Positions 1-64,000 of a DNA stretch of 64,000 nt are shown piece by piece; the first letter of the stretch is position 1; each line of letters begins with the position of its first letter. Source of the DNA: Salipiger abyssi (GTDB lineage Bacteria; Pseudomonadota; Alphaproteobacteria; Rhodobacterales; Rhodobacteraceae); assembly GCF_001975705.1 (NCBI RefSeq), contig NZ_CP015093.1, forward strand, positions 3,356,501 to 3,420,500, in the 5' to 3' direction. The notes beneath the pieces were generated by a model. The model had not been told where the DNA came from, searched no databases, and saw only the letters and a program-made list of their open reading frames with translations. Made by a program: the position numbers and the translations under genes.

Positions 1-55
1 TTTCGCATATCCTGACAACAGCCGGGGGCGGGCCCCGGAGCGATTGGGGGACGGG

Positions 56-745
56 ATGTCTAGCCATTCTAACGGCGGATCCATGCTGGGCCGCTTCGTC
101 AACGAGCTGGAGGAGACCGCCATCGCGGTGATCCTCGGGCTGATGACGCTGATCACCTTCGTCAATGTGGTGCTGCGCTACGGCTTCAATACCGGGCTGA
201 TCTGGGGGCTGGAGGCGGTTTCGATCCTCTTTGCCTGGCTCGTGCTGTTCGGCATCAGCTACGCGGTGAAGACCACCGCGCATCTGGGCGTGGACGCGGT
301 GATCAACCTTGTGCCGCCGGCGGTGCGCCGGGGGCTGGCGCTGATCGCGGCGGCGGCCTGCATCTTCTACGCGGCGCTGCTGCTCAAGGGCGCCTGGGAC
401 TATTGGGCGAATTTCGCCAACCTGCCGCAGACCACCGGTCGCTGGTTCCCGACCGGGCTGGAGGAGATGACACGCACCTCCTATCGCAGCTGGTACGAGG
501 TGGTGGACATTCCCATGCCCGAGTGGCTGCGCTTTATCGAGCCCTGGATCAACGAAGGCGAGGCCTATGAAAAACTGCCGCGCTTCATCCCCTATGTCAT
601 CCTGCCGATCGGCGCCGCGCTGCTGCTCTTCCGCTTTCTCCAGGCCGGTTGGCAGATCTGGACCGGCGCGAAAACCGGCCTGATCGTCAGCCACGAGGCG
701 GAAGACGCCGTCGAAGACGTGGCCCATCTGAACCGCGAGGACTGA
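56..745 (+). CDS. dctQ: TRAP transporter small permease (DctQ-like)
   Basis: Small membrane subunit of a tripartite (TRAP) secondary transporter, which with DctM imports organic acids captured by a periplasmic DctP protein. The 229-residue product has four hydrophobic segments at about residues 22-40, 53-70, 93-111 and 183-204. A 70-residue loop between the third and fourth is long compared with small DctQ proteins and fits the Rhodobacter C4-dicarboxylate type. I chose the ATG at 56 because a G-rich ribosome site lies just before it; a TTG at 44 would add four residues. The dctM gene follows after 4 bases. The substrate is not shown by sequence; dctP would be expected just left of the window. 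Confidence 0.9.
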   Translation: MSSHSNGGSMLGRFVNELEETAIAVILGLMTLITFVNVVLRYGFNTGLIWGLEAVSILFAWLVLFGISYAVKTTAHLGVDAVINLVPPAVRRGLALIAAAACIFYAALLLKGAWDYWANFANLPQTTGRWFPTGLEEMTRTSYRSWYEVVDIPMPEWLRFIEPWINEGEAYEKLPRFIPYVILPIGAALLLFRFLQAGWQIWTGAKTGLIVSHEAEDAVEDVAHLNRED

Positions 746-749
746 GACC

Positions 750-2126
750 ATGGATGTCGTTCTTCTCTTTGCCTCGGTCGTGGGGCTGATGCTGATCGGC
801 GTGCCCATTGCGGTGTCGCTGGGCCTGTCGTCGATCTTCTTCCTGCTGGTGCTGTCGGATACCTCGCTGGCCTCGGTGGCGCAGAGCTTTTTCCAGGCGA
901 TGGCAGGGCATTACACGCTGCTGGCGATCCCGTTCTTCATCCTGGCCTCGTCCTTCATGTCGACGGGCGGCGTGGCGCGGCGGATCATCCGCTTCTCCAT
1001 CGCGCTGGTGGGGCATTTCCACGGCGGCCTGGCCATCGCGGGGGTCTTTGCCTGCATGCTCTTTGCGGCACTCTCGGGGTCGAGCCCGGCCACCGTGGTC
1101 GCCATCGGCTCCATCGTCATCGCCGGCATGCGGCAGGTGGGGTACAGCAAGGATTTCGCCGCCGGCGTCATCGCCAATGCGGGCACGCTGGGCATTCTCA
1201 TCCCGCCCTCCATCGTGATGGTGGTCTATGCCTCGGCTACCGATGTCTCGGTGGGGCGGATGTTCCTCGCCGGCGTCATTCCGGGGCTGCTGGCCGGCAC
1301 CATGCTGATGCTGACGATCTATCTCATCGCGCGGTTCCGCGGCCTGCCGAAAGGCGAGTGGCTGGGCTGGGGCGAGGTGTTCCGATCGGGCCGCGAGGCG
1401 CTCTGGGGGCTATTCCTGATCGTGATCATCCTCGGCGGGATCTATGGCGGGATCTTCACCCCGACCGAAGCCGCCGCCGTCGCCGCCGTCTATGCCTTCC
1501 TGATCGCCAATTTCGTCTATTGCGACATGGGGCCGCTGGCGGGCCGGGACGGCGAACCGAACCTGCCGCTCCTGCGCAAGCCCATCGCGCTGGTGACCGC
1601 GTTCTTCCACCGCGACACCCGCGATACGCTCTTCGATGCGGGCAAGCTGACGATCACGCTGATGTTCATCATCGCCAACGCGCTGATCCTCAAACATGTG
1701 CTGACCGACGAGCAGATCCCGCAGCAGATCGCCGCGGCGATGCTGAACGCAGGCTTCGGGCCGGTGATGTTCCTGGTGATCGTCAACGTGATCCTGCTGA
1801 TCGGCGGGCAGTTCATGGAGCCCTCGGGCCTGATCGTGATCGTCGCGCCGCTGGTCTTCCCCATCGCCATCGAGCTCGGCATCGACCCGATTCACTTGGG
1901 CATCATCATGGTGGTGAACATGGAGATCGGCATGATCACCCCGCCGGTGGGCCTGAACCTCTTCGTGACCTCCGGGGTGGCGGGGATGCCGATGATGAAC
2001 GTGGTGCGCGCGGCGCTGCCCTTCCTCGCGGTGCTCTTCGTCTTCCTGATCATGGTGACCTATATCCCGGTCATCTCGACCTGGCTGCCGACCACCTTCA
2101 TGGGGCCGGAGATCATCACGAATTAA
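750..2126 (+). CDS. dctM: TRAP transporter large permease (DctM-like)
   Basis: Large permease subunit of the same TRAP transporter, carrying the ion-coupled transport path. It has 458 residues with about a dozen hydrophobic segments and family features such as the N-terminal GVPIAVSLGL, the FSGSSPATVVAIG-like stretch near residue 110 and the C-terminal ITPPVGLNLF motif. A polar insert of about 40 residues near 260-300 makes it slightly longer than the usual 425-440. It starts 4 bases after dctQ, so the two are surely co-transcribed, and a strong hairpin terminator follows. C4-dicarboxylates are the likely substrate by similarity of architecture, but this is inference. Confidence 0.92.
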   Translation: MDVVLLFASVVGLMLIGVPIAVSLGLSSIFFLLVLSDTSLASVAQSFFQAMAGHYTLLAIPFFILASSFMSTGGVARRIIRFSIALVGHFHGGLAIAGVFACMLFAALSGSSPATVVAIGSIVIAGMRQVGYSKDFAAGVIANAGTLGILIPPSIVMVVYASATDVSVGRMFLAGVIPGLLAGTMLMLTIYLIARFRGLPKGEWLGWGEVFRSGREALWGLFLIVIILGGIYGGIFTPTEAAAVAAVYAFLIANFVYCDMGPLAGRDGEPNLPLLRKPIALVTAFFHRDTRDTLFDAGKLTITLMFIIANALILKHVLTDEQIPQQIAAAMLNAGFGPVMFLVIVNVILLIGGQFMEPSGLIVIVAPLVFPIAIELGIDPIHLGIIMVVNMEIGMITPPVGLNLFVTSGVAGMPMMNVVRAALPFLAVLFVFLIMVTYIPVISTWLPTTFMGPEIITN

Positions 2127-2166
2127 GCGGTGCGGTGGGCCTTTGCGGCTCATACCGGACGAGTGG

Positions 2167-2201
2167 AAAGCGGCGCTCCGAATTCGGGGCGCCGCTTTTT
2201 T
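2167..2201 (+). terminator. Intrinsic terminator after dctM
   Basis: A 16-base-pair inverted repeat (arms 2167-2182 and 2183-2198, one G-T wobble) ends in a run of six T at 2196-2201. It lies 40 bases after the dctM stop and is a standard Rho-independent terminator for the dctQM operon. Confidence 0.85.
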
Positions 2202-2212
2202 GCGATACGGGA

Positions 2213-2250
2213 TGCCTCCGGCGGGAGGTATCTGGAGAAAGGTGAAAGCA
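2213..2250 (+). repeat. Dispersed intergenic repeat, copy 1
   Basis: Begins GCCTCCGGCGGGAGGTAT and continues into a tail like GGAGAAAGGTGAAAGC. The head matches copies at 11173 and 16219; the tail matches tail-only copies at 11240 and 56907. It sits just after the dctM terminator, in the gap before a convergent gene. Confidence 0.6.
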
Positions 2251-2348
2251 GGGGCCACGTCGTCGCGCCGCGCCGCCGGACCGTGATATCGCCGAACCGG
2301 TCAACCGGACCGGCGACAGGGTCGCATATGCCGGGAGGCGGGCCGCTG

Positions 2349-3653
2349 TTACTGCACCGTAACGGCGAAATCGTCTTCGCCAAGGGCGACACCCTCGACA
2401 CGGAGGATGAACTCGCGCGTGTAGGTCCCCTCCAGTGTCGAACCGGTGCCGCTCAGGACAATGTCGGTATAGGCGTCGTCCGGGCCGACCTCGATCGAGC
2501 TGACCTCAAGGGACTCGTTTCGTGTCGGGGCGCCGATGCCGTCGACATAACCCAACGACAGCAGATGGTCGTAATCCTGTGCAAGGCCGCCCTGCGTGAC
2601 GCTGTTCACGTCAAGATTGAGCAGCAGCATGTCCTCCGCGGGATCGAAATCCGTGATCCGTGCCACCACCATCGGTTCGTCGTTCTCGCTGTCCACATGG
2701 TCGAGCGAAAGCCACATGTCGAACACGTCCTCGCCATCGCCGCCGGTCAGTGCGATCTCATAGTCGGTTTCGGTCTCATAGATGTTGCCGCCGATGGTCG
2801 CATAGGGCGTCTCGCGCGGACCGAGATCCAGGTCGGCCCAGATGGTATCGTTGCCATCGCCGCCGTCGATGGTGTTATCCCGTTCGAGAACCCTGAAATA
2901 ATCTTCCCCGTCGCCCCCCGACACCGTGCTGTGGTGTCCGGTCGCGACATAATCGTCGCCGGTTCCGCCGTCGATGTCGGCGAAGCCTTCGAGCGCGTTG
3001 ATCACATCGTTCCCTGCGCCGCCCTCGACGGTCTGGATGCCGAACTCTTCGCCGTTGAACGGGGTGCTTTCGAGATAGTCGTCGCCGTCATCGCCATAGA
3101 GCGTGACCGCTACGCCGATGAGCGTATCGTCGCCCTCGCCGCCGCGCAGAATGATACCGCTCTCATAGCTGATTGCGCGCAGCGTGTCGTCGCCGGCCTG
3201 CCCGTCGGCTGTGAACTCGCGGAGCCCGACCGGCCGTAGCAGAGAACCGTTGTCATGAATGTCGATGTCGTCGTTGCCGTCGCCGCCAAGCAGGCTTGCG
3301 GCGTTGCCTGCCAGTTCGTCCGGCGTGAGATCCCAGTAATCCGTCAGGGTATCGTCACCGTCGGTGCCGACGAGAACGCTTGTTCCGTCATCGAGTTCGG
3401 CAAGCTGGAAGCTGTCGCCATAAGTGGCGGCGGGATCCTCCGCGACCGGATCCTCTGGCATGTCGCCGGGATCCTCCGGATCGTCGGGCGTCTCCGCCGG
3501 ATCGTCGGGATCGTCGTCCGAAGCCTCGGGCGTGTCGTCGATCACGTCGTCTTCGCGCGGCGTGTCGTCATCCTCGTCGTCGTCCGACGACCCGCTAAAG
3601 TCTATCACCGCGGCGCCCACCAGCGACGCCATCAAAACAAGAAACCATTCCAT
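2349..3653 (-). CDS. RTX-type calcium-binding repeat protein with N-terminal hydrophobic segment
   Basis: A 434-residue acidic protein. Residues 1-20 form a hydrophobic segment (MEWFLVLMASLVGAAVIDF), followed by an Asp/Glu/Pro-rich linker to about residue 95. The middle holds several hemolysin-type nonapeptide repeats of the GGxGxDxL kind (for example GGDGNDDID, GGEGDDTL, GGAGNDVI, GGDGNDTIW) that bind calcium in beta-roll folds. The C-terminal third contains ITDFDPAEDMLLL, typical of the region after such repeats. I chose the ATG at 3653 because a GGGGG ribosome site precedes it; a start at 3674 would put charged residues before the hydrophobic segment. No type I secretion genes are nearby. 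Function unknown; it may be a membrane-tethered or secreted surface protein. Confidence 0.75.
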   Translation of the reverse strand: MEWFLVLMASLVGAAVIDFSGSSDDDEDDDTPREDDVIDDTPEASDDDPDDPAETPDDPEDPGDMPEDPVAEDPAATYGDSFQLAELDDGTSVLVGTDGDDTLTDYWDLTPDELAGNAASLLGGDGNDDIDIHDNGSLLRPVGLREFTADGQAGDDTLRAISYESGIILRGGEGDDTLIGVAVTLYGDDGDDYLESTPFNGEEFGIQTVEGGAGNDVINALEGFADIDGGTGDDYVATGHHSTVSGGDGEDYFRVLERDNTIDGGDGNDTIWADLDLGPRETPYATIGGNIYETETDYEIALTGGDGEDVFDMWLSLDHVDSENDEPMVVARITDFDPAEDMLLLNLDVNSVTQGGLAQDYDHLLSLGYVDGIGAPTRNESLEVSSIEVGPDDAYTDIVLSGTGSTLEGTYTREFILRVEGVALGEDDFAVTVQ

Positions 3654-3740
3654 CGTCGTACCCCCAGAAAACAACCAACAATTACAACGCTATAGGGGCG
3701 CGCCCGGAGTACAAGCGATTTTGGCAAAAATGGGGCAAAC

Positions 3741-3774
3741 AAAAAACGATACCTGCGGCGCCGCAGGTATCGTT
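3741..3774 (-). terminator. Terminator after tpiA
   Basis: A perfect 30-base palindrome at 3745-3774 is flanked on its left by six A (3741-3746), which read as a T run on the minus strand. It lies 26 bases beyond the tpiA stop and upstream of the calcium-binding protein gene, so it separates these two minus-strand genes. Confidence 0.85.
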
Positions 3775-3800
3775 TCGGTTTTCAGGACAATGTCGGGCGC

Positions 3801-4547
3801 TCAGCCCGCGCTGGCGTTGAGCGCCTCGATGATCGGCACGAAATCCGCCGCCTTCAGCGAGGCGCCGCCGACCAGTGCGCCGTCGACATTGGAGACCGCA
3901 AAGATCTCGGTCGCGTTGCCGGGCTTGACCGAGCCGCCATAGAGCAGCCGGACGGAGCGGCCCACGCCCTCGCCAAAACGCTTTTCGAGACGGGCGCGCA
4001 TGAAATCATGCACTTCGCCGATCTGGTCGGTGGTGGGCACCTTGCCGGTGCCGATGGCCCAGATCGGCTCGTAGGCGATGACAAGGTTGTGCCCGGTGGC
4101 GCCGTCGGGCACCGAGCCCGCGAGCTGCCCGCCGATGATGTCGAGCGTGTTCTGCGCCTCGCGCTCGGCCAGGCTCTCGCCGACGCAGAGCACCACGTTG
4201 AGCCCGGCCTGCCAGGCGGATTTGCACTTGGCGCGCACATGTTCGTCATGCTCGTCGTGATCGGTGCGGCGTTCGGAATGGCCAAGGATCACATAGGTTG
4301 CGCCGGCATCGGCCAGCATCGGCGCCGAGATGTCGCCGGTATGGGCGCCCGAGGCATTGGCATGGCAATCCTGCCCGCCGATGGCGATGCCCTTTGCCGT
4401 CTGGGCCGCTGCCGCGACCAGCGTCGCGGGCGGGCAGATCAGCACTTCGGAAGCGCCCTGCGCTGCCGCTTCCATCCCGTCGAGCTCCGAAAGCGCCGCT
4501 TTCAGCCCGTTCATCTTCCAGTTGCCCGCGGCAAGTTTCCTGCGCAT
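3801..4547 (-). CDS. tpiA: Triosephosphate isomerase
   Basis: Interconverts dihydroxyacetone phosphate and glyceraldehyde 3-phosphate in the cytoplasm. The 248-residue protein has the usual length and all key residues: N9 and K11 in NWKMNG, the electrophile H90 in GHSERR, the catalytic base E160 in [11 protein letters not shown], and the phosphate-binding YGGSVKP near the C-terminus. The start at 4547 ([14 protein letters not shown]) fits the family; six codons upstream (4565) is less likely. It is a single-gene unit closed by the palindromic terminator at 3745. Confidence 0.97.
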
Positions 4548-4645
4548 GATCTCTCCCGTTTTCATTGCGCGCCCATCATCGGGGCCGGGGCGGCGGCGTC
4601 AAGAGCGCAGGACAGAGAGACATGCCGCAGCGCGGGTGCGGCGGC

Positions 4646-5026
4646 TCAGTCGGCGCCGCGTTCGGCCTGAAGCTCTTCGACATCCTTGAACTTGATCGAT
4701 TCGCCGCAGCCGCAGGCATCGGTCACGTTGGGATTGTTGAAGTGGAAGCCGGATTCGAGCAGCGAGGTCTGGTAGTCGATCTCGGTGCCGAAGAGGAACA
4801 TCTGGGCCATGGGGGCGATCATCACCCGTGCGCCGTCCTGCTCGACGACCTCGTCATTGCCATCGGCCTCGTCGACGAAATCCATGGTGTATTCCATGCC
4901 GGCGCAGCCGCCCTTCTTGAGGCCGATTCGCAGACCGGCACGGCCGTCACGCTCCATGAGCTTGCGGACCTGTGCGATGGCGGCGGGGGTCAGGGTGACC
5001 GCCTGTTTTCCCGGAATGCCGAACAT
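4646..5026 (-). CDS. HesB/IscA-type iron-sulfur cluster assembly carrier
   Basis: A-type carrier that accepts Fe-S clusters from a scaffold and passes them to apoproteins. The 126-residue protein has the three conserved cysteines: C41 in GGCAGM and C105/C107 in ACGCGES. Compared with the ErpA-like gene at 37505 it has a longer N-terminus (MFGIPGKQAVTLTPAA), as in the SufA/IscA branch often found with suf genes in this group. The neighbouring SufT-like gene at 6546 fits Fe-S assembly, although no sufBCDS genes are in the window. I leave the symbol blank because sufA and iscA cannot be separated by eye. Confidence 0.88.
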   Translation of the reverse strand: MFGIPGKQAVTLTPAAIAQVRKLMERDGRAGLRIGLKKGGCAGMEYTMDFVDEADGNDEVVEQDGARVMIAPMAQMFLFGTEIDYQTSLLESGFHFNNPNVTDACGCGESIKFKDVEELQAERGAD

Positions 5027-5110
5027 GAGAGTGCCTCCTTTACGGTCTGAATCTAGGGAGCCTGGCGTGCGGTGACAAGCGGGCGGGGCCGGGTTTTCGC
5101 GGCAGGCCCT

Positions 5111-5815
5111 CTAGGGGGCCGCAGCAATGAGCGCCATGGTGGCATGTGCAGCCGCCAGAGCCCAGGCGAAAGAGGCCAGCGTGCCGATGATCACGTATTC
5201 GCCGGCCTTCTGCTCCTTGGCGGCGGTGTCGAAGCGCAGCACCGATTTCGCGGCGATGAGAAAGCCGATTCCCGCCGGCTCGCCGATCAGCACCAGCAGC
5301 AGGATCATCGCCCGTTCGAGCTGGCCGATCAGCCGCCCGGCATCGGGCAGGCCCTGCGGCACCTCCTCGGCGCTGTAGCGGGCCATCAGCCGCCCGACCG
5401 CATGGCCGCCGGCGAGGATCGTGGCGATGGCGCCCGCCACGACGATGGCCGGAACGGTGAGCTGCGCCAGCCAGGGCGCCCAGAGACCCGTCGCCGCCGT
5501 GTCCGGCCTGAGCAGGGCGGCGGCGCCCAGCGTCGCCAGATGCGCGGTCTGGTCGACGATGAAGACGGTCAGCGTCGCGCGCACCGGCGCGGGCAGGGCC
5601 CAGGTCTTGACCGCGTCGATGACGAGATGCGCGCCCGCGACCGCCAGCGCCACCTGCCAGCCGCCGCCCAGCGCCGCTGCGCTCAGCGCAAAGACCAGCG
5701 CCCCGTGCAGAGCCATGATCCCCGGATGCCGCTTGCCCTCTGCCATCCCCGGGGTCTGAGCGATGAAATCGGCCAGCATATGCGCCAGCAACAGGGCGGC
5801 GAAGGTTTCGATCAT
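5111..5815 (-). CDS. DUF3307 family membrane protein
   Basis: A 234-residue integral membrane protein. It opens with MIETFAALLLAHMLADF, the conserved N-terminus of DUF3307 proteins with a His and an Asp in the first helix, and has around six hydrophobic segments. A second AHLVIDAVK motif near residue 60 repeats the His-x3-Asp pattern. It follows the SatD-like gene after 58 bases on the same strand. Such DUF3307/SatD pairing is, to my knowledge, seen in other bacteria. The 58-base gap contains AAAGCAAGCC, which is shared with the region upstream of the SatD-like gene. Function unknown. Confidence 0.75.
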   Translation of the reverse strand: MIETFAALLLAHMLADFIAQTPGMAEGKRHPGIMALHGALVFALSAAALGGGWQVALAVAGAHLVIDAVKTWALPAPVRATLTVFIVDQTAHLATLGAAALLRPDTAATGLWAPWLAQLTVPAIVVAGAIATILAGGHAVGRLMARYSAEEVPQGLPDAGRLIGQLERAMILLLVLIGEPAGIGFLIAAKSVLRFDTAAKEQKAGEYVIIGTLASFAWALAAAHATMALIAAAP

Positions 5816-5873
5816 GGCAAGATTGACAAGCGAAACGGCTTGCTTTCGCGGAAAGAGAGTGGAGTCGCCTGCC

Positions 5874-6494
5874 TCATTCCGACCCCTCCAGATAGCCGAG
5901 CGCCTCCTCCAGCGCGGGAAACCCGGCGCTCCAGAGCGCCTGATTGACCGCCTGGCGGGTGATGCCCAGCCGCTCCGCCGCCTCGGCGCGCGGCCCGGCG
6001 CCGGGCGGCAGCATCTCGCAGACCGCGCGCGCCTGTGCCGGGGTCCAGCCCTGGCTGATATGGTCGGCCAGCCGCAGCGCCGCCGCCTCGGCGCCGCCCG
6101 CCGCATGCACCATCAGCCGATGCCCGGAGAGCGTCTCCAGCAGCCGGCCCGAGGCGGTGAAGGCGGGGCCGTGGGCGATATTGGGGTTCTCGCGCTCCGC
6201 ATCGCTCAGCGTGCCGTCGTCGATCGCCAGGGCGATGCGCGTGGCGCGGTCTCGGTCGAGCCGGCGCAGGCAGGCCTGGCAATAGAGGGCGGCGCGCATA
6301 GCGAGGGCAGGGCGGTCGAGCACCGCCTGCCAGCCGTCGCCGCCGCGTTGCGAAAAGCCCGCGCCGATATCGGCGCTCCAGCCGGAGATAGCCGCCACCG
6401 CCTCGCGGAGCGCCGCCATGGTCTCGCCAAGCGCCTCGGCGCTCAGGCTGGACGAATCGACGATGTCTCCGGTCAGGACGGCAATGCGGGGCAT
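5874..6494 (-). CDS. SatD-like protein: cyclase-like domain plus C-terminal helix-turn-helix
   Basis: A 206-residue soluble protein. Residues 1-130 follow the motif order of class III nucleotide cyclase folds: AVLTGDIVDSS with D10 and D13 (metal site), SQRGGDGWQAV with D53, a RIALAIDDG strand at 86-94 and HGPAFTASGRLLE with R117. The usual Asn before that Arg is absent and the lysine of the base-binding pair is not evident, so activity is doubtful. Residues 168-190 (AEAAERLGITRQAVNQAL) form a helix-turn-helix of sigma-region-4 type. The start at 6494 follows from MPRIAVLTGD; a perfect 9-base inverted repeat lies 14 bases upstream. It is probably co-transcribed with the DUF3307 gene. The SatD family name is recognised; the cyclase relation is my inference from motifs. 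Confidence 0.65.
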   Translation of the reverse strand: MPRIAVLTGDIVDSSSLSAEALGETMAALREAVAAISGWSADIGAGFSQRGGDGWQAVLDRPALAMRAALYCQACLRRLDRDRATRIALAIDDGTLSDAERENPNIAHGPAFTASGRLLETLSGHRLMVHAAGGAEAAALRLADHISQGWTPAQARAVCEMLPPGAGPRAEAAERLGITRQAVNQALWSAGFPALEEALGYLEGSE

Positions 6495-6508
6495 GAGAAA
6501 GCTATGGG

Positions 6509-6531
6509 GCTTGCTTTGCGAAAAAGCAAGC
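6509..6531 (-). promoter_or_regulatory. Inverted repeat upstream of satD-like gene, candidate operator
   Basis: Perfect 9-base arms (GCTTGCTTT and AAAGCAAGC) separated by 5 bases, ending 14 bases before the start codon of the SatD-like gene. The half-site AAAGCAAGCC recurs once upstream of the downstream DUF3307 gene (minus strand, about 5840-5849). Since the SatD-like protein carries a helix-turn-helix, autoregulation through this site is plausible but unproven. Confidence 0.45.
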
Positions 6532-6545
6532 AAAACCGCTTTCTC

Positions 6546-6902
6546 TCACATGAAGCCCAGTTCCAGCCGCGCCTCGTCGGACATCATGTCCATGCCCCAG
6601 GGCGGATCGAACACCATCTCGACATCCACATCCTTGACGCCGGGGACCGCGCCCACCGCGTCCTGGACCCAGCCCGGCATCTCGCCGGCCACGGGGCAGC
6701 CCGGGGCGGTCAGGGTCATGATCACCTTGACCTCGTTCTCGGCGTCGATCTCGACCGTGTAGATCAGCCCGAGATCGTAGATGTTCACCGGGATCTCCGG
6801 ATCGTAGACGGACCGGCAGGCCTCGACGACCGCATCGTAGAGCGGGTGCTCGGTGCTGGAGGGCGCAATCAGCGGCGCGCCTTCGAGCGGTGCATCATCC
6901 AT
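6546..6902 (-). CDS. SufT-like / MIP18-family Fe-S assembly protein
   Basis: A 118-residue DUF59 (MIP18/PaaD-like) protein that helps mature Fe-S proteins. It shows the family core DPEIPVNIYDLGLIY at residues 34-48, the TAPGCP motif at 65-70 with the conserved C69, and FDPPW near 98. The start at 6902 is placed at MDDAPL; an upstream ATG at 6968 would add 22 residues without family similarity. In many alphaproteobacteria this gene closes the suf operon with an IscA-like gene next to it. Here the two are split by the SatD/DUF3307 pair, and the rest of suf is not in the window. Confidence 0.85.
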   Translation of the reverse strand: MDDAPLEGAPLIAPSSTEHPLYDAVVEACRSVYDPEIPVNIYDLGLIYTVEIDAENEVKVIMTLTAPGCPVAGEMPGWVQDAVGAVPGVKDVDVEMVFDPPWGMDMMSDEARLELGFM

Positions 6903-6988
6903 GACCTGACCTCTGTGTCGTTTCCTGAGCGAATATATAGGAAATGATGCGGCAGGGGTAAAGGCCAACCCGGACGCTTGCCACCGGG

Positions 6989-7947
6989 TCAGCCAAGATG
7001 CGTGTCGATCCAGTCGCGCACCTCGGGCAGCCGCCCGCGCGCCACCGGCACGGCGTCGCCGTCGGTCAGCCGCAGCACCGGTTTGCCGCTCTCGCGGTCA
7101 AGCCCGGCCACTGTCCCCCGCGCCACCCACCAGGAGCGGTGCGGCTGGATCCCGTCGTCGGGCCTGGTCTGGGCGACGATATCGGAGAGCCGCGCGCGCA
7201 TCGTTCGCGTGTCGTCGCGTAGCCGCACATGCACGTGGTGCTCGTGTGCCTCGATCAGCTGCACCTCGTCGATCGCGACGGGCTGGCCGCCCACATGCAG
7301 CAGACGCTCGGCACTGTCCTCGTCCGGGCCGCCGCGCTCCGGCGCCGGGCCTGCGGCTGGGCCCGGGGGGCAGGCTCGGCGAGCTCGGCGGGCTCGGGGG
7401 TGAGGACGCGAGGCAGCACGAAGCGCATGTAGATGGTTTCGAACAGAATCACCGTGATCGCGATGTACAGCATACGCTCAAGCAATAGCGGCCGGAGAAC
7501 ATCCCCTGCGAAAAAGGAAATGCCGGCCTCGACCGCCAGAAGGGTCGGCGCGAAGCTGAAGAGGCTGATAAGCGGCCAGTAGACAGCCGGTCTCGGCATG
7601 ACCTGGCGAATGGCGGCCAGCGCCACGATCAGCGCGGCCTGCAAGAAGAGATAGAGCAGAAATGCGGCGAACCAGGCGAGCAGAAACAGCCCGGCTGGCA
7701 GCCGCCCGGCCAGCCCGCTGGGGTCGGCGGCGATGAGAATCACAAATACGAGGGACATGTAGCGCCAGGTCAGCCGGTGTTCGAACAGGCCGAGAAACTG
7801 CTGGGCAGTCAGCTCGATCGGCTCGAAAGTCGTGGCACGCAAATGCAGTTTCTGGCGGAGGAATCGGGGCACTGGACGAAATTTCGTTCTGACGCTCACT
7901 GGCAACAGATGCCTGTTAATGTTTAGGAATTCAAGACAATCCGTCAT
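6989..7947 (-). pseudogene. Membrane-bound LytTR-type transcriptional regulator, frameshifted
   Basis: Two overlapping reading frames together make one regulator. The first (7947 to about 7370) encodes a cytoplasmic N-terminus and about four membrane segments (residues 63-185), ending in a Pro/Ala-rich linker. The second (about 7370 to 6989) encodes a LytTR DNA-binding domain with LIEAHEHHVHVRL and HRSWWVARG motifs. The frames join at a run of six G on the plus strand (7365-7370); one extra base there would give a continuous protein of about 319 residues. The linker reads sensibly across the repaired junction. The break is either a real mutation or a base missed in sequencing. If real, the DNA-binding half could still start at GTG 7294. 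Confidence 0.7.
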
Positions 7948-8551
7948 TTCTCATGAGGTTTTCGCCACGGAAGCCGGGTTTTGTCACATTGGGGCGTTTT
8001 TCGCTACTATGTGGCTGTAAAATTATGCTTTTTTCAATTTTTCCGTGCTGTGTTACGCGATCCGTTGTCGGGGCGGATGAATCGACCTTTTCCACGGAAA
8101 CCAATCGGGGCGGTACGCTCTTTTCTCGCCATGTGGATCGCTGGACGCGCCGGATGATCGGGCGCCCTGCGTTTGGTGCGACGCTCACGAGACGGGCGCC
8201 ATGCCCGCTGCGAGAAAGCCGGGCAGCCGACCGGAATTGTCGCGGCTTTCCGATGCGCAGTTTGGAACGTCAGGGGCACAGCGATTGCCGTGGAGGCGAA
8301 GGAGGCGGTCGGTGTCGTCGGGCGGGCCGCGTTTTCTCCGCCGACAGCGGGTCCGGTTGCAGGAAGCGGAGACGCCCAACAAATTTCCTTGGCGGAGAAA
8401 GACTGGAAGGCCGTCTTGACTGGCAACGCAGTTCTTTGTTTTTACGTGATAATTTCGACGTCAGCGCTTTTGTTTCGCGTCCGCGTGTTGCCCCTGACAC
8501 GGTTTTGCGACGATTTCCCGGAATTTGCCGGTCATCGGCTGCCAAAAGCGC
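7948..8551. other. Gene-free stretch between LytTR gene and tRNA-Asp pair
   Basis: About 600 bases with no reading frame I can support. Open frames on both strands here (for example 8173-8577 plus and 8034-8426 minus) have no recognisable motif, hydrophobic pattern or ribosome site. The left part (7950-8100) is richer in A+T than its surroundings and probably carries the promoter of the LytTR gene. The right end leads into the tRNA promoter. Confidence 0.5.
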
Positions 8552-8580
8552 TTGACGGGGCATTGGTGCCCGCCTAGAAG
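8552..8580 (+). promoter_or_regulatory. Sigma-70 type promoter for the tRNA-Asp pair
   Basis: TTGACG at 8552-8557 and TAGAAG at 8575-8580 with exactly 17 bases between them. The first tRNA begins 40 bases after the -10 box, which leaves a short leader for processing. Confidence 0.6.
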
Positions 8581-8619
8581 GGCCTCCACATTCGGGGACG
8601 CGCTCCTCGGAGGCAGTGA

Positions 8620-8696
8620 GCGGTTGTAGCTCAGATGGTTAGAGTACCGGCCTGTCACGCCGGGGGTCGCGGGTTCGAGCCCCGTCAACCGCGCCA
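8620..8696 (+). tRNA. tRNA-Asp (GTC), copy 1
   Basis: A 77-base cloverleaf with acceptor arms GCGGTTG and CAACCGC, D arm AGCTCAGATGGTTAGAGT, anticodon loop CTGTCAC giving anticodon GTC, T arm GGGTTCGAGCCCC and an encoded CCA end. Identical to the copy 33 bases downstream. Confidence 0.97.
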
Positions 8697-8729
8697 CCAC
8701 TGCCCCGATCCACGCACCCCGCCTGATGC

Positions 8730-8806
8730 GCGGTTGTAGCTCAGATGGTTAGAGTACCGGCCTGTCACGCCGGGGGTCGCGGGTTCGAGCCCCGTCAACC
8801 GCGCCA
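8730..8806 (+). tRNA. tRNA-Asp (GTC), copy 2
   Basis: Identical over all 77 bases to the copy at 8620, including the encoded CCA. The 33-base spacer suggests both are cut from one transcript. No clear terminator hairpin follows directly. Confidence 0.97.
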
Positions 8807-8864
8807 CTTCTCCTTCTTCCCGGACGGTGCAGGGGCGCAGATATCGCGCCGTTTGCCTCGTTTG

Positions 8865-8918
8865 AAAGAGAAGAGGCGACAGGCCCGCCTTTGACCGGCC
8901 CCCGATCTTCTTCTCTTT
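8865..8918. repeat. Long-range inverted repeat upstream of obgE
   Basis: A perfect 10-base inverted repeat (AAAGAGAAGA at 8865-8874 and TCTTCTCTTT at 8909-8918) encloses 34 bases. It lies between the tRNA pair and obgE and could end the tRNA transcript or fold in an obgE leader. A weak promoter-like pair, TTGAGA (8947-8952) and TAAACC (8970-8975) with 17-base spacing, follows. Confidence 0.35.
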
Positions 8919-8972
8919 GGCGCATACGCCTGCCGAACCGGGCCGCTTGAGAAGCGCCGGGACTCGCTGTAA

Positions 8973-11137
<2,165 letters not shown>

Positions 11138-11172
11138 TCGCGGGCGGGGCACCCGGTCGGACCGGTCGGCCT

Positions 11173-11214
11173 GCCTCCGGCGGGGATATTTTCAGCCAAT
11201 GGAAACCTGCCGGG
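11173..11214 (+). repeat. Dispersed intergenic repeat, copy 2
   Basis: GCCTCCGGCGGGGATATTTT followed by CAGCCAATGGAAACC. It closely matches copy 3 at 16219 (same head, same CCAATGGAA tail). It lies between proB and proA, inside what is otherwise an operon-like arrangement. Confidence 0.65.
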
Positions 11215-11239
11215 CGGGCGCTGTCGATGCGATCCGCGC

Positions 11240-11266
11240 TTTCATCTTTCTTCAAATACTCAAAAA
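11240..11266 (-). repeat. Dispersed intergenic repeat, tail-only copy
   Basis: Read on the minus strand: GAGTATTTGAAGAAAGATGA and then AAG. It matches the tail at 56907 on the plus strand. It faces the copy at 11173 in opposite orientation, 25 bases away. Confidence 0.55.
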
Positions 11267-11374
11267 CAAACCAGAATGACCCGGCGCAGAGCGTCGGTGC
11301 TTCTGCATCTTCCGCTGCGGTTCCGGGGGCGTTATATGAAAGCTCTCTGAAACCGAACCCGAAGGGTGAAAGCG

Positions 11375-12640
11375 ATGAAAGACATGAGCGATATTCCCGC
11401 GATCATGACCGAAATCGGCCGCCGCGCCAAGGCGGCCGCAGCCGAGCTCGCCTTCACCCCGCCAGCCCGCAAGACCGAAGCGCTGGAAGCCGCCGCCGAG
11501 GCGGTCTGGGCGCGCCGGGCGGAGATCGTCGAGGCCAACAAGCAGGATCTCGCCTTCGGCCGCGACAAGGGGCTGAGCGACGCGATGATGGACCGGCTGC
11601 TGCTGACCGAGGAGCGGATCAAGGGCATCGTCGACGGGCTTCGCGCCATTGCCGGGCAAGAGGATCCGGTCGGCAAGGTCATCGCCGAATGGGACCAGCC
11701 TTCGGGGCTGCATATCCAGCGCGTGCGCACGCCGCTGGGCGTGGTGGGGGTGATCTATGAATCGCGCCCCAACGTCACCGCCGATGCCGGTGCGCTTTGC
11801 CTGAAATCCGGCAATGCTGTGATTCTGCGCGGCGGTTCGGAGAGCTTCCATTCCTCCCGCGCGATCCATGATTGCCTGGTCGAGGGGCTGCGCAAGGCGG
11901 GCCTGCCCGAGGATTCGATCCAGCTCGTGCCGACCCGCGACCGTGCCGCCGTCAGCGCGCTGCTGACCATGACCGATTATGTCGACGTGATCGTGCCGCG
12001 CGGCGGCAAGGGGCTCGTCGGGCTGGTGCAGCGCGAGGCGCGGGTGCCGGTCTTTGCCCATCTCGAGGGGATCGTGCATATCTATATCGATCCGTCGGCG
12101 GACCCGGTGAAGGCGCTGAGCGTGGTGATGAATGCCAAGACCCGGCGCACCGGCATCTGCGGCGCCGCCGAATGTCTGCTGATCCATCGCGATGCGGTCG
12201 ACACGATCGGTCAGGGCGTGATCCGCGCACTGGTCGAGGCCGGGGTCGAGGTGCGCGCCGATGAGGCGCTTCAGGCCATCGCCGGCACGGCGCAGGCGAC
12301 CGAGGCGGACTGGGGCTGCGAATATCTCGACAAGATCATCGCCGCCAAGGTGGTCGAGGACGAGGACGCGGCGATTGCCCATATCCGGCAGTTCGGCTCG
12401 GATCACACCGATTGCATCCTTGCCGAGGACGAGGCCGCCATCGACCGCTTTGTCGAGCGGGTGGACAGCGCCATCGTCATGGTCAACGCCTCCACCCAGT
12501 TCGCCGATGGCGGCGAGTTCGGCATGGGCGCCGAGATCGGCATCGCCACCGGCAAGATGCATGCGCGCGGTCCGGTTGGGGCGGAGCAGCTCACCTCGTT
12601 CAAATACGTGGTGCGCGCCGACGGTGCCGTGCGCGGCTAG
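11375..12640 (+). CDS. proA: Gamma-glutamyl phosphate reductase
   Basis: Second enzyme of proline synthesis: NADPH-dependent reduction of gamma-glutamyl phosphate to glutamate semialdehyde. The 421-residue aldehyde-dehydrogenase-fold protein has [31 protein letters not shown] and the catalytic cysteine in [10 protein letters not shown], and ends with the [12 protein letters not shown] segment. The ATG at 11375 stands 8 bases after a GAAGGG ribosome site; GTG 11366 and ATG 11384 are alternatives. Metabolic partner of the upstream proB. Confidence 0.96.
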
Positions 12641-12643
12641 CGC

Positions 12644-13246
12644 TCAGGCGATCTCGATGGTGACGGCGGCCTCGCCCGCATGCACCGCCAGCTTGCGCCC
12701 GCGTTCGGGCGCAAGCATCGCCAGGCAGGCGAACTGAACCCAGGCCGGCGTCAGCTCTGTGCTTGGCGTCTCGCTGGCAAGCTGATCCCAGAGCGATGGC
12801 GCGACCGAGAGGCGCGGGCCGGTGCCGGTGATCCGCCATATTCCGTCATCATGCGAGATCTGTATCTGACCGCCCAGCGGCAGCGCCGTTTCGCAGCACA
12901 GCATCGCGAGATAGGCCAGTTGCACCTGGCTCCGCTTTGTCGCCCCCTGAGGCTGCCATTCGACGCTCAGCCGCCCGCCGCGGCAATAGTCCGTCAGCAG
13001 CTTGGCAACCTCGCGGGCGCCGATCTCCTGCTCGTCCGAGGCGCTGCCGAAGGCGACACGGAAGAAATTGATGCGTGCTGCCGCCGATGCGCAGCTCTCT
13101 TCGATCAGCGACATCTCTTCCGGCCCGGGCGTGCCGGCCAGCGCGATCAGCTCAAGCCCGTTCGAGATGGCGCCCACCGGGCTCACCAGATCGTGACACA
13201 GGCGCGACCCTACCAGCGTCGCCAATCTGGCAGTATCGTTGGACAT
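12644..13246 (-). CDS. chpT: Histidine phosphotransferase ChpT
   Basis: Relays phosphate from the hybrid kinase CckA to CtrA (and CpdR) in the alphaproteobacterial cell-cycle and motility pathway; in Rhodobacter relatives this also controls gene transfer agents. The 200-residue protein starts with a dimerisation helix pair holding the phospho-accepting H18 in LCHDLVSPVGAI, followed by NGLEL, and a degenerate ATPase-like C-terminal domain. It converges on proA with 3 bases between the stops and is divergent from the DUF3553 gene. Confidence 0.88.
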   Translation of the reverse strand: MSNDTARLATLVGSRLCHDLVSPVGAISNGLELIALAGTPGPEEMSLIEESCASAAARINFFRVAFGSASDEQEIGAREVAKLLTDYCRGGRLSVEWQPQGATKRSQVQLAYLAMLCCETALPLGGQIQISHDDGIWRITGTGPRLSVAPSLWDQLASETPSTELTPAWVQFACLAMLAPERGRKLAVHAGEAAVTIEIA

Positions 13247-13274
13247 CGGCGGCTCCCTTCAGGATGGTCAGCAC

Positions 13275-13457
13275 ATGGAAGACCTAAACGCATTACTCGA
13301 ACCCGGCATGCTGGTGACGCATCCCGACCGGCCCGACTGGGGCACCGGGCAGGTACAATCCAACATCGGCGGACGTATCACAGTCAACTTCCGCGAGCAG
13401 GGAAAGGTCGTCATAGACGGAAAACGTGTTGGCCTCCTCCCGGTTTTTGACGAATAA
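13275..13457 (+). CDS. DUF3553 small protein
   Basis: A 60-residue protein with the DUF3553 pattern (LEPGMLVTHPDRPDWGTGQVQS, IGGRITVNFREQGKVVI), a small beta-rich fold like the KOW/CarD-related domain seen alone or at the end of UvrD-like helicases. The ATG at 13275 follows an AGGATGG ribosome site and fits the family start. It diverges from chpT with 28 bases between the start codons. Role unknown. Confidence 0.8.
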   Translation: MEDLNALLEPGMLVTHPDRPDWGTGQVQSNIGGRITVNFREQGKVVIDGKRVGLLPVFDE

Positions 13458-13576
13458 CCTAGGGGCCGAGATCTTTCGGAATGGTTAACCGCGCCTCGCG
13501 AGCGCTGGCGCCGAAAGCGGTTTCCCTCGCGCCCGTGCCGCATTAAGAACGCGAGAACGTGGAGCGAGAGGCAGGA

Positions 13577-14335
13577 ATGGCGCTGGACGAGAGGGATTTC
13601 ACGGTGCGGCTTGCGCGCGACGCGGCGGATATCGCCGCGGCCCAGCGGCTGCGCTACGAGGTCTTCGTCGAGGAGCTGGGCGGCGGCGGCGCGCTGGTCG
13701 ATCACGCGCAGCGGCTGGAGCGCGACCGGTTCGACCCCTTTTTCGATCACCTGATTCTGAGCGATGCCCGGCACGACGGCGCCGTGGTCGGCGTCTACCG
13801 GCTGCTGCGCGACGATCAGGCGGCGGCGGCGGGGCAGTTCTATTCCGAGGACGAATACGATCTCACGCCACTGCGCCGTTCGGGACGGCGGCTGCTGGAG
13901 CTTGGGCGCTCCTGCCTGCATCCCGATTATCGCGGCGGCACCGCGATGATGCATCTGTGGCAGGCGCTGGCGGACTATATTGCCGAGCACGGGATCGAGA
14001 TCCTGTTCGGCACCGCCTCGTTTCACGGCACCGATGTGACGCGGCTGGCGCAGCCGCTGTCGCTGCTGCATCGCCGCCACCTCGCGCCCGAGCCGCTGCG
14101 GGTGCGCTCGCGCCGGTTCCAGAGCATGGATCTGATCCCCGAGGCAGAGATCGACCGGCGGCAGGCGATGCGCGAGGTGCCGGCGCTGATCAAGGGCTAT
14201 CTGCGGCTTGGCGGCGTCGTGGGCGAGGGCGCTTATGTGGATCACGCTTTCAACACCACCGATGTGTGCCTGATCATGGACACGGCGCAGCTCAACGCGA
14301 GGGCGGCGGGGATCTATACGCGGGGGCGCGGGTGA
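13577..14335 (+). CDS. olsB: Ornithine-acyl-ACP N-acyltransferase (OlsB)
   Basis: First enzyme of ornithine lipid synthesis: transfers a 3-hydroxyacyl chain from ACP to the alpha-amino group of ornithine. The 252-residue protein is a GNAT-fold acyltransferase of the OlsB/hemolysin-like family, with LRYEVFVEE near residue 25, LELGRSCLHPDYRGG near 115 and LFGTASFHG near 145. The ATG at 13577 follows a GAGAGGCAGGA ribosome site; GTG 13559 would add six residues. It overlaps the olsA start codon. Confidence 0.9.
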   Translation: MALDERDFTVRLARDAADIAAAQRLRYEVFVEELGGGGALVDHAQRLERDRFDPFFDHLILSDARHDGAVVGVYRLLRDDQAAAAGQFYSEDEYDLTPLRRSGRRLLELGRSCLHPDYRGGTAMMHLWQALADYIAEHGIEILFGTASFHGTDVTRLAQPLSLLHRRHLAPEPLRVRSRRFQSMDLIPEAEIDRRQAMREVPALIKGYLRLGGVVGEGAYVDHAFNTTDVCLIMDTAQLNARAAGIYTRGRG

Positions 14336-15159
14336 GCGGCCCGACATGGCGCGGCGACGCCCCGCCCGAAATCCGGCTGCGCGGCGCCGACTGGTTGCGG
14401 GTGGGTTGGCGCGGTCTGCTGCTGGGCGGGCTGGTGCTGCTCGGGCTGGTGCTGAAGCTGCTGCTGCGGCTGATCGAACGCCCGCTCTGCGGTCAGAGCC
14501 GCCCGGTCACGCCGTGGATTTCCCAAGGCGTCTGCCGCGCCGCCTTTGTCATCCTGGGCATTCCCGTCACCGTGTCCGGCCCGCGCATGATCGGCCCCGG
14601 CGCGCTGGTGGCCAATCATTCCTCCTGGCTCGACATCTTTGCGCTGAACGCGCGGCGCAATGTCTATTTCGTCTCCAAGGCCGAGGTTGCGAACTGGCCG
14701 CTGATCGGCTGGCTGGCGCGCGCCACCGGCACGGTGTTCATCACACGCGATCCGCGTCAGGCCGCAGAGCAGAAGCGCATCTTCGAGGAGCGGCTGCTGC
14801 ACGGTCACCGGCTGCTTTTCTTCCCCGAGGGCACATCGACAGACGGGCAGCGGGTTCTGTCTTTTAAATCAACGCTGTTTGCGGCGTTTTTCAGCGAACA
14901 CCTGAAGCATGAGCTGCAAGTGCAGGCTGTCACGGTGATTTATCATGCGCCAGAGGGCGAGGATCCGCGATTTTACGGGTGGTGGGGCGATATGGAATTT
15001 GGCCCGCATCTGCTCAAGCTGCTGGGCGCAAGGCATCGCGGACGGGTGGAGCTGATCTATCATCCGCCGGTGCGTGTGGATGCGCATCCCAACCGCAAGA
15101 CGCTTGCCGCGCATCTCGAAGCGCAGGTGCGCGCGGCGCATCCCTCCGGCGGGGCCTGA
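14332..15159 (+). CDS. olsA: Lyso-ornithine lipid acyltransferase (OlsA)
   Basis: Second enzyme of ornithine lipid synthesis, adding the ester-linked fatty acid at the inner membrane. The 275-residue protein is a PlsC-type acyltransferase: membrane helix at about residues 29-48, HxxxxD motif H96-D101 in NHSSWLD, and FPEGTST at 164-170. The start is GTG at 14332, whose bases overlap the olsB stop (GTGA), so the two genes are translationally coupled. Its last codons contain the string CCTCCGGCGGGG that resembles the head of the dispersed repeat. Confidence 0.9.
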   Translation: MSGPTWRGDAPPEIRLRGADWLRVGWRGLLLGGLVLLGLVLKLLLRLIERPLCGQSRPVTPWISQGVCRAAFVILGIPVTVSGPRMIGPGALVANHSSWLDIFALNARRNVYFVSKAEVANWPLIGWLARATGTVFITRDPRQAAEQKRIFEERLLHGHRLLFFPEGTSTDGQRVLSFKSTLFAAFFSEHLKHELQVQAVTVIYHAPEGEDPRFYGWWGDMEFGPHLLKLLGARHRGRVELIYHPPVRVDAHPNRKTLAAHLEAQVRAAHPSGGA

Positions 15160-15162
15160 GCC

Positions 15163-15783
15163 TCAGCGCATGGCGGCGATGAGCGTCTTCAGCGCCGCCG
15201 CCGCGTCTTCCTCGTCCCAGATCTCCTCGCCGATGCCGAAGAAATCGGTGACCGGCGTAAGCTCGGTCACCAGCTCCGGGGTCAGCCCGCCCTCGGCCAC
15301 CACCGGCAGCTCGATCATCTGCGACCACCACTCGAAGAGTTCGCGTTCGGCCAGTGTGCCGTCGCCCAGCGAGGCGCCGCCCACCGGGCCGAAAGAGACG
15401 TAATCGGCGCCGTTTTCGCCGGCGGTCATGCCGTCATGTTTCGAGCTGCCGCAGAAGGCGCCGACGATGGCGTCGGTGCCGAGCTCCTTGCGGGCATGGC
15501 GCACCGAGCGGGAGCCATCGGTCAGGTGTACCCCGTCGAGCCCCAGCCGCTGCGCCAGCACCACATGGGTGTCGATCACCAGCGCCACGTCATGGGCATG
15601 GGCGACCTCGCGCACGGCATCGGCGGCGCGCAGCAGCTTGTCCTCGTCGCGCGTGGCGAGCGCCAGGCGGATGCAGGCGATCTCGGCCACATCGAGCACC
15701 GCGGAGAGCCGTGCGGGAAAGGCGCTGAGATCGAACTCCGGCGGGGTGATGAGATAGAGCTGGGGCAGGTCGGTTTCGGCCAT
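15163..15783 (-). CDS. Thiamine-phosphate-synthase-like protein
   Basis: A 206-residue TIM-barrel protein of the ThiE/TenI superfamily: PQLYLITPP at the N-terminus, GVHLTDGSRSV near residue 95, and GADYVSFGPVGG near 140. The ThiE signature for the pyrimidine-binding site (ND before xDLA) is replaced by VIDTHVVLAQ, and the HLGQxD loop by HLTDGS. It may therefore not be the main thiamine phosphate synthase. No other thi gene or TPP riboswitch is adjacent. It converges on olsA with a 3-base gap. Confidence 0.75.
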   Translation of the reverse strand: MAETDLPQLYLITPPEFDLSAFPARLSAVLDVAEIACIRLALATRDEDKLLRAADAVREVAHAHDVALVIDTHVVLAQRLGLDGVHLTDGSRSVRHARKELGTDAIVGAFCGSSKHDGMTAGENGADYVSFGPVGGASLGDGTLAERELFEWWSQMIELPVVAEGGLTPELVTELTPVTDFFGIGEEIWDEEDAAAALKTLIAAMR

Positions 15784-15845
15784 GGCAGGGCTCCTCGGGT
15801 GTGATCCGGCCCCTATATCGCGTTAAACGGCGCGGTGCCAAGGGG

Positions 15846-16175
15846 TTACTTGGGCGGCAACGTCGCGGTGAAGGCCAGCGCCAGGTCGAGCAGGCGCGCG
15901 CGGATCTCGTCATCGGCCATGGCGTCTTCATCGGCCTCGACAAAGCCGCCCATGCGGCGCCCGCCCATGATCGCCGGCGCCACGCCGGGCAGCGCCTCGG
16001 CCTCCTCCTGCGCGTCCTTGCCGGTGCGGAAGAGCCCGCCGGCACCCCGGATGCCGCAGATCATATTGCCGTCGCGCAGGAAGCAGAGCGCGCCGAACAT
16101 GCGCTTTTCTCCGAGCCCGGGCAGCGCGCCGAGCGCGTCGCGCAGGGTTTCCGCCAGTCCTTCGTCATAGGCCAT
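15846..16175 (-). CDS. TfoX/Sxy N-terminal domain protein
   Basis: A 109-residue protein of the TfoX N-terminal domain family, with RMFGALCFLRDGNMICGI near residue 25, GLFRTGKDA near 48 and MGGRRMGGFVEA near 70. In gammaproteobacteria TfoX/Sxy controls competence; stand-alone short homologues in Rhodobacterales have no assigned role. It is a single gene between the ThiE-like gene and the divergent trmJ. Confidence 0.82.
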   Translation of the reverse strand: MAYDEGLAETLRDALGALPGLGEKRMFGALCFLRDGNMICGIRGAGGLFRTGKDAQEEAEALPGVAPAIMGGRRMGGFVEADEDAMADDEIRARLLDLALAFTATLPPK

Positions 16176-16218
16176 GTGCGCTCCTCTCGTCGGTTCGCGC
16201 CCAGCTTATCGGGCGGAG

Positions 16219-16262
16219 GCCTCCGGCGGGGATATTTTTTGCCAATGGAAGCGGGCTTGCCC
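16219..16262 (+). repeat. Dispersed intergenic repeat, copy 3
   Basis: GCCTCCGGCGGGGATATTTT then TTGCCAATGGAAGCGGGCTT. It is nearly the same as copy 2 at 11173. It sits in the 135-base gap between the divergent TfoX-like gene and trmJ. Confidence 0.65.
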
Positions 16263-16310
16263 TTGATTTGCGGGGCCTTTACTCAGGCGGCGAGAGGATT
16301 TGGAGGGGCG

Positions 16311-17054
16311 ATGCCCGGCGAACAGACACAACCGGCCTTTGTGCTGGTGCGGCCCCAGATGGGCGAGAATATCGGTGCCGCGGCGCGGGCGATGTGGAAT
16401 TTCGGCCTCGACCGCATGCGGCTGGTGAGCCCGCGCGACGGCTGGCCGAACCCGGCCTCGGTGGCCATGGCCTCGGGCGCGGGGCGACTTTTGGACGATG
16501 CGGCGCTGCATGAGGATCTGGCGGGCGCTGTGGGCGATTGCGATCTGGTCTTTGCCACCACGGCCCGGCAGCGCGGCATGACCAAGCCGGTCTATTCGCC
16601 GGAAGAGGCGATGCGCGCGGCGGCGGCGCGGCTGGCCGAGGGGGGCCGGGTCGCCGTGCTCTTCGGGCCGGAGCGTGCGGGGATGGAGAACGCCGATGTG
16701 GCGCAGGCCAATGCGATCATCTCGGTGCCGGTGAACCCGGAATTTCCCTCGCTGAACCTCGCGCAATGCGTGCTGCTCTGCGCCTATGAGTGGCGCCGGG
16801 CGAGCGCCGAGATCGAGGCGCGGCGTGACGAGATGGCGGGGGCGGCCTGGGCCAGCGGCATCGAGGTGGAGAAGCTTGCCGAGCATTACGAGCAGCGGCT
16901 CGACGACGCGGGGTTCTTTTTCCCCGAGCACAAGGCGCCGGCGATGAAGCTGACGCTGCGCAACCTCTGGAGCCGCATGCCGCTGACCAGCGAGGATGTG
17001 CGCACGCTGCATGGGATCATGCGGCAGATGGTGCGCTGGAAGGAGCGCGGCTGA
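16311..17054 (+). CDS. trmJ: tRNA/rRNA methyltransferase, TrmJ family
   Basis: SPOUT-class methyltransferase that 2'-O-methylates tRNA (position 32 in the TrmJ type). The 247-residue protein has motif 1 ENIGAAARAMWNFG (19-32), motif 2 LFGPERAGMEN (117-127) and motif 3 VNPEFPSLNLAQ (141-152), all characteristic of the trefoil-knot fold. The ATG at 16311 follows TGGAGGGG. A hairpin at 17094-17114 lies between this gene and ctaA. Confidence 0.92.
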   Translation: MPGEQTQPAFVLVRPQMGENIGAAARAMWNFGLDRMRLVSPRDGWPNPASVAMASGAGRLLDDAALHEDLAGAVGDCDLVFATTARQRGMTKPVYSPEEAMRAAAARLAEGGRVAVLFGPERAGMENADVAQANAIISVPVNPEFPSLNLAQCVLLCAYEWRRASAEIEARRDEMAGAAWASGIEVEKLAEHYEQRLDDAGFFFPEHKAPAMKLTLRNLWSRMPLTSEDVRTLHGIMRQMVRWKERG

Positions 17055-17221
17055 GGGTTTGCCCGGCATTGTCTGCGGGCGGTGAAAGGGGAGGCCCCGG
17101 ATCGGGTCCGGGGCGGGTGTTTTGCAGCCTGCGGCGATGCGGCCCGGGCGGCGGGGTCGGGCGGGGTTGAAGCACCTCGGGGGCGGGCCTATCGTCCGAC
17201 CGGATCAAGGAGAGGAACATC

Positions 17222-18367
17222 ATGGCCGAAAAGCGCAAGCTCTTCGAAGAGGTCGGTGCCGAGGCGCCCAGGGCGCAGCCGGCGGGCGGCATGATCGACA
17301 AGGGCCGGGGCGGCGCGCGCGGCGCCATCCGGCTCTGGCTGATGCTGCTTTTTGCGCTGGTCATGGCGATGATCGTGGTCGGCGGGCTCACCCGGCTCAC
17401 CGATAGCGGGCTGAGCATCACCGAGTGGAAGCCGCTCACCGGCGCGCTGCCGCCGATGAGCCAGGCCGACTGGGAGGCGGAGTTTGCGCTCTACCAGCAG
17501 ATCCCGGAATTCCAGTTGCAGAACAACCAGATGACCCTTGCCGAGTTCAAGGGCATCTATTGGTGGGAATGGGGGCACCGGCAGCTTGGCCGGGTGATCG
17601 GGCTGGTCTGGGCGCTGGGTTTCGTGGGCTTTCTGGTGGCGCGCAAGATCCCCACCGGCTGGGCCGGACGGCTGCTCGGCATCGGCGTGCTGGGCGGGGT
17701 GCAGGGCGCCATCGGCTGGTGGATGGTGTCCTCGGGGCTGGAGGGCGAGATGCTTGACGTGGCCTCCTATCGGCTGGCGACGCATCTCGGGCTGGCCTTT
17801 GTCATCCTTGGCTTCATCGCCTGGTACGTATTCGCACTGGGGCGTGACGAGCGCGCGCTGATGCAGGCGCGACGCGGGCGCGAGGCCAAGCTCTTTTCCA
17901 TGGGCACCGGGCTGATGCATTTCGCCTTTCTGCAAATCCTCCTCGGCGCACTGGTCGCCGGCATCGACGCCGGGCGCAGCTATACCGACTGGCCGCTGAT
18001 GGCGGGCGGTTTCTTTCCGCCGCAGCCCTTCGATCTGGTGCCGCTCTGGCGTAACTTCTTCGAAGATCCGGGGCTTGTGCAGTTCATGCACCGCATGGCG
18101 GGCTATCTGCTTTTCGTCTTTGGCCTCGTGACCTGGCTCAGGGCGCGCAAATCGGCCAATGCCGACACGCGGTTCCGCTTTAACGCGGTGATGGCGATCC
18201 TGGCGCTTCAGGTCGTGCTGGGCGTGGTCACCGTGCTCTATGTGGCGCAGATGCATATCGCCATCACCCACCAGATCGGCGCCGTCGTGCTGTGGGTGCT
18301 GATCATCCGCGCGCGGTTCGGCGCGCAATATCCCAAGACCCAATCCATCCGGGGGAGTGCGACATGA
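17222..18367 (+). CDS. ctaA: Heme A synthase (COX15/CtaA)
   Basis: Converts heme O to heme A for cytochrome aa3 oxidase in the inner membrane. The 381-residue protein has eight membrane helices and the family motifs VVGGLTRLTDSGLSITEWKP near residue 55, WWEWGHRQLGR near 117, SYRLATHLGLAF near 182 and FMHRMAGYLL near 283, which include the heme-ligand histidines. The start follows AAGGAGAGGAA. Its stop overlaps the start of the M32 peptidase gene (ATGA). Confidence 0.96.
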   Translation: MAEKRKLFEEVGAEAPRAQPAGGMIDKGRGGARGAIRLWLMLLFALVMAMIVVGGLTRLTDSGLSITEWKPLTGALPPMSQADWEAEFALYQQIPEFQLQNNQMTLAEFKGIYWWEWGHRQLGRVIGLVWALGFVGFLVARKIPTGWAGRLLGIGVLGGVQGAIGWWMVSSGLEGEMLDVASYRLATHLGLAFVILGFIAWYVFALGRDERALMQARRGREAKLFSMGTGLMHFAFLQILLGALVAGIDAGRSYTDWPLMAGGFFPPQPFDLVPLWRNFFEDPGLVQFMHRMAGYLLFVFGLVTWLRARKSANADTRFRFNAVMAILALQVVLGVVTVLYVAQMHIAITHQIGAVVLWVLIIRARFGAQYPKTQSIRGSAT

Positions 18368-19839
18368 GCGCCTATGACGAGTTGATGAGCTTTGAACGGG
18401 AAACCGGCGCGCTGGCGCAGGTGGCGGGCCGTCTCGGCTGGGATCAGGAAACCATGATGCCGCGCGGCGCTGCCGATCAGCGCTCCGAAGAGCTGGCGGC
18501 GATGGAATCGGTGCTGCACGCGCGGCGCACCGATCCGCGCATCGGCGACTGGCTGGAGGCGGCCGCGGGCGAGGCGCTCGACGAAGAGGGCGCCGCGCAG
18601 CTGCGCCATATCCGCCGCAGCTATGAGCGGGCGAACCGGGTGCCGGCGAAACTGGCCTCGGATCTGGCGCGGCTCACCAGCCGGGCGCATCGCGTCTGGG
18701 CCGAGGCGCGGGCGGATGACGATTTCGCCGCCTTCGCGCCGGTGCTGGCCGAGGTGGTGCAGCTCAAGCGCGAGGAGGGCGCGGCGCTGGCGGCGGGGGG
18801 CGATGTCTATGACGCGCTGCTCGACGATTACGAGCCGGGCGCCTCCGCCGTGCAGCTTGCGGAGATGTTCGGCGCGCTGCGCCCGCGCCTCGTGGCGCTG
18901 CGGCAGGCGGTGCTCGACAAGCCGCAGCCGGCGCCGCTGGAAGGCACTTTCGACGAGCAGGCGCAGATGAAGCTGTCGCGCATGGTGGCCAAGACCTTCG
19001 GCTACGAGATGGCACGCGGGCGGCTCGACAAATCGGTGCACCCGTTCACCGCCGGTAGCGGCGACGATGTGCGCATCACCACGCGGACCAATGCGCTCGA
19101 TCCGTTCAACTGCCTCTATTCGACGATCCACGAGGTCGGCCATGCCTGCTATGAGCAGGCGATCCGCGGCGGCTATCGTTTCACGCCGCTGGGGCAGGGT
19201 GTCTCCATGGGCGTGCATGAGAGCCAGAGCCGGATCTACGAAAACCAGCTGGGCCGGTCGCGCGCCTTTACCGGCTGGCTCTACGAGCGGATGACCGAGC
19301 TTTTCGGCGATCTCGGGATCGGCGGGGCGGAGGCGTTCTATGCGGCGGTGAACCGGATCCATAACGGCTATATCCGCACCGAGGCGGACGAGGTGCAGTA
19401 CAACCTGCATGTGTTGCTGCGCTTCGATCTCGAACGCGCGCTGATCGCCGGTGATCTCGAGGTGGCCGATCTGGAAGCCGCCTGGAACGAGCGCTTTGCC
19501 AAGGATTTCGGCTTTGCCGTCGACAAGCCTTCGGACGGGGTATTGCAGGATGTGCACTGGTCGGCGGGGCTCTTCGGTTATTTCCCCACCTACTCGCTGG
19601 GCAATGTCTATGCCGGTTGCCTGAACAAGGCGCTGCGCGCGGCCGAGCCCGATCTCGACGCGCAGCTCGCGGCGGGGGATCTGGAGAAGGCCACGGGCTG
19701 GCTGCGCGACAACGTGCAGCAATATGGCGGGCTCTACGAGCCGCGCGCGGTGATCGAGAAGGCCTGTGGCGAGGCCCCGAGCGAGGCGCCGCTGCTGGAT
19801 TATCTCGAAGCCAAGTTCGGCGCGCTTTACGGGCTGTGA
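18364..19839 (+). CDS. M32 family metallocarboxypeptidase
   Basis: Zinc carboxypeptidase of the Taq type that removes C-terminal residues from peptides. The 491-residue protein has the metal motif HEVGH at residues 256-260 and the downstream HESQSRIYEN that supplies the third ligand and the M32 signature. The N-terminus LGWDQETMMPRGA near residue 25 is also conserved. It is joined to ctaA by a 4-base overlap, an arrangement that suggests shared transcription rather than shared function. Confidence 0.93.
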   Translation: MSAYDELMSFERETGALAQVAGRLGWDQETMMPRGAADQRSEELAAMESVLHARRTDPRIGDWLEAAAGEALDEEGAAQLRHIRRSYERANRVPAKLASDLARLTSRAHRVWAEARADDDFAAFAPVLAEVVQLKREEGAALAAGGDVYDALLDDYEPGASAVQLAEMFGALRPRLVALRQAVLDKPQPAPLEGTFDEQAQMKLSRMVAKTFGYEMARGRLDKSVHPFTAGSGDDVRITTRTNALDPFNCLYSTIHEVGHACYEQAIRGGYRFTPLGQGVSMGVHESQSRIYENQLGRSRAFTGWLYERMTELFGDLGIGGAEAFYAAVNRIHNGYIRTEADEVQYNLHVLLRFDLERALIAGDLEVADLEAAWNERFAKDFGFAVDKPSDGVLQDVHWSAGLFGYFPTYSLGNVYAGCLNKALRAAEPDLDAQLAAGDLEKATGWLRDNVQQYGGLYEPRAVIEKACGEAPSEAPLLDYLEAKFGALYGL

Positions 19840-19890
19840 TCCGATGCGGTGGGCAAGCCTGCCCGCCGCACAAGCTCCTCTCTTCAAACG

Positions 19891-19920
19891 AAAAAAAGGC
19901 GGCCAAAAACGCGGCCGCCT
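19891..19920 (-). terminator. Terminator after DoxX-like gene
   Basis: Perfect 8-base arms (AGGCGGCC at 19897-19904, GGCCGCCT at 19913-19920) with an A run at 19891-19897 that reads as seven T on the minus strand. It serves the DoxX-like gene ending at 19989. A second imperfect hairpin at 19847-19870 may end the plus-strand peptidase transcript. Confidence 0.8.
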
Positions 19921-19988
19921 AGTCTTCGGGTGTTATTCACTGGTATGGGTAGAAGAGAGAGTAAAAGAGAGAGAAGCTCGCGGCGGGG

Positions 19989-20381
19989 TCAGATTGCCCC
20001 GCGCCAGCCTGCACGCACCACACTGAACTTGCCGCCGCCGAAGATGATCAGCGGCAGGCCAAGCAGCACCACGATGGCGCTGCTCAGAAGAACCTGGCTG
20101 TCGGCGCTGCTGAGGCCGGGATGCACGATCTCAAGCCCGAGATACAGCGCCAGCCCCATCAGCGCGACGACGCGCGTGCGCACGCCGAAAAGCAACCAGA
20201 TGCTGACGGTGAAGAGAAGCGCACAGATTACCGCGGCGGTCAGGCCCACATGGCGGGGCGACACATACCAGCCGATCTGCATTGCGTTCGTCTGAAAGAA
20301 TTCACTGGCAACGGTGTAGCCGAGAATCGCGGCCAGCACGATGCGCAGCGCGCATTGCAGCGCGGAAAGAATGTCTGACAT
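19989..20381 (-). CDS. DoxX-like small membrane protein
   Basis: A 130-residue protein with four membrane helices (about residues 6-28, 40-62, 67-87 and 96-118) in the arrangement of the DoxX family: a glycine-rich first helix, LYLGLEIVHPG near 80 and GLPLIIFGGGKFS near the C-terminus. The start at 20381 (MSDILSALQ) is preferred over upstream in-frame codons that would add about 100 residues unlike any membrane protein. It follows the LysR gene after 103 bases on the same strand. Family placement is by topology and is moderate. Confidence 0.6.
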   Translation of the reverse strand: MSDILSALQCALRIVLAAILGYTVASEFFQTNAMQIGWYVSPRHVGLTAAVICALLFTVSIWLLFGVRTRVVALMGLALYLGLEIVHPGLSSADSQVLLSSAIVVLLGLPLIIFGGGKFSVVRAGWRGAI

Positions 20382-20484
20382 GGGTTTTCTGCTCGAAGTT
20401 CTTCTTTTGGTTGAGTGCAGCCTGCGCCAAACTGCCACAAGTGCCAATAGGTAATTTTGAAAGACTGCGCTTGCGGAAATGGAA

Positions 20485-21345
20485 CTAGCGATCCGGAGCG
20501 CAGGCCGCGGCGGCGCGCTCGGCATCCTCAAAGCAGGTTCTGACCCAGTCGAGCGTGCGCCGGATGCCCGGATCGTTGCGGCGGCTTTCGTGATAGAACA
20601 GCCAGCACTCCTCGGTTTGCGGGTCTGCGTCGGGCAACATCGGTTCCAGATCGGGCTCTTCGGCGGCCAGCAGATCGGGCAGGGCACCGGGCAGGCGGGT
20701 CACCATCATCAGCCGGTGCAGCGCCATGATATTGTCGACCCGCAGACGTGGCGGGCGGCCAAAGGTCTCGTGTCCGAGGCGCATGAGCGGCTGGTCGTCA
20801 TGAGCGTCGCTGAGGCCGACCCAGTTGCTGACGCATTCGCTCTTCCGATGCCGATAGAAGCGGAAACTCAAGCTGCCCACCCTGCGGGCGACGATCCGGC
20901 CCTGAGCCGGTCGGTTGAACTGGAGAACCAGATCGTTTTCGCCAAGCCCCTCCTTGAACATCCGGTCCGAGAAATCCAGCCGGATGCCGTCCAGCATCCT
21001 GTGATGCCGCGTCAGCCCGGGAAATAGCACTACGGCGGTGATGATCGGCAGGCTGCCCAGGCTGATCGAGACCGGTTCTGCCTCGCTGTCGACGATGCGG
21101 TTGTTCAGCGCGCTTTGCAGCTCGCCGTCGAAGCTCTGCGCCAGCTGGATCAACGGCGTTACCGCCTCGGACGGGCGCCAGCCTTCTGCGGTCTTGACAA
21201 AGGCCGGCATGCCGAGCGTTTCGGACAGCCGTTCGATGCGGCGCGATACGGTTGCCGTATTGGTGCCGAGACTCTTGGCGGCGGCGGTCATCGTTCCGGT
21301 CTTGGACAGCGCAACGAGAAAGCGCAGGTCGTCCCAATTGGTCAT
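20485..21345 (-). CDS. LysR family transcriptional regulator
   Basis: A 286-residue LysR-type regulator with an N-terminal winged helix (MTNWDDLRFLVALSKTGTMTAAAKSLGTNTATVSRRIERL, quoted here only in part by position 1-40) and a C-terminal effector domain. The helix-turn-helix lies at about residues 18-38. The effector is unknown. It has no divergent partner: its upstream neighbour purL runs in the same direction beyond a 327-base gap, and the DoxX-like gene lies downstream. Confidence 0.88.
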   Translation of the reverse strand: MTNWDDLRFLVALSKTGTMTAAAKSLGTNTATVSRRIERLSETLGMPAFVKTAEGWRPSEAVTPLIQLAQSFDGELQSALNNRIVDSEAEPVSISLGSLPIITAVVLFPGLTRHHRMLDGIRLDFSDRMFKEGLGENDLVLQFNRPAQGRIVARRVGSLSFRFYRHRKSECVSNWVGLSDAHDDQPLMRLGHETFGRPPRLRVDNIMALHRLMMVTRLPGALPDLLAAEEPDLEPMLPDADPQTEECWLFYHESRRNDPGIRRTLDWVRTCFEDAERAAAACAPDR

Positions 21346-21672
21346 TTATTGCGGTCGTTTTCCTGTGGGGGCCAGACAACACACATTGCGCAAGCGCGCG
21401 GCACACAAAACGGAAACGCGTTTTACGAGAAAGGAGAAATGATCTTTCTCCCAGAGGCATAGATACTGCCTACGACCCGCCGGCGATTTTCGCAATCCCG
21501 ATCTCTCGGTGGCAAATCGCCGGCGTGCAGGCGGAGGCCACCGATTGACACGTTCACGCCCGCTTATCCGCGCGGCGCGGATAAGAGTTCAAGCTTTACC
21601 TCAGGGAAATGGTGACTTTTGAAGTCAGGTTTTCCCGCAATGCCACGTGCCACGCATGACTCGCGGCGTGTC
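21346..21672. other. Gene-free gap with three inverted repeats
   Basis: No supportable gene. Three perfect inverted repeats occur: GGAGAAA/TTTCTCC at 21433-21451 (5-base loop), CGCCGGCGATTT/AAATCGCCGGCG at 21478-21525 (24-base loop) and CTTATCCGCG/CGCGGATAAG at 21563-21585 (3-base loop). The last is nearest the purL stop and could end that transcript although no T run follows on either strand. The others lie in the presumed leader of the LysR gene. Confidence 0.5.
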
Positions 21673-23832
<2,160 letters not shown>

Positions 23833-23904
23833 GATGCTTCCCCTCTGGCAGACTTGAGCGCTCTTTAAGCCAAGCCCGGCGCAGGGGGAAGGGGGCGCGG
23901 ACGC

Positions 23905-24762
23905 TCAGGGGCGGATCGCCGAGAAAAGGTTGATGCGTGCGGGAATTTCGCATCCCTCCGGCGTGTCGTATTCGGCAAAGCGGCGCTCGACGGCGGCGAG
24001 GATCGCCTGCGCGTCGGCCTCGCTACCCTCCTTGCTGCGCAGCTGCGCCGCCACCGGGCCGATATGGCGCGCCAGAGCCGCCGCCTCGGCGGAACCGCCG
24101 GGCATGCTCAGCGTGGTGGCGACCTCTTCGGAGCGGATGCGCGCGGCACCCGCATGCGCCAGCAGCGCCTCGACCCGGGCGCGCTCGGCAAAGGCGGTGG
24201 GGCCGGGGGCGTGCGGATCGCCGGGGGCAGAGGGGCCGAGCCGAGCCGCCGCCTCCTCGGCGGCGATGCGGAACCAGCCGTTGTGCTCCGCCGCCGCCCA
24301 GGCGGCAAAGACCAGCCGCCCGCCGGGGCGCAGATGCGCCAGCAGATTGGCAAAGCCCGCCACCGGATCGGCAAAGAACATCAGTCCCATGCGCGAGACG
24401 CAGAGATCGAAGGGCGCGCCCTCATGCGCCCAGACCTGCGCGTCGGCGACGACGAAATCCGGCGCGCAGATCGTCAGCTCCGCCGCCCGTTCGCGCCCCA
24501 CATCGACCAGTGGCGCCGAGATATCGAGCCCCAGCACATGGCCTTCGGGTCCGACACGCTGCGCCGCCGCGATCGCCACCGCGCCGGCGCCGCAGCCGAT
24601 ATCCACCACGCGCTCGCCCGGCTGCGGATCGGCGGCGTCGAGGATGAGCCCGGTGAGCCTGTCATGCAGGATGTCGAGCTCACGGTGCAGCCGCACCCAG
24701 TGCCGGCCGGGGCCGGTACTCCAGAACGATTGCTGTGCCGTGTTGGGCGTGGTCTCGGTCAT
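23905..24762 (-). CDS. Class I SAM-dependent methyltransferase
   Basis: A 285-residue methyltransferase with motif I VVDIGCGAGAVAIA at residues 52-65, LGLDISAPLVDVGRER near 85 (acidic ribose-binding Asp), DLCVSRMGLMFFADPVAGF near 125 and LRPGGRLVFAAWA near 150. This pattern is that of ubiE/COQ5-like small-molecule enzymes. The start at 24762 follows AGGGGGAA. The substrate cannot be told from sequence, and neither neighbour helps. Confidence 0.85.
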   Translation of the reverse strand: MTETTPNTAQQSFWSTGPGRHWVRLHRELDILHDRLTGLILDAADPQPGERVVDIGCGAGAVAIAAAQRVGPEGHVLGLDISAPLVDVGRERAAELTICAPDFVVADAQVWAHEGAPFDLCVSRMGLMFFADPVAGFANLLAHLRPGGRLVFAAWAAAEHNGWFRIAAEEAAARLGPSAPGDPHAPGPTAFAERARVEALLAHAGAARIRSEEVATTLSMPGGSAEAAALARHIGPVAAQLRSKEGSEADAQAILAAVERRFAEYDTPEGCEIPARINLFSAIRP

Positions 24763-24815
24763 GCGTTCCCCCTGATGTTGCCGCAAACACTACCCACGAA
24801 TCCGGAGGCAGGGCC

Positions 24816-24844
24816 AAAAAAAAGGCCGAGCACAAAGCTCGGCC
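24816..24844 (-). terminator. Terminator of the candidate small RNA
   Basis: Arms GGCCGAGC (24824-24831) and GCTCGGCC (24837-24844) with loop ACAAA, and eight A at 24816-24823 that give a T run on the minus strand. It would also stop read-through from the LysR gene ending at 25004. Confidence 0.85.
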
Positions 24845-24899
24845 GAAGTCCAACAGGGAGGTATGAAGATGATGCGCGCTAGGGCGCTTCAAGCTTCAT
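24816..24899 (-). ncRNA. Candidate small RNA with anti-Shine-Dalgarno motif
   Basis: On the minus strand a promoter-like pair (TTGATC, plus coordinates 24928-24933; CATATT, 24906-24911; 16-base spacing) precedes about 85 bases that contain ACCTCCCT (complement of a ribosome-binding site, 24855-24862) and end in a perfect 8-base hairpin (24824-24844) with eight T. No coding frame fits the transcript. The same bases on the plus strand look like a ribosome site with a 25-codon frame, but the terminator and promoter favour an RNA reading on the minus strand. Alpha-proteobacterial small RNAs with CCUCC loops are known; membership in any of them is not established. Confidence 0.5.
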
Positions 24900-25003
24900 C
24901 TGCCGAATATGTTATCAGTTCTGAGTCGATCAAGGCATAAGACGCCGCAGGCGCAGCATTCCCGGCATGTGTGTGGCGCATGGCTCACACTTTTTACGGG
25001 AAT

Positions 25004-25909
25004 TCAGTCTGCGCCCATTGCCCTAAGTTGCCGGCGATGCGCGAAGATTTCGTCCTGAACGAAGTCGCGGAAGGCCGATACCCGCTTGGAATGGCGCAGT
25101 TCTTCGGGATAGGCGAGGAATACCGGCACCTCGTTGCTTTCGACATCGGGCAGCACCCGGATCATCGAGGGGAAGTCCTCGATGATGTAGTCGGGCAGCA
25201 CGCCGATCCCGAGATTGGCGATCACCGCCTGAAGCACGCCGAAATAGTTGTTCACCGTCAGCGCGGTCTGGATGTCGTAGGTCAGCAGCTCCTGCACCAG
25301 CAGCTTGCCGGCGCTGACCTGGGCGGAGACCGGATTCTGGCAGATCAGCCGATGCGCGGACAGCTCGTCCAGTGTCTGCGGCTCGCCGTGATCGGCGACG
25401 TAGTCCGGCGAGGCATACATGCGCATCTTGACCGACATCAGCCGCTTGCGGATGAGATCCGCCTGGCTCGGCTCCTTCATGCGGATCGCCACGTCGGCCT
25501 CGCGCATGGGCAGGTCGAGTACGCGCTCTTCCAGCATGAGGTCGATCTTGAGATCGGGATATTTTTCGTAGAGCTTGGTCAGGCGCGGGGCCAGCCACAG
25601 CACGCCGAACCCGTGCGTGGTGGTGACCTTGAGCTCGCCGAACACCTCTTCCTCGCTGTCGCGGATGCGCGCTGTGGCGGCGTCGATGCGCTTGACCATC
25701 GCTGCGGTGGCGTCGAACAGCAACTCGCCCTGTTCGGTCAGAATCAGCCCCCGCGCGTGGCGGTGGAACAGGGTCGCGTTCAGCGATTCCTCCAGCGAGC
25801 GGATCTGGCGCGACACGGCCGATTGCGACAGATGCAGCGCATCGCCTGCATGCGTCAGGCTGCCCGCATCGGCCACGGCATGAAAGATTCTTAGCTTGTC
25901 CCAGTCCAT
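25004..25909 (-). CDS. LysR family regulator, divergent from indolepyruvate oxidoreductase
   Basis: A 301-residue LysR-type regulator: helix-turn-helix at about residues 16-40 (AGSLTHAGDALHLSQSAVSR) and a C-terminal substrate-binding-like domain with DVAIRMKEP and GIGVLPDYI segments. The start at 25909 (MDWDKLRIF) fits the family; ATG 25951 would add 14 residues. It is divergent from the 1140-residue oxidoreductase gene with 165 bases between, a layout typical for a LysR that controls its neighbour. A 7-base dyad in the gap may be its site. Confidence 0.88.
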   Translation of the reverse strand: MDWDKLRIFHAVADAGSLTHAGDALHLSQSAVSRQIRSLEESLNATLFHRHARGLILTEQGELLFDATAAMVKRIDAATARIRDSEEEVFGELKVTTTHGFGVLWLAPRLTKLYEKYPDLKIDLMLEERVLDLPMREADVAIRMKEPSQADLIRKRLMSVKMRMYASPDYVADHGEPQTLDELSAHRLICQNPVSAQVSAGKLLVQELLTYDIQTALTVNNYFGVLQAVIANLGIGVLPDYIIEDFPSMIRVLPDVESNEVPVFLAYPEELRHSKRVSAFRDFVQDEIFAHRRQLRAMGAD

Positions 25910-25984
25910 GGCGGTCACTTTCCCCGATTGCGGGCCCTGTATACGACACAATGCACTAATAGGAACCTATGGTTTCGTAACAGG

Positions 25985-26005
25985 GGGAAATCACAAAAAT
26001 TTCCC
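25985..26005. promoter_or_regulatory. Dyad in the divergent LysR/IOR gap
   Basis: GGGAAAT and ATTTCCC arms with a 7-base spacer, centred between the two divergent start codons. The size and symmetry suit a regulator site, but the exact T-N11-A LysR pattern is not met, so binding by the adjacent LysR is only a guess. Confidence 0.35.
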
Positions 26006-26074
26006 TGTGATGGTCAGCTTAATTGACCTATTCTTGCATCATACTGCCCATCGGATGAGCGTTGGGAGGCGCAC

Positions 26075-29000
26075 ATGACCAAGCAAGAGATCTCGCTCGA
26101 AGACCGCTTCGATCTGGAGAAAAGCCCGGTGCTGCTGAATGGCACCCAGGCGCTGGTACGGCTGATGCTGATACAAAAGGCACGCGACCGCGCAGCAGGG
26201 CTCAACACAGCAGGATATGTGACCGGATATCGCGGCTCGCCCCTCGGCGCCGTGGACATGCAGATGAGGCGTGCCGGCAAATATCTGACGAAAAACGACA
26301 TCGTCTTTCAGGAAGGTCTGAACGAAGACCTGGCCGCAACCGCCCTATGGGGCGCGCAGCAGGCCGAACTGCGTGGCGAAGGCAAATATGACGGGGTCTT
26401 CGGGCTCTGGTACGGCAAGGGGCCGGGCATCGACCGCTCCGGCGACGTGATGCGGCACGCCAATATGGCGGGCACCTCGAAACACGGCGGCGTGCTCATG
26501 GCCATGGGCGACGACCATACCGGCGAAAGCTCCACCGTGCTGCATCAGTCGGAATGGGCGATGGTTGATGCCTATATGCCGGTGGTCTCGCCCGCCGGCG
26601 TGCAGGAGATCATCGACTACGGCGTCTATGGCTATGCGCTGTCGCGCTTTGCCGGCCTCTGGGTCGGGCTCAAAACCATGAAGGACACGGTCGAGGCCAC
26701 CTCGGTGATCGACGGCCGCCCTGACCGCATGTCGCTTGTGCTGCCGCAGTTCGACATGCCGCCGGGCGGGCTCAATATACGGCTCGGCGACAATCCGCAC
26801 GATCAGGAAGCGCGGATGATCGACTACAAGCGCTTTGCCGCAGAGGCGTTTTCGCATGCCAACCGCATGGACAAGCGCATGTGGGGTAAGCCGGGGGCGA
26901 AGATCGGCTTTGTCGCGGCGGGCAAGAACTGGCTCGATCTCGAACACGCGCTGGCGCTGCTGGGCATCGACGAGGCCGAGGCCGAGCGGCTTGGCATCAC
27001 CACCTACAAGGTCGGGCAGGTGTTTCCGCTCGATATGAAGGGCTTCCACGACTGGGCCGAGGGGCTCGACCTGATCGTCGTGGTCGAGGAAAAGCGCAAG
27101 CTCATCGAGGTGCAGGTCAAGGAGGCGATCTTTGACGACCGCCGGGGCCGTCGCGTCTGGGGCTGGCACAAGGGCGGCGGCGCGGGCTCAATGCACGGGC
27201 CGGAGCTGTTCCAGACCAAGGCGGCGCTCGATCCGATCATGATCGCCGAACGGCTCGGCGACATCCTGATCGAGGAGGGGCGCGGCACCGATGGCATCAA
27301 GGCGGCGCTCCGGTCGCTTGCCGAGGCGCGCAAATCCGACAATGCCGAGGATATCGCGGCGCGGCTGCCCTATTTCTGTTCCGGCTGCCCGCACAACACC
27401 TCCACCAAGCTGCCCGACGGCAGCCGCGGCTATGCCGGGATCGGCTGTCATTACATGGTGCAGTGGATGGACCGCGAGACCACCGGTTTCACCCATATGG
27501 GCGGCGAGGGCGCCAACTGGATCGGCGAAGCGCCGTTCTCGACCACCAAGCATGTCTTCCAGAATATCGGCGACGGCACCTACAATCACTCGGGGATTCA
27601 GGCCATTCGCGCCGCCGTCGCGGCGGGCACCAGCATCACCTACAAGATCCTCTTCAACGACGCGGTCGCCATGACCGGCGGTCAGCAGAACGAGGGCGGG
27701 CTGAGCGCGCAGCAGATCACCGAAGAACTGCTGGCGATGGGGGTGAAACACGTCGCCCTGGTCTATGACGAGAAGGAAGAGATCGAGCTCGACGCCTTTC
27801 CCAAGGGCATCGAGAAACACGAGCGCGCCGAGATGGATACGGTGCAGAAGCGCTTTGCCGAGATCGAGGGCGTTTCGGCCATCGTCTATGTCCAGACCTG
27901 CGCCGCCGAAAAGCGCCGCCGCCGCAAGCGCGGCAAGTTCCCCGATCCCGACCAGCGCGTGTTCATCAACACCGATGTCTGTGAGGGCTGCGGCGATTGC
28001 GGCGTGCAGTCGAACTGCGTCGCCATCGTGCCGGAAGAGACCGAGCTTGGCCGCAAGCGGGCCATCGACCAGTCGAGCTGCAACAAGGATTTCTCCTGCC
28101 TGAAAGGCTTCTGCCCGAGCTTCGTGACGCTGGAAGGGGCCAAGATCCGCAAGGCGGCGACCACCGCGCTCGAGCTGCCCGACATGCCCGCGCCGCAGCT
28201 TCCCGAGATCGACGGCACTCATAACGTGGTGATCACCGGCGTCGGCGGCACCGGCGTGGTGACCATCGGCGCGGTGCTGGCGCAGGCGGCGCAGATCGCC
28301 GGGCTCGGCGCCGGCATGATGGAAATGGCCGGGCTCGCTCAGAAGGGCGGCGCGGTGCATATCCACCTGCGGCTGGCCAATCGCCCCGAGGATATCTCGG
28401 CGGTGCGCGTGGCCATCGGCGAGGCCGATGCGCTGATCGGTGGCGATCTGGTGGTGAGCGCTGGCGCCAAGACGCTCGGTCTGACCCGCGCGGGCCGCAC
28501 CGGCGCGGTGGTGAACAGCCACGAGATCATCACCGGCGATTTCACTCGCAACACCGAGTTCGCGCTGCCCTCCGACCGGCTGAAGCTGGCGCTCGAGGCG
28601 CGGATGCAGGACCGGGTGCAGCTTTTCGACGCCAGCGAGCTGGCGCGCGCGACGCTGGGCGATTCGATCTTTTCCAACATGATGATCCTCGGTGCCGCCT
28701 GGCAGCGGGGGCTGGTGCCGGTGCCGCATGATGCCATCGCGAAGGCTGTAGAGCTGAACGGTGCGGCGGTGGAGAAGAACCTGCGTGCCTTCGAGATCGG
28801 CCGCTGGGCGACACTGCATCCGGAGGATGCGGCGCGTCTGCTGACGCCGAATGTCGTCGACAAGCCCAAAACGCTCGACGAAAAGATTGCCTTCCGCGAA
28901 AACCACCTCATCGCCTATCAGGGCAAGCGGCTGGCCAGGCGCTATCGCCGGATGCTCGATCAGGTCGAGGACACGCGCCTGCGCGAGGCGCTGGCCAAGG

Positions 29001-29497
29001 GCTATCACAAGCTGCTCGCCTACAAGGACGAGTACGAGGTGGCGCGGCTTCATCTGGAGACCCATGACAAGGCGCTCGCGACCTTTGAGGATGGGTTCAA
29101 GATGTCCTTCCACCTGGCGCCGCCGATGCTGTCCAAGACCGGCCCCGACGGCCGTCCGGTCAAGAAGCGCTATGGCGAGGGCATGCTGCGCGGCTTCCGT
29201 GTGCTGGCAAAGCTCAAAGGGCTGCGCGGCACGCCGCTCGATCCCTTCGGGCGCACGGCGGAGCGCAAGATGGAGCGCGCGCTGATCGCGGAATACGAGG
29301 CCGATATGGCCGAGGTGCTGCCCAGGGTCACGCCCGAGACGCTCGACGCCACCGTCGCGCTGGCCGAGCTGCCGATGTCGATCCGGGGCTTCGGCCCGGT
29401 GAAGGAGAAGAACCAGCAGCAGGCCGCCAAGCGCCGCGAGGAACTGCTCGCGGCGATCCGTCAGGGCGGGGCACCGCTCGCGCAGGCCGCCGAATAG
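26075..29497 (+). CDS. Indolepyruvate ferredoxin oxidoreductase, fused alpha-beta form
   Basis: Oxidatively decarboxylates arylpyruvates (from aromatic amino acids) to arylacetyl-CoA, passing electrons to an iron-sulfur carrier. The 1140-residue protein joins both subunits: an N-terminal pyruvate-oxidoreductase-like region ([12 protein letters not shown] near residue 50), a thiamine-diphosphate domain ([15 protein letters not shown] near 460, GDGTYNHSG near 500), two cysteine clusters for Fe-S centres ([13 protein letters not shown] near 636 and [12 protein letters not shown] near 669) and the gamma domain from [11 protein letters not shown] near 722. The start follows GGGAGG. Fusion of this kind is common in alpha- and betaproteobacteria. 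The substrate range is inferred from the family. Confidence 0.93.
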
Positions 29498-29595
29498 GTC
29501 TGCGGCTTCCGTCGGAATGGATTTTCCGGCACAACCTGCCTAAGAGCAAAACAGCGCCGCGCGACTCGCGCGGCGCGCGAGGCGGAGACAGGCAG

Positions 29596-30408
29596 ATGGC
29601 GGTAGGTGTGTTCGATTCCGGACTGGGCGGGCTGACGGTGCTCGACGCGGTGGCCGAGCGGCTGCCCGAGGTGCCTTTCGTCTATTTCGCCGACACCGCC
29701 AATGCGCCTTATGGCGTGCGCGACGCCGACGACATCTACAACCTCACCACCGCCGCGGTGGAGCGGATCTGGGAGGCGGGCTGCGATCTGGTGATCCTCG
29801 CCTGCAACACCGCCTCTGCCGCCGCGCTGCGCCGCATGCAGGAGAGCTGGATCCCCCGCGACAAGCGCGTGCTGGGGGTCTTTGTGCCGCTGATCGAGGC
29901 GATGACCGAACGGCAATGGGGCGACAACTCGCCGCCGCGCGAGGTGGGGGTGCAGCATGTGGCGCTGTTCGCCACGCCCGCCACCGTGCGCAGCCGCGCC
30001 TTTCAGCGCGAGCTGGCCTTCCGTGCCATCGGCGTGGATGTCGAGGCGCAGGCCTGCGGCGGGCTTGTCGATGCCATCGAAGAGGGCGACATGATCCTCG
30101 CCGAGGCGCTGGTGCGTTCCCATGTGGACGCGCTCAAGCGCAAGATGCCGACGCCGGAGGCGGCGATTCTCGGCTGCACGCATTACCCGCTGATGCAGGA
30201 TATCTTTCAGGACGCGCTGGGGCCGGAGGTCTCGGTCTATTCGCAGGCCAATCTGGTGGCCGAGTCGCTGGCGGATTATCTCCAGCGCCATCCCGACATG
30301 CTGGGCTCGGGCAGCGAGACGCGCTTTCTCACCACAGGCGACCCGCGCAAGGTCTCGGGCCATGCGACGCGCTTCCTGCGCCGTGAAATCAGTTTCGAGG
30401 CGGCCTGA
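29596..30408 (+). CDS. murI: Glutamate racemase
   Basis: Makes D-glutamate for peptidoglycan. The 270-residue protein has the paired catalytic cysteines C70 (LACNTASA) and C194 (ILGCTHYPL), D7-S8 in VFDSGLGG and PYG at 38-40. The start follows a GGCGGAGACAGG ribosome site. A GC-rich hairpin at 29554-29576 sits in the 98-base gap after the oxidoreductase gene and could be its terminator. Confidence 0.95.
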
Positions 30409-30522
30409 GCGCCCGCGTCAGGGCGCCGCAATTTGATCTGACGCACTTACATCCGGGCTTTTGAATGCCATATAGTGTAAGCTGATGAACATCCGCGGCG
30501 AACTCGGGTAGGAGGAGGCACC

Positions 30523-30972
30523 ATGTCGCTCAAATCGCTTAAGAAACAGCGCCGCATCCAGGTGGTTGCGCTCGCCGCCGTCGCGCTGGTGATCTCCACC
30601 GCGCTGATCGGCTATGCGATGCGCGACGGCATCAATTTCTTTCGCTCGCCCAGCCAGGTGATGGAAGAGCCGCCCTCGCCGAACGAGACCTTCCGCATCG
30701 GCGGTCTGGTGGAAGGCGGCTCGCTCATTCGTGGCGACGGGCACGAGATCCGCTTCAACGTGACCGATGGCGGCGCCACGGTGCCGGTGGTCTTTGCCGG
30801 CGTGCTGCCGGATCTCTTCTCGGAAAACCAGGGCATGGTGGGCACCGGGCGCTATGTGGACGGGGTGTTCAACGCCTCGGAGATCCTCGCCAAGCATGAC
30901 GAGACCTATATGCCGAAAGAGGTCATGGACGCGCTGAAGGAGCAGGGGGTCTATCAGGATCCGAATAGCTGA
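30523..30972 (+). CDS. ccmE: Cytochrome c maturation protein CcmE (heme chaperone)
   Basis: Periplasmic heme chaperone anchored by an N-terminal helix (about residues 12-31) that holds heme covalently and hands it to CcmF/CcmH. The 149-residue protein has the heme-linking H125 and Y129 in HDETY and the OB-fold core VTDGGATVPVVFAGVLPDLF. A strong TAGGAGGAGG ribosome site precedes the ATG. Its partners ccmF and ccmH are 26 kb away at 57044-59501, so the ccm genes are split. Confidence 0.95.
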   Translation: MSLKSLKKQRRIQVVALAAVALVISTALIGYAMRDGINFFRSPSQVMEEPPSPNETFRIGGLVEGGSLIRGDGHEIRFNVTDGGATVPVVFAGVLPDLFSENQGMVGTGRYVDGVFNASEILAKHDETYMPKEVMDALKEQGVYQDPNS

Positions 30973-31018
30973 GCTTCGGTCTTTCGGGGATATCCGAAGC
31001 AGGGCTGAGTTGATTGAG

Positions 31019-31042
31019 GGCGCGCCGGTTGGGCGCGCCTTT
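31019..31042 (+). terminator. Terminator after ccmE
   Basis: Perfect 8-base arms GGCGCGCC at 31019-31026 and 31032-31039 with loop GGTTG and a short T tract. It lies between convergent ccmE and the acetyltransferase gene and may serve both. Confidence 0.7.
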
Positions 31043-31048
31043 CGTGTT

Positions 31049-31552
31049 TCAGCTCAGCGGTATCTCGAAGAAGCACAGCTCTTCGGCCTCGCCCGGCGCG
31101 TAGGTCGCGTAGGGTCCACGTTCGTGAAACCCCATGGCGGTATAGAGCGCGCGGGCCGCGTGCAGCGTCTTCATCGTGTCGAGCAGGGCGCGGCTCTGGC
31201 CGCGTGCCCTGGCGCGTGTCAGCAGCTCCTGCACAAGCGCGCGGGCGGCGCCCCGGCCACGCCCCTCGGGGGAGACATAGACCCGCTTGATCTCGCAGCT
31301 GCCATCTTCCAGCGCATGCGACATGGCGCAGCCCACTGGCTTGCCCCCTGCCAGCGCCAGCAGCACCGCGTCATGGCCCTCGGGCAGCCGGTCCAGCGTT
31401 TCGGCATAGGCCGCTTCGGGATAGAAGCTGTCGACCAGCACGCGGCCCATCGGGTCGTGCTCGGCGAGGTGTCGGCGGTAATCCAGGCAAAGCCTGCGTA
31501 CCGCTGCCAGCTCCTCCGCAGTACGGGCGTCGCGAATCTCGATCTCCGGCAT
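31049..31552 (-). CDS. GNAT family N-acetyltransferase
   Basis: A 167-residue GNAT-fold protein with IKRVYVSPEGRGRGAARAL near residue 93 (acetyl-CoA pyrophosphate loop RGRGAA), AVLLALAGGKPVGCAM near 62 and ALYTAMGFHERGPY near 140. The start at 31552 (MPEIEIRDARTAEE) matches the first beta strand of the fold. Substrate unknown. It sits between ccmE and grxD as a single gene. Confidence 0.85.
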   Translation of the reverse strand: MPEIEIRDARTAEELAAVRRLCLDYRRHLAEHDPMGRVLVDSFYPEAAYAETLDRLPEGHDAVLLALAGGKPVGCAMSHALEDGSCEIKRVYVSPEGRGRGAARALVQELLTRARARGQSRALLDTMKTLHAARALYTAMGFHERGPYATYAPGEAEELCFFEIPLS

Positions 31553-31630
31553 TCCAGCGCCTTTCCCTGTCGTTTCGGGATATTCCGAAATACCCGCGCC
31601 CAACGCTAACCGCATCCCGAAACGGAAAAA

Positions 31631-31651
31631 AGCAGCCCGTGGGCTGCTTTT
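31631..31651 (-). terminator. Terminator after grxD
   Basis: Arms AGCAGCCC (31631-31638) and GGGCTGCT (31641-31648). Six A on the left (31626-31631) give a T run on the minus strand for grxD, which ends at 31678; three T follow on the plus strand. Confidence 0.8.
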
Positions 31652-31677
31652 CCTGATCGCCGGGGCAGGGTGCGCCC

Positions 31678-32040
31678 TCAGGCGTTCGCTTCGCGGATCT
31701 TCTCGGCGGCGTCCTTGTTGTAGGTCACGCCGCTGGTTTCGAGGAGCTGGTCGAGCTCGCCCGACAGGGTCATTTCGGTGATGATGTCGCAGCCGCCGAC
31801 GAATTCGCCCTTTACATAAAGCTGCGGGATGGTCGGCCAGTCGGAATAGTCCTTGATGCCCTGGCGGATCGCATCGTCGGCCAGCACGTTCACATCGAGG
31901 AAATCCACCCCCATGTAGTTCAGCACGCCCGCTACGCGGCTGGAAAAGCCGCATTGCGGCTGGGTCTTGGTGCCTTTCATGAACAGCACCACATCATTGG
32001 CTTTCACCGTGTCGTCGATCGTCGTCTTCGCGTCGGTCAT
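31678..32040 (-). CDS. grxD: Monothiol glutaredoxin (Grx4 type)
   Basis: Carries a [2Fe-2S] cluster with glutathione and works with BolA in iron and Fe-S homeostasis. The 120-residue protein has the active-site CGFS with C30, the GTKTQPQ lead-in, WPTIPQLYVKGEFVGGCDI near residue 67 and a GELDQLL tail. It lies 127 bases downstream of bolA on the same strand, the usual functional pairing. Confidence 0.95.
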   Translation of the reverse strand: MTDAKTTIDDTVKANDVVLFMKGTKTQPQCGFSSRVAGVLNYMGVDFLDVNVLADDAIRQGIKDYSDWPTIPQLYVKGEFVGGCDIITEMTLSGELDQLLETSGVTYNKDAAEKIREANA

Positions 32041-32167
32041 CGTGTTCTCCTTACGAGGCGCCGCTCATTCGCGCGCCTGGCCCGCCAGTATCGCGAGCCG
32101 TGTCTCATGAAGCCGGCCAGATCCGCGCACCATGTGGTTACGCCGAGCAGGCCGCTTGGCTCTGTCA

Positions 32168-32410
32168 TCACTCCGGCGCCTTGGTGGTCAGCGCCAGCGC
32201 GTGCAGCGCGCCGTTATTGCCGTCCATCTTGCCCTTCAGCGCGGCATAGACCGCGCGCTGCTGCTGAACGCGGTTCTTGCCACGAAAGCTCTCGTCGATC
32301 ACCTCGGCAGCGTAGTGATTGCTGTCCCCCGCAAGGTCGGTGATGGTGATCTTCGCATCGGGAAAGGCGGCCCGGATCAGCTGCTCGATCTCCGTCGCTT
32401 CGATGGCCAT
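32168..32410 (-). CDS. bolA: BolA family protein
   Basis: An 80-residue BolA-like protein, partner of monothiol glutaredoxins in Fe-S and iron regulation. It shows the family core NHYAAEVIDESFRGKNRVQQ with the conserved cluster-ligand His candidates and a C-terminal HALALTTKAP (BolA His). It precedes grxD. Confidence 0.92.
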   Translation of the reverse strand: MAIEATEIEQLIRAAFPDAKITITDLAGDSNHYAAEVIDESFRGKNRVQQQRAVYAALKGKMDGNNGALHALALTTKAPE

Positions 32411-32489
32411 ATGGCGATACTCCGCTGTTCAGTGTCCTGTGCGACAGATGTAAGCCCCATGCCGCACAGGCGCAAGCATGCGCCGCAGG

Positions 32490-33272
32490 TCAGCAGGCCA
32501 GATCGACCCAGACCGGGACGTGGTCGGAGGGTTTTTCGCGGCCCCGGATCTCGCGGTCGATCTGCACATCGGTCATCAGGTCTGCGGCCTGCGGCGACAG
32601 CAGCACATGGTCGATGCGGATGCCATTGTTGCGCTGCCAGGCGCCTGCCTGGTAATCCCAGAACGAGTAGTGCCCGGGGCCGGGGTGGCGGGTCCGGAAC
32701 GCCTCGGTGAAGCCCAGGTTGAGGATCCGGCGGAAGGCGGCGCGGGTCTGCGGCAGGTAGAGCGCATCCTCTTCCCAGGCCTCGGGTTTCGCCGCGTCCT
32801 CTGCCTGCGGAATCACGTTGTAATCGCCGGCCATGAGAAACGGCATCTCCTCGGCCAGCAGGGCGCGGGCGCGGGCCTCCATGCGTTCCATCCAGGCGAG
32901 CTTGTAGTCGTATTTCGGCCCCGGCGCCGGGTTGCCGTTGGGCAGGTAAAGCCCGCAGAGCCGCAGCGCGTGGGTGTCGCCCACAACCGTCGCCTCGATC
33001 CAGCGCGCCTGCTCGTCCTCGTCATCGCCGGGCAGGCCGCGCGTGACGTCCTCCAGCGGCAGTTTCGACAGGATCGCGACGCCGTTGAAGCCTTTCTGAC
33101 CGTGGGTTTCGACCTGATAGCCGCGCTCTTCGAAATGCTCGCGGGGGAAGGCCTCGTCGACGGATTTGATCTCCTGGAGCAGCGCCACATCGGGCTGGGC
33201 CTCGTCGAGCCAGTCGCTCAGGGCCGCGATGCGTGCCTTGACGCCGTTGATGTTGAAGCTGGCGATCTTCAT
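32490..33272 (-). CDS. xth: Exodeoxyribonuclease III (AP endonuclease)
   Basis: Cuts DNA at abasic sites and trims 3' ends in base excision repair. The 260-residue protein has every motif of the ExoIII fold: FNINGVKARI (6-15), LLQEIK with metal-binding E34, GDYNVIP near 150, RIDHVLLS near 219 and SDHVPVWVDL at the C-terminus with the catalytic Asp-His pair. It is a single-gene unit upstream of bolA. Confidence 0.96.
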   Translation of the reverse strand: MKIASFNINGVKARIAALSDWLDEAQPDVALLQEIKSVDEAFPREHFEERGYQVETHGQKGFNGVAILSKLPLEDVTRGLPGDDEDEQARWIEATVVGDTHALRLCGLYLPNGNPAPGPKYDYKLAWMERMEARARALLAEEMPFLMAGDYNVIPQAEDAAKPEAWEEDALYLPQTRAAFRRILNLGFTEAFRTRHPGPGHYSFWDYQAGAWQRNNGIRIDHVLLSPQAADLMTDVQIDREIRGREKPSDHVPVWVDLAC

Positions 33273-33610
33273 TGGGCCCTCCGCTGTGTTGATCCAGCTA
33301 TCGCCCAGTCGCCCTTCAGGGGCAAGCCCGCAGCCCGTTTGACGGCGGCGATTCGAGCGAAAAACCCGGCGATTCGCAGGTTTTCAGCGGACGCAGAAAT
33401 TCATCCACAGAAAATATTTTCCTGTGGAGAAATCAGAATTTTCAACTTTTCGGGCCGGCTAGCGGCGGTCCTTCATGTGCATAAATCGTGTATTATTCAA
33501 CCTATGCAAGAAAGCATATTGCCAGAAACACGCATTGGCGGAAACCCTGAAACGGCCAAATGGCACGAACTTCAACGCCAAAATCGGCTTTTTCTCACAG
33601 GGGTTTCCAG
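33273..33610 (+). other. AT-richer upstream region of the repeat-protein gene
   Basis: 338 bases without a gene. The stretch 33380-33530 is clearly richer in A+T than the genome around it. It holds two direct copies of CGGCGATTCG (33346-33355 and 33367-33376), an inverted repeat at 33405-33427 and a TATTAT box at 33491-33496 as a possible -10 element. It probably is the control region and leader of the gene at 33611. Confidence 0.5.
33405..33427. promoter_or_regulatory. Inverted repeat upstream of repeat-protein gene
   Basis: CCACAG-AAAAT-ATTTT-C-CTGTGG: a near-perfect dyad of 11 bases per arm with one unpaired C, 184 bases before the ATG at 33611. It looks like a regulator site or a stem in a long leader; its protein partner is unknown. 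Confidence 0.4.
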
Positions 33611-34135
33611 ATGTCCGCTCAACTCAAGCATGCAATCACTGAAGAATCCGTTGACGCGCTCGGCGCGGATCTGTTCGGCGGCGACGGCTGCGCGATGTTC
33701 ACCTCGGGCGCCGCGCCCATGGGCAGCGAAACGATGACCGGCGACGCGCTGGAGATGTTCACCTCCGGTGCCGCTCCGGTGACGGGTTCCGCCGCGACCG
33801 GCGAGGCCACCGGTCTCTTCACCTCGGGCGCCGCGCCGATGGGCAGCGCCACCATGACCGGTGAGGCCGTCGCGCTCTTCACCTCCGGTGCCGCCCCGGC
33901 GCAGTCGGAAACCGCCAGCGGCGACGCGGTGGAGCTTTTCACGTCGGGTGCCGCACCGGTGACCTCCGAGGCGTCGCAGGGCGATGCGGTCGAGATGTTC
34001 ACCTCCGGCGCCGCACCGACCGCAAGCGACGCGATCCGCGGCGACGCCGTGGAAATGTTCACCTCGGGCGCCGCGCCCAAGGGCACCCGCGCCGCAGCGG
34101 GCGAGGCCACCGGCCTGTTCACCTCGGGCGCCTGA
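33611..34135 (+). CDS. Protein of exact 20-residue tandem repeats (FTSGAAP)
   Basis: A 174-residue protein of unknown function. Residues 1-28 form a leader with one cysteine (ending LFGGDGCA). Residues 29-168 are seven repeats of exactly 20 residues, each opening with Met or Leu then FTSGAAP and closing with a variable spacer such as xxSxxxxGDAVE. An eighth copy stops after FTSGA. There is no signal peptide or membrane segment. FTSGAAP is encoded with different synonymous codons in different copies, so the protein sequence rather than the DNA is conserved. A hairpin and two more genes follow. It resembles multi-core precursor peptides in layout, but no modifying enzyme is recognisable. It may belong to an uncharacterised Rhodobacterales DUF family. 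Confidence 0.75.
   Translation: MSAQLKHAITEESVDALGADLFGGDGCAMFTSGAAPMGSETMTGDALEMFTSGAAPVTGSAATGEATGLFTSGAAPMGSATMTGEAVALFTSGAAPAQSETASGDAVELFTSGAAPVTSEASQGDAVEMFTSGAAPTASDAIRGDAVEMFTSGAAPKGTRAAAGEATGLFTSGA
33695..34132 (+). repeat. 60-base coding tandem repeat array
   Basis: Seven full 60-base units begin at 33695, 33755, 33815, 33875, 33935, 33995 and 34055, with a partial eighth at 34115. The period is exact, with no insertion or deletion. The conserved part encodes (M/L)FTSGAAP. Confidence 0.9.
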
Positions 34136-34153
34136 TCGTCCGAAGTCTTTGCA

Positions 34154-34181
34154 GCGGGCGTCTTGGGGATGAGACGCCCGC
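34154..34181 (+). terminator. Hairpin between repeat-protein gene and next gene
   Basis: Perfect 10-base arms GCGGGCGTCT and AGACGCCCGC with an 8-base loop, 18 bases after the stop codon. No T run follows, so it may act as a partial terminator or RNA-stability element that lets the first gene be expressed more than the two downstream. Confidence 0.5.
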
Positions 34182-34206
34182 GCGCACCAGAAAGAAGAGG
34201 CCCGAC

Positions 34207-35268
34207 ATGACCAATGTGATCGCGCTCCGGCCCAAAGCCCGCATCGCCACGCCGGAGACCGGCGCGGCCGCGCTGCTGACCAGCTTTGCCACCTGCCGCC
34301 GGCGTCAGGAGGATGTGTTCTGGCTGAAGGAAAACGCTGAGCTTCTGAACATTCTCGAATGCACCGGCACCATGCTGCCGCGCGCCGCGCTGGAGGCGCT
34401 GGCGGGCTTTTACGAGACGGTCGGGAAGCGGCTGGCCTTTTTCCCGCAATATTATCGTTTCCTGCTGTCCATCACGCTGGATCTCGAGGATCTGGGGATG
34501 GAGGGCGACACCGGCGCGATGCTGGCCGACCGCGCGGCGCGCGAGGATTTCGCCGGCGCCGAGCTGTCGGACCTGCAACGCATGGAGGCGCGCCGGCTGC
34601 TGGCGCGGCGCGGCGTGGAGGGTCCGGAGGATGCAGGACTGACCGACCGGCTGCGCGCGTTTTGCGCCCGGTCGCAGACCTTTGCCTTGCCGAACAAGAA
34701 AGCCGCCTATGAGCTGACCCATATCGTTTTCTATCTCAGCGAATACGGACGGCGCGACCCCGAGCTGGGGGCGGAGGCGCTCACCAGCCTGCATTTTGCC
34801 GGCAACCTGGCATTTCTTGAGCAGAATTCCGATCTTCTGGCCGAAATCTGCATCGCGCTGCGCTATGCCGGCGCCGAGCCGCCGGCGCTCTGGACGCGCT
34901 GGCTGGCGCGCGAGACGCATCTGTTTGCCGTCGAGCAGGGCGAGGGGCTCTCGGTCGCCGACGACTACCACGATTTCCTCGTGTGCAACTGGCATGCGGC
35001 GGTGACGGGGGCCGAGCCCTTCCGCAAGCCGCTGGTGGCGGAGCGCATGCGCTTCACCCGCTCCGAACGTGTCGCGGCACCGCTGCGCGAGCTGTCGGAG
35101 GCGCTCTTTGCCGAAGGCGATGCGCGCCGTCCGGACTGGCCGGCGATGCGGGCACGGATGCAGGCGCGGCTGTCGCCGCAGACGCTCGATGTGGTCGATA
35201 CGCTGGCCGGGCAGTCGGCGCATTTCGATGCCTTCTTTGAGGGCTTCGCCCGCGCGGGGCAGGCATGA
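34207..35268 (+). CDS. Uncharacterised protein linked to the repeat-protein gene
   Basis: A 353-residue protein without signal peptide or membrane segments, predicted to be mostly helical. I do not recognise a catalytic motif. Notable segments are FATCRRRQEDVFWLKENAEL near residue 30, FYETVGKRLAFFPQYYRFLL near 62 and NKKAAYELTHIVFYLSEYG near 165, and the acid/aromatic-rich pattern is even along its length. It starts 71 bases after the repeat protein, with an AGAAGAGG ribosome site, and its stop overlaps the EamA start (ATGA). It may be one of the DUF families restricted to Rhodobacterales. A role in handling the repeat protein is suggested only by position. Confidence 0.6.
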   Translation: MTNVIALRPKARIATPETGAAALLTSFATCRRRQEDVFWLKENAELLNILECTGTMLPRAALEALAGFYETVGKRLAFFPQYYRFLLSITLDLEDLGMEGDTGAMLADRAAREDFAGAELSDLQRMEARRLLARRGVEGPEDAGLTDRLRAFCARSQTFALPNKKAAYELTHIVFYLSEYGRRDPELGAEALTSLHFAGNLAFLEQNSDLLAEICIALRYAGAEPPALWTRWLARETHLFAVEQGEGLSVADDYHDFLVCNWHAAVTGAEPFRKPLVAERMRFTRSERVAAPLRELSEALFAEGDARRPDWPAMRARMQARLSPQTLDVVDTLAGQSAHFDAFFEGFARAGQA

Positions 35269-36146
35269 GCGCCGCGCGCAGTGCGCTCGCGGGCGCCGGG
35301 CTGGTGGCGCTCTATACCGGCGCCATCGCGGCGGCGGACGGGATAACCAAGCTGATCGCGGGCGGCTACGCCGCGCCGCAGCTTTTTGCGCTCTCTTCGG
35401 GGCTCGTCATTCTGCTGTCGCTGGCCGCTGCGCGGCGCGGCGGGCATGGCGGGCTGCGCACGCGCTGCCGGGGTGTCATGGCACTGCGCGCCATGCTCAC
35501 GGTGCTGGCGGCCATTGGCTTCTTTCAGGCCTTCCGGCTGCTGCCCTTTGCCGATGTCTTCCTCTTCATCGCGCTGATGCCGCTGATCGCGGCGGCGCTT
35601 TCCGGCCCGGCCCTGGGTGAGCCGGTGCGCCCGGCGGTGTGGCTGGCGCTGAGCCTCGGCGCGGCGGGGGTGCTCTGCCTGATGCCGGCGGGGCGGCTGG
35701 CGGTCGATCCGGGCCATCTCTGGGCGCTTTTTGCGGCGCTGACGGGCACCGGCTCGATGGTGGCGGCACGCTATATCGCGCGGATCGAGCGGGTGCCGCT
35801 GGCGCAGGTTTTCTGGCCCAACCTCGCGCTGATGCTCACCATGGGCGTGGCGCTGCCCTTTGTCTGGCAGCCGATGGGGCTGGCGGATCTGGGCTGGGTC
35901 GCGGGCTACGCGCTCTTTCTATTTGCCGCGCGCTGGCTCTCGGTCGAGGCGCTGCGGCTGCTGCCGGCCTATGTGGCGACGCCGCTGATGAATCTGCAAT
36001 TCGTCTGGATGGTCGCCATCGGCTGGTGGGGCTTTGGCGAGCTGCCGGGCATGGGCACGATGCTGGGCGTGGCGCTGGTGGTGGGCTCCGGGCTCTGGCT
36101 GGTCGCCGACGAGGCGCTGCCCGCCCGCCGCGCGCTCCGCGCCTGA
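35265..36146 (+). CDS. EamA/DMT family transporter
   Basis: A 293-residue drug/metabolite-type transporter with ten predicted helices and two EamA halves. The first half contains ALRAMLTVLAAIGFFQAFRLLP and FADVFLFIALMPLIAAALSG, the second LLPAYVATPLMNLQFVWMVA. It overlaps the upstream gene by 4 bases, so the two are coupled. Export of a small molecule is the family role; the substrate is unknown. Confidence 0.85.
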   Translation: MSAARSALAGAGLVALYTGAIAAADGITKLIAGGYAAPQLFALSSGLVILLSLAAARRGGHGGLRTRCRGVMALRAMLTVLAAIGFFQAFRLLPFADVFLFIALMPLIAAALSGPALGEPVRPAVWLALSLGAAGVLCLMPAGRLAVDPGHLWALFAALTGTGSMVAARYIARIERVPLAQVFWPNLALMLTMGVALPFVWQPMGLADLGWVAGYALFLFAARWLSVEALRLLPAYVATPLMNLQFVWMVAIGWWGFGELPGMGTMLGVALVVGSGLWLVADEALPARRALRA

Positions 36147-36158
36147 TCCTGTCCCTCT

Positions 36159-36197
36159 GACACCGCCCCGGGGTCCGCGCGATCCCGGGGCGGTGTC
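36159..36197 (+). terminator. Strong hairpin after the EamA gene
   Basis: Perfect 14-base arms (36159-36172 and 36184-36197) with an 11-base loop and only TTG after it. It marks the end of the 33.6-36.1 kb unit and separates it from the Hsp70-like gene. Confidence 0.65.
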
Positions 36198-36256
36198 TTG
36201 CGCGCCCCGGCGCTTTGCGGTAGCGGCAGCACCTTCCCGCCGCAAAGGATACCGCC

Positions 36257-37498
36257 ATGCCCGTGTCCGCCACGCTTGCCGTCGATTTCGGAACCTCGAA
36301 TTCCGCCGCCGCGATGCTGGAGCAGGGCACGCTGCGGCGCATCGCGCTGGAGCCCGGGGCCGAGACCCTGCCCACCGCCGTGTTCTTTCCCGAGGAGGGC
36401 GGCGCCATGCGCATCGGCTCGGCGGCTGCCGAGGCGCTGATCGCGGGTGAGGACGGGCGCTATATGCGGGCGCTGAAAAGCGTGCTGGGCACGCCGCTCT
36501 TTCACGAGAAACGCCTGATCGCCAAGCGTCGCCGCACGCTGGCCGAGATCGTCACCGCCTTTCTGGTCGAGGTAAAGACCCGCGCCGAGGCGCAGACGGG
36601 CAGGGCGTTCGACCGGGTGCTCTCGGGCCGCCCGGTGCATTTCCACAGCTCCGACACCGCGCGCGACGCGGCGGCGCTGGCCGATCTGCGCGGCTGCTAC
36701 GAGGCGGCGGGGTTTGCGGAGGTGGAGTTCCTCTATGAACCCGAGGCCGCCGCGCGCTCCTGTCAGGAGGCAGACCGCCCCGGCGAGCTGGGGCTGGTGG
36801 TCGATATCGGCGGCGGCACGTCCGATTTCTCGGTGTTCCGCGCCGCGCCGGAGGGGATCGAGATCCTCGCCTCGCATGGCATAAGGCTGGGGGGCACCGA
36901 TTTCGACCGCTCGGTCTCGCTGAGCCACGCCATGCCGCTGCTGGGGCTCGGCTCGCAGTTGCGCCGACCGCTGGGCGAGGGGCTGCTGCCGGTGCCCAAT
37001 GCGCTCTACGTGGATCTGGCGACCTGGGCGATGATCCCGTTTCTCTACACCGCCGACACCCTGCGCGCCGCCCGCGACATGAAGCGCCATGCGGTGGAGC
37101 CGGAGAAATTCGCCCGCCTTGTCAGCGTGCTGGAGGACGAGCTCGGCCACGAGCTGGCCTTTGCCGTGGAGCGCGGCAAGATCGCCGCCAATAGCGGCAC
37201 GCCGGGTGCCGCCATCGAGATGGGGGTGATCGAGCGCGGGCTTGCGGCGCCGCTCACAGCCGGGGCGCTCGCCGCCGCGCTGACGGAGGCGGGCGAGCAG
37301 TTGCGCCACGCCATGTACGAGACGCTGCACCGGGCGCAGGTCACGCCGATGCAGATCGGTGCCGTGGTGCTGGTCGGCGGGTCGAGCCTCATGCGGCTGG
37401 TGGCCGACGAGGCGCGCGCGGTCTGCCCCGGCGCGCGGCTGCGCCGGTCGGAGGCGTTCACGGCGGTGATCGACGGTCTGGCGCTGGCCACCGCCTGA
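36257..37498 (+). CDS. Hsp70-family protein, YegD-like
   Basis: A 413-residue actin-fold ATPase of the Hsp70 superfamily. It has the phosphate-1 motif AVDFGTSNSAAAM at residues 8-20, LYEPEAAARS near 163, the phosphate-2 motif VVDIGGGTSDFSVF near 182 and LVGGSSLMRLVADE near 375. It lacks the substrate-binding domain and lid of DnaK, as does E. coli YegD. No co-chaperone gene is adjacent. Cytoplasmic; function unknown. Confidence 0.85.
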   Translation: MPVSATLAVDFGTSNSAAAMLEQGTLRRIALEPGAETLPTAVFFPEEGGAMRIGSAAAEALIAGEDGRYMRALKSVLGTPLFHEKRLIAKRRRTLAEIVTAFLVEVKTRAEAQTGRAFDRVLSGRPVHFHSSDTARDAAALADLRGCYEAAGFAEVEFLYEPEAAARSCQEADRPGELGLVVDIGGGTSDFSVFRAAPEGIEILASHGIRLGGTDFDRSVSLSHAMPLLGLGSQLRRPLGEGLLPVPNALYVDLATWAMIPFLYTADTLRAARDMKRHAVEPEKFARLVSVLEDELGHELAFAVERGKIAANSGTPGAAIEMGVIERGLAAPLTAGALAAALTEAGEQLRHAMYETLHRAQVTPMQIGAVVLVGGSSLMRLVADEARAVCPGARLRRSEAFTAVIDGLALATA

Positions 37499-37504
37499 GC
37501 GTGC

Positions 37505-37828
37505 TCACATGGCGAAGCTGGTGCCGCAGCCGCAGGAGCTGGTGGCGTTGGGATTCTCGATCACGAACCGCGCGCCGATCAGCTCTTCGGTGAAGTCGAT
37601 CGTGGCATCGGCCAGGAAGGGCAGCGAGATCTGATCGACGACCACGCGTTCGCCGCTGCCTTCGAGGACGAGATCGTCCTCGGCGGGATCGTCGAGCGTG
37701 ATTTCATACTGGAATCCCGAGCAGCCGCCACCCTCGACCGCAACGCGCAGGGCCTTGCCCTGGGCATTGGCGCCGATCTCGTTGAGGCGGGCAAAGGCAC
37801 GCTCGGTGACTTTCGGAGGCAGGTTCAT
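37505..37828 (-). CDS. erpA: Iron-sulfur insertion protein ErpA-like
   Basis: A 107-residue A-type carrier that delivers Fe-S clusters to target enzymes. The three cluster-binding cysteines are C36 (GGGCSGFQY) and C99/C101 (SCGCGTSF). It is the second such carrier in the window (the other is at 4646) and more like ErpA/IscA2 because of its GGGCSGFQYEI segment. It is divergent from dgt with 109 bases between. Confidence 0.9.
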   Translation of the reverse strand: MNLPPKVTERAFARLNEIGANAQGKALRVAVEGGGCSGFQYEITLDDPAEDDLVLEGSGERVVVDQISLPFLADATIDFTEELIGARFVIENPNATSSCGCGTSFAM

Positions 37829-37937
37829 GTCTGGACTCGCAAAGGTTTATCTCGGGAGGCACCCGTAATATAGGGAGGACAAGGACAGGCGGCAACCGGG
37901 CGAGACGATCCGGGCCGCATAGCAGAAGGCGACCCGC

Positions 37938-39110
37938 ATGGCGATCTACGCTTGCGACCCGGCACAGGCGCGCGGCAGACGCGTGACGGAAGAGGAAAGC
38001 GCGTTCCGCTCCTGCTTCCAGCGCGACCGGGACCGCATCATTCATTCATCGGCCTTTCGGCGGCTCAAGCACAAGACCCAGGTCTTTGTCGAGCACGAGG
38101 GCGATTTCTTCCGCACCAGGCTTACCCATTCCATCGAGGTGGCGCAGGTGGCGCGCACCATGACTGGCGCGCTGGGGCTCAATACCGATCTCACCGAGGC
38201 GGTGGCGCTGGCGCATGATCTCGGCCACACGCCTTTCGGTCATACCGGAGAGGATGCGCTGCACGAGCTGATGGCGCCCTATGGCGGCTTCGATCACAAC
38301 GCCCAGGCGCTGCGCATCGTGACCTCGCTGGAGCGCCACTATGCCGAGTTCGACGGGCTCAACCTGACATGGGACACGCTGGAGGGCATCGCCAAGCACA
38401 ACGGCCCTCTGCTGCCGCTGGCCGAGGGCGAGGCGCTGCCGGTGACGCTGGCGGAGTATAACGCCAGCCACGATCTGGAGCTGCACACCCATGCCAGCGC
38501 CGAGGCGCAGGTGGCGGCGCTTTCGGACGACATCGCCTATAACAATCACGATTTGCAGGACGGGCTGCGCGCCGGGCTCTTCACCGAGGACGAGGTCGCC
38601 GAAATGGCGCTGATCGCCCCGGCCTATGCGGAGGTCGACCGGCGCTATCCCGGGCTCGAACCCTACCGGCGCCGGCACGAGGCGCTGCGGCGGGTCTTTG
38701 GCTATATGGTCGAGGACGTGATCGACACCAGCCGCGCGCGGCTGGAGGCGGCGGCGCCCGGCTCGGCAGAGGAGATCCGCCATCTGGGCCGCCCGGTCAT
38801 CGCGTTCTCTGACGAGATGTGGGCGAAGCTGAAGGAGGTCCGCGCCTTCCTGTTCCGCCGCATGTACCGAGCGCCCTCGGTGATGGAGATCCGCACCAAG
38901 GTCACGCAGGTGGTGCGCGATCTCTTCCCGATCTACATGGAGCGCCCCGAGAACCTGCCGCAGCGCTGGCGCCAGGAGATCGACGCGGCGCAGGACGAGG
39001 CGGCGCTGGCGCGGCTGGTGGCCGATTACATCGCCGGCATGACCGACCGCTTCGCGCTTCAGGCGCATGCGCGGCTGATGGGGGTCGATATTCTGCACGA
39101 TCTGCCCTGA
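37938..39110 (+). CDS. dgt: dGTP triphosphohydrolase-like HD protein
   Basis: Hydrolyses dNTPs to nucleosides and triphosphate, trimming the dNTP pool. The 390-residue protein has the HD-domain metal ligands: H64 in RLTHSIEVAQ, H93-D94 in LAHDLGHTPFGHTGE, and DDIAYNNHDLQDG near residue 200. The N-terminal SSAFRRLKHKTQVF is typical of the dGTPase type 2 subfamily. The exact nucleotide preference is not predictable. Confidence 0.92.
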   Translation: MAIYACDPAQARGRRVTEEESAFRSCFQRDRDRIIHSSAFRRLKHKTQVFVEHEGDFFRTRLTHSIEVAQVARTMTGALGLNTDLTEAVALAHDLGHTPFGHTGEDALHELMAPYGGFDHNAQALRIVTSLERHYAEFDGLNLTWDTLEGIAKHNGPLLPLAEGEALPVTLAEYNASHDLELHTHASAEAQVAALSDDIAYNNHDLQDGLRAGLFTEDEVAEMALIAPAYAEVDRRYPGLEPYRRRHEALRRVFGYMVEDVIDTSRARLEAAAPGSAEEIRHLGRPVIAFSDEMWAKLKEVRAFLFRRMYRAPSVMEIRTKVTQVVRDLFPIYMERPENLPQRWRQEIDAAQDEAALARLVADYIAGMTDRFALQAHARLMGVDILHDLP

Positions 39111-39223
39111 CCTCCCGTAACGGAGGGCTGGACAGAGACTGTCCGCGTGCCATTTGCTGAGCGCAGGGCCGCGCTTGCGCGCGTTTGCGGCGCCAAGGGG
39201 CGGCAATACCGGAAAGGACGACG

Positions 39224-41080
39224 ATGGCAGTGGCGGAAAGCGCGGGGCTCGCCCCGGTACTGGGATTTGCGCTGGTGGGCGTGCTGGGGGTGGGCTCGCA
39301 ATGGCTCGCCTGGCGGCTGCGCATGCCGGCCATCGTGCTGATGCTGCTCGCGGGGCTCGCGGTCGGGCCGGGGCTGGGTGTGCTCGACCCGTCGCGCGAT
39401 TTCGGTTCGCTGATGCAGCCGATGCTGGCCATCGCCGTTGCCATCATCCTTTTCGAAGGCGGTCTGACGCTGAGCCTGCATTCGCTGAGCGACGCGGCCA
39501 CCGGTGTCAAGCGGCTGGTGTTTCTCGGCGCGCCGCTGGGCTGGGCCGCCTCCAGCGCCGCGCTGCACTGGGGCGCGGGGCTCTCGTGGGAGGCCTCGGC
39601 GGTGTTCGGCGGCATCATGATCGTCACCGGCCCGACGGTGATCGCGCCGCTTTTGCGGCAGGCGCGGCTGAAGCGGCGCCCGGCGGCGCTGCTGCAATGG
39701 GAGGCGATCGTCAACGATCCGGTGGGCGCGCTCGCCGCCGTGCTGGCCTTCGAGGTGGTGACAGTGCTGCACAGCGCCGCCTCGGTCAGCACCGCGGTGA
39801 CCGACATGGTGGTCGGCATCGTCGGCGCCATCGTGCTCGGCGTGGCCGGGGGCTGGGGACTGGCGCGGTCCTTCCGCAATGCGCTGGTGCCGGAATACAT
39901 GAAGGTGCCGGTGCTCTTCGTGCTGCTGCTGGCGGTGTTCGCGCTGTCGGACGCGCTGCTGCACGAAAGCGGGCTTCTGGCGGTCACCGTGATGGGGCTG
40001 TGGATCGCCAATGCCGATCTGCCGAGCTATGTGGAACTGCGCCGCTTCAAGGAACACGCGACGATCCTGCTGGTCTCGGGCGTGTTCATCCTGCTCGCCG
40101 CCAATATGGACCGCGAGACGCTGGCCTCGCTCGACTGGCGGGCGCTGGTCTTTGTGCTGGCGGTGGTGTTTCTTGCGCGCCCCCTGCCGGTGCTGGTGGC
40201 TCTGGCCTTTACCAATGTGCCCTGGCGCGAGCGGCTGCTGGTGGCCTTCACCGGCCCGCGCGGCGTGGTGCTGGTGGCTGTCGCGGGGCTCTTTGGCGAG
40301 CGGCTGGCGCAGCTCGGCATTCCCGATGGCGACCGGGTGGCGCCGCTGGCCTTTGCGCTGGTGGCGGCGACGGTGGTGCTGCACGGCTTTACCCTGACCC
40401 CGCTGGCGCGGCTGCTGGGGCAGAACGCCACGGCGACGCCGGGGGTGATGATCGTCGGTGGCTCCCGTTGGGCGGCGGCGCTGGGGGCGGCGCTGAAAAA
40501 GCTCGAGCTGCCGGTGGTGGTGGCCGACCCGAACCACGCGCATCTGCGGCAGGCCCGCGAGGCGGGGCTCGAGACCTTCTGGGGCGACATCCTGTCGGAA
40601 GCCGCCGAGCACAAGCTCGATTTCGTCACCTATGACAAGGTCATCGCCGCCACCGACAACGATGCCTACAACACGCTGGTGGCCACCGATCTGGCGCCGG
40701 AATTCGGCCGCGAACATGTGTTCCAGCTCAAGCGCGTGCGTCAGGCCTCGGCGCGCCATGCACTGCCGGCGACGCTGGGCGGCGGCAAGATCGGGCTCGA
40801 CGAGACGTTTTTCGAATCCAATGCGCGGCTGTCGGAGGGCTGGGAATTCCGCGTCACCAAGCTCAGCGCCGAGTTCTCGCTGGAGCAGTGGCGCGCCAAG
40901 AACCCCGAGGCGGTGCCCTTTGCCGATCTCGGCCCGAACGGCACGCTGCGGCTGCTGGGGCCGGAGGACAAGCCCAAGGAGACCGAGGGCACGCGGCTGC
41001 TGGTCTTTGCCCCCAAGCGTCAGGAGCGCAAGGACGACCGGCGCGACGAGAACGGCAACGACACGATGAAAAGCGCCTGA
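39224..41080 (+). CDS. CPA1-type cation:proton antiporter with cytoplasmic nucleotide-binding domain
   Basis: A 618-residue antiporter. Residues 5-405 hold about twelve membrane helices with the transport motif IVTGPTVIAPLL and WEAIVNDPVGAL (ND pair) typical of Na+/H+ exchangers. From about residue 408 (VMIVGGSRWAAALGAALKK) a Rossmann-like TrkA-N domain follows, probably sensing a nucleotide. The start at 39224 follows AAAGGACG. It imports or exports sodium or potassium against protons; which cation is not clear. Confidence 0.88.
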   Translation: MAVAESAGLAPVLGFALVGVLGVGSQWLAWRLRMPAIVLMLLAGLAVGPGLGVLDPSRDFGSLMQPMLAIAVAIILFEGGLTLSLHSLSDAATGVKRLVFLGAPLGWAASSAALHWGAGLSWEASAVFGGIMIVTGPTVIAPLLRQARLKRRPAALLQWEAIVNDPVGALAAVLAFEVVTVLHSAASVSTAVTDMVVGIVGAIVLGVAGGWGLARSFRNALVPEYMKVPVLFVLLLAVFALSDALLHESGLLAVTVMGLWIANADLPSYVELRRFKEHATILLVSGVFILLAANMDRETLASLDWRALVFVLAVVFLARPLPVLVALAFTNVPWRERLLVAFTGPRGVVLVAVAGLFGERLAQLGIPDGDRVAPLAFALVAATVVLHGFTLTPLARLLGQNATATPGVMIVGGSRWAAALGAALKKLELPVVVADPNHAHLRQAREAGLETFWGDILSEAAEHKLDFVTYDKVIAATDNDAYNTLVATDLAPEFGREHVFQLKRVRQASARHALPATLGGGKIGLDETFFESNARLSEGWEFRVTKLSAEFSLEQWRAKNPEAVPFADLGPNGTLRLLGPEDKPKETEGTRLLVFAPKRQERKDDRRDENGNDTMKSA

Positions 41081-41156
41081 GCCCGCGCCGGGGCGGCCAT
41101 CAAGAAACTGTCACGTTCCGCCGTTAGGACAGGCCCGTTTCCGACGGAGTCTCCCC

Positions 41157-42260
41157 ATGCGCGGCAAGGACGTGACGCTCGACAGCGTTTCCATCACCTA
41201 TCCCAACGGCTTCACCGCGGTGGCGCCCACCGATCTGCGCATCGAGGCGGGCGAGTTCTTTTCGATCCTCGGCCCCTCGGGCTGCGGCAAGACGACGATC
41301 CTGCGCGCGGTCTCGGGCTTTATCGAGCCTTCGCAAGGTCGCGTGCTGATCGGCGGCGAGGATATGGCGGGCAAGGGCCCGAACGCGCGGCCCACGGCGC
41401 TGATTTTCCAGAACCTTGCGCTGTTCCCGCTGATGCCGGTCTGGGAAAACGTCGCCTTCGGGCTGGAGGCGCGCGGCATCGGCAAACGCGCCCGCCGCGA
41501 CAGGGCGCAGGAGCTGCTGCATCTGGTGGCGCTCGGCGATCAGGGTGACAAGCTGCCCTCGGAGCTTTCCGGCGGTCAGCGCCAGAGGGTGGCGATTGCC
41601 CGGGCGCTGGCGGTGGAACCCTCGGTGCTGCTGCTCGACGAGCCGCTCTCGGCGCTGGATCTGAAGCTGCGCCAGCATATGCGCGCCGAGCTGCGTGCGA
41701 TCCAGCGCAAGACCGGGGTGACCTTTATCTACATCACCCACGATCAGGGCGAGGCGCTCACCATGTCCGACCGCATCGCGGTGATGAACAACGGCGTGAT
41801 CGAGCAGGTGGGCAGCGGCGACGAGATCTATTCGCAGCCCCGCACCGCCTTTGCCGCCAGTTTCGTGGGCGAGATCAACCGCTTCGAGGGCCGTGTCGAG
41901 ACGGTGGAGAATGGCACCGCCCGCATTGTCACGCCGCTGGGCCGGTTCCGCGCCCGCAACCCCGAGCAACTGGCGCCGGGCGCCGACGCGATGCTCTTCG
42001 TCCGGCCCGAGGCGATGGTGCCGGGCCATGCGGAAAACCGGCTGTCGGCACGGCTCAAGCGCCGCGATCTGGAGGGCGCCTTTCTCAACCTCTTCTTCGA
42101 GGCGCAGGGGGTGGAGCTTTCCGTTCACGTCACCAATGACGGGCGCGCGCCGGATCTTTCGGGGCAGGATCTGACAGGCCTGGGCTTTTCCGCCGAGCGC
42201 GCGGTGATTCTGCCGGCGGGGCCGCTGGCGCGCACCGGCAGCGAGCTTGCGGCGCAATGA
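41157..42260 (+). CDS. ABC transporter ATP-binding protein, spermidine/putrescine type
   Basis: A 367-residue ATPase of the PotA/FbpC class: Walker A GPSGCGKTT (39-47), Q-loop in LIFQNLALFP, signature LSGGQRQRVA near 137, Walker B VLLLDEPLSALD near 158 and H-loop THDQGEALTM, then a TOBE-like C-terminal domain. Its stop overlaps the next gene start (ATGA). Together with two permeases it makes an importer for polyamines or a similar organic solute; no binding protein gene is adjacent. Confidence 0.9.
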   Translation: MRGKDVTLDSVSITYPNGFTAVAPTDLRIEAGEFFSILGPSGCGKTTILRAVSGFIEPSQGRVLIGGEDMAGKGPNARPTALIFQNLALFPLMPVWENVAFGLEARGIGKRARRDRAQELLHLVALGDQGDKLPSELSGGQRQRVAIARALAVEPSVLLLDEPLSALDLKLRQHMRAELRAIQRKTGVTFIYITHDQGEALTMSDRIAVMNNGVIEQVGSGDEIYSQPRTAFAASFVGEINRFEGRVETVENGTARIVTPLGRFRARNPEQLAPGADAMLFVRPEAMVPGHAENRLSARLKRRDLEGAFLNLFFEAQGVELSVHVTNDGRAPDLSGQDLTGLGFSAERAVILPAGPLARTGSELAAQ

Positions 42261-43639
42261 ACGGGCTTTTGCGCGGATACGGGCGCGGGCTGACGCTGGC
42301 GTTTTTCGCCGCCGCCGCGCTCTGGGGGCTGATGCTGATCGTGCTGCCGCAGCTCACCATGCTGGAGCGCGCGATGACCGCGCCGGCCCGCGCGCTCGAC
42401 AGCTCGGCGGCGCAGATGCTGATGCGCGACGCGCGCACCTGCATCTCGGTGCTGGAGGGCTATGCGTCCGACGCGGCCAAGCCCTCCAGCGGGCTTGCCA
42501 TCCCCTCGCTTTCCGGCCCGGCGGCGCCGTCCTCCGGTCTGGCGCTGCCCTCGGCAAGCGGGGCAGGGACAACCGCGCGCCCCTACATTCTGCAATGCGA
42601 CCGCGCCACCACCCATACCGCGCTGGTGCGCTCCGCCGGCGAGCCGCGCGCCTGGCTCGACGAGACCTATGGCCTGCCGCTGCTCAGCGTTTCCGACAGC
42701 GCGCCCATCGCCGAGCAGAAAGCCACCGCCGAGGAAATCGGCGCGCTGGCGCGGGACCTTTACGGCGAGCTGAAAGAGCGCGAGGCCAAGGCCAACCCCT
42801 ACACGCTTGAGAATTTCGCCACGCTCGCGAGCGCGCGCTTGATCCCCCAATCCGACGCGCGGCGGGCGGAGGAAAACGCCAGGCTCTCCAACAGGTTGCT
42901 GGCGCTGATCGGGCTGCGCTTTGAGGCCGATGGCCAGACCTACGAGCGCATCGGTCTGGTGACGCTCACCCGCACGCTGGTGCAGGCGGTGATCGCCACG
43001 GCGCTGGCGCTGCTGCTCTGCTATCCCATCGCCTATAAGGTGGCGCTGGCCACGCCGCCGCGCCGGGCGGTCTGGCTGTTTCTCGGGCTGGTGATCCCCT
43101 ACGCGATTGTCGAGCTGATGCGGATCTATGCCTGGACCACGATCATCGACAATGCGGGCCTGCTGAACGGGCTGCTGCAATGGCTGGGCCTGATCGGCGA
43201 GCCGATCCAGTTCAAGCGCTTCCCCGGTACGGTCTTTCTGGTGATCGTCTACACTTATGTGCTGTTCATGGTGTTCCCGATCTACAACGTCATGAGCACG
43301 CTCGACCGCAATCAGATCGAGGCGGCGCGCGATCTCGGCGCTTCGCCCTGGCGGGTGCATCGCCGCATCATCATTCCCCATTCCAAACCCGGCATTGCCG
43401 TGGGCACCATCGCCACCTTCATGCTGGCGGCGGGGGCGTTTTCGGTGCCGCGCATCATCAGCCGCGGCCTTCAGGCGGAATGGTTCAGCCAGACGATCTA
43501 CAACAAGTTCTTCGAGAGCCCCAACGCCAATACCGGCGCCGCCTACAGCTTTGCCTATACGCTGGTCTGCTTCGCTCTGGTGGCGCTCTTCATGTGGCTG
43601 ATGCGGACGCGGCTCAAGGATTTCGCGAGGGTGCAATGA
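42257..43639 (+). CDS. ABC transporter permease (PotB-like) with large periplasmic insert
   Basis: A 460-residue inner-membrane permease. After the first helix (about residues 13-33) a loop of over 200 residues faces the periplasm, with two cysteines (TCISVLEGY near 60 and YILQCDR near 114). The permease core then starts near residue 240 and contains the EAA-type ARDLGASPWRVHRRIIIPHSKPG motif near 357. The core is ordinary for the PotB family, but the insert is much longer than usual. It is coupled to both neighbours by 4-base overlaps. Confidence 0.88.
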   Translation: MNGLLRGYGRGLTLAFFAAAALWGLMLIVLPQLTMLERAMTAPARALDSSAAQMLMRDARTCISVLEGYASDAAKPSSGLAIPSLSGPAAPSSGLALPSASGAGTTARPYILQCDRATTHTALVRSAGEPRAWLDETYGLPLLSVSDSAPIAEQKATAEEIGALARDLYGELKEREAKANPYTLENFATLASARLIPQSDARRAEENARLSNRLLALIGLRFEADGQTYERIGLVTLTRTLVQAVIATALALLLCYPIAYKVALATPPRRAVWLFLGLVIPYAIVELMRIYAWTTIIDNAGLLNGLLQWLGLIGEPIQFKRFPGTVFLVIVYTYVLFMVFPIYNVMSTLDRNQIEAARDLGASPWRVHRRIIIPHSKPGIAVGTIATFMLAAGAFSVPRIISRGLQAEWFSQTIYNKFFESPNANTGAAYSFAYTLVCFALVALFMWLMRTRLKDFARVQ

Positions 43640-44520
43640 GCGATCTTGCCGACACACGCAGCGGCGCGCCGGCGATCCGCCTGCCGCGCCTCATCAGCGC
43701 CGACGGGCTGCTGACGCTCTACACTTGGGCGTTCCTCTGCTTCATGTTCCTGCCGCTGCTGCTCATGGTGCTGTCATCGGTCAACGATGTCTCGCCGCCC
43801 TCGGTGACCGACTGGCGCGGCGTCACCGGCAAATGGTACGCGTTCTTCTGGATGCCCGAGGAGGCGCTGCGGGCGGACCCGGTGTTGCGGGCGCTCGACC
43901 GCGACCGCTTTGTCGGCTGCTTCGGCAATTCGGTGCTGGTGGCGGCGCTCGTGGTGCCGCTGTCGCTGATGCTGGGGCTGGCCGGCGCGGTGCTGCTGAC
44001 CCGCTGGCGGTCGCGCGCCAATGGTGTGCTCTGGTGGGTGCTGCTGTCGCCGATGCTGGCGCCGGGGATCGTGCTGGGGCTCTCGGCGCTGGTGTTCTGG
44101 GGACGGCTCGGCGTGGATGCGGGGCTCTTCACCATCGTCATGGCGCAGACCACCTTTATCGCCGGCTATCCGATGCTGATCCTGATGGCGCGGCTGCAAC
44201 GCCAGCCGGTGGAGCTGGAAGAGGCGGCGTTGGATCTGGGGGCGACGCCCTTCCGGGTCTTCCGCCGGCTGACGCTGCCCTATCTGGCGCCGGCGCTGGC
44301 CTCGGCGGCGGTGATCGCCTTCATGGCCAGCATGGAGAATTACAACACCACCATGTTCGCCAAGGGCGGCGCCTGCACCTTTGCCACCGAGATCGGCGCC
44401 ATGGCGCGCAACCCCAACGGCCACCCGCCGGTGATCAATGCGGTGGGCACGGTGATCATCCTGCTGACCGTGGCGGCGGCGGGGCTGCACACCGTCCTCA
44501 CCCGGCGCGAGGCGCGGTGA
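43636..44520 (+). CDS. ABC transporter permease (PotC-like)
   Basis: A 294-residue permease with six helices and the EAA-loop LEEAALDLGATPFRVFRRLTLPYLAPAL near residue 193. The start ATG at 43636 overlaps the stop of the upstream permease. The C-terminal end runs 23 bases into the convergent EamA gene on the other strand. Completes the ATPase-permease-permease core of the importer. Confidence 0.9.
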   Translation: MSDLADTRSGAPAIRLPRLISADGLLTLYTWAFLCFMFLPLLLMVLSSVNDVSPPSVTDWRGVTGKWYAFFWMPEEALRADPVLRALDRDRFVGCFGNSVLVAALVVPLSLMLGLAGAVLLTRWRSRANGVLWWVLLSPMLAPGIVLGLSALVFWGRLGVDAGLFTIVMAQTTFIAGYPMLILMARLQRQPVELEEAALDLGATPFRVFRRLTLPYLAPALASAAVIAFMASMENYNTTMFAKGGACTFATEIGAMARNPNGHPPVINAVGTVIILLTVAAAGLHTVLTRREAR

Positions 44521-45379
44521 CCCGCCGGCGCGGCGCGAGGATATAGAGCAGCAGCGCCGCGATCACGATGGCGCCGCCGGCGAGCATGCGCAGGCTCGGC
44601 GCCTCGCCGAGGCCGATCCAGACCCAGAGCGGCCCCAGCACCGTCTCAAGCAGCATCAGCAGGCTGACATTGGCCGCCTGCGTGTGGCGCGAGGCGGAGG
44701 ACAGCGAGAAGAACGAGACCGGCAGGATGGCGAGCCCGGTGACAAGGATCGCCGCGACATTGCCCTCTGTCATCGCCATGGGGCCGGTGAGCGCCACCCC
44801 GGTCAGCCCGGCCAGCGCCGCGCCGGTGCCGAGCGCCGGCAGCAGCGGCAGCGCCGGCGCGCGGCGCAGGGTGACGAAGGTGGTGGCAAGGCTCAGCGCC
44901 ACGCCCAGCCCGCAGAGCGCCCCGGTGAGGGCGGCGCGGTTCACCGCCACATCGCCCTTGCCCGAGACCGCCAGCGCGATGCCTACCAGCACGGCGGCGA
45001 TGGCGGCCCAGGTGGCGCGGCTGGTGGGCTCGCCCAGCAGCAGCCGCGACAGCAGCGCCGCCCAGACCGGCCCCGTTGCCACCGCCAGCAGCACCACCGC
45101 CACCGGCGCCGCCGCGATGCCCAGCGGGAACAGCGTGGCGTTGCAATACTGCGCCAGGATCAGCACCAGCCCGGCGCGGCTCAGCAGGGGACGCAGCGCG
45201 CCCGGCGCGCGCCGGCCGAGCAGCCAGCCGCTCCAGAACACCGCGCCGACGCAGAGCCCGCGCCAGCCCAGCATCTGCCAGCCATGCATGCCCGAAAGCC
45301 GCATGAGCAGCGCGTCGGGCGTCAGCGCCAGCGCGCCGAACGCCGCGAGCGCGAGGCCGAAATAGGGGGAGCGGGACAT
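44498..45379 (-). CDS. EamA/DMT family transporter
   Basis: A 293-residue protein with ten helices and two EamA halves (LVLILAQYCNATLFPLGIA in the first, SLLMLLETVLGPLWVWIGLGE in the second). The start at 45379 (MSRSPYFGLALAAFG) places the first helix properly. It overlaps the upstream ABC permease gene tail to tail by 23 bases, which is unusual enough to suggest no terminator between them. Substrate unknown. Confidence 0.87.
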   Translation of the reverse strand: MSRSPYFGLALAAFGALALTPDALLMRLSGMHGWQMLGWRGLCVGAVFWSGWLLGRRAPGALRPLLSRAGLVLILAQYCNATLFPLGIAAAPVAVVLLAVATGPVWAALLSRLLLGEPTSRATWAAIAAVLVGIALAVSGKGDVAVNRAALTGALCGLGVALSLATTFVTLRRAPALPLLPALGTGAALAGLTGVALTGPMAMTEGNVAAILVTGLAILPVSFFSLSSASRHTQAANVSLLMLLETVLGPLWVWIGLGEAPSLRMLAGGAIVIAALLLYILAPRRRVTAPRAG

Positions 45380-45404
45380 GGGCGGTCTCCTGGGGGGTGA
45401 ACAC

Positions 45405-45438
45405 AAAAAGCCCCGCCCGAAACCGTCCGGGCGGGGGC
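45405..45438 (-). terminator. Terminator after DUF533/TerB-like gene
   Basis: A ten-base stem (45410-45419 with 45428-45438, one bulged G) and five A at 45405-45409 reading as T on the minus strand. It closes the gene ending at 45458 just upstream of the EamA gene. Confidence 0.75.
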
Positions 45439-45457
45439 AAAAGGGCAGGGGATGCCG

Positions 45458-46234
45458 TCAGGAATAGAGCGGCTGCATCCCCATCTGCATATGGAGCTGA
45501 TTGACCACCACCTCTGAGAGCCCCATTGCCTTGGCCAGCGTGTCGAGGTAATCGGCCTCCTGCTGGGTGTCGACGCGGATGGTCATCAGCGAGGCGGCAT
45601 AGACCTGCGGCTTCTGCGCCTCGGGCGTGTCGGCGGCGAGCCCGGCCACATCGACCGGCGCCGCGAGCTGCGCCTTGACGAAGGCGATGTCCTCGGGCGT
45701 GGCATCGTCGCCGACGGTTTCGAGGATCTTGGCCTGTTCCGCCTTGTCGATGCCGCCATCGGCCTTGGCCGCCTGGATCATCGCGCGCAGCATCAGGCCG
45801 GCGGCCTCCTCTGCTTCGGGCGGGGCGCCGGCGGCGCCCATCTGGTCGAGCATGCCGCCGACCCCCTTGCCGCCGGTCGCCGCCGCGCCGCCCATCATGG
45901 CGAGCAGCCCGGCCATGCCGGCGCCGCCCTGACCGCCAAGCGCCGAGAGCAGCCCGCCCTTGTCGCCGCTGCCGCTGCCGGTGCCGCCGAGCCCGGCTCC
46001 GGCCATCATCGCGCCGAGCCCGCCCTGCTGCATCTTCTCCATCATCTCCTTAAACTGGCCGCCGCCCAGCATCTGGCCGAGCTGCGCCTGCTGCGCGGTG
46101 CCGGGCTCGCTGCCCTTGACCTGCGCGCCGCCGCCGAGCAGGGCGCCCAGGCCCTGACCGCCGGACATCTTGTCGACGCCGCGCGCCGCGGCATAGCCGA
46201 TGGCGACTTTCGCCAGCGTTCCCATAAGACCCAT
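45458..46234 (-). CDS. DUF533 / TerB-like protein with glycine- and methionine-rich region
   Basis: A 258-residue protein. Residues 1-130 are rich in Gly, Met, Ala and Gln in repetitive low-complexity runs (for example MLGGGQFKEMMEKMQQGGLG). The C-terminal half from about 140 is helical with AGLMLRAMIQAAKADGGID, the acidic metal-binding-like loop of TerB/DUF533 domains, and ends with a second helix pair. The start at 46234 follows GGGGAGGAA. Function unknown; TerB-like domains are linked to tellurite resistance in other species, which is not evidence here. Confidence 0.7.
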   Translation of the reverse strand: MGLMGTLAKVAIGYAAARGVDKMSGGQGLGALLGGGAQVKGSEPGTAQQAQLGQMLGGGQFKEMMEKMQQGGLGAMMAGAGLGGTGSGSGDKGGLLSALGGQGGAGMAGLLAMMGGAAATGGKGVGGMLDQMGAAGAPPEAEEAAGLMLRAMIQAAKADGGIDKAEQAKILETVGDDATPEDIAFVKAQLAAPVDVAGLAADTPEAQKPQVYAASLMTIRVDTQQEADYLDTLAKAMGLSEVVVNQLHMQMGMQPLYS

Positions 46235-46342
46235 TTTCCGGTTCCTCCCCTCATCGGTGATCGAGCATCTTGCCGCCACTCTGGCAGAAAGCCGCCCCCC
46301 GCGTGAAGGGAAATTTCCCCGCGCCGACGCGGGCTTCGCCGG

Positions 46343-47761
46343 TCAGGTGCCGCAGAAGGTGGCGGGAACGACTTCGGTAGGCAGCGGCGGGCGGCGCAGC
46401 TCCTCGGCCTCTGGCTGATCGTCATAGGGGCGGGCAAGCACGCCGCGCATGTGGTGAAAGGCGCGCTCGTCGCCCTCCACCGCCGCCGAGATCATCTGCT
46501 CGATCCGGTGGTTGCGCGGGATGAAGGCGGGGTTGCTGTGTCGCATCAGCGCCTTTGGGTCGTCCTCGCCCTCGATACGGGCACGCCAGCGTGTCTCCCA
46601 GGCGTCAAAGGCCGTGGGGTCGGTGAACTGGTCGCGCGCGCCGCCATCGGCAAGCGCGCGGAAGGTATTGGTGAAATCCGCCTGACCCTTGTGCATCAGG
46701 TCGAGCAGCTCGCCGATCAGCGCGCCATCGTCCTGCGTCGGCGCGGCGATGCCGATCTTGGCGGCAAAGCGCGTCAGCCATTCGCGGCGCAGCGTGTCGG
46801 CCATGCCGTGCACGATCTCGGTAAAGCGTTCGACCGCGGCATCCGCATCGGGCATCAGCGGCACCAGCGCGGTGGCGAGCTGCGCCATGTTCCAGATGAT
46901 GATATCCGCCTGCGCCGCATAGGCGTAGCGCCCGTGCCGGTCGATCGAGGAATAGACCTGGCCCGGGTCGTAGCTGTCAATGAAGGCGCAGGGGCCGTAG
47001 TCGATGGTCTCGCCCGAGAGCGTGCAATTGTCGGTGTTCATCACCCCGTGGATGAAACCGAAGCTCATCCACTGCATGACCAGCGCCGCCTGCCGGTCGC
47101 AGACCTGCTGGAGCAGCGCATCGGGGCTGGTGGCGCCGGGATAGTGGCGCGCGGCGGTGTAGTCGAAAAGGGTTTGCAGATCCTCATACTGGCCGCGCGA
47201 GGAAAAGACCTGAAAGGTGCCGACGCGGATATGGCTTTGCGCCACGCGGGTGAGGATGGCGCCGGGCAGCGGACGCTCGCGATAGATGTCCTCGCCGGTG
47301 CGCACGGCGGCCAGCGCCCGGGATGTCGGTACGCCGAGCGCGTGCATCGCCTCGCTCACCACGTATTCGCGCAGCACCGGCCCCAGCCAGGCGCGCCCGT
47401 CGCCGCGCCGGGAATAAGGCGTGGGGCCGGAGCCCTTGAGCTGGATGTCGCGGCGGATGCCGTCGCGCCCCACCACCTCGCCCAGCAGATGCGCGCGCCC
47501 GTCGCCGAGCTGCGGAGAGAAGCCGCCGAACTGGTGTCCGGCATAGAGCTGCGCCAGCGGGTCGGCGCCGTCGGGCAGCACATTGCCGGCAAAGACCGGT
47601 CCGAGGCGCGGATCGTCGGTGCCGGTGATGCCTAGCTCCTCGGCAAGCGCCTCGTTGAAGGCGATGAGCCTTGGCGCGCTCACCGGGGTGGGTTTCAGCC
47701 GCGTGTAGAAATCGCCGGGCAGGCGGGCATAGCTGTTGTCGAAGGGGATGTGCAGGGTCAT
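46343..47761 (-). CDS. selO: SelO/YdiU pseudokinase-fold AMP transferase
   Basis: Transfers AMP to protein hydroxyl groups (AMPylation) and is linked to redox stress. The 472-residue protein matches the SelO/UPF0061 family: YAGHQFGGFSPQLGDGRAHLLGE near residue 72, DIQLKGSGPTPYSRRGDGRA near 106, and FIHGVMNTDNCTLSGETIDYGP near 230 with the catalytic HxxxNxDN. It ends in FCGT, so Cys rather than selenocysteine stands near the C-terminus, as in most bacteria. The start at 47761 (MTLHIPFDNSYARLPG) fits the family. Confidence 0.92.
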   Translation of the reverse strand: MTLHIPFDNSYARLPGDFYTRLKPTPVSAPRLIAFNEALAEELGITGTDDPRLGPVFAGNVLPDGADPLAQLYAGHQFGGFSPQLGDGRAHLLGEVVGRDGIRRDIQLKGSGPTPYSRRGDGRAWLGPVLREYVVSEAMHALGVPTSRALAAVRTGEDIYRERPLPGAILTRVAQSHIRVGTFQVFSSRGQYEDLQTLFDYTAARHYPGATSPDALLQQVCDRQAALVMQWMSFGFIHGVMNTDNCTLSGETIDYGPCAFIDSYDPGQVYSSIDRHGRYAYAAQADIIIWNMAQLATALVPLMPDADAAVERFTEIVHGMADTLRREWLTRFAAKIGIAAPTQDDGALIGELLDLMHKGQADFTNTFRALADGGARDQFTDPTAFDAWETRWRARIEGEDDPKALMRHSNPAFIPRNHRIEQMISAAVEGDERAFHHMRGVLARPYDDQPEAEELRRPPLPTEVVPATFCGT

Positions 47762-47958
47762 GGCACTCAGATAATCATGCGTGGCGCGAAGGGAAGGGCG
47801 AGGCTTTGGCCTCAGGATACCCGCATTTTCCGTGGCGTCCAATCGGGGGCGGTCACGGCCCTGTGCAAAAACGCGCATATCCCGCGCGAAACCCGGCGGT
47901 TTGCGCATGCGCCGATTGCGCTATCTTCAGGTCATAGCCCGAGAACGAGGAGGCAGAT

Positions 47959-48891
47959 ATGAGCTGGAACCCCGCGCTTGACCCGCATTGCCCCACCAGA
48001 GACGAGGTGGATGCCATCGACACGCTGATCCTGCCGCGCGCCCGCGATCTCGGCGGGTTCGAGGTGCGCCGCGCGCTGCCGGCGCCGAAGCGGCAGATGG
48101 TCGGCCCGTTCATCTTCTTCGATCAGATGGGCCCGGCGGAATTCCTGCCGACGCGCGGCATGGATGTGCGCCCGCATCCGCATATCGGGCTCGCCACGAT
48201 TTCTTACCTGTTCCGGGGGCGCATGCATCACCGGGATTCGCTCGGCACGGACGCCTGGATCGAGCCCGGCGCGGTGAACTGGATGGTGGCCGGAGAGGGC
48301 ATCACCCATTCCGAGCGCACCGATGACAAGACGCAGGTCGACCCGATGCCGTTCTTCGGCATCCAGACCTGGGTTGCCCTGCCCAAGGATCATGAGGACC
48401 GCGCGCCGCTCTTTCAGCATGCGGGCGTGGGTGAGCTGCCGTTTCTCGAAGGCGAGGGCAAACAGGTGCGGCTGGTGCTGGGCGATGCCTGGGGCGCGCG
48501 GGCGCCGGTCGAGACCGACTCGGAGATGTTCTATGCCGATGCGGTGCTGGAGGCCGGCGCCGCGATCCCGCTGCCGGACGATCACGAGGATCGGGGCGTC
48601 TATGTGGTCGAGGGCAGTGTCTCGCAGGCGGGCACCAGCTATGAGGCCGGGCAGATGATGGTGTTCCGCCCCGGCGACCGGGTGTCGCTGAAGGCCGGGC
48701 CGCAGGGCGCGCGGGTGATGCTGCTGGGTGGCGCGACGCTGGAGGGGCCGCGCTATATCTGGTGGAACTTCGTCGCCTCGTCCAAGGAGCGCATCGAGGA
48801 GGCCAAGGAGGCGTGGCGCCGGGGCGACTGGGAGAACGGACGTTTTCACCTGCCGCCGGGCGATGACGCAGAGTTCATCCCGCTGCCGTGA
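47959..48891 (+). CDS. Pirin family protein
   Basis: A 310-residue bicupin. The N-terminal cupin holds the metal ligands in RPHPHIGLATISYLFRG near residue 72 and HHRDSLG, and MVAGEGITHSERT near 115. Pirins bind iron and some act as quercetin dioxygenases; the exact role is unknown here. Divergent from selO with a 197-base gap. Confidence 0.88.
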   Translation: MSWNPALDPHCPTRDEVDAIDTLILPRARDLGGFEVRRALPAPKRQMVGPFIFFDQMGPAEFLPTRGMDVRPHPHIGLATISYLFRGRMHHRDSLGTDAWIEPGAVNWMVAGEGITHSERTDDKTQVDPMPFFGIQTWVALPKDHEDRAPLFQHAGVGELPFLEGEGKQVRLVLGDAWGARAPVETDSEMFYADAVLEAGAAIPLPDDHEDRGVYVVEGSVSQAGTSYEAGQMMVFRPGDRVSLKAGPQGARVMLLGGATLEGPRYIWWNFVASSKERIEEAKEAWRRGDWENGRFHLPPGDDAEFIPLP

Positions 48892-48900
48892 GGCCCGGGG

Positions 48901-49347
48901 TCAGAGGATGCGGCTCATCAGCGTGTAGCCGTCGCGCGGTTTGAAACGGTTGCGCTGATAGAAGCGCTGCAACGGTTCGTCGGTGCGGTCGGCTTCGAGA
49001 TGCACCGCCTTCACACCGGCGTCGCGCAAACCGGCCACAAGCTGATGCAGCGCCTCGCCGCCCATGCCGCGCCCGCGCACGGCGGGGCGGATGAAGATCT
49101 CGTCGAGCACGGCGTCGAGCCCGCCGAATTCCATGCTCCAGCCGAAACTCACGAGGATATAGCCCACCGGCGCCTTGCGCGGCCCGACGAGCCAGATCGC
49201 GCCATGCGGCAAGCCGTTCAGAATGGGCTCCAGCGCGGCGCGCACATGTGCCTCGTCGGTGCCGTAGCCTTCTTCCGCGTGAAAGGCCGAGACCATGGGC
49301 ATCAGCTTTTCGAGATCGCCGCCATCGGCGAGGTGGAGGGTTTTCAC
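48901..49347 (-). CDS. GNAT family N-acetyltransferase
   Basis: A 148-residue GNAT protein with LDEIFIRPAVRGRGMGGEALHQL near residue 82 (RGRGMG acetyl-CoA loop) and LQRFYQRNRFKPRDGYTLMSR at the C-terminus. The start is GTG at 49347, which overlaps the nucleoside hydrolase stop (GTGA), so the genes are translationally coupled. Acceptor unknown. Confidence 0.83.
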   Translation of the reverse strand: MKTLHLADGGDLEKLMPMVSAFHAEEGYGTDEAHVRAALEPILNGLPHGAIWLVGPRKAPVGYILVSFGWSMEFGGLDAVLDEIFIRPAVRGRGMGGEALHQLVAGLRDAGVKAVHLEADRTDEPLQRFYQRNRFKPRDGYTLMSRIL

Positions 49348-50282
49348 AGCCGTGCCAGCCTTTCCGTCAGCAGCGCAAAGAAGCCGTCGGCGTCGAGATC
49401 GCCGATGAAGGTGGCGTTGGGGGCGCGGTCGGTGACGCCCCACCAGTCGGCCACGGTCATGCCCCGGGTGAGATCGGAGACGGTCTCGATCTCCACATTG
49501 ATGAAGCGCCCGGTAAAGAGCTCGGGCGCGAGCAGCCAGGCGGTGACGCAGGGATCGTGCAGCGGGGCGCCGTCCCAGCCGTATTTGTCACGGTCGAAAC
49601 GCTCGAAGAAATCGGTCATCTGCGCCACCGCCTCGCCCACCGGCGTGCCGAGCGCGCGGAAGGCGTCGTTGCGCGGCTTGGTCACCACCGCCTTGTGGGT
49701 CACGTCGAGCGGCATGACGATCAGCGGCGCGCCGGCGCCGAACACGACCGCCGCCGCTTCCGGATCGACATAGATATTGAACTCGGCGGCGGGGGTGATG
49801 TTGCCGACCTCGAAATAGGCGCCGCCCATCAGCACGATCTGCTTCACCCGCCCGACGATCTCCGGCGCGCGCTGAAACGCCGCCGCGATATTGGTGAGCG
49901 GGCCGAGCGCGCAGAGCGTGACCGTGCCCTCGGGTTCCTGACGCAGCGTGTCGATGATGAAATCCACGCCGTTCTGCGGTTGCAGCGGCATACTGGGCTC
50001 GGGCAGCACGGGACCATCGAGCCCGGTCTTGCCATGCACATGCTCGGCGGTGACCAGTTTGCGGGTCAGCGGGCGGTCGCAGCCGGCAAAGACCTTGATG
50101 TCGCGCCGGCCGCCAAGCTCGCAGATAATGCGCGCATTGCGTTCTGTCAGCGCCAGCGGCACGTTGCCCGCCACGGCGGTGATGCCCAGAACCTCCAGCT
50201 CCTCCGGCGAGGCCAGCGCCAGAAGAATGGCCACGGCGTCGTCCTGGCCGGGGTCTGTGTCGATGATGATACGCTGCGCCAT
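49344..50282 (-). CDS. Inosine/uridine-preferring nucleoside hydrolase family protein
   Basis: Cleaves the N-glycosidic bond of ribonucleosides to base and ribose. The 312-residue protein has the calcium-binding DTDPGQDDAVAILLAL near residue 8 (D8, D10, D14, D15), AGNVPLALTERNA near 37, LMGGAYFEVGNITPAAEFNIYVDPEAA near 150 and the active-site LHDPCVTAWL near 240. The start at 50282 gives the canonical N-terminus MAQRIIIDTDPG. Nucleoside preference cannot be deduced. Confidence 0.9.
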   Translation of the reverse strand: MAQRIIIDTDPGQDDAVAILLALASPEELEVLGITAVAGNVPLALTERNARIICELGGRRDIKVFAGCDRPLTRKLVTAEHVHGKTGLDGPVLPEPSMPLQPQNGVDFIIDTLRQEPEGTVTLCALGPLTNIAAAFQRAPEIVGRVKQIVLMGGAYFEVGNITPAAEFNIYVDPEAAAVVFGAGAPLIVMPLDVTHKAVVTKPRNDAFRALGTPVGEAVAQMTDFFERFDRDKYGWDGAPLHDPCVTAWLLAPELFTGRFINVEIETVSDLTRGMTVADWWGVTDRAPNATFIGDLDADGFFALLTERLARL

Positions 50283-50503
50283 GGTCTTCCCTTCACTCGC
50301 TACCCGACAGGGGTGGCACGCAGGCCGGCGGCGTTCAAGCGCCAAGCCCCGACGGCCGCAAAACAGGGCAGCGTCATGCTTTTCCTGCCGCTTGTCATTG
50401 CCGGGGCGGGACGGGGTGTTAGACTCGGTCGTGAGATAGGGTTAGGGAAGGGCGCAATTAGCGCTAACATCTGAATATGCAGAGAATCGGAGATACGCCA
50501 GAA

Positions 50504-51964
50504 ATGGTTTCCCGCGTCATCCCGGTCGATCCGTTCGACCTCGTTATTTTCGGCGGCACCGGCGATCTGGCGCGGCGCAAGATCCTGCCGGGGCTGTTCC
50601 GGCGGTTCTGCGCCGGACAGATCCCCGAAAACAGCCGCATCATCGCTGCCGCGCGCTCCGAGATGGACGATGACGGCTATCGCGATCTGGCCCGCGAGGC
50701 GATCGAGGAGTTCGGCCGCAAGAAGGGGCGCGACAAGAAGGCGGTGAAAGCCTTCCTCAAGCACCTTTACTACGTGCCGGTCGATGCCAAGGGCGAGGGC
50801 GGCTGGAAACAGCTCAAGGAGCGCCTGCGCGATGACGACGACGTGGTGCGCGCGTTCTATTTCTCCGTCGGGCCGAGCCTCTTCAGCGATCTCGCGGAGG
50901 GGCTTCAGGTCAACGGGCTCAGCCACCGCGACGTGCGCATCGTGGTCGAGAAACCCTTTGGCCACGATCTCGAAAGCGCGCGCGAGCTCAACGAGGAGCT
51001 GGCCAAGCATTTTCACGAAGATCAGATCTATCGCATCGACCATTATCTCGGGAAGGAGACGGTGCAGAACCTCATGGCGGTGCGCTTTGGCAATATGCTG
51101 TTCGAGCCGCTGTGGAACGCGCAATACGTGGATCACATCCAGATCACCGTATCCGAGACGGTGGGCGTGGGCGGTCGTGGTTCCTATTACGACAACGCCG
51201 GCGCCATGCGGGACATGGTGCAGAACCACCTGATGCAGCTTCTGTGCCTGATCGCCATGGAGCCGCCGGCGCGGTTCGAGGCCGACGCGGTGCGCGACGA
51301 AAAGCTCAAGGTGATCCGGGCGCTCGATCCGGTGGACCCGGACCAGATCGTGCGCGGGCAATATACCTCGGACGGGCAGATGCCCTCCTATCGCGAGGAT
51401 GCGGAGAACCCGACCTCCAAGACCGAGAGCTATATCGCGCTGAAATGCTATATCTCTAACTGGCGCTGGGCGAATACGCCCTTCTATCTGCGCACCGGCA
51501 AGCGGCTGAACGCGCAGGCCTCGGAGATCGCCGTGGTGTTCAAGGACGCGCCGCATTCGATCTTTGGCATCGACGCGGGGCGGCATCGCAATGTGCTGTC
51601 GATCCGGCTTCAGCCCAATGAGGGCATGACGCTGGGCGTGACCATCAAGGAGCCGGGGCCGGGCGGCATGCGGCTGGTGGACGTGCCGCTCGACATGTCC
51701 TTTGCCGAGGCGCTGGGGCCGGAGGCCGAAGAGGCCGCCGATGCCTATGAGCGGCTGATCATGGATGTGATCCGGGGCAACCAGACGCTGTTCATGCGTG
51801 GCGACGAGGTAGAAGCCGCCTGGGCCTGGACCGATCCGCTGATCGAGGGCTGGGAACGGCGCGGCGACTCGCCCAAACCCTATGATGCCGGTAGCGGCGG
51901 GCCGGACGATGCGGCCTTCCTGATCAACCGCGACGGCCGGCGCTGGAGGAGGATCCAGACGTGA
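50504..51964 (+). CDS. zwf: Glucose-6-phosphate dehydrogenase
   Basis: NADP-dependent oxidation of glucose 6-phosphate to 6-phosphogluconolactone, entry to the Entner-Doudoroff and pentose phosphate routes. The 486-residue protein has the nucleotide loop VIFGGTGDLARRKILP near residue 13, the active-site RIDHYLGKE near 180 and later KSEG-type substrate segments. I chose MVSRVIP at 50504; ATG 50477 would add nine residues. It overlaps pgl by 4 bases. Confidence 0.96.
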   Translation: MVSRVIPVDPFDLVIFGGTGDLARRKILPGLFRRFCAGQIPENSRIIAAARSEMDDDGYRDLAREAIEEFGRKKGRDKKAVKAFLKHLYYVPVDAKGEGGWKQLKERLRDDDDVVRAFYFSVGPSLFSDLAEGLQVNGLSHRDVRIVVEKPFGHDLESARELNEELAKHFHEDQIYRIDHYLGKETVQNLMAVRFGNMLFEPLWNAQYVDHIQITVSETVGVGGRGSYYDNAGAMRDMVQNHLMQLLCLIAMEPPARFEADAVRDEKLKVIRALDPVDPDQIVRGQYTSDGQMPSYREDAENPTSKTESYIALKCYISNWRWANTPFYLRTGKRLNAQASEIAVVFKDAPHSIFGIDAGRHRNVLSIRLQPNEGMTLGVTIKEPGPGGMRLVDVPLDMSFAEALGPEAEEAADAYERLIMDVIRGNQTLFMRGDEVEAAWAWTDPLIEGWERRGDSPKPYDAGSGGPDDAAFLINRDGRRWRRIQT

Positions 51965-52638
51965 CCTACGAGTTCCGCGATTATCCCGACCGTGAAATGC
52001 TGGCCATGGATCTGGCCAACCAGATCGCCGGCGAGCTGCGCGCGGCGCTCGGCCACGAGGAGCGCGCGGCGCTGGCCGTGCCGGGCGGCACCTCGCCCGG
52101 GCCGGTTTTCGACGTGCTCTGCGCCGCAGATCTCGACTGGTCGCGCGTCGATGTGCTGCTCACCGACGAGCGCTGGGTGCCGGAAAGCTCGGAGCGCTCG
52201 AACACGAAGCTGCTGCGCGAGCGGCTGCTGATCGAGCGCGCGGCCGCCGCCCGCTACCTGCCGCTTTACGCCGAGGCGGCGCGGCCCGAAGATGCCATGG
52301 AGGATCTTTGCGCCGCCATCGAGCCGGCGCTGCCGCTGGCGGTGGTGCTGCTCGGCATGGGCGCCGACATGCACACCGCCTCGATCTTTCCCGGCGCCGA
52401 CCGTCTGCAGGATGCGCTGGCCGATGACGCGCCGATCCTGCTGCCGATGCGGGCACCGGGCGCACGGGAGCCGCGTATCACCCTGAGCGCGCGGGTTCTC
52501 GATGGCGCTCTGAAAAAGCATGTGCTTATTTTTGGTCAGGAAAAACGCGATGCGCTGGAAAAGGCGCAGGGCGTGACGCCCGACGAGGCACCGGTGAACG
52601 CGGTGCTCGACGAGGCCACCGTGCATTGGGCCGAGTAA
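51961..52638 (+). CDS. pgl: 6-phosphogluconolactonase
   Basis: Hydrolyses 6-phosphogluconolactone made by Zwf. The 225-residue protein has ALAVPGGTSPGPVFD near residue 37, LTDERWVPESSERSN near 66 and LLGMGADMHTASIFPGA near 130, the DevB-type signature. It overlaps zwf by 4 bases and is followed 21 bases later by pgi. Confidence 0.95.
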   Translation: MTYEFRDYPDREMLAMDLANQIAGELRAALGHEERAALAVPGGTSPGPVFDVLCAADLDWSRVDVLLTDERWVPESSERSNTKLLRERLLIERAAAARYLPLYAEAARPEDAMEDLCAAIEPALPLAVVLLGMGADMHTASIFPGADRLQDALADDAPILLPMRAPGAREPRITLSARVLDGALKKHVLIFGQEKRDALEKAQGVTPDEAPVNAVLDEATVHWAE

Positions 52639-52659
52639 AACAATAATGGGATTGTGATC

Positions 52660-54240
52660 ATGTGGGATGAGCTCAAGAGCCTCGCCGCCGAGCGCGACGG
52701 GCGCCGTATCGACGCGCTTTTTGCCGAGGATCCGGGCCGCGCGCAGGCGTTCTCCATTGCCAGCGACGGGATGCTCTTCGATTTCTCCAAGACGCAGATC
52801 GACGCCGAGGTGAGTGCGGCGCTGGTCGCACTGGCCGAGGGCGCGGAGGTTGCCGCGCGGCGCGACGCGATGTTCGCGGGCCAGAAGATCAACGAGACCG
52901 AGGGCCGCGCGGTGCTGCATACCGCGCTGCGCAATCTCGACGGCGCGCCGGTGCTGGTGGATGGCGAGGACGTCATGCCCGAGGTGCTGGAGACGCTCAC
53001 GCGGATGGAGGCGCTGGCGACGGAAATCCGTAGCTCAGGCATCACCGATGTGGTGAATATCGGCATCGGCGGCAGCGACCTCGGTCCCAAGATGGGGGCG
53101 ATTGCGCTGGCGCCTTTCCATGACGGGCCGCGCTGTCATTTCGTTTCCAATGTCGATGGCGCCGATATCGCCGACACGCTGAAACGCTGCCCGCCCGAGA
53201 GCACGCTCTTCATCATCGCGTCGAAGACCTTCACCACCATCGAGACCATGACCAATGCGAAAACCGCCTGGGACTGGCTTGAAGCGCAGGGTGTGGGCAC
53301 CGACGGCAAGTTCGTGGCGCTGTCCTCCAATCTGGAGAAGGCGGCGGAATGGGGCATTCCGGAAAGCCGCGTTTTCGGTTTCGAGGACTGGGTCGGCGGG
53401 CGTTATTCCATGTGGGGGCCCATCGGGCTCTCGCTGATGATCGCCATCGGTCCGGAGGATTTCCGCACCTTCCTGCGCGGCGGGCAGGCGATGGACAGGC
53501 ATTTCCGCGAGACGCCGCTGGCACAAAACATGCCGGTGATGCTGGCGCTGGTGGGGATCTGGCACAATCAGATCCTCGGTCATGCCACCCGGGCGGTGCT
53601 ACCCTATGACAACCGCCTCGCGCGGCTGCCGGCCTATCTCCAGCAGCTCGAGATGGAGAGCAACGGCAAGAGCGTGAGCATTGACGGCGCCGATCTGGCG
53701 CGGAATTCCGGCCCGGTGGTCTGGGGCGAGCCCGGCACCAACGGCCAGCACGCGTTTTACCAGCTCATCCACCAGGGCACCCGGGTGGTGCCTTGTGAGT
53801 TCATGGTGGCGGCAAAGGGCCACGAGCCCGATCTGGCGCATCACCACGCGCTGCTCATCGCCAATTGCCTGGCGCAGTCCGAGGCGCTGATGCGCGGGCG
53901 CTCGCTCGACGAGGCGCGCGACAAGGTGGCGGGCGCGTTCGAGGGCGAGGAGCTGGAACGGCAGGCGCGGCACCGGGTGTTCCCGGGCAACCGGCCCTCC
54001 ACCACGCTGATCTATCCGCAGCTCGATCCCGAGACGCTGGGCCGCATCGTGGCGCTCTATGAGCATCGGGTCTTTGTCGAAGGCGTGATCCTCGACATCA
54101 ACTCCTTCGACCAGTGGGGGGTCGAGCTCGGCAAGGAGCTGGCCACGGCGCTGGGGCCGATGGTGACCGGCGACGAGCCCGCCGACGGTAAGGACGGCTC
54201 GACCCGGCAGCTTCTGGACTTCGTGCACCGGAACGGCTGA
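52660..54240 (+). CDS. pgi: Glucose-6-phosphate isomerase
   Basis: Interconverts glucose 6-phosphate and fructose 6-phosphate. The 526-residue length and motifs fit [17 protein letters not shown] near residue 128, [15 protein letters not shown] near 187, the catalytic-region [18 protein letters not shown] near 355 and [12 protein letters not shown] near 485. ATG 52660 is preferred; GTG 52654 would add two residues. Third gene of the zwf-pgl-pgi operon. Confidence 0.95.
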
Positions 54241-54245
54241 GCGCG

Positions 54246-54266
54246 CGGTGGGCAAACTGCCCACCG
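54246..54266 (+). terminator. Hairpin after pgi
   Basis: Perfect 9-base arms CGGTGGGCA (54246-54254) and TGCCCACCG (54258-54266), five bases after the pgi stop. The T run is short (TTCC), so it is a weak terminator or 3'-end protecting stem. Confidence 0.55.
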
Positions 54267-54412
54267 TTCCATACGGTCTCCGCGTTGCGGTTTCACCGAA
54301 ATTGTTCCCTGACATTAATGTTATGAGCGGGGTTTTGCCCGGGTGGAACGGGTCCGGCACCGGCGTGTTGTGGCTGTATCAAGTCACGAAGACAACACAC
54401 GGAGGAAAGACC

Positions 54413-55093
54413 ATGAAACGCCTTACCGCAACCGTTGCTGCAATCGCACTCACCGCCGGCACCGCCTATGCGCAGAGTGCCGAGACCGACGAAACCAAGA
54501 CCATGCCCAAGCAGGAAACCGGGGCAATGGAATCGATGGAGAACAACGCCGACGCCGCGATGGCCGAAGGTGAAGACGCTCTGGAAGAGACCGGCGACGC
54601 GATCGCGAACACCGCCGACGCCGCCGGTCAGGCCATCGAAGAAGGCGCCGAAGCGACCGGCGACGCGATGGAAACCGCAGCCGAAGAGACCGGCGATGCC
54701 ATGCGCAACGTCGCGAGCGACGCGAAAGCGCTCTTCGAAGGTGACGCGGACGGTATGATCCGCACCCGCGACATCACCGGCGGCACCGTCTATGCGATCG
54801 ACGCCGATGGCGAAATGACCGACTGGGACGACTCGATGGGCTATGACGCCGTGTCCGACCAGTGGGACAATGTCGGTGAGATCGAAGATATCGTGCTGAG
54901 CTCCGACGGCGCCTTCGAGGGCATCGTTGCAGAGGTCGGCGGCTTCCTCGATATCGGCGACAAGCACGTCCATCTCACGATGAGCGACGTCAAGCTGGTG
55001 CCGGTGGATAACGAGCGTTACGCCGTGGTCACCAACTTCACCAAGGACGAGCTGATGAACATGGAAAATGTCGACGAGTCGGCCATGAACTGA
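54413..55093 (+). CDS. Secreted PRC-barrel protein with repetitive acidic helix
   Basis: A 226-residue exported protein. Residues 1-20 form a signal peptide ending TAYAQ (cleavage after Ala). Residues 35-105 are Ala/Glu/Asp-rich with repeats of the ETGDAIANTADA kind, likely a long amphipathic helix. The C-terminal PRC-barrel domain follows from about 115 with TGGTVYAIDADG and the strand VGEIEDIVLSSDGAF. The start follows a strong GGAGGAAAG ribosome site. Function unknown; PRC-barrel proteins of this type lie in the envelope. Confidence 0.8.
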   Translation: MKRLTATVAAIALTAGTAYAQSAETDETKTMPKQETGAMESMENNADAAMAEGEDALEETGDAIANTADAAGQAIEEGAEATGDAMETAAEETGDAMRNVASDAKALFEGDADGMIRTRDITGGTVYAIDADGEMTDWDDSMGYDAVSDQWDNVGEIEDIVLSSDGAFEGIVAEVGGFLDIGDKHVHLTMSDVKLVPVDNERYAVVTNFTKDELMNMENVDESAMN

Positions 55094-55117
55094 TCCGGCG
55101 CATCGCCGCAGGATAGA

Positions 55118-55146
55118 GGCCGGGGCAGCAATGCCCCGGCCTTTTT
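55118..55146 (+). terminator. Terminator after PRC-barrel gene
   Basis: Perfect 9-base arms GGCCGGGGC and GCCCCGGCC with a six-base loop (AGCAAT) and five T at 55142-55146. A textbook Rho-independent terminator, 25 bases after the stop. Confidence 0.9.
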
Positions 55147-55185
55147 CGTTGGAATAAGTATTTTATCGCAGGCTATTACGGGGTT

Positions 55186-55620
55186 TCACGAAATGTCGAA
55201 ACCAGGCTCGGCGAGGGTGAACCCCTCGAAGCGGAAGCCCGGTGAGACGGTGCAGCTCACCAGCGTCCACTCGCCGGTGCTGCGCGCTGCCTGCCAGTGG
55301 TGGTCCGGCACCACGAGCTGCGGGCGCGCGCCGCTCGCCAGATCGGGGCCGAGCATATGGTCGCTGCGCGGGCCGTCCGCGTCCGGCGCCATCGACAGCA
55401 CCAGCGGCGCGCCGGCATGCCAGAGCCAGATTTCGGCGGCATCCACCCGGTGCCAATGGCTCCGCTCGCCCGCTTTCAGCAGAAAATAGATGCAGGTTCC
55501 CGCGGGCCGCGCGCCCTCGGGCGCCTCTGCCACCCAGGTTTGCCGGTAATGCCCGCCCTCGGGATGCGGCGAAAGCTCCAGCAGGGCGATGATCTCCTCG
55601 GCGGTGAGGGGCGGGGTCAT
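55186..55620 (-). CDS. DUF985 cupin-like protein
   Basis: A 144-residue single-domain cupin of the DUF985 family: LELSPHPEGGHYRQTW near residue 14, SHWHRVDAAEIWLWHAG near 54 and GFRFEGFTLAEPGF at the C-terminus. Metal-binding cupin fold; no known reaction. Single gene, facing the endolysin gene head-to-head. Confidence 0.88.
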   Translation of the reverse strand: MTPPLTAEEIIALLELSPHPEGGHYRQTWVAEAPEGARPAGTCIYFLLKAGERSHWHRVDAAEIWLWHAGAPLVLSMAPDADGPRSDHMLGPDLASGARPQLVVPDHHWQAARSTGEWTLVSCTVSPGFRFEGFTLAEPGFDIS

Positions 55621-55726
55621 GGCGGTCTCCGTGCGGTGGTCTGAAACTTGGTTAACCAGTTTCTGGCGAGCTTCGGGAAGGGGGATTTCCCCCGACCCTG
55701 AGGCAAAGAGGCGCGAGAGACCAGAG

Positions 55727-56347
55727 ATGACCGCAGAAACAGAGGTTCGGCGGATCGCCGAAGAGATCCTCGCCCGCGAGGGCGGCTATGTGAATGACCC
55801 CGACGATCCCGGCGGGGCGACGAAATACGGGGTGACGATCCACACCATGCGCCGGCTGGGGCTGGATCTGGATGGGGACGGCGATGTCGATGCGCGGGAC
55901 GTGCAGCGGCTGAGCCGGGCGCAGGCGGTGGAGATCTTTATCCGGCATTATTTCGACCGCCCGCGCATCGGCGATCTGCCGGAGGTGCTGCATGCCACGG
56001 TGTTCGACATGTATGTGAATGCCGGCGGCAATGCGGTGAAGATCCTGCAACGGCTGCTCAACCGGATGGGCGAGCGCATCGCCGTCGACGGCGCCATCGG
56101 GCCGCAGACCATTGCCGCCGCCGGGCGCGCCTATGCCGGCGCGCCGGATCATCTGGCCGACGCCTATGGTATCGCGCGGCGGAATTATTACTTCGCCCTG
56201 GCCGATGCCCGCCCGGCGAGCCGCAAATACGCCCGCACCCGCGCCGGCGGCAAGGGCGGCTGGATCCGCCGGGCCGAGGATTTCATCTCGCCACGCTTCC
56301 ATCTGACGGAGGCGCAGTTCCGCGCCCGGGTGGCGGCATGGGGATGA
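55727..56347 (+). CDS. Endolysin of GTA type (GH108-like N-acetylmuramidase) with calcium-loop motif
   Basis: Cell-wall hydrolase of the glycosyl hydrolase 108 family, which in Rhodobacterales serves with the next gene to release gene transfer agent particles. The 206-residue protein has the catalytic E18 in AREGGYVNDPDDPGGATKYG and the peptidoglycan-binding-type RIAVDGAIGPQT. Residues 47-58 (DLDGDGDVDARD) form a dockerin/EF-hand-like calcium loop. The start at 55727 (MTAETEVRRIAEE) is chosen; no signal peptide is seen, as expected when a holin is used. The holin gene overlaps its 3' end. Confidence 0.87.
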   Translation: MTAETEVRRIAEEILAREGGYVNDPDDPGGATKYGVTIHTMRRLGLDLDGDGDVDARDVQRLSRAQAVEIFIRHYFDRPRIGDLPEVLHATVFDMYVNAGGNAVKILQRLLNRMGERIAVDGAIGPQTIAAAGRAYAGAPDHLADAYGIARRNYYFALADARPASRKYARTRAGGKGGWIRRAEDFISPRFHLTEAQFRARVAAWG

Positions 56348-56877
56348 TCGACCGCACCATGGGGCTGCTCTTTGGCGGCGGTAATGTCCTCCGCGACACG
56401 GCGGAGGTGTTCCGGGTCAATGCCGAGGCACAGGCGGCACGCGAGGCGGGGCTTCAGGGCAAGGCGCTGGAGCAGTTCGCGGCGGAGTTCCTCGGCCAGC
56501 GGCCATCGCGCTTCGACCGGTTCATGGATGCGCTGAACCGCGTGCCGCGACCGGCCATGGCGCTGGGAACGCTGGGGCTTTTCGTCTCGGCCATGGTCGA
56601 TCCGGTGTGGTTCGCCGAGCGCATGACCGGCATCGCGCTGGTGCCGGAGCCGCTCTGGTGGCTGCTGGCGGCCATCGTGGGGTTCTATTTCGGCGCGCGG
56701 CATCAGACCAAGGGCCAGCAGTTCCGCCGCGAAATGGCGGCGACGGTGGCGGCGGTGCCCGAGGTCATGGGGCAACTGCGCGGGCTGGAAGCGCTGCGCG
56801 TGGAGGCGGAGCCGGAGGAGCGGGAAGAGACGGCGCCGAATCCGGCGCTGGCGGAGTGGCGCGCCGCGCGGTCCTGA
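56338..56877 (+). CDS. Holin of GTA lysis pair
   Basis: A 179-residue membrane protein with two helices at about 73-92 and 104-121 and a charged C-terminus. It fits the holin family found beside GTA endolysins in Rhodobacterales (in Rhodobacter capsulatus the pair stands apart from the main GTA cluster). The start overlaps the endolysin by 10 bases. Its function would be to make pores that let the endolysin reach the wall. Confidence 0.8.
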   Translation: MGMIDRTMGLLFGGGNVLRDTAEVFRVNAEAQAAREAGLQGKALEQFAAEFLGQRPSRFDRFMDALNRVPRPAMALGTLGLFVSAMVDPVWFAERMTGIALVPEPLWWLLAAIVGFYFGARHQTKGQQFRREMAATVAAVPEVMGQLRGLEALRVEAEPEEREETAPNPALAEWRAARS

Positions 56878-56906
56878 GCGCGGGTCCCGGTCGCCGGAGC
56901 GGATTG

Positions 56907-56936
56907 TGAGTATTTGAGAGAAAGATGAAGGGGCGG
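56907..56936 (+). repeat. Dispersed intergenic repeat, tail-only copy
   Basis: GTGAGTATTTGAGAGAAAGA followed by TGAAGGGGCG. It matches the minus-strand element at 11240-11266. It is in the gap between holin and ccmF. Confidence 0.55.
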
Positions 56937-57043
56937 GGCGGTTTCAGGGCCGCCCCGTCGCCATATCGGATTGCGACAATGTGAACAGGGCGGTTCCGCG
57001 ATTTCCGTTGGCCGGGCGGGGGCGGTTCAATATACACAAGGGC

Positions 57044-59013
57044 ATGGTTACCGAACTCGGACATTTCGCCCTGATCCTCGCCTTCCTCGTCGCCTGCGTG
57101 CAGGCGGTGGTGCCGATGGTGGGCGCGCAGAAACGCTGGCCCGGCTGGATGGCCGTGGCCGAGCCCGCCGCAACCGCGCAGTTCCTGCTGACAGCGCTCA
57201 GTTTCGCGGCGCTGACCCATGCCTTCATCACCTCGGATTTCTCGCTGCGGGTGGTGGTGCAGAACAGCCATTCCGCCAAGCCGATGCTCTACAAGATCTC
57301 GGGCGTGTGGGGGAATCACGAGGGCTCCATGCTGCTCTGGGTGCTGATCCTGTCGCTTTTCGGGGCGCTGGCGGCCTGGTTCGGGGCAATCTGCCGCCGA
57401 CGCTGCGCGCCCGGGTGCTGGGGGTGCAGGCGATGGTGGGGGTGGCGTTTTTCGCCTTTATCCTCTTCACCTCGAACCCGTTTCTGCGCATGGCGGTGCC
57501 GCCCTTTGACGGGCAGGATCTGAACCCGCTCCTGCAGGATCCGGGTTTGGCCTTTCACCCGCCGTTCCTCTATCTCGGCTATGTCGGTCTCAGCATCTGT
57601 TTCAGCTTTGCCGTGGCCGCGCTGATCGAGGGTCGCGTGGATGCCGCCTGGGGGCGCTGGGTGCGGCCCTGGACGCTGCTCTCCTGGGTGTTTTTGACCG
57701 TCGGCATCGCGCTGGGGTCGTGGTGGGCCTATTACGAGCTCGGCTGGGGCGGGTTCTGGTTCTGGGATCCGGTGGAGAACGCCAGTTTCATGCCCTGGCT
57801 GCTGGCCGCCGCCCTGCTGCATTCCGCCATCGTGGTCGAAAAGCGTGAGGCGCTGAAGAGCTGGACGGTGCTGCTGGCGATCCTCGCCTTCGGCTTCTCG
57901 CTCATCGGCACCTTCATCGTGCGCTCGGGCGTGCTGACCTCGGTGCATGCCTTTGCCACCGATCCCGAGCGCGGCGTGTTCATCCTGGGGATCCTGGTCT
58001 TCTTCACCGGCGGCGCGCTGACGCTCTTTGCGGCGCGGGCCAATGTGATGCAGGCCAAGGGCGTGTTCGGCATCGTAAGCCGCGAATCCGCGCTGGTGGT
58101 GAACAATATCCTGCTGGCGGTGGCCTGTTTCGTGGTCTTCACCGGCACGCTCTGGCCGCTGGTGGCCGAGATGCTGTTCGACCGCAAGCTGAGCGTCGGG
58201 GCGCCGTTCTTCAACATGGCCTTTACCCCCTTCATGGTGGTGCTGGGGGCGATCCTGCCCATCGGCGCCATGCTGAGCTGGAAGCGCGGCAAGCCGGGGC
58301 GGGTGATGCGCCAGCTGGCGCCGGCCTTTATCCTGGCACTGGCCGTGGCGGGGCTGTTCTGGGCGATGCAGACCGGGCGCAGCCTGCTCGGGCCGATCGG
58401 CATGTTCCTCGGCACCTGGCTGATCGCGGGATCGGTCACCGATATCCTCAGCCGCCTCGGCAAGAGCCGCGATTTCGGCCGGCTGCTGCGCCTGCCGCGC
58501 GCCGACTGGGGCAAGGCGGTGGCGCATGCGGGGCTGGGCGTCTGCATGGCGGGCATTGCCGGGCTCATGGCCTGGGAGCAGGAGGATATCCGTGTCGCGC
58601 AGCTGAACGAGCCCTTCACGGTCGACCGTTTCGAGATCGAGCTTCTGGGCGTCGAGCGTGTGCAGGGGCCGAACTACATCTCGGATATGGGCGAGGTCGC
58701 GGTGCGCGAGGAGGGCAGGGAGATCGCCCATCTCTACCCGGAGAAACGCACCTATCCGGTGGCGCAGATGCCCACCACCGAGGCCGCCATCGACTACCGT
58801 TTCCTGCGTGATGTCTATGTGGTGATCGGCGACGCGCAGCAGGGCGGCGGCTGGACCATGCGGGTCTATATCAAGCCGCTGGCCAACTGGATCTGGGCGG
58901 GGGCGATCCTCATGGCGCTCGGCGGCGCGCTGAGCCTGTCGGACCGGCGTTTCCGCGTCGCCGCCGGCGCGCGCAAGAGCGCCAAGCTGCGGCAGGGGGT
59001 GCCGGCGGAATGA
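57044..59013 (+). pseudogene. ccmF: Cytochrome c heme lyase subunit CcmF, frameshifted in this sequence
   Basis: Large membrane protein that attaches heme to apocytochrome c with CcmH. The first part reads in one frame from MVTELGHFALILAFLV (57044) to FGALAAWFG near 57385; the rest reads in another frame from GNLPPTLRARVLG through the WGGFWFWDPVENASFMPW heme-binding motif to the stop at 59013. The frames meet at a run of four G (57383-57386). One added G gives a continuous 656-residue CcmF of normal length. Because the gene is needed for c-type cytochromes and every other part is intact, a base missed in sequencing is likely. The downstream ccmH overlaps its stop by 4 bases. Confidence 0.85.
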
Positions 59014-59501
59014 GACGGCTGATTGTCTGGCTGGGCAGATCCCCGGCGCTGCTGACGCTCGCGTTCCTGCTGGTGGCCAATCTGGCTGCCGCCGTGCAGC
59101 CCGACGAGATGCTCGACGATCCGGCGCTGGAGGCGCGGGCGCGCGAGATCTCCAAGGGGCTGCGCTGCCTCGTCTGTCAGAACGAGAATATCGACGATTC
59201 GAACGCCTCGCTGGCGCGCGACCTGCGGCTTCTGGTGCGCGAGCGGTTGGTCGAGGGCGACAGCAACGAAGAGGTCGTCGAGTATCTCGTTGATCGCTAT
59301 GGCGAGTTCGTGCTGCTGAAACCCACCTCGGGCGGTTGGAACTGGCTGCTCTGGGCGGCGGGGCCGATCCTCTTCGTGCTGGCACTGATCACGGCGGGAT
59401 TCTACCTGCGCGGTCGCGCCACCGCGACACCGGCGAGCGAGGCGGGGCTTTCCGACGAAGAGCGCGCGCGGCTGCGGCAGATTCTGGACGAGCAGGGCTG
59501 A
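59010..59501 (+). CDS. ccmH: Cytochrome c maturation protein CcmH (CycL)
   Basis: Thiol oxidoreductase that keeps apocytochrome c cysteines reduced. The 163-residue protein has a signal/anchor segment near residues 12-28, the active LRCLVCQN motif (C53, C56) and a C-terminal helix near 111-130 that anchors it in the membrane. It overlaps ccmF by 4 bases. Confidence 0.95.
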   Translation: MRRLIVWLGRSPALLTLAFLLVANLAAAVQPDEMLDDPALEARAREISKGLRCLVCQNENIDDSNASLARDLRLLVRERLVEGDSNEEVVEYLVDRYGEFVLLKPTSGGWNWLLWAAGPILFVLALITAGFYLRGRATATPASEAGLSDEERARLRQILDEQG

Positions 59502-59655
59502 GCCTGCTAAAGCACGGGCAGGGTCGGCAGTTCACCCAGTCTCCGCCAGTCGCTAAACCTGCATCTTCATCGCTTTTCCTTTCCCCGGCGATACCCGATG
59601 GACAAGGGCGGATCTCCACCCCGAGAGGGGCGCGGTATCGGTTCCGGAGGATCTG

Positions 59656-60156
59656 ATGACCCGTGACGTGATATCCCTGACGATCGACGATCTGTCGCAT
59701 TTCGCCCGCAGCCTGCGCGCCGGGCTCGCCAGCCCGCCCTCGCATCTGGAGATGCTGGGGCAGATCGCCCGCGCGGCGGGCTACCGCAATTACCAGCATC
59801 TGCGCGCCAGCCATGCGCCCGCGCCTCAGGCGGATCGCAAGCGGGTCGAGCGCGCGCTGCGGCATTTCGACGGGCAGGGGCGGCTGATGCGCTTTCCCGG
59901 GCGCACGCGGATGCAATGGCTCTGCCTCTGGCCGCTCTGGGCGCGGCTCCCCGCGCGGCACGAGATGAGCGAGCGCCAGATCAGCGCCCGTATCGACGCG
60001 CTGACCGGGTTCCGCGATGCCGCGCAGCTCCGCCGGTCGATGGTCGAGGCCGGGCTGGTGACGCGCACGGTGGACGGCGCGGTCTATCTGCGCCGCGAGC
60101 AGGCGCCACCGCCCGAGGCGCGGGCGCTGATCGCGGCGGTCTCGGCGCGGCTCTGA
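59656..60156 (+). CDS. DUF2087 domain protein
   Basis: A 166-residue protein. The N-terminal half (HFARSLRAGLASPPSHLEML) resembles a short helical domain with the glyoxalase-like/LSm pattern GYRNYQHLRA. The C-terminal DUF2087 domain runs from GQGRLMRFPGRTRMQWL near residue 75 to DAAQLRRSMVEAGLVTR near 130. DUF2087 is often a DNA-binding-like fusion partner. Function unknown. Confidence 0.78.
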   Translation: MTRDVISLTIDDLSHFARSLRAGLASPPSHLEMLGQIARAAGYRNYQHLRASHAPAPQADRKRVERALRHFDGQGRLMRFPGRTRMQWLCLWPLWARLPARHEMSERQISARIDALTGFRDAAQLRRSMVEAGLVTRTVDGAVYLRREQAPPPEARALIAAVSARL

Positions 60157-60226
60157 GGCCGGGTTTGCCTTTGCCAAACCGGTCGGTTCAGTGTTTCATA
60201 CGCCCGATGCGACAGCGAGGCGGGAC

Positions 60227-61003
60227 ATGATTTACGACACGATCAAACTGGAGGAGGCGGAGGGTGTGGCGCTGATCACCCTGTCCCGGCCCGAGGTGAT
60301 GAACGCGCTCAACACCCAGATGCGCGCCGAGATCGCCGACGCGGTGCGCCAGGCCGGGCGCACGGCCCGGGTGCTGGTGATGACCGGCGAAGGCCGGGCG
60401 TTTTGCTCGGGCCAGGATCTCGGCGACCGCGAGACCGCGGCCAATATCGACCTGGAGCGGGTGCTGCGCGACGAATATGCGCCGATGCTGAATGCCATCG
60501 TCGATTGCCCGCTGCCGACCATTGCGGCGGTGAACGGCGCCGCCGCCGGCGCGGGGGCCAATCTGGCGCTGGCCCATGACGTGGTGATCGCCACCGAAAG
60601 CGCGTTCTTCATGCAGGCCTTTGCACGCATCGGGCTTATCCCCGATGCCGGCGGCACCTGGGCGCTGCCGCGCCAGATGGGGCTTGCCAAGGCGATGGGG
60701 GCGGCGCTCTTTGCCGACCGCATCAGCGCGCGGCAGGCCGATGACTGGGGGATGATCTGGGAGGCGGTGCCGGATGCGGAATTCGAGGCCGTCTGGCGCG
60801 CCCGGGCGGCGCATCTGGCCAATGGGCCCACGCAGACCTATGCCCGCATCAAGACCGCGCTGCGCGGCGCCTTCGAGAACGATCTCGACACCCAGGTGGA
60901 GCTCGAGTCGCGGCTTCAGGGCGAATGCGGCAAGAGCCGCGATTTCAAGGAGGGCGTGGTGGCCTTCCTTGAAAAGCGTCCGCCGAGCTTCGAGGGACGG
61001 TAG
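60227..61003 (+). CDS. Enoyl-CoA hydratase/isomerase family protein
   Basis: A 258-residue crotonase-fold enzyme: FCSGQDLGDRE near residue 66, PTIAAVNGAAAGAGANLALAHD near 103 (oxyanion hole) and ARIGLIPDAGGTWALPRQMG near 137 with the Asp seen in PaaG-type isomerases rather than the paired Glu of classical hydratases. This suggests a ring-opening isomerase in phenylacetate breakdown, but no other paa gene is adjacent, so the substrate is open. Confidence 0.85.
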   Translation: MIYDTIKLEEAEGVALITLSRPEVMNALNTQMRAEIADAVRQAGRTARVLVMTGEGRAFCSGQDLGDRETAANIDLERVLRDEYAPMLNAIVDCPLPTIAAVNGAAAGAGANLALAHDVVIATESAFFMQAFARIGLIPDAGGTWALPRQMGLAKAMGAALFADRISARQADDWGMIWEAVPDAEFEAVWRARAAHLANGPTQTYARIKTALRGAFENDLDTQVELESRLQGECGKSRDFKEGVVAFLEKRPPSFEGR

Positions 61004-61014
61004 GCGGCGGCGGG

Positions 61015-62229
61015 TTACTCCGCCGCCTGTTCCTGCGGGCGCAGCACCAGCCAGATCAGCGCGCCGCCGGCGAGCATCAGGAAGGGCGCCATGGCCATGT
61101 TGACCGCCGTCCAGCCCTCCTGCGCGGTGCCGCCCGAGCAGTTCATCAGCCCGCCCGAGGCCAGCGAGGCCATGGTCACGCCGCCAAAGACCAGCAGATC
61201 GTTGAGCCCCTGCATGCGGCCGCGCTCATGCGGCTCATGCGCGCCGGCCAGCATGGTGGTGGCGCCGATGAAGCCGAAATTCCAGCCGATGCCCAGCAGC
61301 ACCAGCGCCAGGAAGAACTGCTCCAGCTCCACGCCCATCAGCGCCACGCCGCCGGCGCAGGCAAGGATGAAGAGCCCCAGTGCGACGACCTTTTCCACCC
61401 CGTAACGACCGATCATGTGGCCGGTGAAGAAGGATGGCACATACATCGCCAGAACGTGGGCGGTGACGATATTGGCGGCGTCGCCGGTCTCGAACCCGCA
61501 GCCCACCACCGCCAGCGGCGTCGAGGTCATCACCAGATTCATCAGCGCATAGCTCACCATGGCGCAGATCACCGCCACGGCGATGCGCGGCGTGGTCAGC
61601 AGCTCCCAGCGGCTGCGGCCCTTGGGCGCGTCATGGGCGGGCACCGGCGGCTTGGGGATGTCGAGGAAGAGGAACATCACAGAGCCCACGAGGTTTACCG
61701 CGATCACCGCCGCATAGGTGCCGAGGAAGGGGATGACGAAAGCATTGGCCGTGAGTTTCACAAGCTGCGGGCCGATCACCGCCGCCAGAAGCCCGCCCGC
61801 CATCACGTAGGAGATCGCCTTGGGCCGGAACGCCTCCGACGCGGTGTCGGCGGCGGCAAAGCGGTAAAAGCCCTGCGCCGACATGTAGATGCCGGTCAGC
61901 AGGCTGCCCAGCAGGAAGATCGGGAAGGAGGCGGTATAGAGCCCCCAGGCGCCCACCGCGCCACCGAGCGCGCCGCCCAGCGTGCCGAGCGCGAATCCCG
62001 CGCGGCGGCCAAAGCGCTGCATGAAGGCCGAGACCGGCGTCGCCGCCAGCATCGAGCCCAGCACGATCATCGAGATCGGCAGCGTGGCGAAACAGGGATT
62101 TCCGGCAAGCGACTGCCCCGCCAGCCCGCCGATGGTGAAGATCATCGGCATCTGCGCGCCGAGAAGGGCCTGCGCGGCCACCAGCACGGTGACGTTGCGT
62201 TTGGCGCGGGAGTCTTGAACGGTATCCAT
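61015..62229 (-). CDS. Major facilitator superfamily transporter
   Basis: A 404-residue MFS protein with twelve predicted helices. Features include FMQRFGRRAGFALGTLGGALGG (motif A-like) near residue 70, and the C-half GRYGVEKVVALGLFILACAGG. The start at 62229 (MDTVQDSRAKRN) is preferred; longer upstream frames would add over 200 residues of unlikely sequence. Substrate unknown. Confidence 0.85.
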   Translation of the reverse strand: MDTVQDSRAKRNVTVLVAAQALLGAQMPMIFTIGGLAGQSLAGNPCFATLPISMIVLGSMLAATPVSAFMQRFGRRAGFALGTLGGALGGAVGAWGLYTASFPIFLLGSLLTGIYMSAQGFYRFAAADTASEAFRPKAISYVMAGGLLAAVIGPQLVKLTANAFVIPFLGTYAAVIAVNLVGSVMFLFLDIPKPPVPAHDAPKGRSRWELLTTPRIAVAVICAMVSYALMNLVMTSTPLAVVGCGFETGDAANIVTAHVLAMYVPSFFTGHMIGRYGVEKVVALGLFILACAGGVALMGVELEQFFLALVLLGIGWNFGFIGATTMLAGAHEPHERGRMQGLNDLLVFGGVTMASLASGGLMNCSGGTAQEGWTAVNMAMAPFLMLAGGALIWLVLRPQEQAAE

Positions 62230-62316
62230 GGAGGCAAGCCGTAGGATGCGGCGCGACCTATCGCAAGGGGGGAATATGTTTGGCAGCGCACAGTCAGGGC
62301 GGCTAAGAGGGAGAGG

Positions 62317-63045
62317 ATGAAGGATTTTCACGCCTCTGTTCTGATCGTCGGCGGCTCTGCCGAGGCCCGCGCGCTGGCCATGCGCCTGCCGGGCTGCGCC
62401 GTGCGGCTTTCCGCGCCCGAGCGGCTGCCGCGCGCCTGGCCGGTGCCGGTGAGCCACGGGCCGGTGACGCGCGATTGGCTGGCGGCGCAGGGCGTCGGCG
62501 CGGTGATCGAGGCGGCGCATCCCTGCGATGACGACACCGCCTTTGCCACCGCGCGCGCCTGCGCCGCGCTGGGGCTGCCGCATCTGCAACTGGTGCGCCC
62601 GGAATGGCGCCCCGGGCGCGGCGACCGCTGGGTGATGTTGCGCCATGCCGGCGAGGCGGCGGCCTGCGTGCCGCGCGGCGCCACGGTGCTGGCCTCGCTG
62701 GGGCGCGGGCGGCTGGCCGGGCTGCGCAATCTCGACGGCTTTGTCTATGCCCGGACCCTGTCGCCGGCGATGGGCGGATTTCCGCTGCGGCGCGGACGCT
62801 TTCTGCCGGGGCGGGGGCCGTTCACGCCGCGCGGCGAGGCGGCGCTGATCCGGCGGCTGGGAATCGGCTGGCTGATTCCCCACAATGCGGGCGGTGCCGG
62901 CGGCTGGCCAAAGCTCGCCGCCGCGCGGGCGCTGGGGCTGCCGGTGGCGATGCTGGCACGCCCGCGCCGCCCGGACGGCGCGCGGGTCGAAACGGTGCGC
63001 GAGGCAATGGACTGGGCGGGGCGATGGCTGAGATTGGACGCATAA
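62317..63045 (+). CDS. cobK: Precorrin-6A reductase-like protein (CobK/CbiJ)
   Basis: NADPH-dependent reductase of the cobalamin corrin ring. The 242-residue protein shows SVLIVGGSAEARALAMRL (nucleotide loop) at residues 7-24, VIEAAHPCDDDTAFATARA near 67 and AMGGFPLRRGRFLPGRGPF near 150. It stands alone: no other cob gene lies nearby, so the rest of the pathway must be elsewhere. The alkA gene overlaps its end by 22 bases. Confidence 0.85.
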   Translation: MKDFHASVLIVGGSAEARALAMRLPGCAVRLSAPERLPRAWPVPVSHGPVTRDWLAAQGVGAVIEAAHPCDDDTAFATARACAALGLPHLQLVRPEWRPGRGDRWVMLRHAGEAAACVPRGATVLASLGRGRLAGLRNLDGFVYARTLSPAMGGFPLRRGRFLPGRGPFTPRGEAALIRRLGIGWLIPHNAGGAGGWPKLAAARALGLPVAMLARPRRPDGARVETVREAMDWAGRWLRLDA

Positions 63046-63659
63046 TCGAGGGCGACGCCTGCGTCGCCGAGGGCGCGAGCTGGCTCGCCGAGGCCGAGCC
63101 GCGCTTTGCCCGGGCGCTGGAGCGCACAGGCCCGCTGCCGCTGCGCCTGCGCCCGGACGGGTTCGGGCAGCTTCTCTCGGCCATTGTCAGCCAGCAGGTC
63201 AGCGTCGCCTCGGCCCGGGCGATCTGGGCCAAGCTGGAGGCGTCGGGCATGACCACGCCCGACGCGATCCTTGCGACCGACGAGGAGAGGCTGCGCGCGC
63301 TCGGTCTCTCGCGGCAGAAGGCCGGCTATGCCCGCGCGCTGGCCGAGGCCGGCATCGACTTCGACGCGCTGCGCCGCGCGCCCACGGGCGAGGTCGTCGA
63401 GACGCTGGTCGCGGTGAAGGGCATCGGCATCTGGACCGCCGAGATCTATGCCATGTTCTCGCTCGGCCGCGCCGATGTCTTCGCGCCCGGCGATCTGGCC
63501 TTGCAGGAATCCGCCCGGCTGCTCTTCGATCTGCCGGAGCGGCCGAAGGAGCGCGCGCTGCGCCAGATGGCCGAGGCCTGGAGCCCCTGGAGATCGGTTG
63601 CGGCACGGGCGCTCTGGGCCTACTACCATGTGGCGAAACAGCGAGAGGGGATCGTATGA
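63024..63659 (+). CDS. DNA-3-methyladenine glycosylase II (AlkA-like)
   Basis: Removes alkylated bases from DNA. The 211-residue protein has the helix-hairpin-helix LVAVKGIGIWTAEIYAMFSLGR near residue 130 and the catalytic Asp in DVFAPGDLALQ near 155, and SAIVSQQVSVASARA near 53. It lacks the extra N-terminal domain of E. coli AlkA, as do many bacterial relatives. The start at 63024 is inside the cobK 3' end. Confidence 0.9.
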   Translation: MAEIGRIIEGDACVAEGASWLAEAEPRFARALERTGPLPLRLRPDGFGQLLSAIVSQQVSVASARAIWAKLEASGMTTPDAILATDEERLRALGLSRQKAGYARALAEAGIDFDALRRAPTGEVVETLVAVKGIGIWTAEIYAMFSLGRADVFAPGDLALQESARLLFDLPERPKERALRQMAEAWSPWRSVAARALWAYYHVAKQREGIV

Positions 63660-64000
63660 CCCGCGTTCTGCAAACCGGCCGCAAGGAGCCCGTCTCGGGC
63701 GAGAAACGCTCCTGCGTGGTCTTTCTGCACGGCTATGGCGCCAACGGGGCCGATCTTCTGGGGCTGGCCGAGCCGCTGGGCGAACATCTGCCCGACACGC
63801 TCTTTGTGGCGCCCGACGCGCCCGAGAGCTGCGCCGGCGCGCCCTTCGGCTATCAGTGGTTCCCGATCCCCTGGCTCGACGGCTCGTCCGAGGAGGAGCA
63901 GGAATCCGGGATGGCGCGCGCGGTGGAGGATCTCGACGCCTTTCTCGACGCACTGATGGTCGACGAGGATCTGCTGCCCGAGCAGGTGGCGCTGGTCGGG
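63656..64000 (+). CDS. Alpha/beta hydrolase (carboxylesterase/phospholipase type), partial
   Basis: The first 115 residues of a serine hydrolase: CVVFLHGYGANGADLLGLAE near residue 20 (oxyanion hole HGYG) and FVAPDAPESCAGAPFGYQWF near 50 fit the YpfH/carboxylesterase-type family. The catalytic Ser, Asp and His would lie beyond the window edge. It overlaps alkA by 4 bases. Confidence 0.85.
   Translation, partial: MTRVLQTGRKEPVSGEKRSCVVFLHGYGANGADLLGLAEPLGEHLPDTLFVAPDAPESCAGAPFGYQWFPIPWLDGSSEEEQESGMARAVEDLDAFLDALMVDEDLLPEQVALVG

Follow-up and report, generated by a model that had tools for sequence, protein, structure and literature searches.

A tandem-repeat protein encoded beside DUF6902 is a candidate multi-core precursor of modified peptides

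Introduction

What is the role of a small bacterial protein that consists of a leader and a row of identical pentapeptides, and which of its neighbours belong to it? The question is raised by a gene at positions 33611 to 34135 of the window, i.e., the whole stretch of 64,000 nucleotides that was analysed and to which all coordinates refer unless a locus is named. Neither the repeat protein nor the DUF6902 protein encoded next to it was found to be treated in the literature searched, which was open-access, with most subscription papers absent. We analysed the repeat gene, its partner and its flanks in the window and in related genomes.

Results

Eight uniform cores behind a short leader

The repeat gene has the following parts:

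33611 to 34135, forward strand: repeat (multi-core precursor-like) gene of 174 amino acids plus TGA, with a 29-residue leader and eight cores, recognised from the open reading frame and homologues
33611 to 33697, forward strand: leader MSAQLKHAITEESVDALGADLFGGDGCAM, the 29 residues before the first F; from G24 onwards it is the G-x5 segment of unit 1
33680 to 34132, forward strand: array of eight units, G-[DE]-x3-[ML]-FTSGA(-AP-spacer), with a 60-base period
34118 to 34132, forward strand: final FTSGA core, which is the C-terminus; 75 of the 89 proteins without Trp in the core have the same end point

The 60-base tandem array described in a sequence-only reading of this DNA was confirmed: the open reading frame contains eight FTSGA cores exactly 20 residues apart, seven of them followed by AP. 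With a TRF score of 195 it is the strongest array of the window, ahead of the next best at 77. Relatives support the start at 33611, their leaders beginning MSAQLK/MTAQLK with A3 and K6 in common. The same reading had counted a leader of 28 residues, which must be corrected to 29 before the first F, and had taken the end of the leader for a degenerate copy; that stretch, GGDGCAM, is the G-x5 segment that precedes cores and not a degenerate core. Its truncated eighth copy does stop at the core, but the stop is the usual C-terminus of the family rather than an accident. Codon variation within the invariant core, which it had also pointed out, is real, since 37 of 112 core codon pairs in the window protein differ synonymously and none non-synonymously.

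In a genome search the repeat gene proved to be single-copy, the second match being a weak antisense one to the same stretch. The protein had no match in Pfam or PADLOC and one sub-threshold row in NCBIfam, and its sequence, read directly, contains no dibasic pair. A plasmid collection matched neither the repeat protein nor DUF6902, and a phage collection searched with the repeat protein gave no match. A long antisense open reading frame (33619 to 35223) was set aside as a gene because the forward frame shows protein-level constraint.

The repeat gene is paired with DUF6902

The gene is followed, 71 bases on, by a DUF6902 gene and a putative transporter gene, and the group is flanked by two genes of the opposite strand:

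34207 to 35268, forward strand: DUF6902 protein of 353 amino acids, proposed maturase and most likely a peptide epimerase, with matches to PF21843 and PF21836
35265 to 36146, forward strand: EamA-family transporter, its start overlapping the DUF6902 stop by four bases; proposed exporter
32490 to 33272, reverse strand: Exo_endo_phos nuclease, which we take to be xthA, a flank outside the system; a relative lies upstream in 124 of 124 eligible loci
37505 to 37828, reverse strand: Fe-S_biosyn protein, presumably erpA, a flank outside the system; a relative lies downstream in 109 of 130 eligible loci

To compare this arrangement we used 54 loci from genomes of the window's family (54 of the 55 carriers, without G139) and the best 80 of 337 from named species genomes; 133 loci placed by tblastn gave 116 distinct DUF6902 proteins, some of them very close relatives, and one further locus, L086, was read from its open reading frames. 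The arrangement matches that expected of a RiPP system, in which the gene of a ribosomal precursor, made up of leader and core(s), lies next to the gene of its own partner enzyme. The repeat gene lies just upstream of DUF6902 in 116 of 117 distinct loci, mostly with a gap of 50 to 110 nt. Of 198 genomes of the family, 55 have DUF6902 and 52 match the repeat profile; all 52 are among the 55, so that none of the 143 genomes free of DUF6902 has a repeat-profile match. Three carriers lack such a match: in G099 a divergent MMCCS array is visible by eye, in G139 the DUF6902 match begins at base 6 of the contig, and the third, G039, holds the L086 locus.

At L086 a degenerate DUF6902 (7863 to 8996) occupies the usual site without a repeat gene. 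With the exonuclease gene starting about 150 nt before this remnant and the end of the Fe-S gene only 14 nt behind it, there is no room for a repeat gene or EamA. The remnant has lost Y168, H172, Y176, D209, E213 and H255. To judge from these changes, L086 is a natural control for the pairing. We regard the repeat gene and DUF6902, on the strength of their genomic co-occurrence, as the two halves of one two-gene system.

In 385 genomes drawn from the class, DUF6902 exceeded the cut-off in four, the window's own included, all of one bacterial family. DUF6902-like places among the GTDB species genomes number 337, and the closest DUF6902 protein of a named species is that of Salipiger abyssi (97% identical to the window's).

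The transporter is a less regular companion: an EamA relative follows DUF6902 in 102 of 130 eligible loci. Counted by distinct eligible loci, 28 of 113 gave no tblastn match to the window's EamA in the DNA examined, and the 15 rows of the Marivita clade all belong to these. An Hsp70-like gene (36257 to 37498) was rejected as part of the system, because a relative occurs in only 3 of 130 loci. Among 30 genomes free of DUF6902, 29 had a readable flank; in 21 of these no more than about 1.4 kb separates the Fe-S gene from the exonuclease gene, and in the other eight the Fe-S gene was not found in the short flank examined. The closeness of the two genes is consistent with a putative empty site. 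In the seven window proteins scanned with Pfam (the repeat protein and six around it) no protease, RiPP recognition domain, lasso cyclase or leader peptidase was matched.

Cores are uniform within proteins and switch as a block between species

Across relatives the unit has the consensus G-[DE]-x-[VT]-x-[ML]-F-x-S-x-x-x-P, with a variable spacer behind it. Repeat proteins at the 116 distinct loci have 2 to 20 units, spaced by 20 residues in 455 cases and by 21 in 247, rarely by 8, 13, 17, 19 or 22. The core was picked with the pattern [FYMLI]x[STCNA]x[SALCM], read off the loci themselves, and 16 loci were assigned by hand; therefore, the residue choice at core positions 3 and 5 is partly built in. 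Independent of this pattern are a listing of the commonest 5-mers and a count anchored only on G(-6) and on P(+6) or the end of the open reading frame, with the core itself unused. The latter covered 734 units in 96 proteins, of which 713 have the majority tetrapeptide F+1 to F+4 of their own protein, some of the misses being chance anchors outside the array. Mixed cores are truly present in six proteins (L060, L065, L072, L073, L074 and L152). At L085 three units were counted, but one of them lies far upstream and matched by chance, which leaves two real units; the arrays of L054 and L130 contain masked bases, and several others are cut by a contig end.

The codons of the cores are less uniform than the cores. 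At positions F+1 to F+4, synonymous differences occur in 38-54% of codon pairs and amino-acid differences in almost none, whereas at spacer positions the amino acid differs in 49-64% of pairs; this contrast was calculated from units with at most one core mismatch, and the anchor-only count is the fairer figure for uniformity. Because synonymous codons differ and amino acids hardly do, the uniform core is kept by selection and not only by recent duplication, which bears out what had been proposed from the window alone.

Between species the core takes 36 pentapeptide forms, including FTSGA, FTSGS, FSSGS, FTSWS, FTSGL, FTTSC, FTSCA, FITSC and FTNWC, and it changes as a block, at least 52 times on a DUF6902 tree of 115 rows (a quick tree with many weak branches). 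In the clearest case, L038 and L158, the spacers of three units are identical and all three differ in the core, T in one protein against S in the other, with different codons; the same search gave three other, less clean pairs. The sequence-only reading had made conservation of the FTSGAAP units between species its test: the word itself is not conserved, but the unit architecture is, filled with other, mostly uniform words.

The stop falls exactly at core residue 5 in the 75 of 89 proteins mentioned above, and the 27 proteins with Trp in the core end at least three residues past that position, so that a single cut site does not fit all proteins. In the FTSGL loci (L042, L157, L165, L167 and others) short spacings alternate, spacings of 8 and 13 residues occur, and two cores are brought close together (FTSGLVQMFTSGLAP).

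DUF6902 is a distant relative of DUF6895

The window's enzyme matched PF21843 (DUF6902) with an E-value of 1e-161 and 537.9 bits (Pfam cut-off 27), and PF21836 (DUF6895) with 4e-21 and 76 bits (cut-off 23.8) over residues 29 to 228 only; by these profile matches it is better described by DUF6902 than by DUF6895. A comparison with hhalign (probability 89, E 2e-6) identifies DUF6902, at the profile level, as a distant relative of DUF6895. Residues Y168, H172, Y176, D209, E213 and H255 are kept in 115 or 116 of the 116 DUF6902 rows; Y168, H172, D209 and E213 are common to both families, and H255 is so by motif order. The predicted model of DUF6902 is nearly all-alpha. A PDB sequence search gave no match at E ≤ 1 and a BFVD fold search none at E ≤ 0.001, and no metallophosphatase is named among the structure matches listed for DUF6902.

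In other lineages, DUF6895 genes follow small, often repeat-bearing peptide genes (six loci). Of the DUF6895 matches outside the family, the five over the cut-off were taken in, the sub-threshold G882 and G892 being left out; L211, one of the six peptide-gene loci, is no more than a sub-threshold DUF6902 match, and the open reading frame upstream of its enzyme overlaps another on the opposite strand, which a simple gene picker preferred. Small peptide genes lie directly 5' of the DUF6895-type enzymes at L209 (8907 to 9338), L210 (7425 to 7910), L215 (4849 to 5259), L208 (7593 to 7850) and L195 (2343 to 2579, the same place as L211). The peptides have an aromatic-rich C-terminal motif, in two copies in L209, L210 and L215, and most have a leader-like AGIIxxxxTLxxL stretch; the four scanned with Pfam and NCBIfam (L208 to L211) matched no family over cut-off. 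At L214 (2539 to 5250) the DUF6895 domain is part of a protein of 903 residues, the C-terminal part of which looks kinase/phosphotransferase-like by eye.

The literature searched (open-access, most subscription papers absent) mentions DUF6895 only in the reference list of PMC13352647, where the title of a 2026 article names a DUF6895 lasso-peptide epimerase. The epimerase label for DUF6902, most likely an apt one, goes back to this title and to the distant family match.

DnaA-box-like sites precede the repeat gene

Upstream of the repeat gene the window contains:

33401 to 33484: three DnaA-box-like 9-mers, at 33401 (forward), 33423 and 33476 (both reverse), each one mismatch from TTATCCACA

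This consensus was taken from PMC11317965. Upstream of the repeat gene it occurs exactly in 73 of 107 loci and with at most one mismatch in 84 of 107, whereas the background in the rest of these loci is 0.0007 exact sites per 300 nt. The layout is conserved, too: 29 cases have an inverted pair 13 nt apart, and another box of the same direction follows 52 to 55 nt on (37 cases) or 75 to 77 nt on (23 cases). As a control, the 300 nt upstream of the repeat gene were compared with empty sites, for which the 500 nt before the exonuclease gene were used; the 29 empty sites contain no exact box, and one of them a box with one mismatch. By sequence, boxes thus stand upstream of the operon as in a DnaA-regulated promoter, those of the window being all one mismatch off. 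The E. coli pairs described in PMC11317965 are preferably 2-3 bp apart, unlike the candidate boxes here, which are inverted with 13-bp spacing.

In the window, between 33540 and 33608, base pairing is possible between GGAAACCC and GGGTTTCC, the latter immediately ahead of the start codon (z -1.67, which is weak), and such a fold may hide the ribosome-binding region that serves the repeat gene. Rfam identified no RNA family over 33200 to 36300.

Discussion

A probable multi-core precursor and its maturase

The repeat protein is very probably a multi-core RiPP-type precursor with DUF6902 as its maturase. A multi-core precursor was one of the options named in the sequence-only reading, and it gained strong support from the co-occurring DUF6902 (116 of 117 loci) and from the DUF6895 title, which links the enzyme's wider family to RiPP epimerisation. 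Each unit of 20-21 residues would carry its own recognition segment, G-[DE]-x-[VT]-x-[ML], and a five-residue core, typically F-x-S-x-x; DUF6902 would bind the segment and alter the core of every unit in the same way. That the cores are modified by epimerisation (inversion of the alpha-carbon of one residue from L to D), the most likely chemistry, we hold to be more likely than not. A protease, no candidate for which was matched among the window proteins scanned, would then free peptides of 5-7 residues with their end at core residue 5 or shortly behind it, and in loci that have the EamA transporter it could export them. The product would most likely act through a matching target, e.g., as a species-specific signal, because the copies are near-identical within a species and different between species. 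A fuller version is speculative and, taken as a whole, unlikely: a system of peptide signals in which every species makes many copies of one short word of its own, DUF6902 places a D-residue in it, the word switches as a block between species, and the replication initiator DnaA controls the operon and so ties the signal to the cell cycle.

The array may also be a multi-core precursor of which DUF6902 cleaves, crosslinks, lipidates or otherwise modifies the cores, or to which it is only a recognition partner; we consider this rather unlikely, though a serious alternative to epimerisation. A different kind of explanation dispenses with a peptide product: the protein might build a beta-solenoid or an amyloid-like stack, in which the cores form ladders of identical side chains and DUF6902 is an assembly partner. 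Such ladders would explain the uniformity within one protein, and AlphaFold does draw each core as a strand in regular stacking, so that the scaffold option of the sequence-only reading retains this much; the model is of low confidence (mean pLDDT 55, no residue at 70 or more), some proteins have only two cores, and the mixed spacings (8, 13, 17, 19, 20, 21 and 22) fit a regular stack poorly. A stack would also give no reason why most of the proteins without Trp in the core end at core residue 5, or why there is a link to DUF6895 and to peptide genes. The scaffold option is thereby weakened, and we judge a structural stack to be quite improbable.

Uniformity could finally result merely from tandem duplication and gene conversion in a disordered protein that yields no peptide, and identical neighbouring units do occur in some arrays (units 3-5 of L038). 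Conversion would homogenise codons and amino acids alike, so that the core codons, which differ synonymously while the spacers differ in amino acids, count against it; by this contrast the explanation appears largely refuted, and we assign it a very small probability.

If the reading as precursor and maturase is true, it adds a widespread RiPP-type class in marine bacteria (337 GTDB places; 55 of 198 genomes of the family), provides a testable role for DUF6902 and, by extension, for stand-alone DUF6895, and turns about 36 natural core variants into a readout of what enzyme and target accept. Block-wise switching of the core with diverse codons is unusual even on its own and calls for a partner that recognises the core, and the DnaA-box-like array suggests a link that can be tested directly, between replication and the making of the peptide.

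Comparison with known systems

Multi-core precursors and peptide epimerases are kinds already known; the open-access literature searched, from which most subscription papers are absent, yielded no bacterial array of uniform pentapeptides with block-wise switching and a tie to DUF6902. Three systems invite comparison. The fungal Kex2-processed repeat proteins (yeast alpha-factor, ustiloxin precursors), which have genes for modifying DUF proteins alongside in 22% of cases according to PMC7329392, resemble the present system as tandem precursors with many copies of one short peptide that is highly diverse between species. They are eukaryotic, secreted and cut by Kex2 (PMC7329392), whereas the system described here is bacterial, its window protein has no dibasic pair, and its enzyme is unrelated.

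MslH, which acts on the lasso peptide MS-271, epimerises the C-terminal alpha-carbon by acid/base chemistry with two His/Asp pairs, as stated in PMC10406935. The type of reaction proposed here is the same, and DUF6902 has invariant His and Asp residues. However, the fold of MslH is calcineurin-like and its substrate is the C-terminal Trp of a single precursor (PMC10406935), whereas the DUF6902 model is nearly all-alpha and there are many cores.

The DUF6895 lasso-peptide epimerase is known here from its title, cited in PMC13352647. In contrast to that system, the precursors of the present one have another leader and 2-20 cores, mostly uniform, in an array; the seven window proteins scanned include no lasso enzymes, and DUF6902 is a Pfam family of its own, over cut-off here in one bacterial family only. 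Nevertheless, DUF6902 gives a match to the DUF6895 profile and has the Y, H, D, E and H of that family, and in six loci the DUF6895 enzyme, too, follows a small peptide gene.
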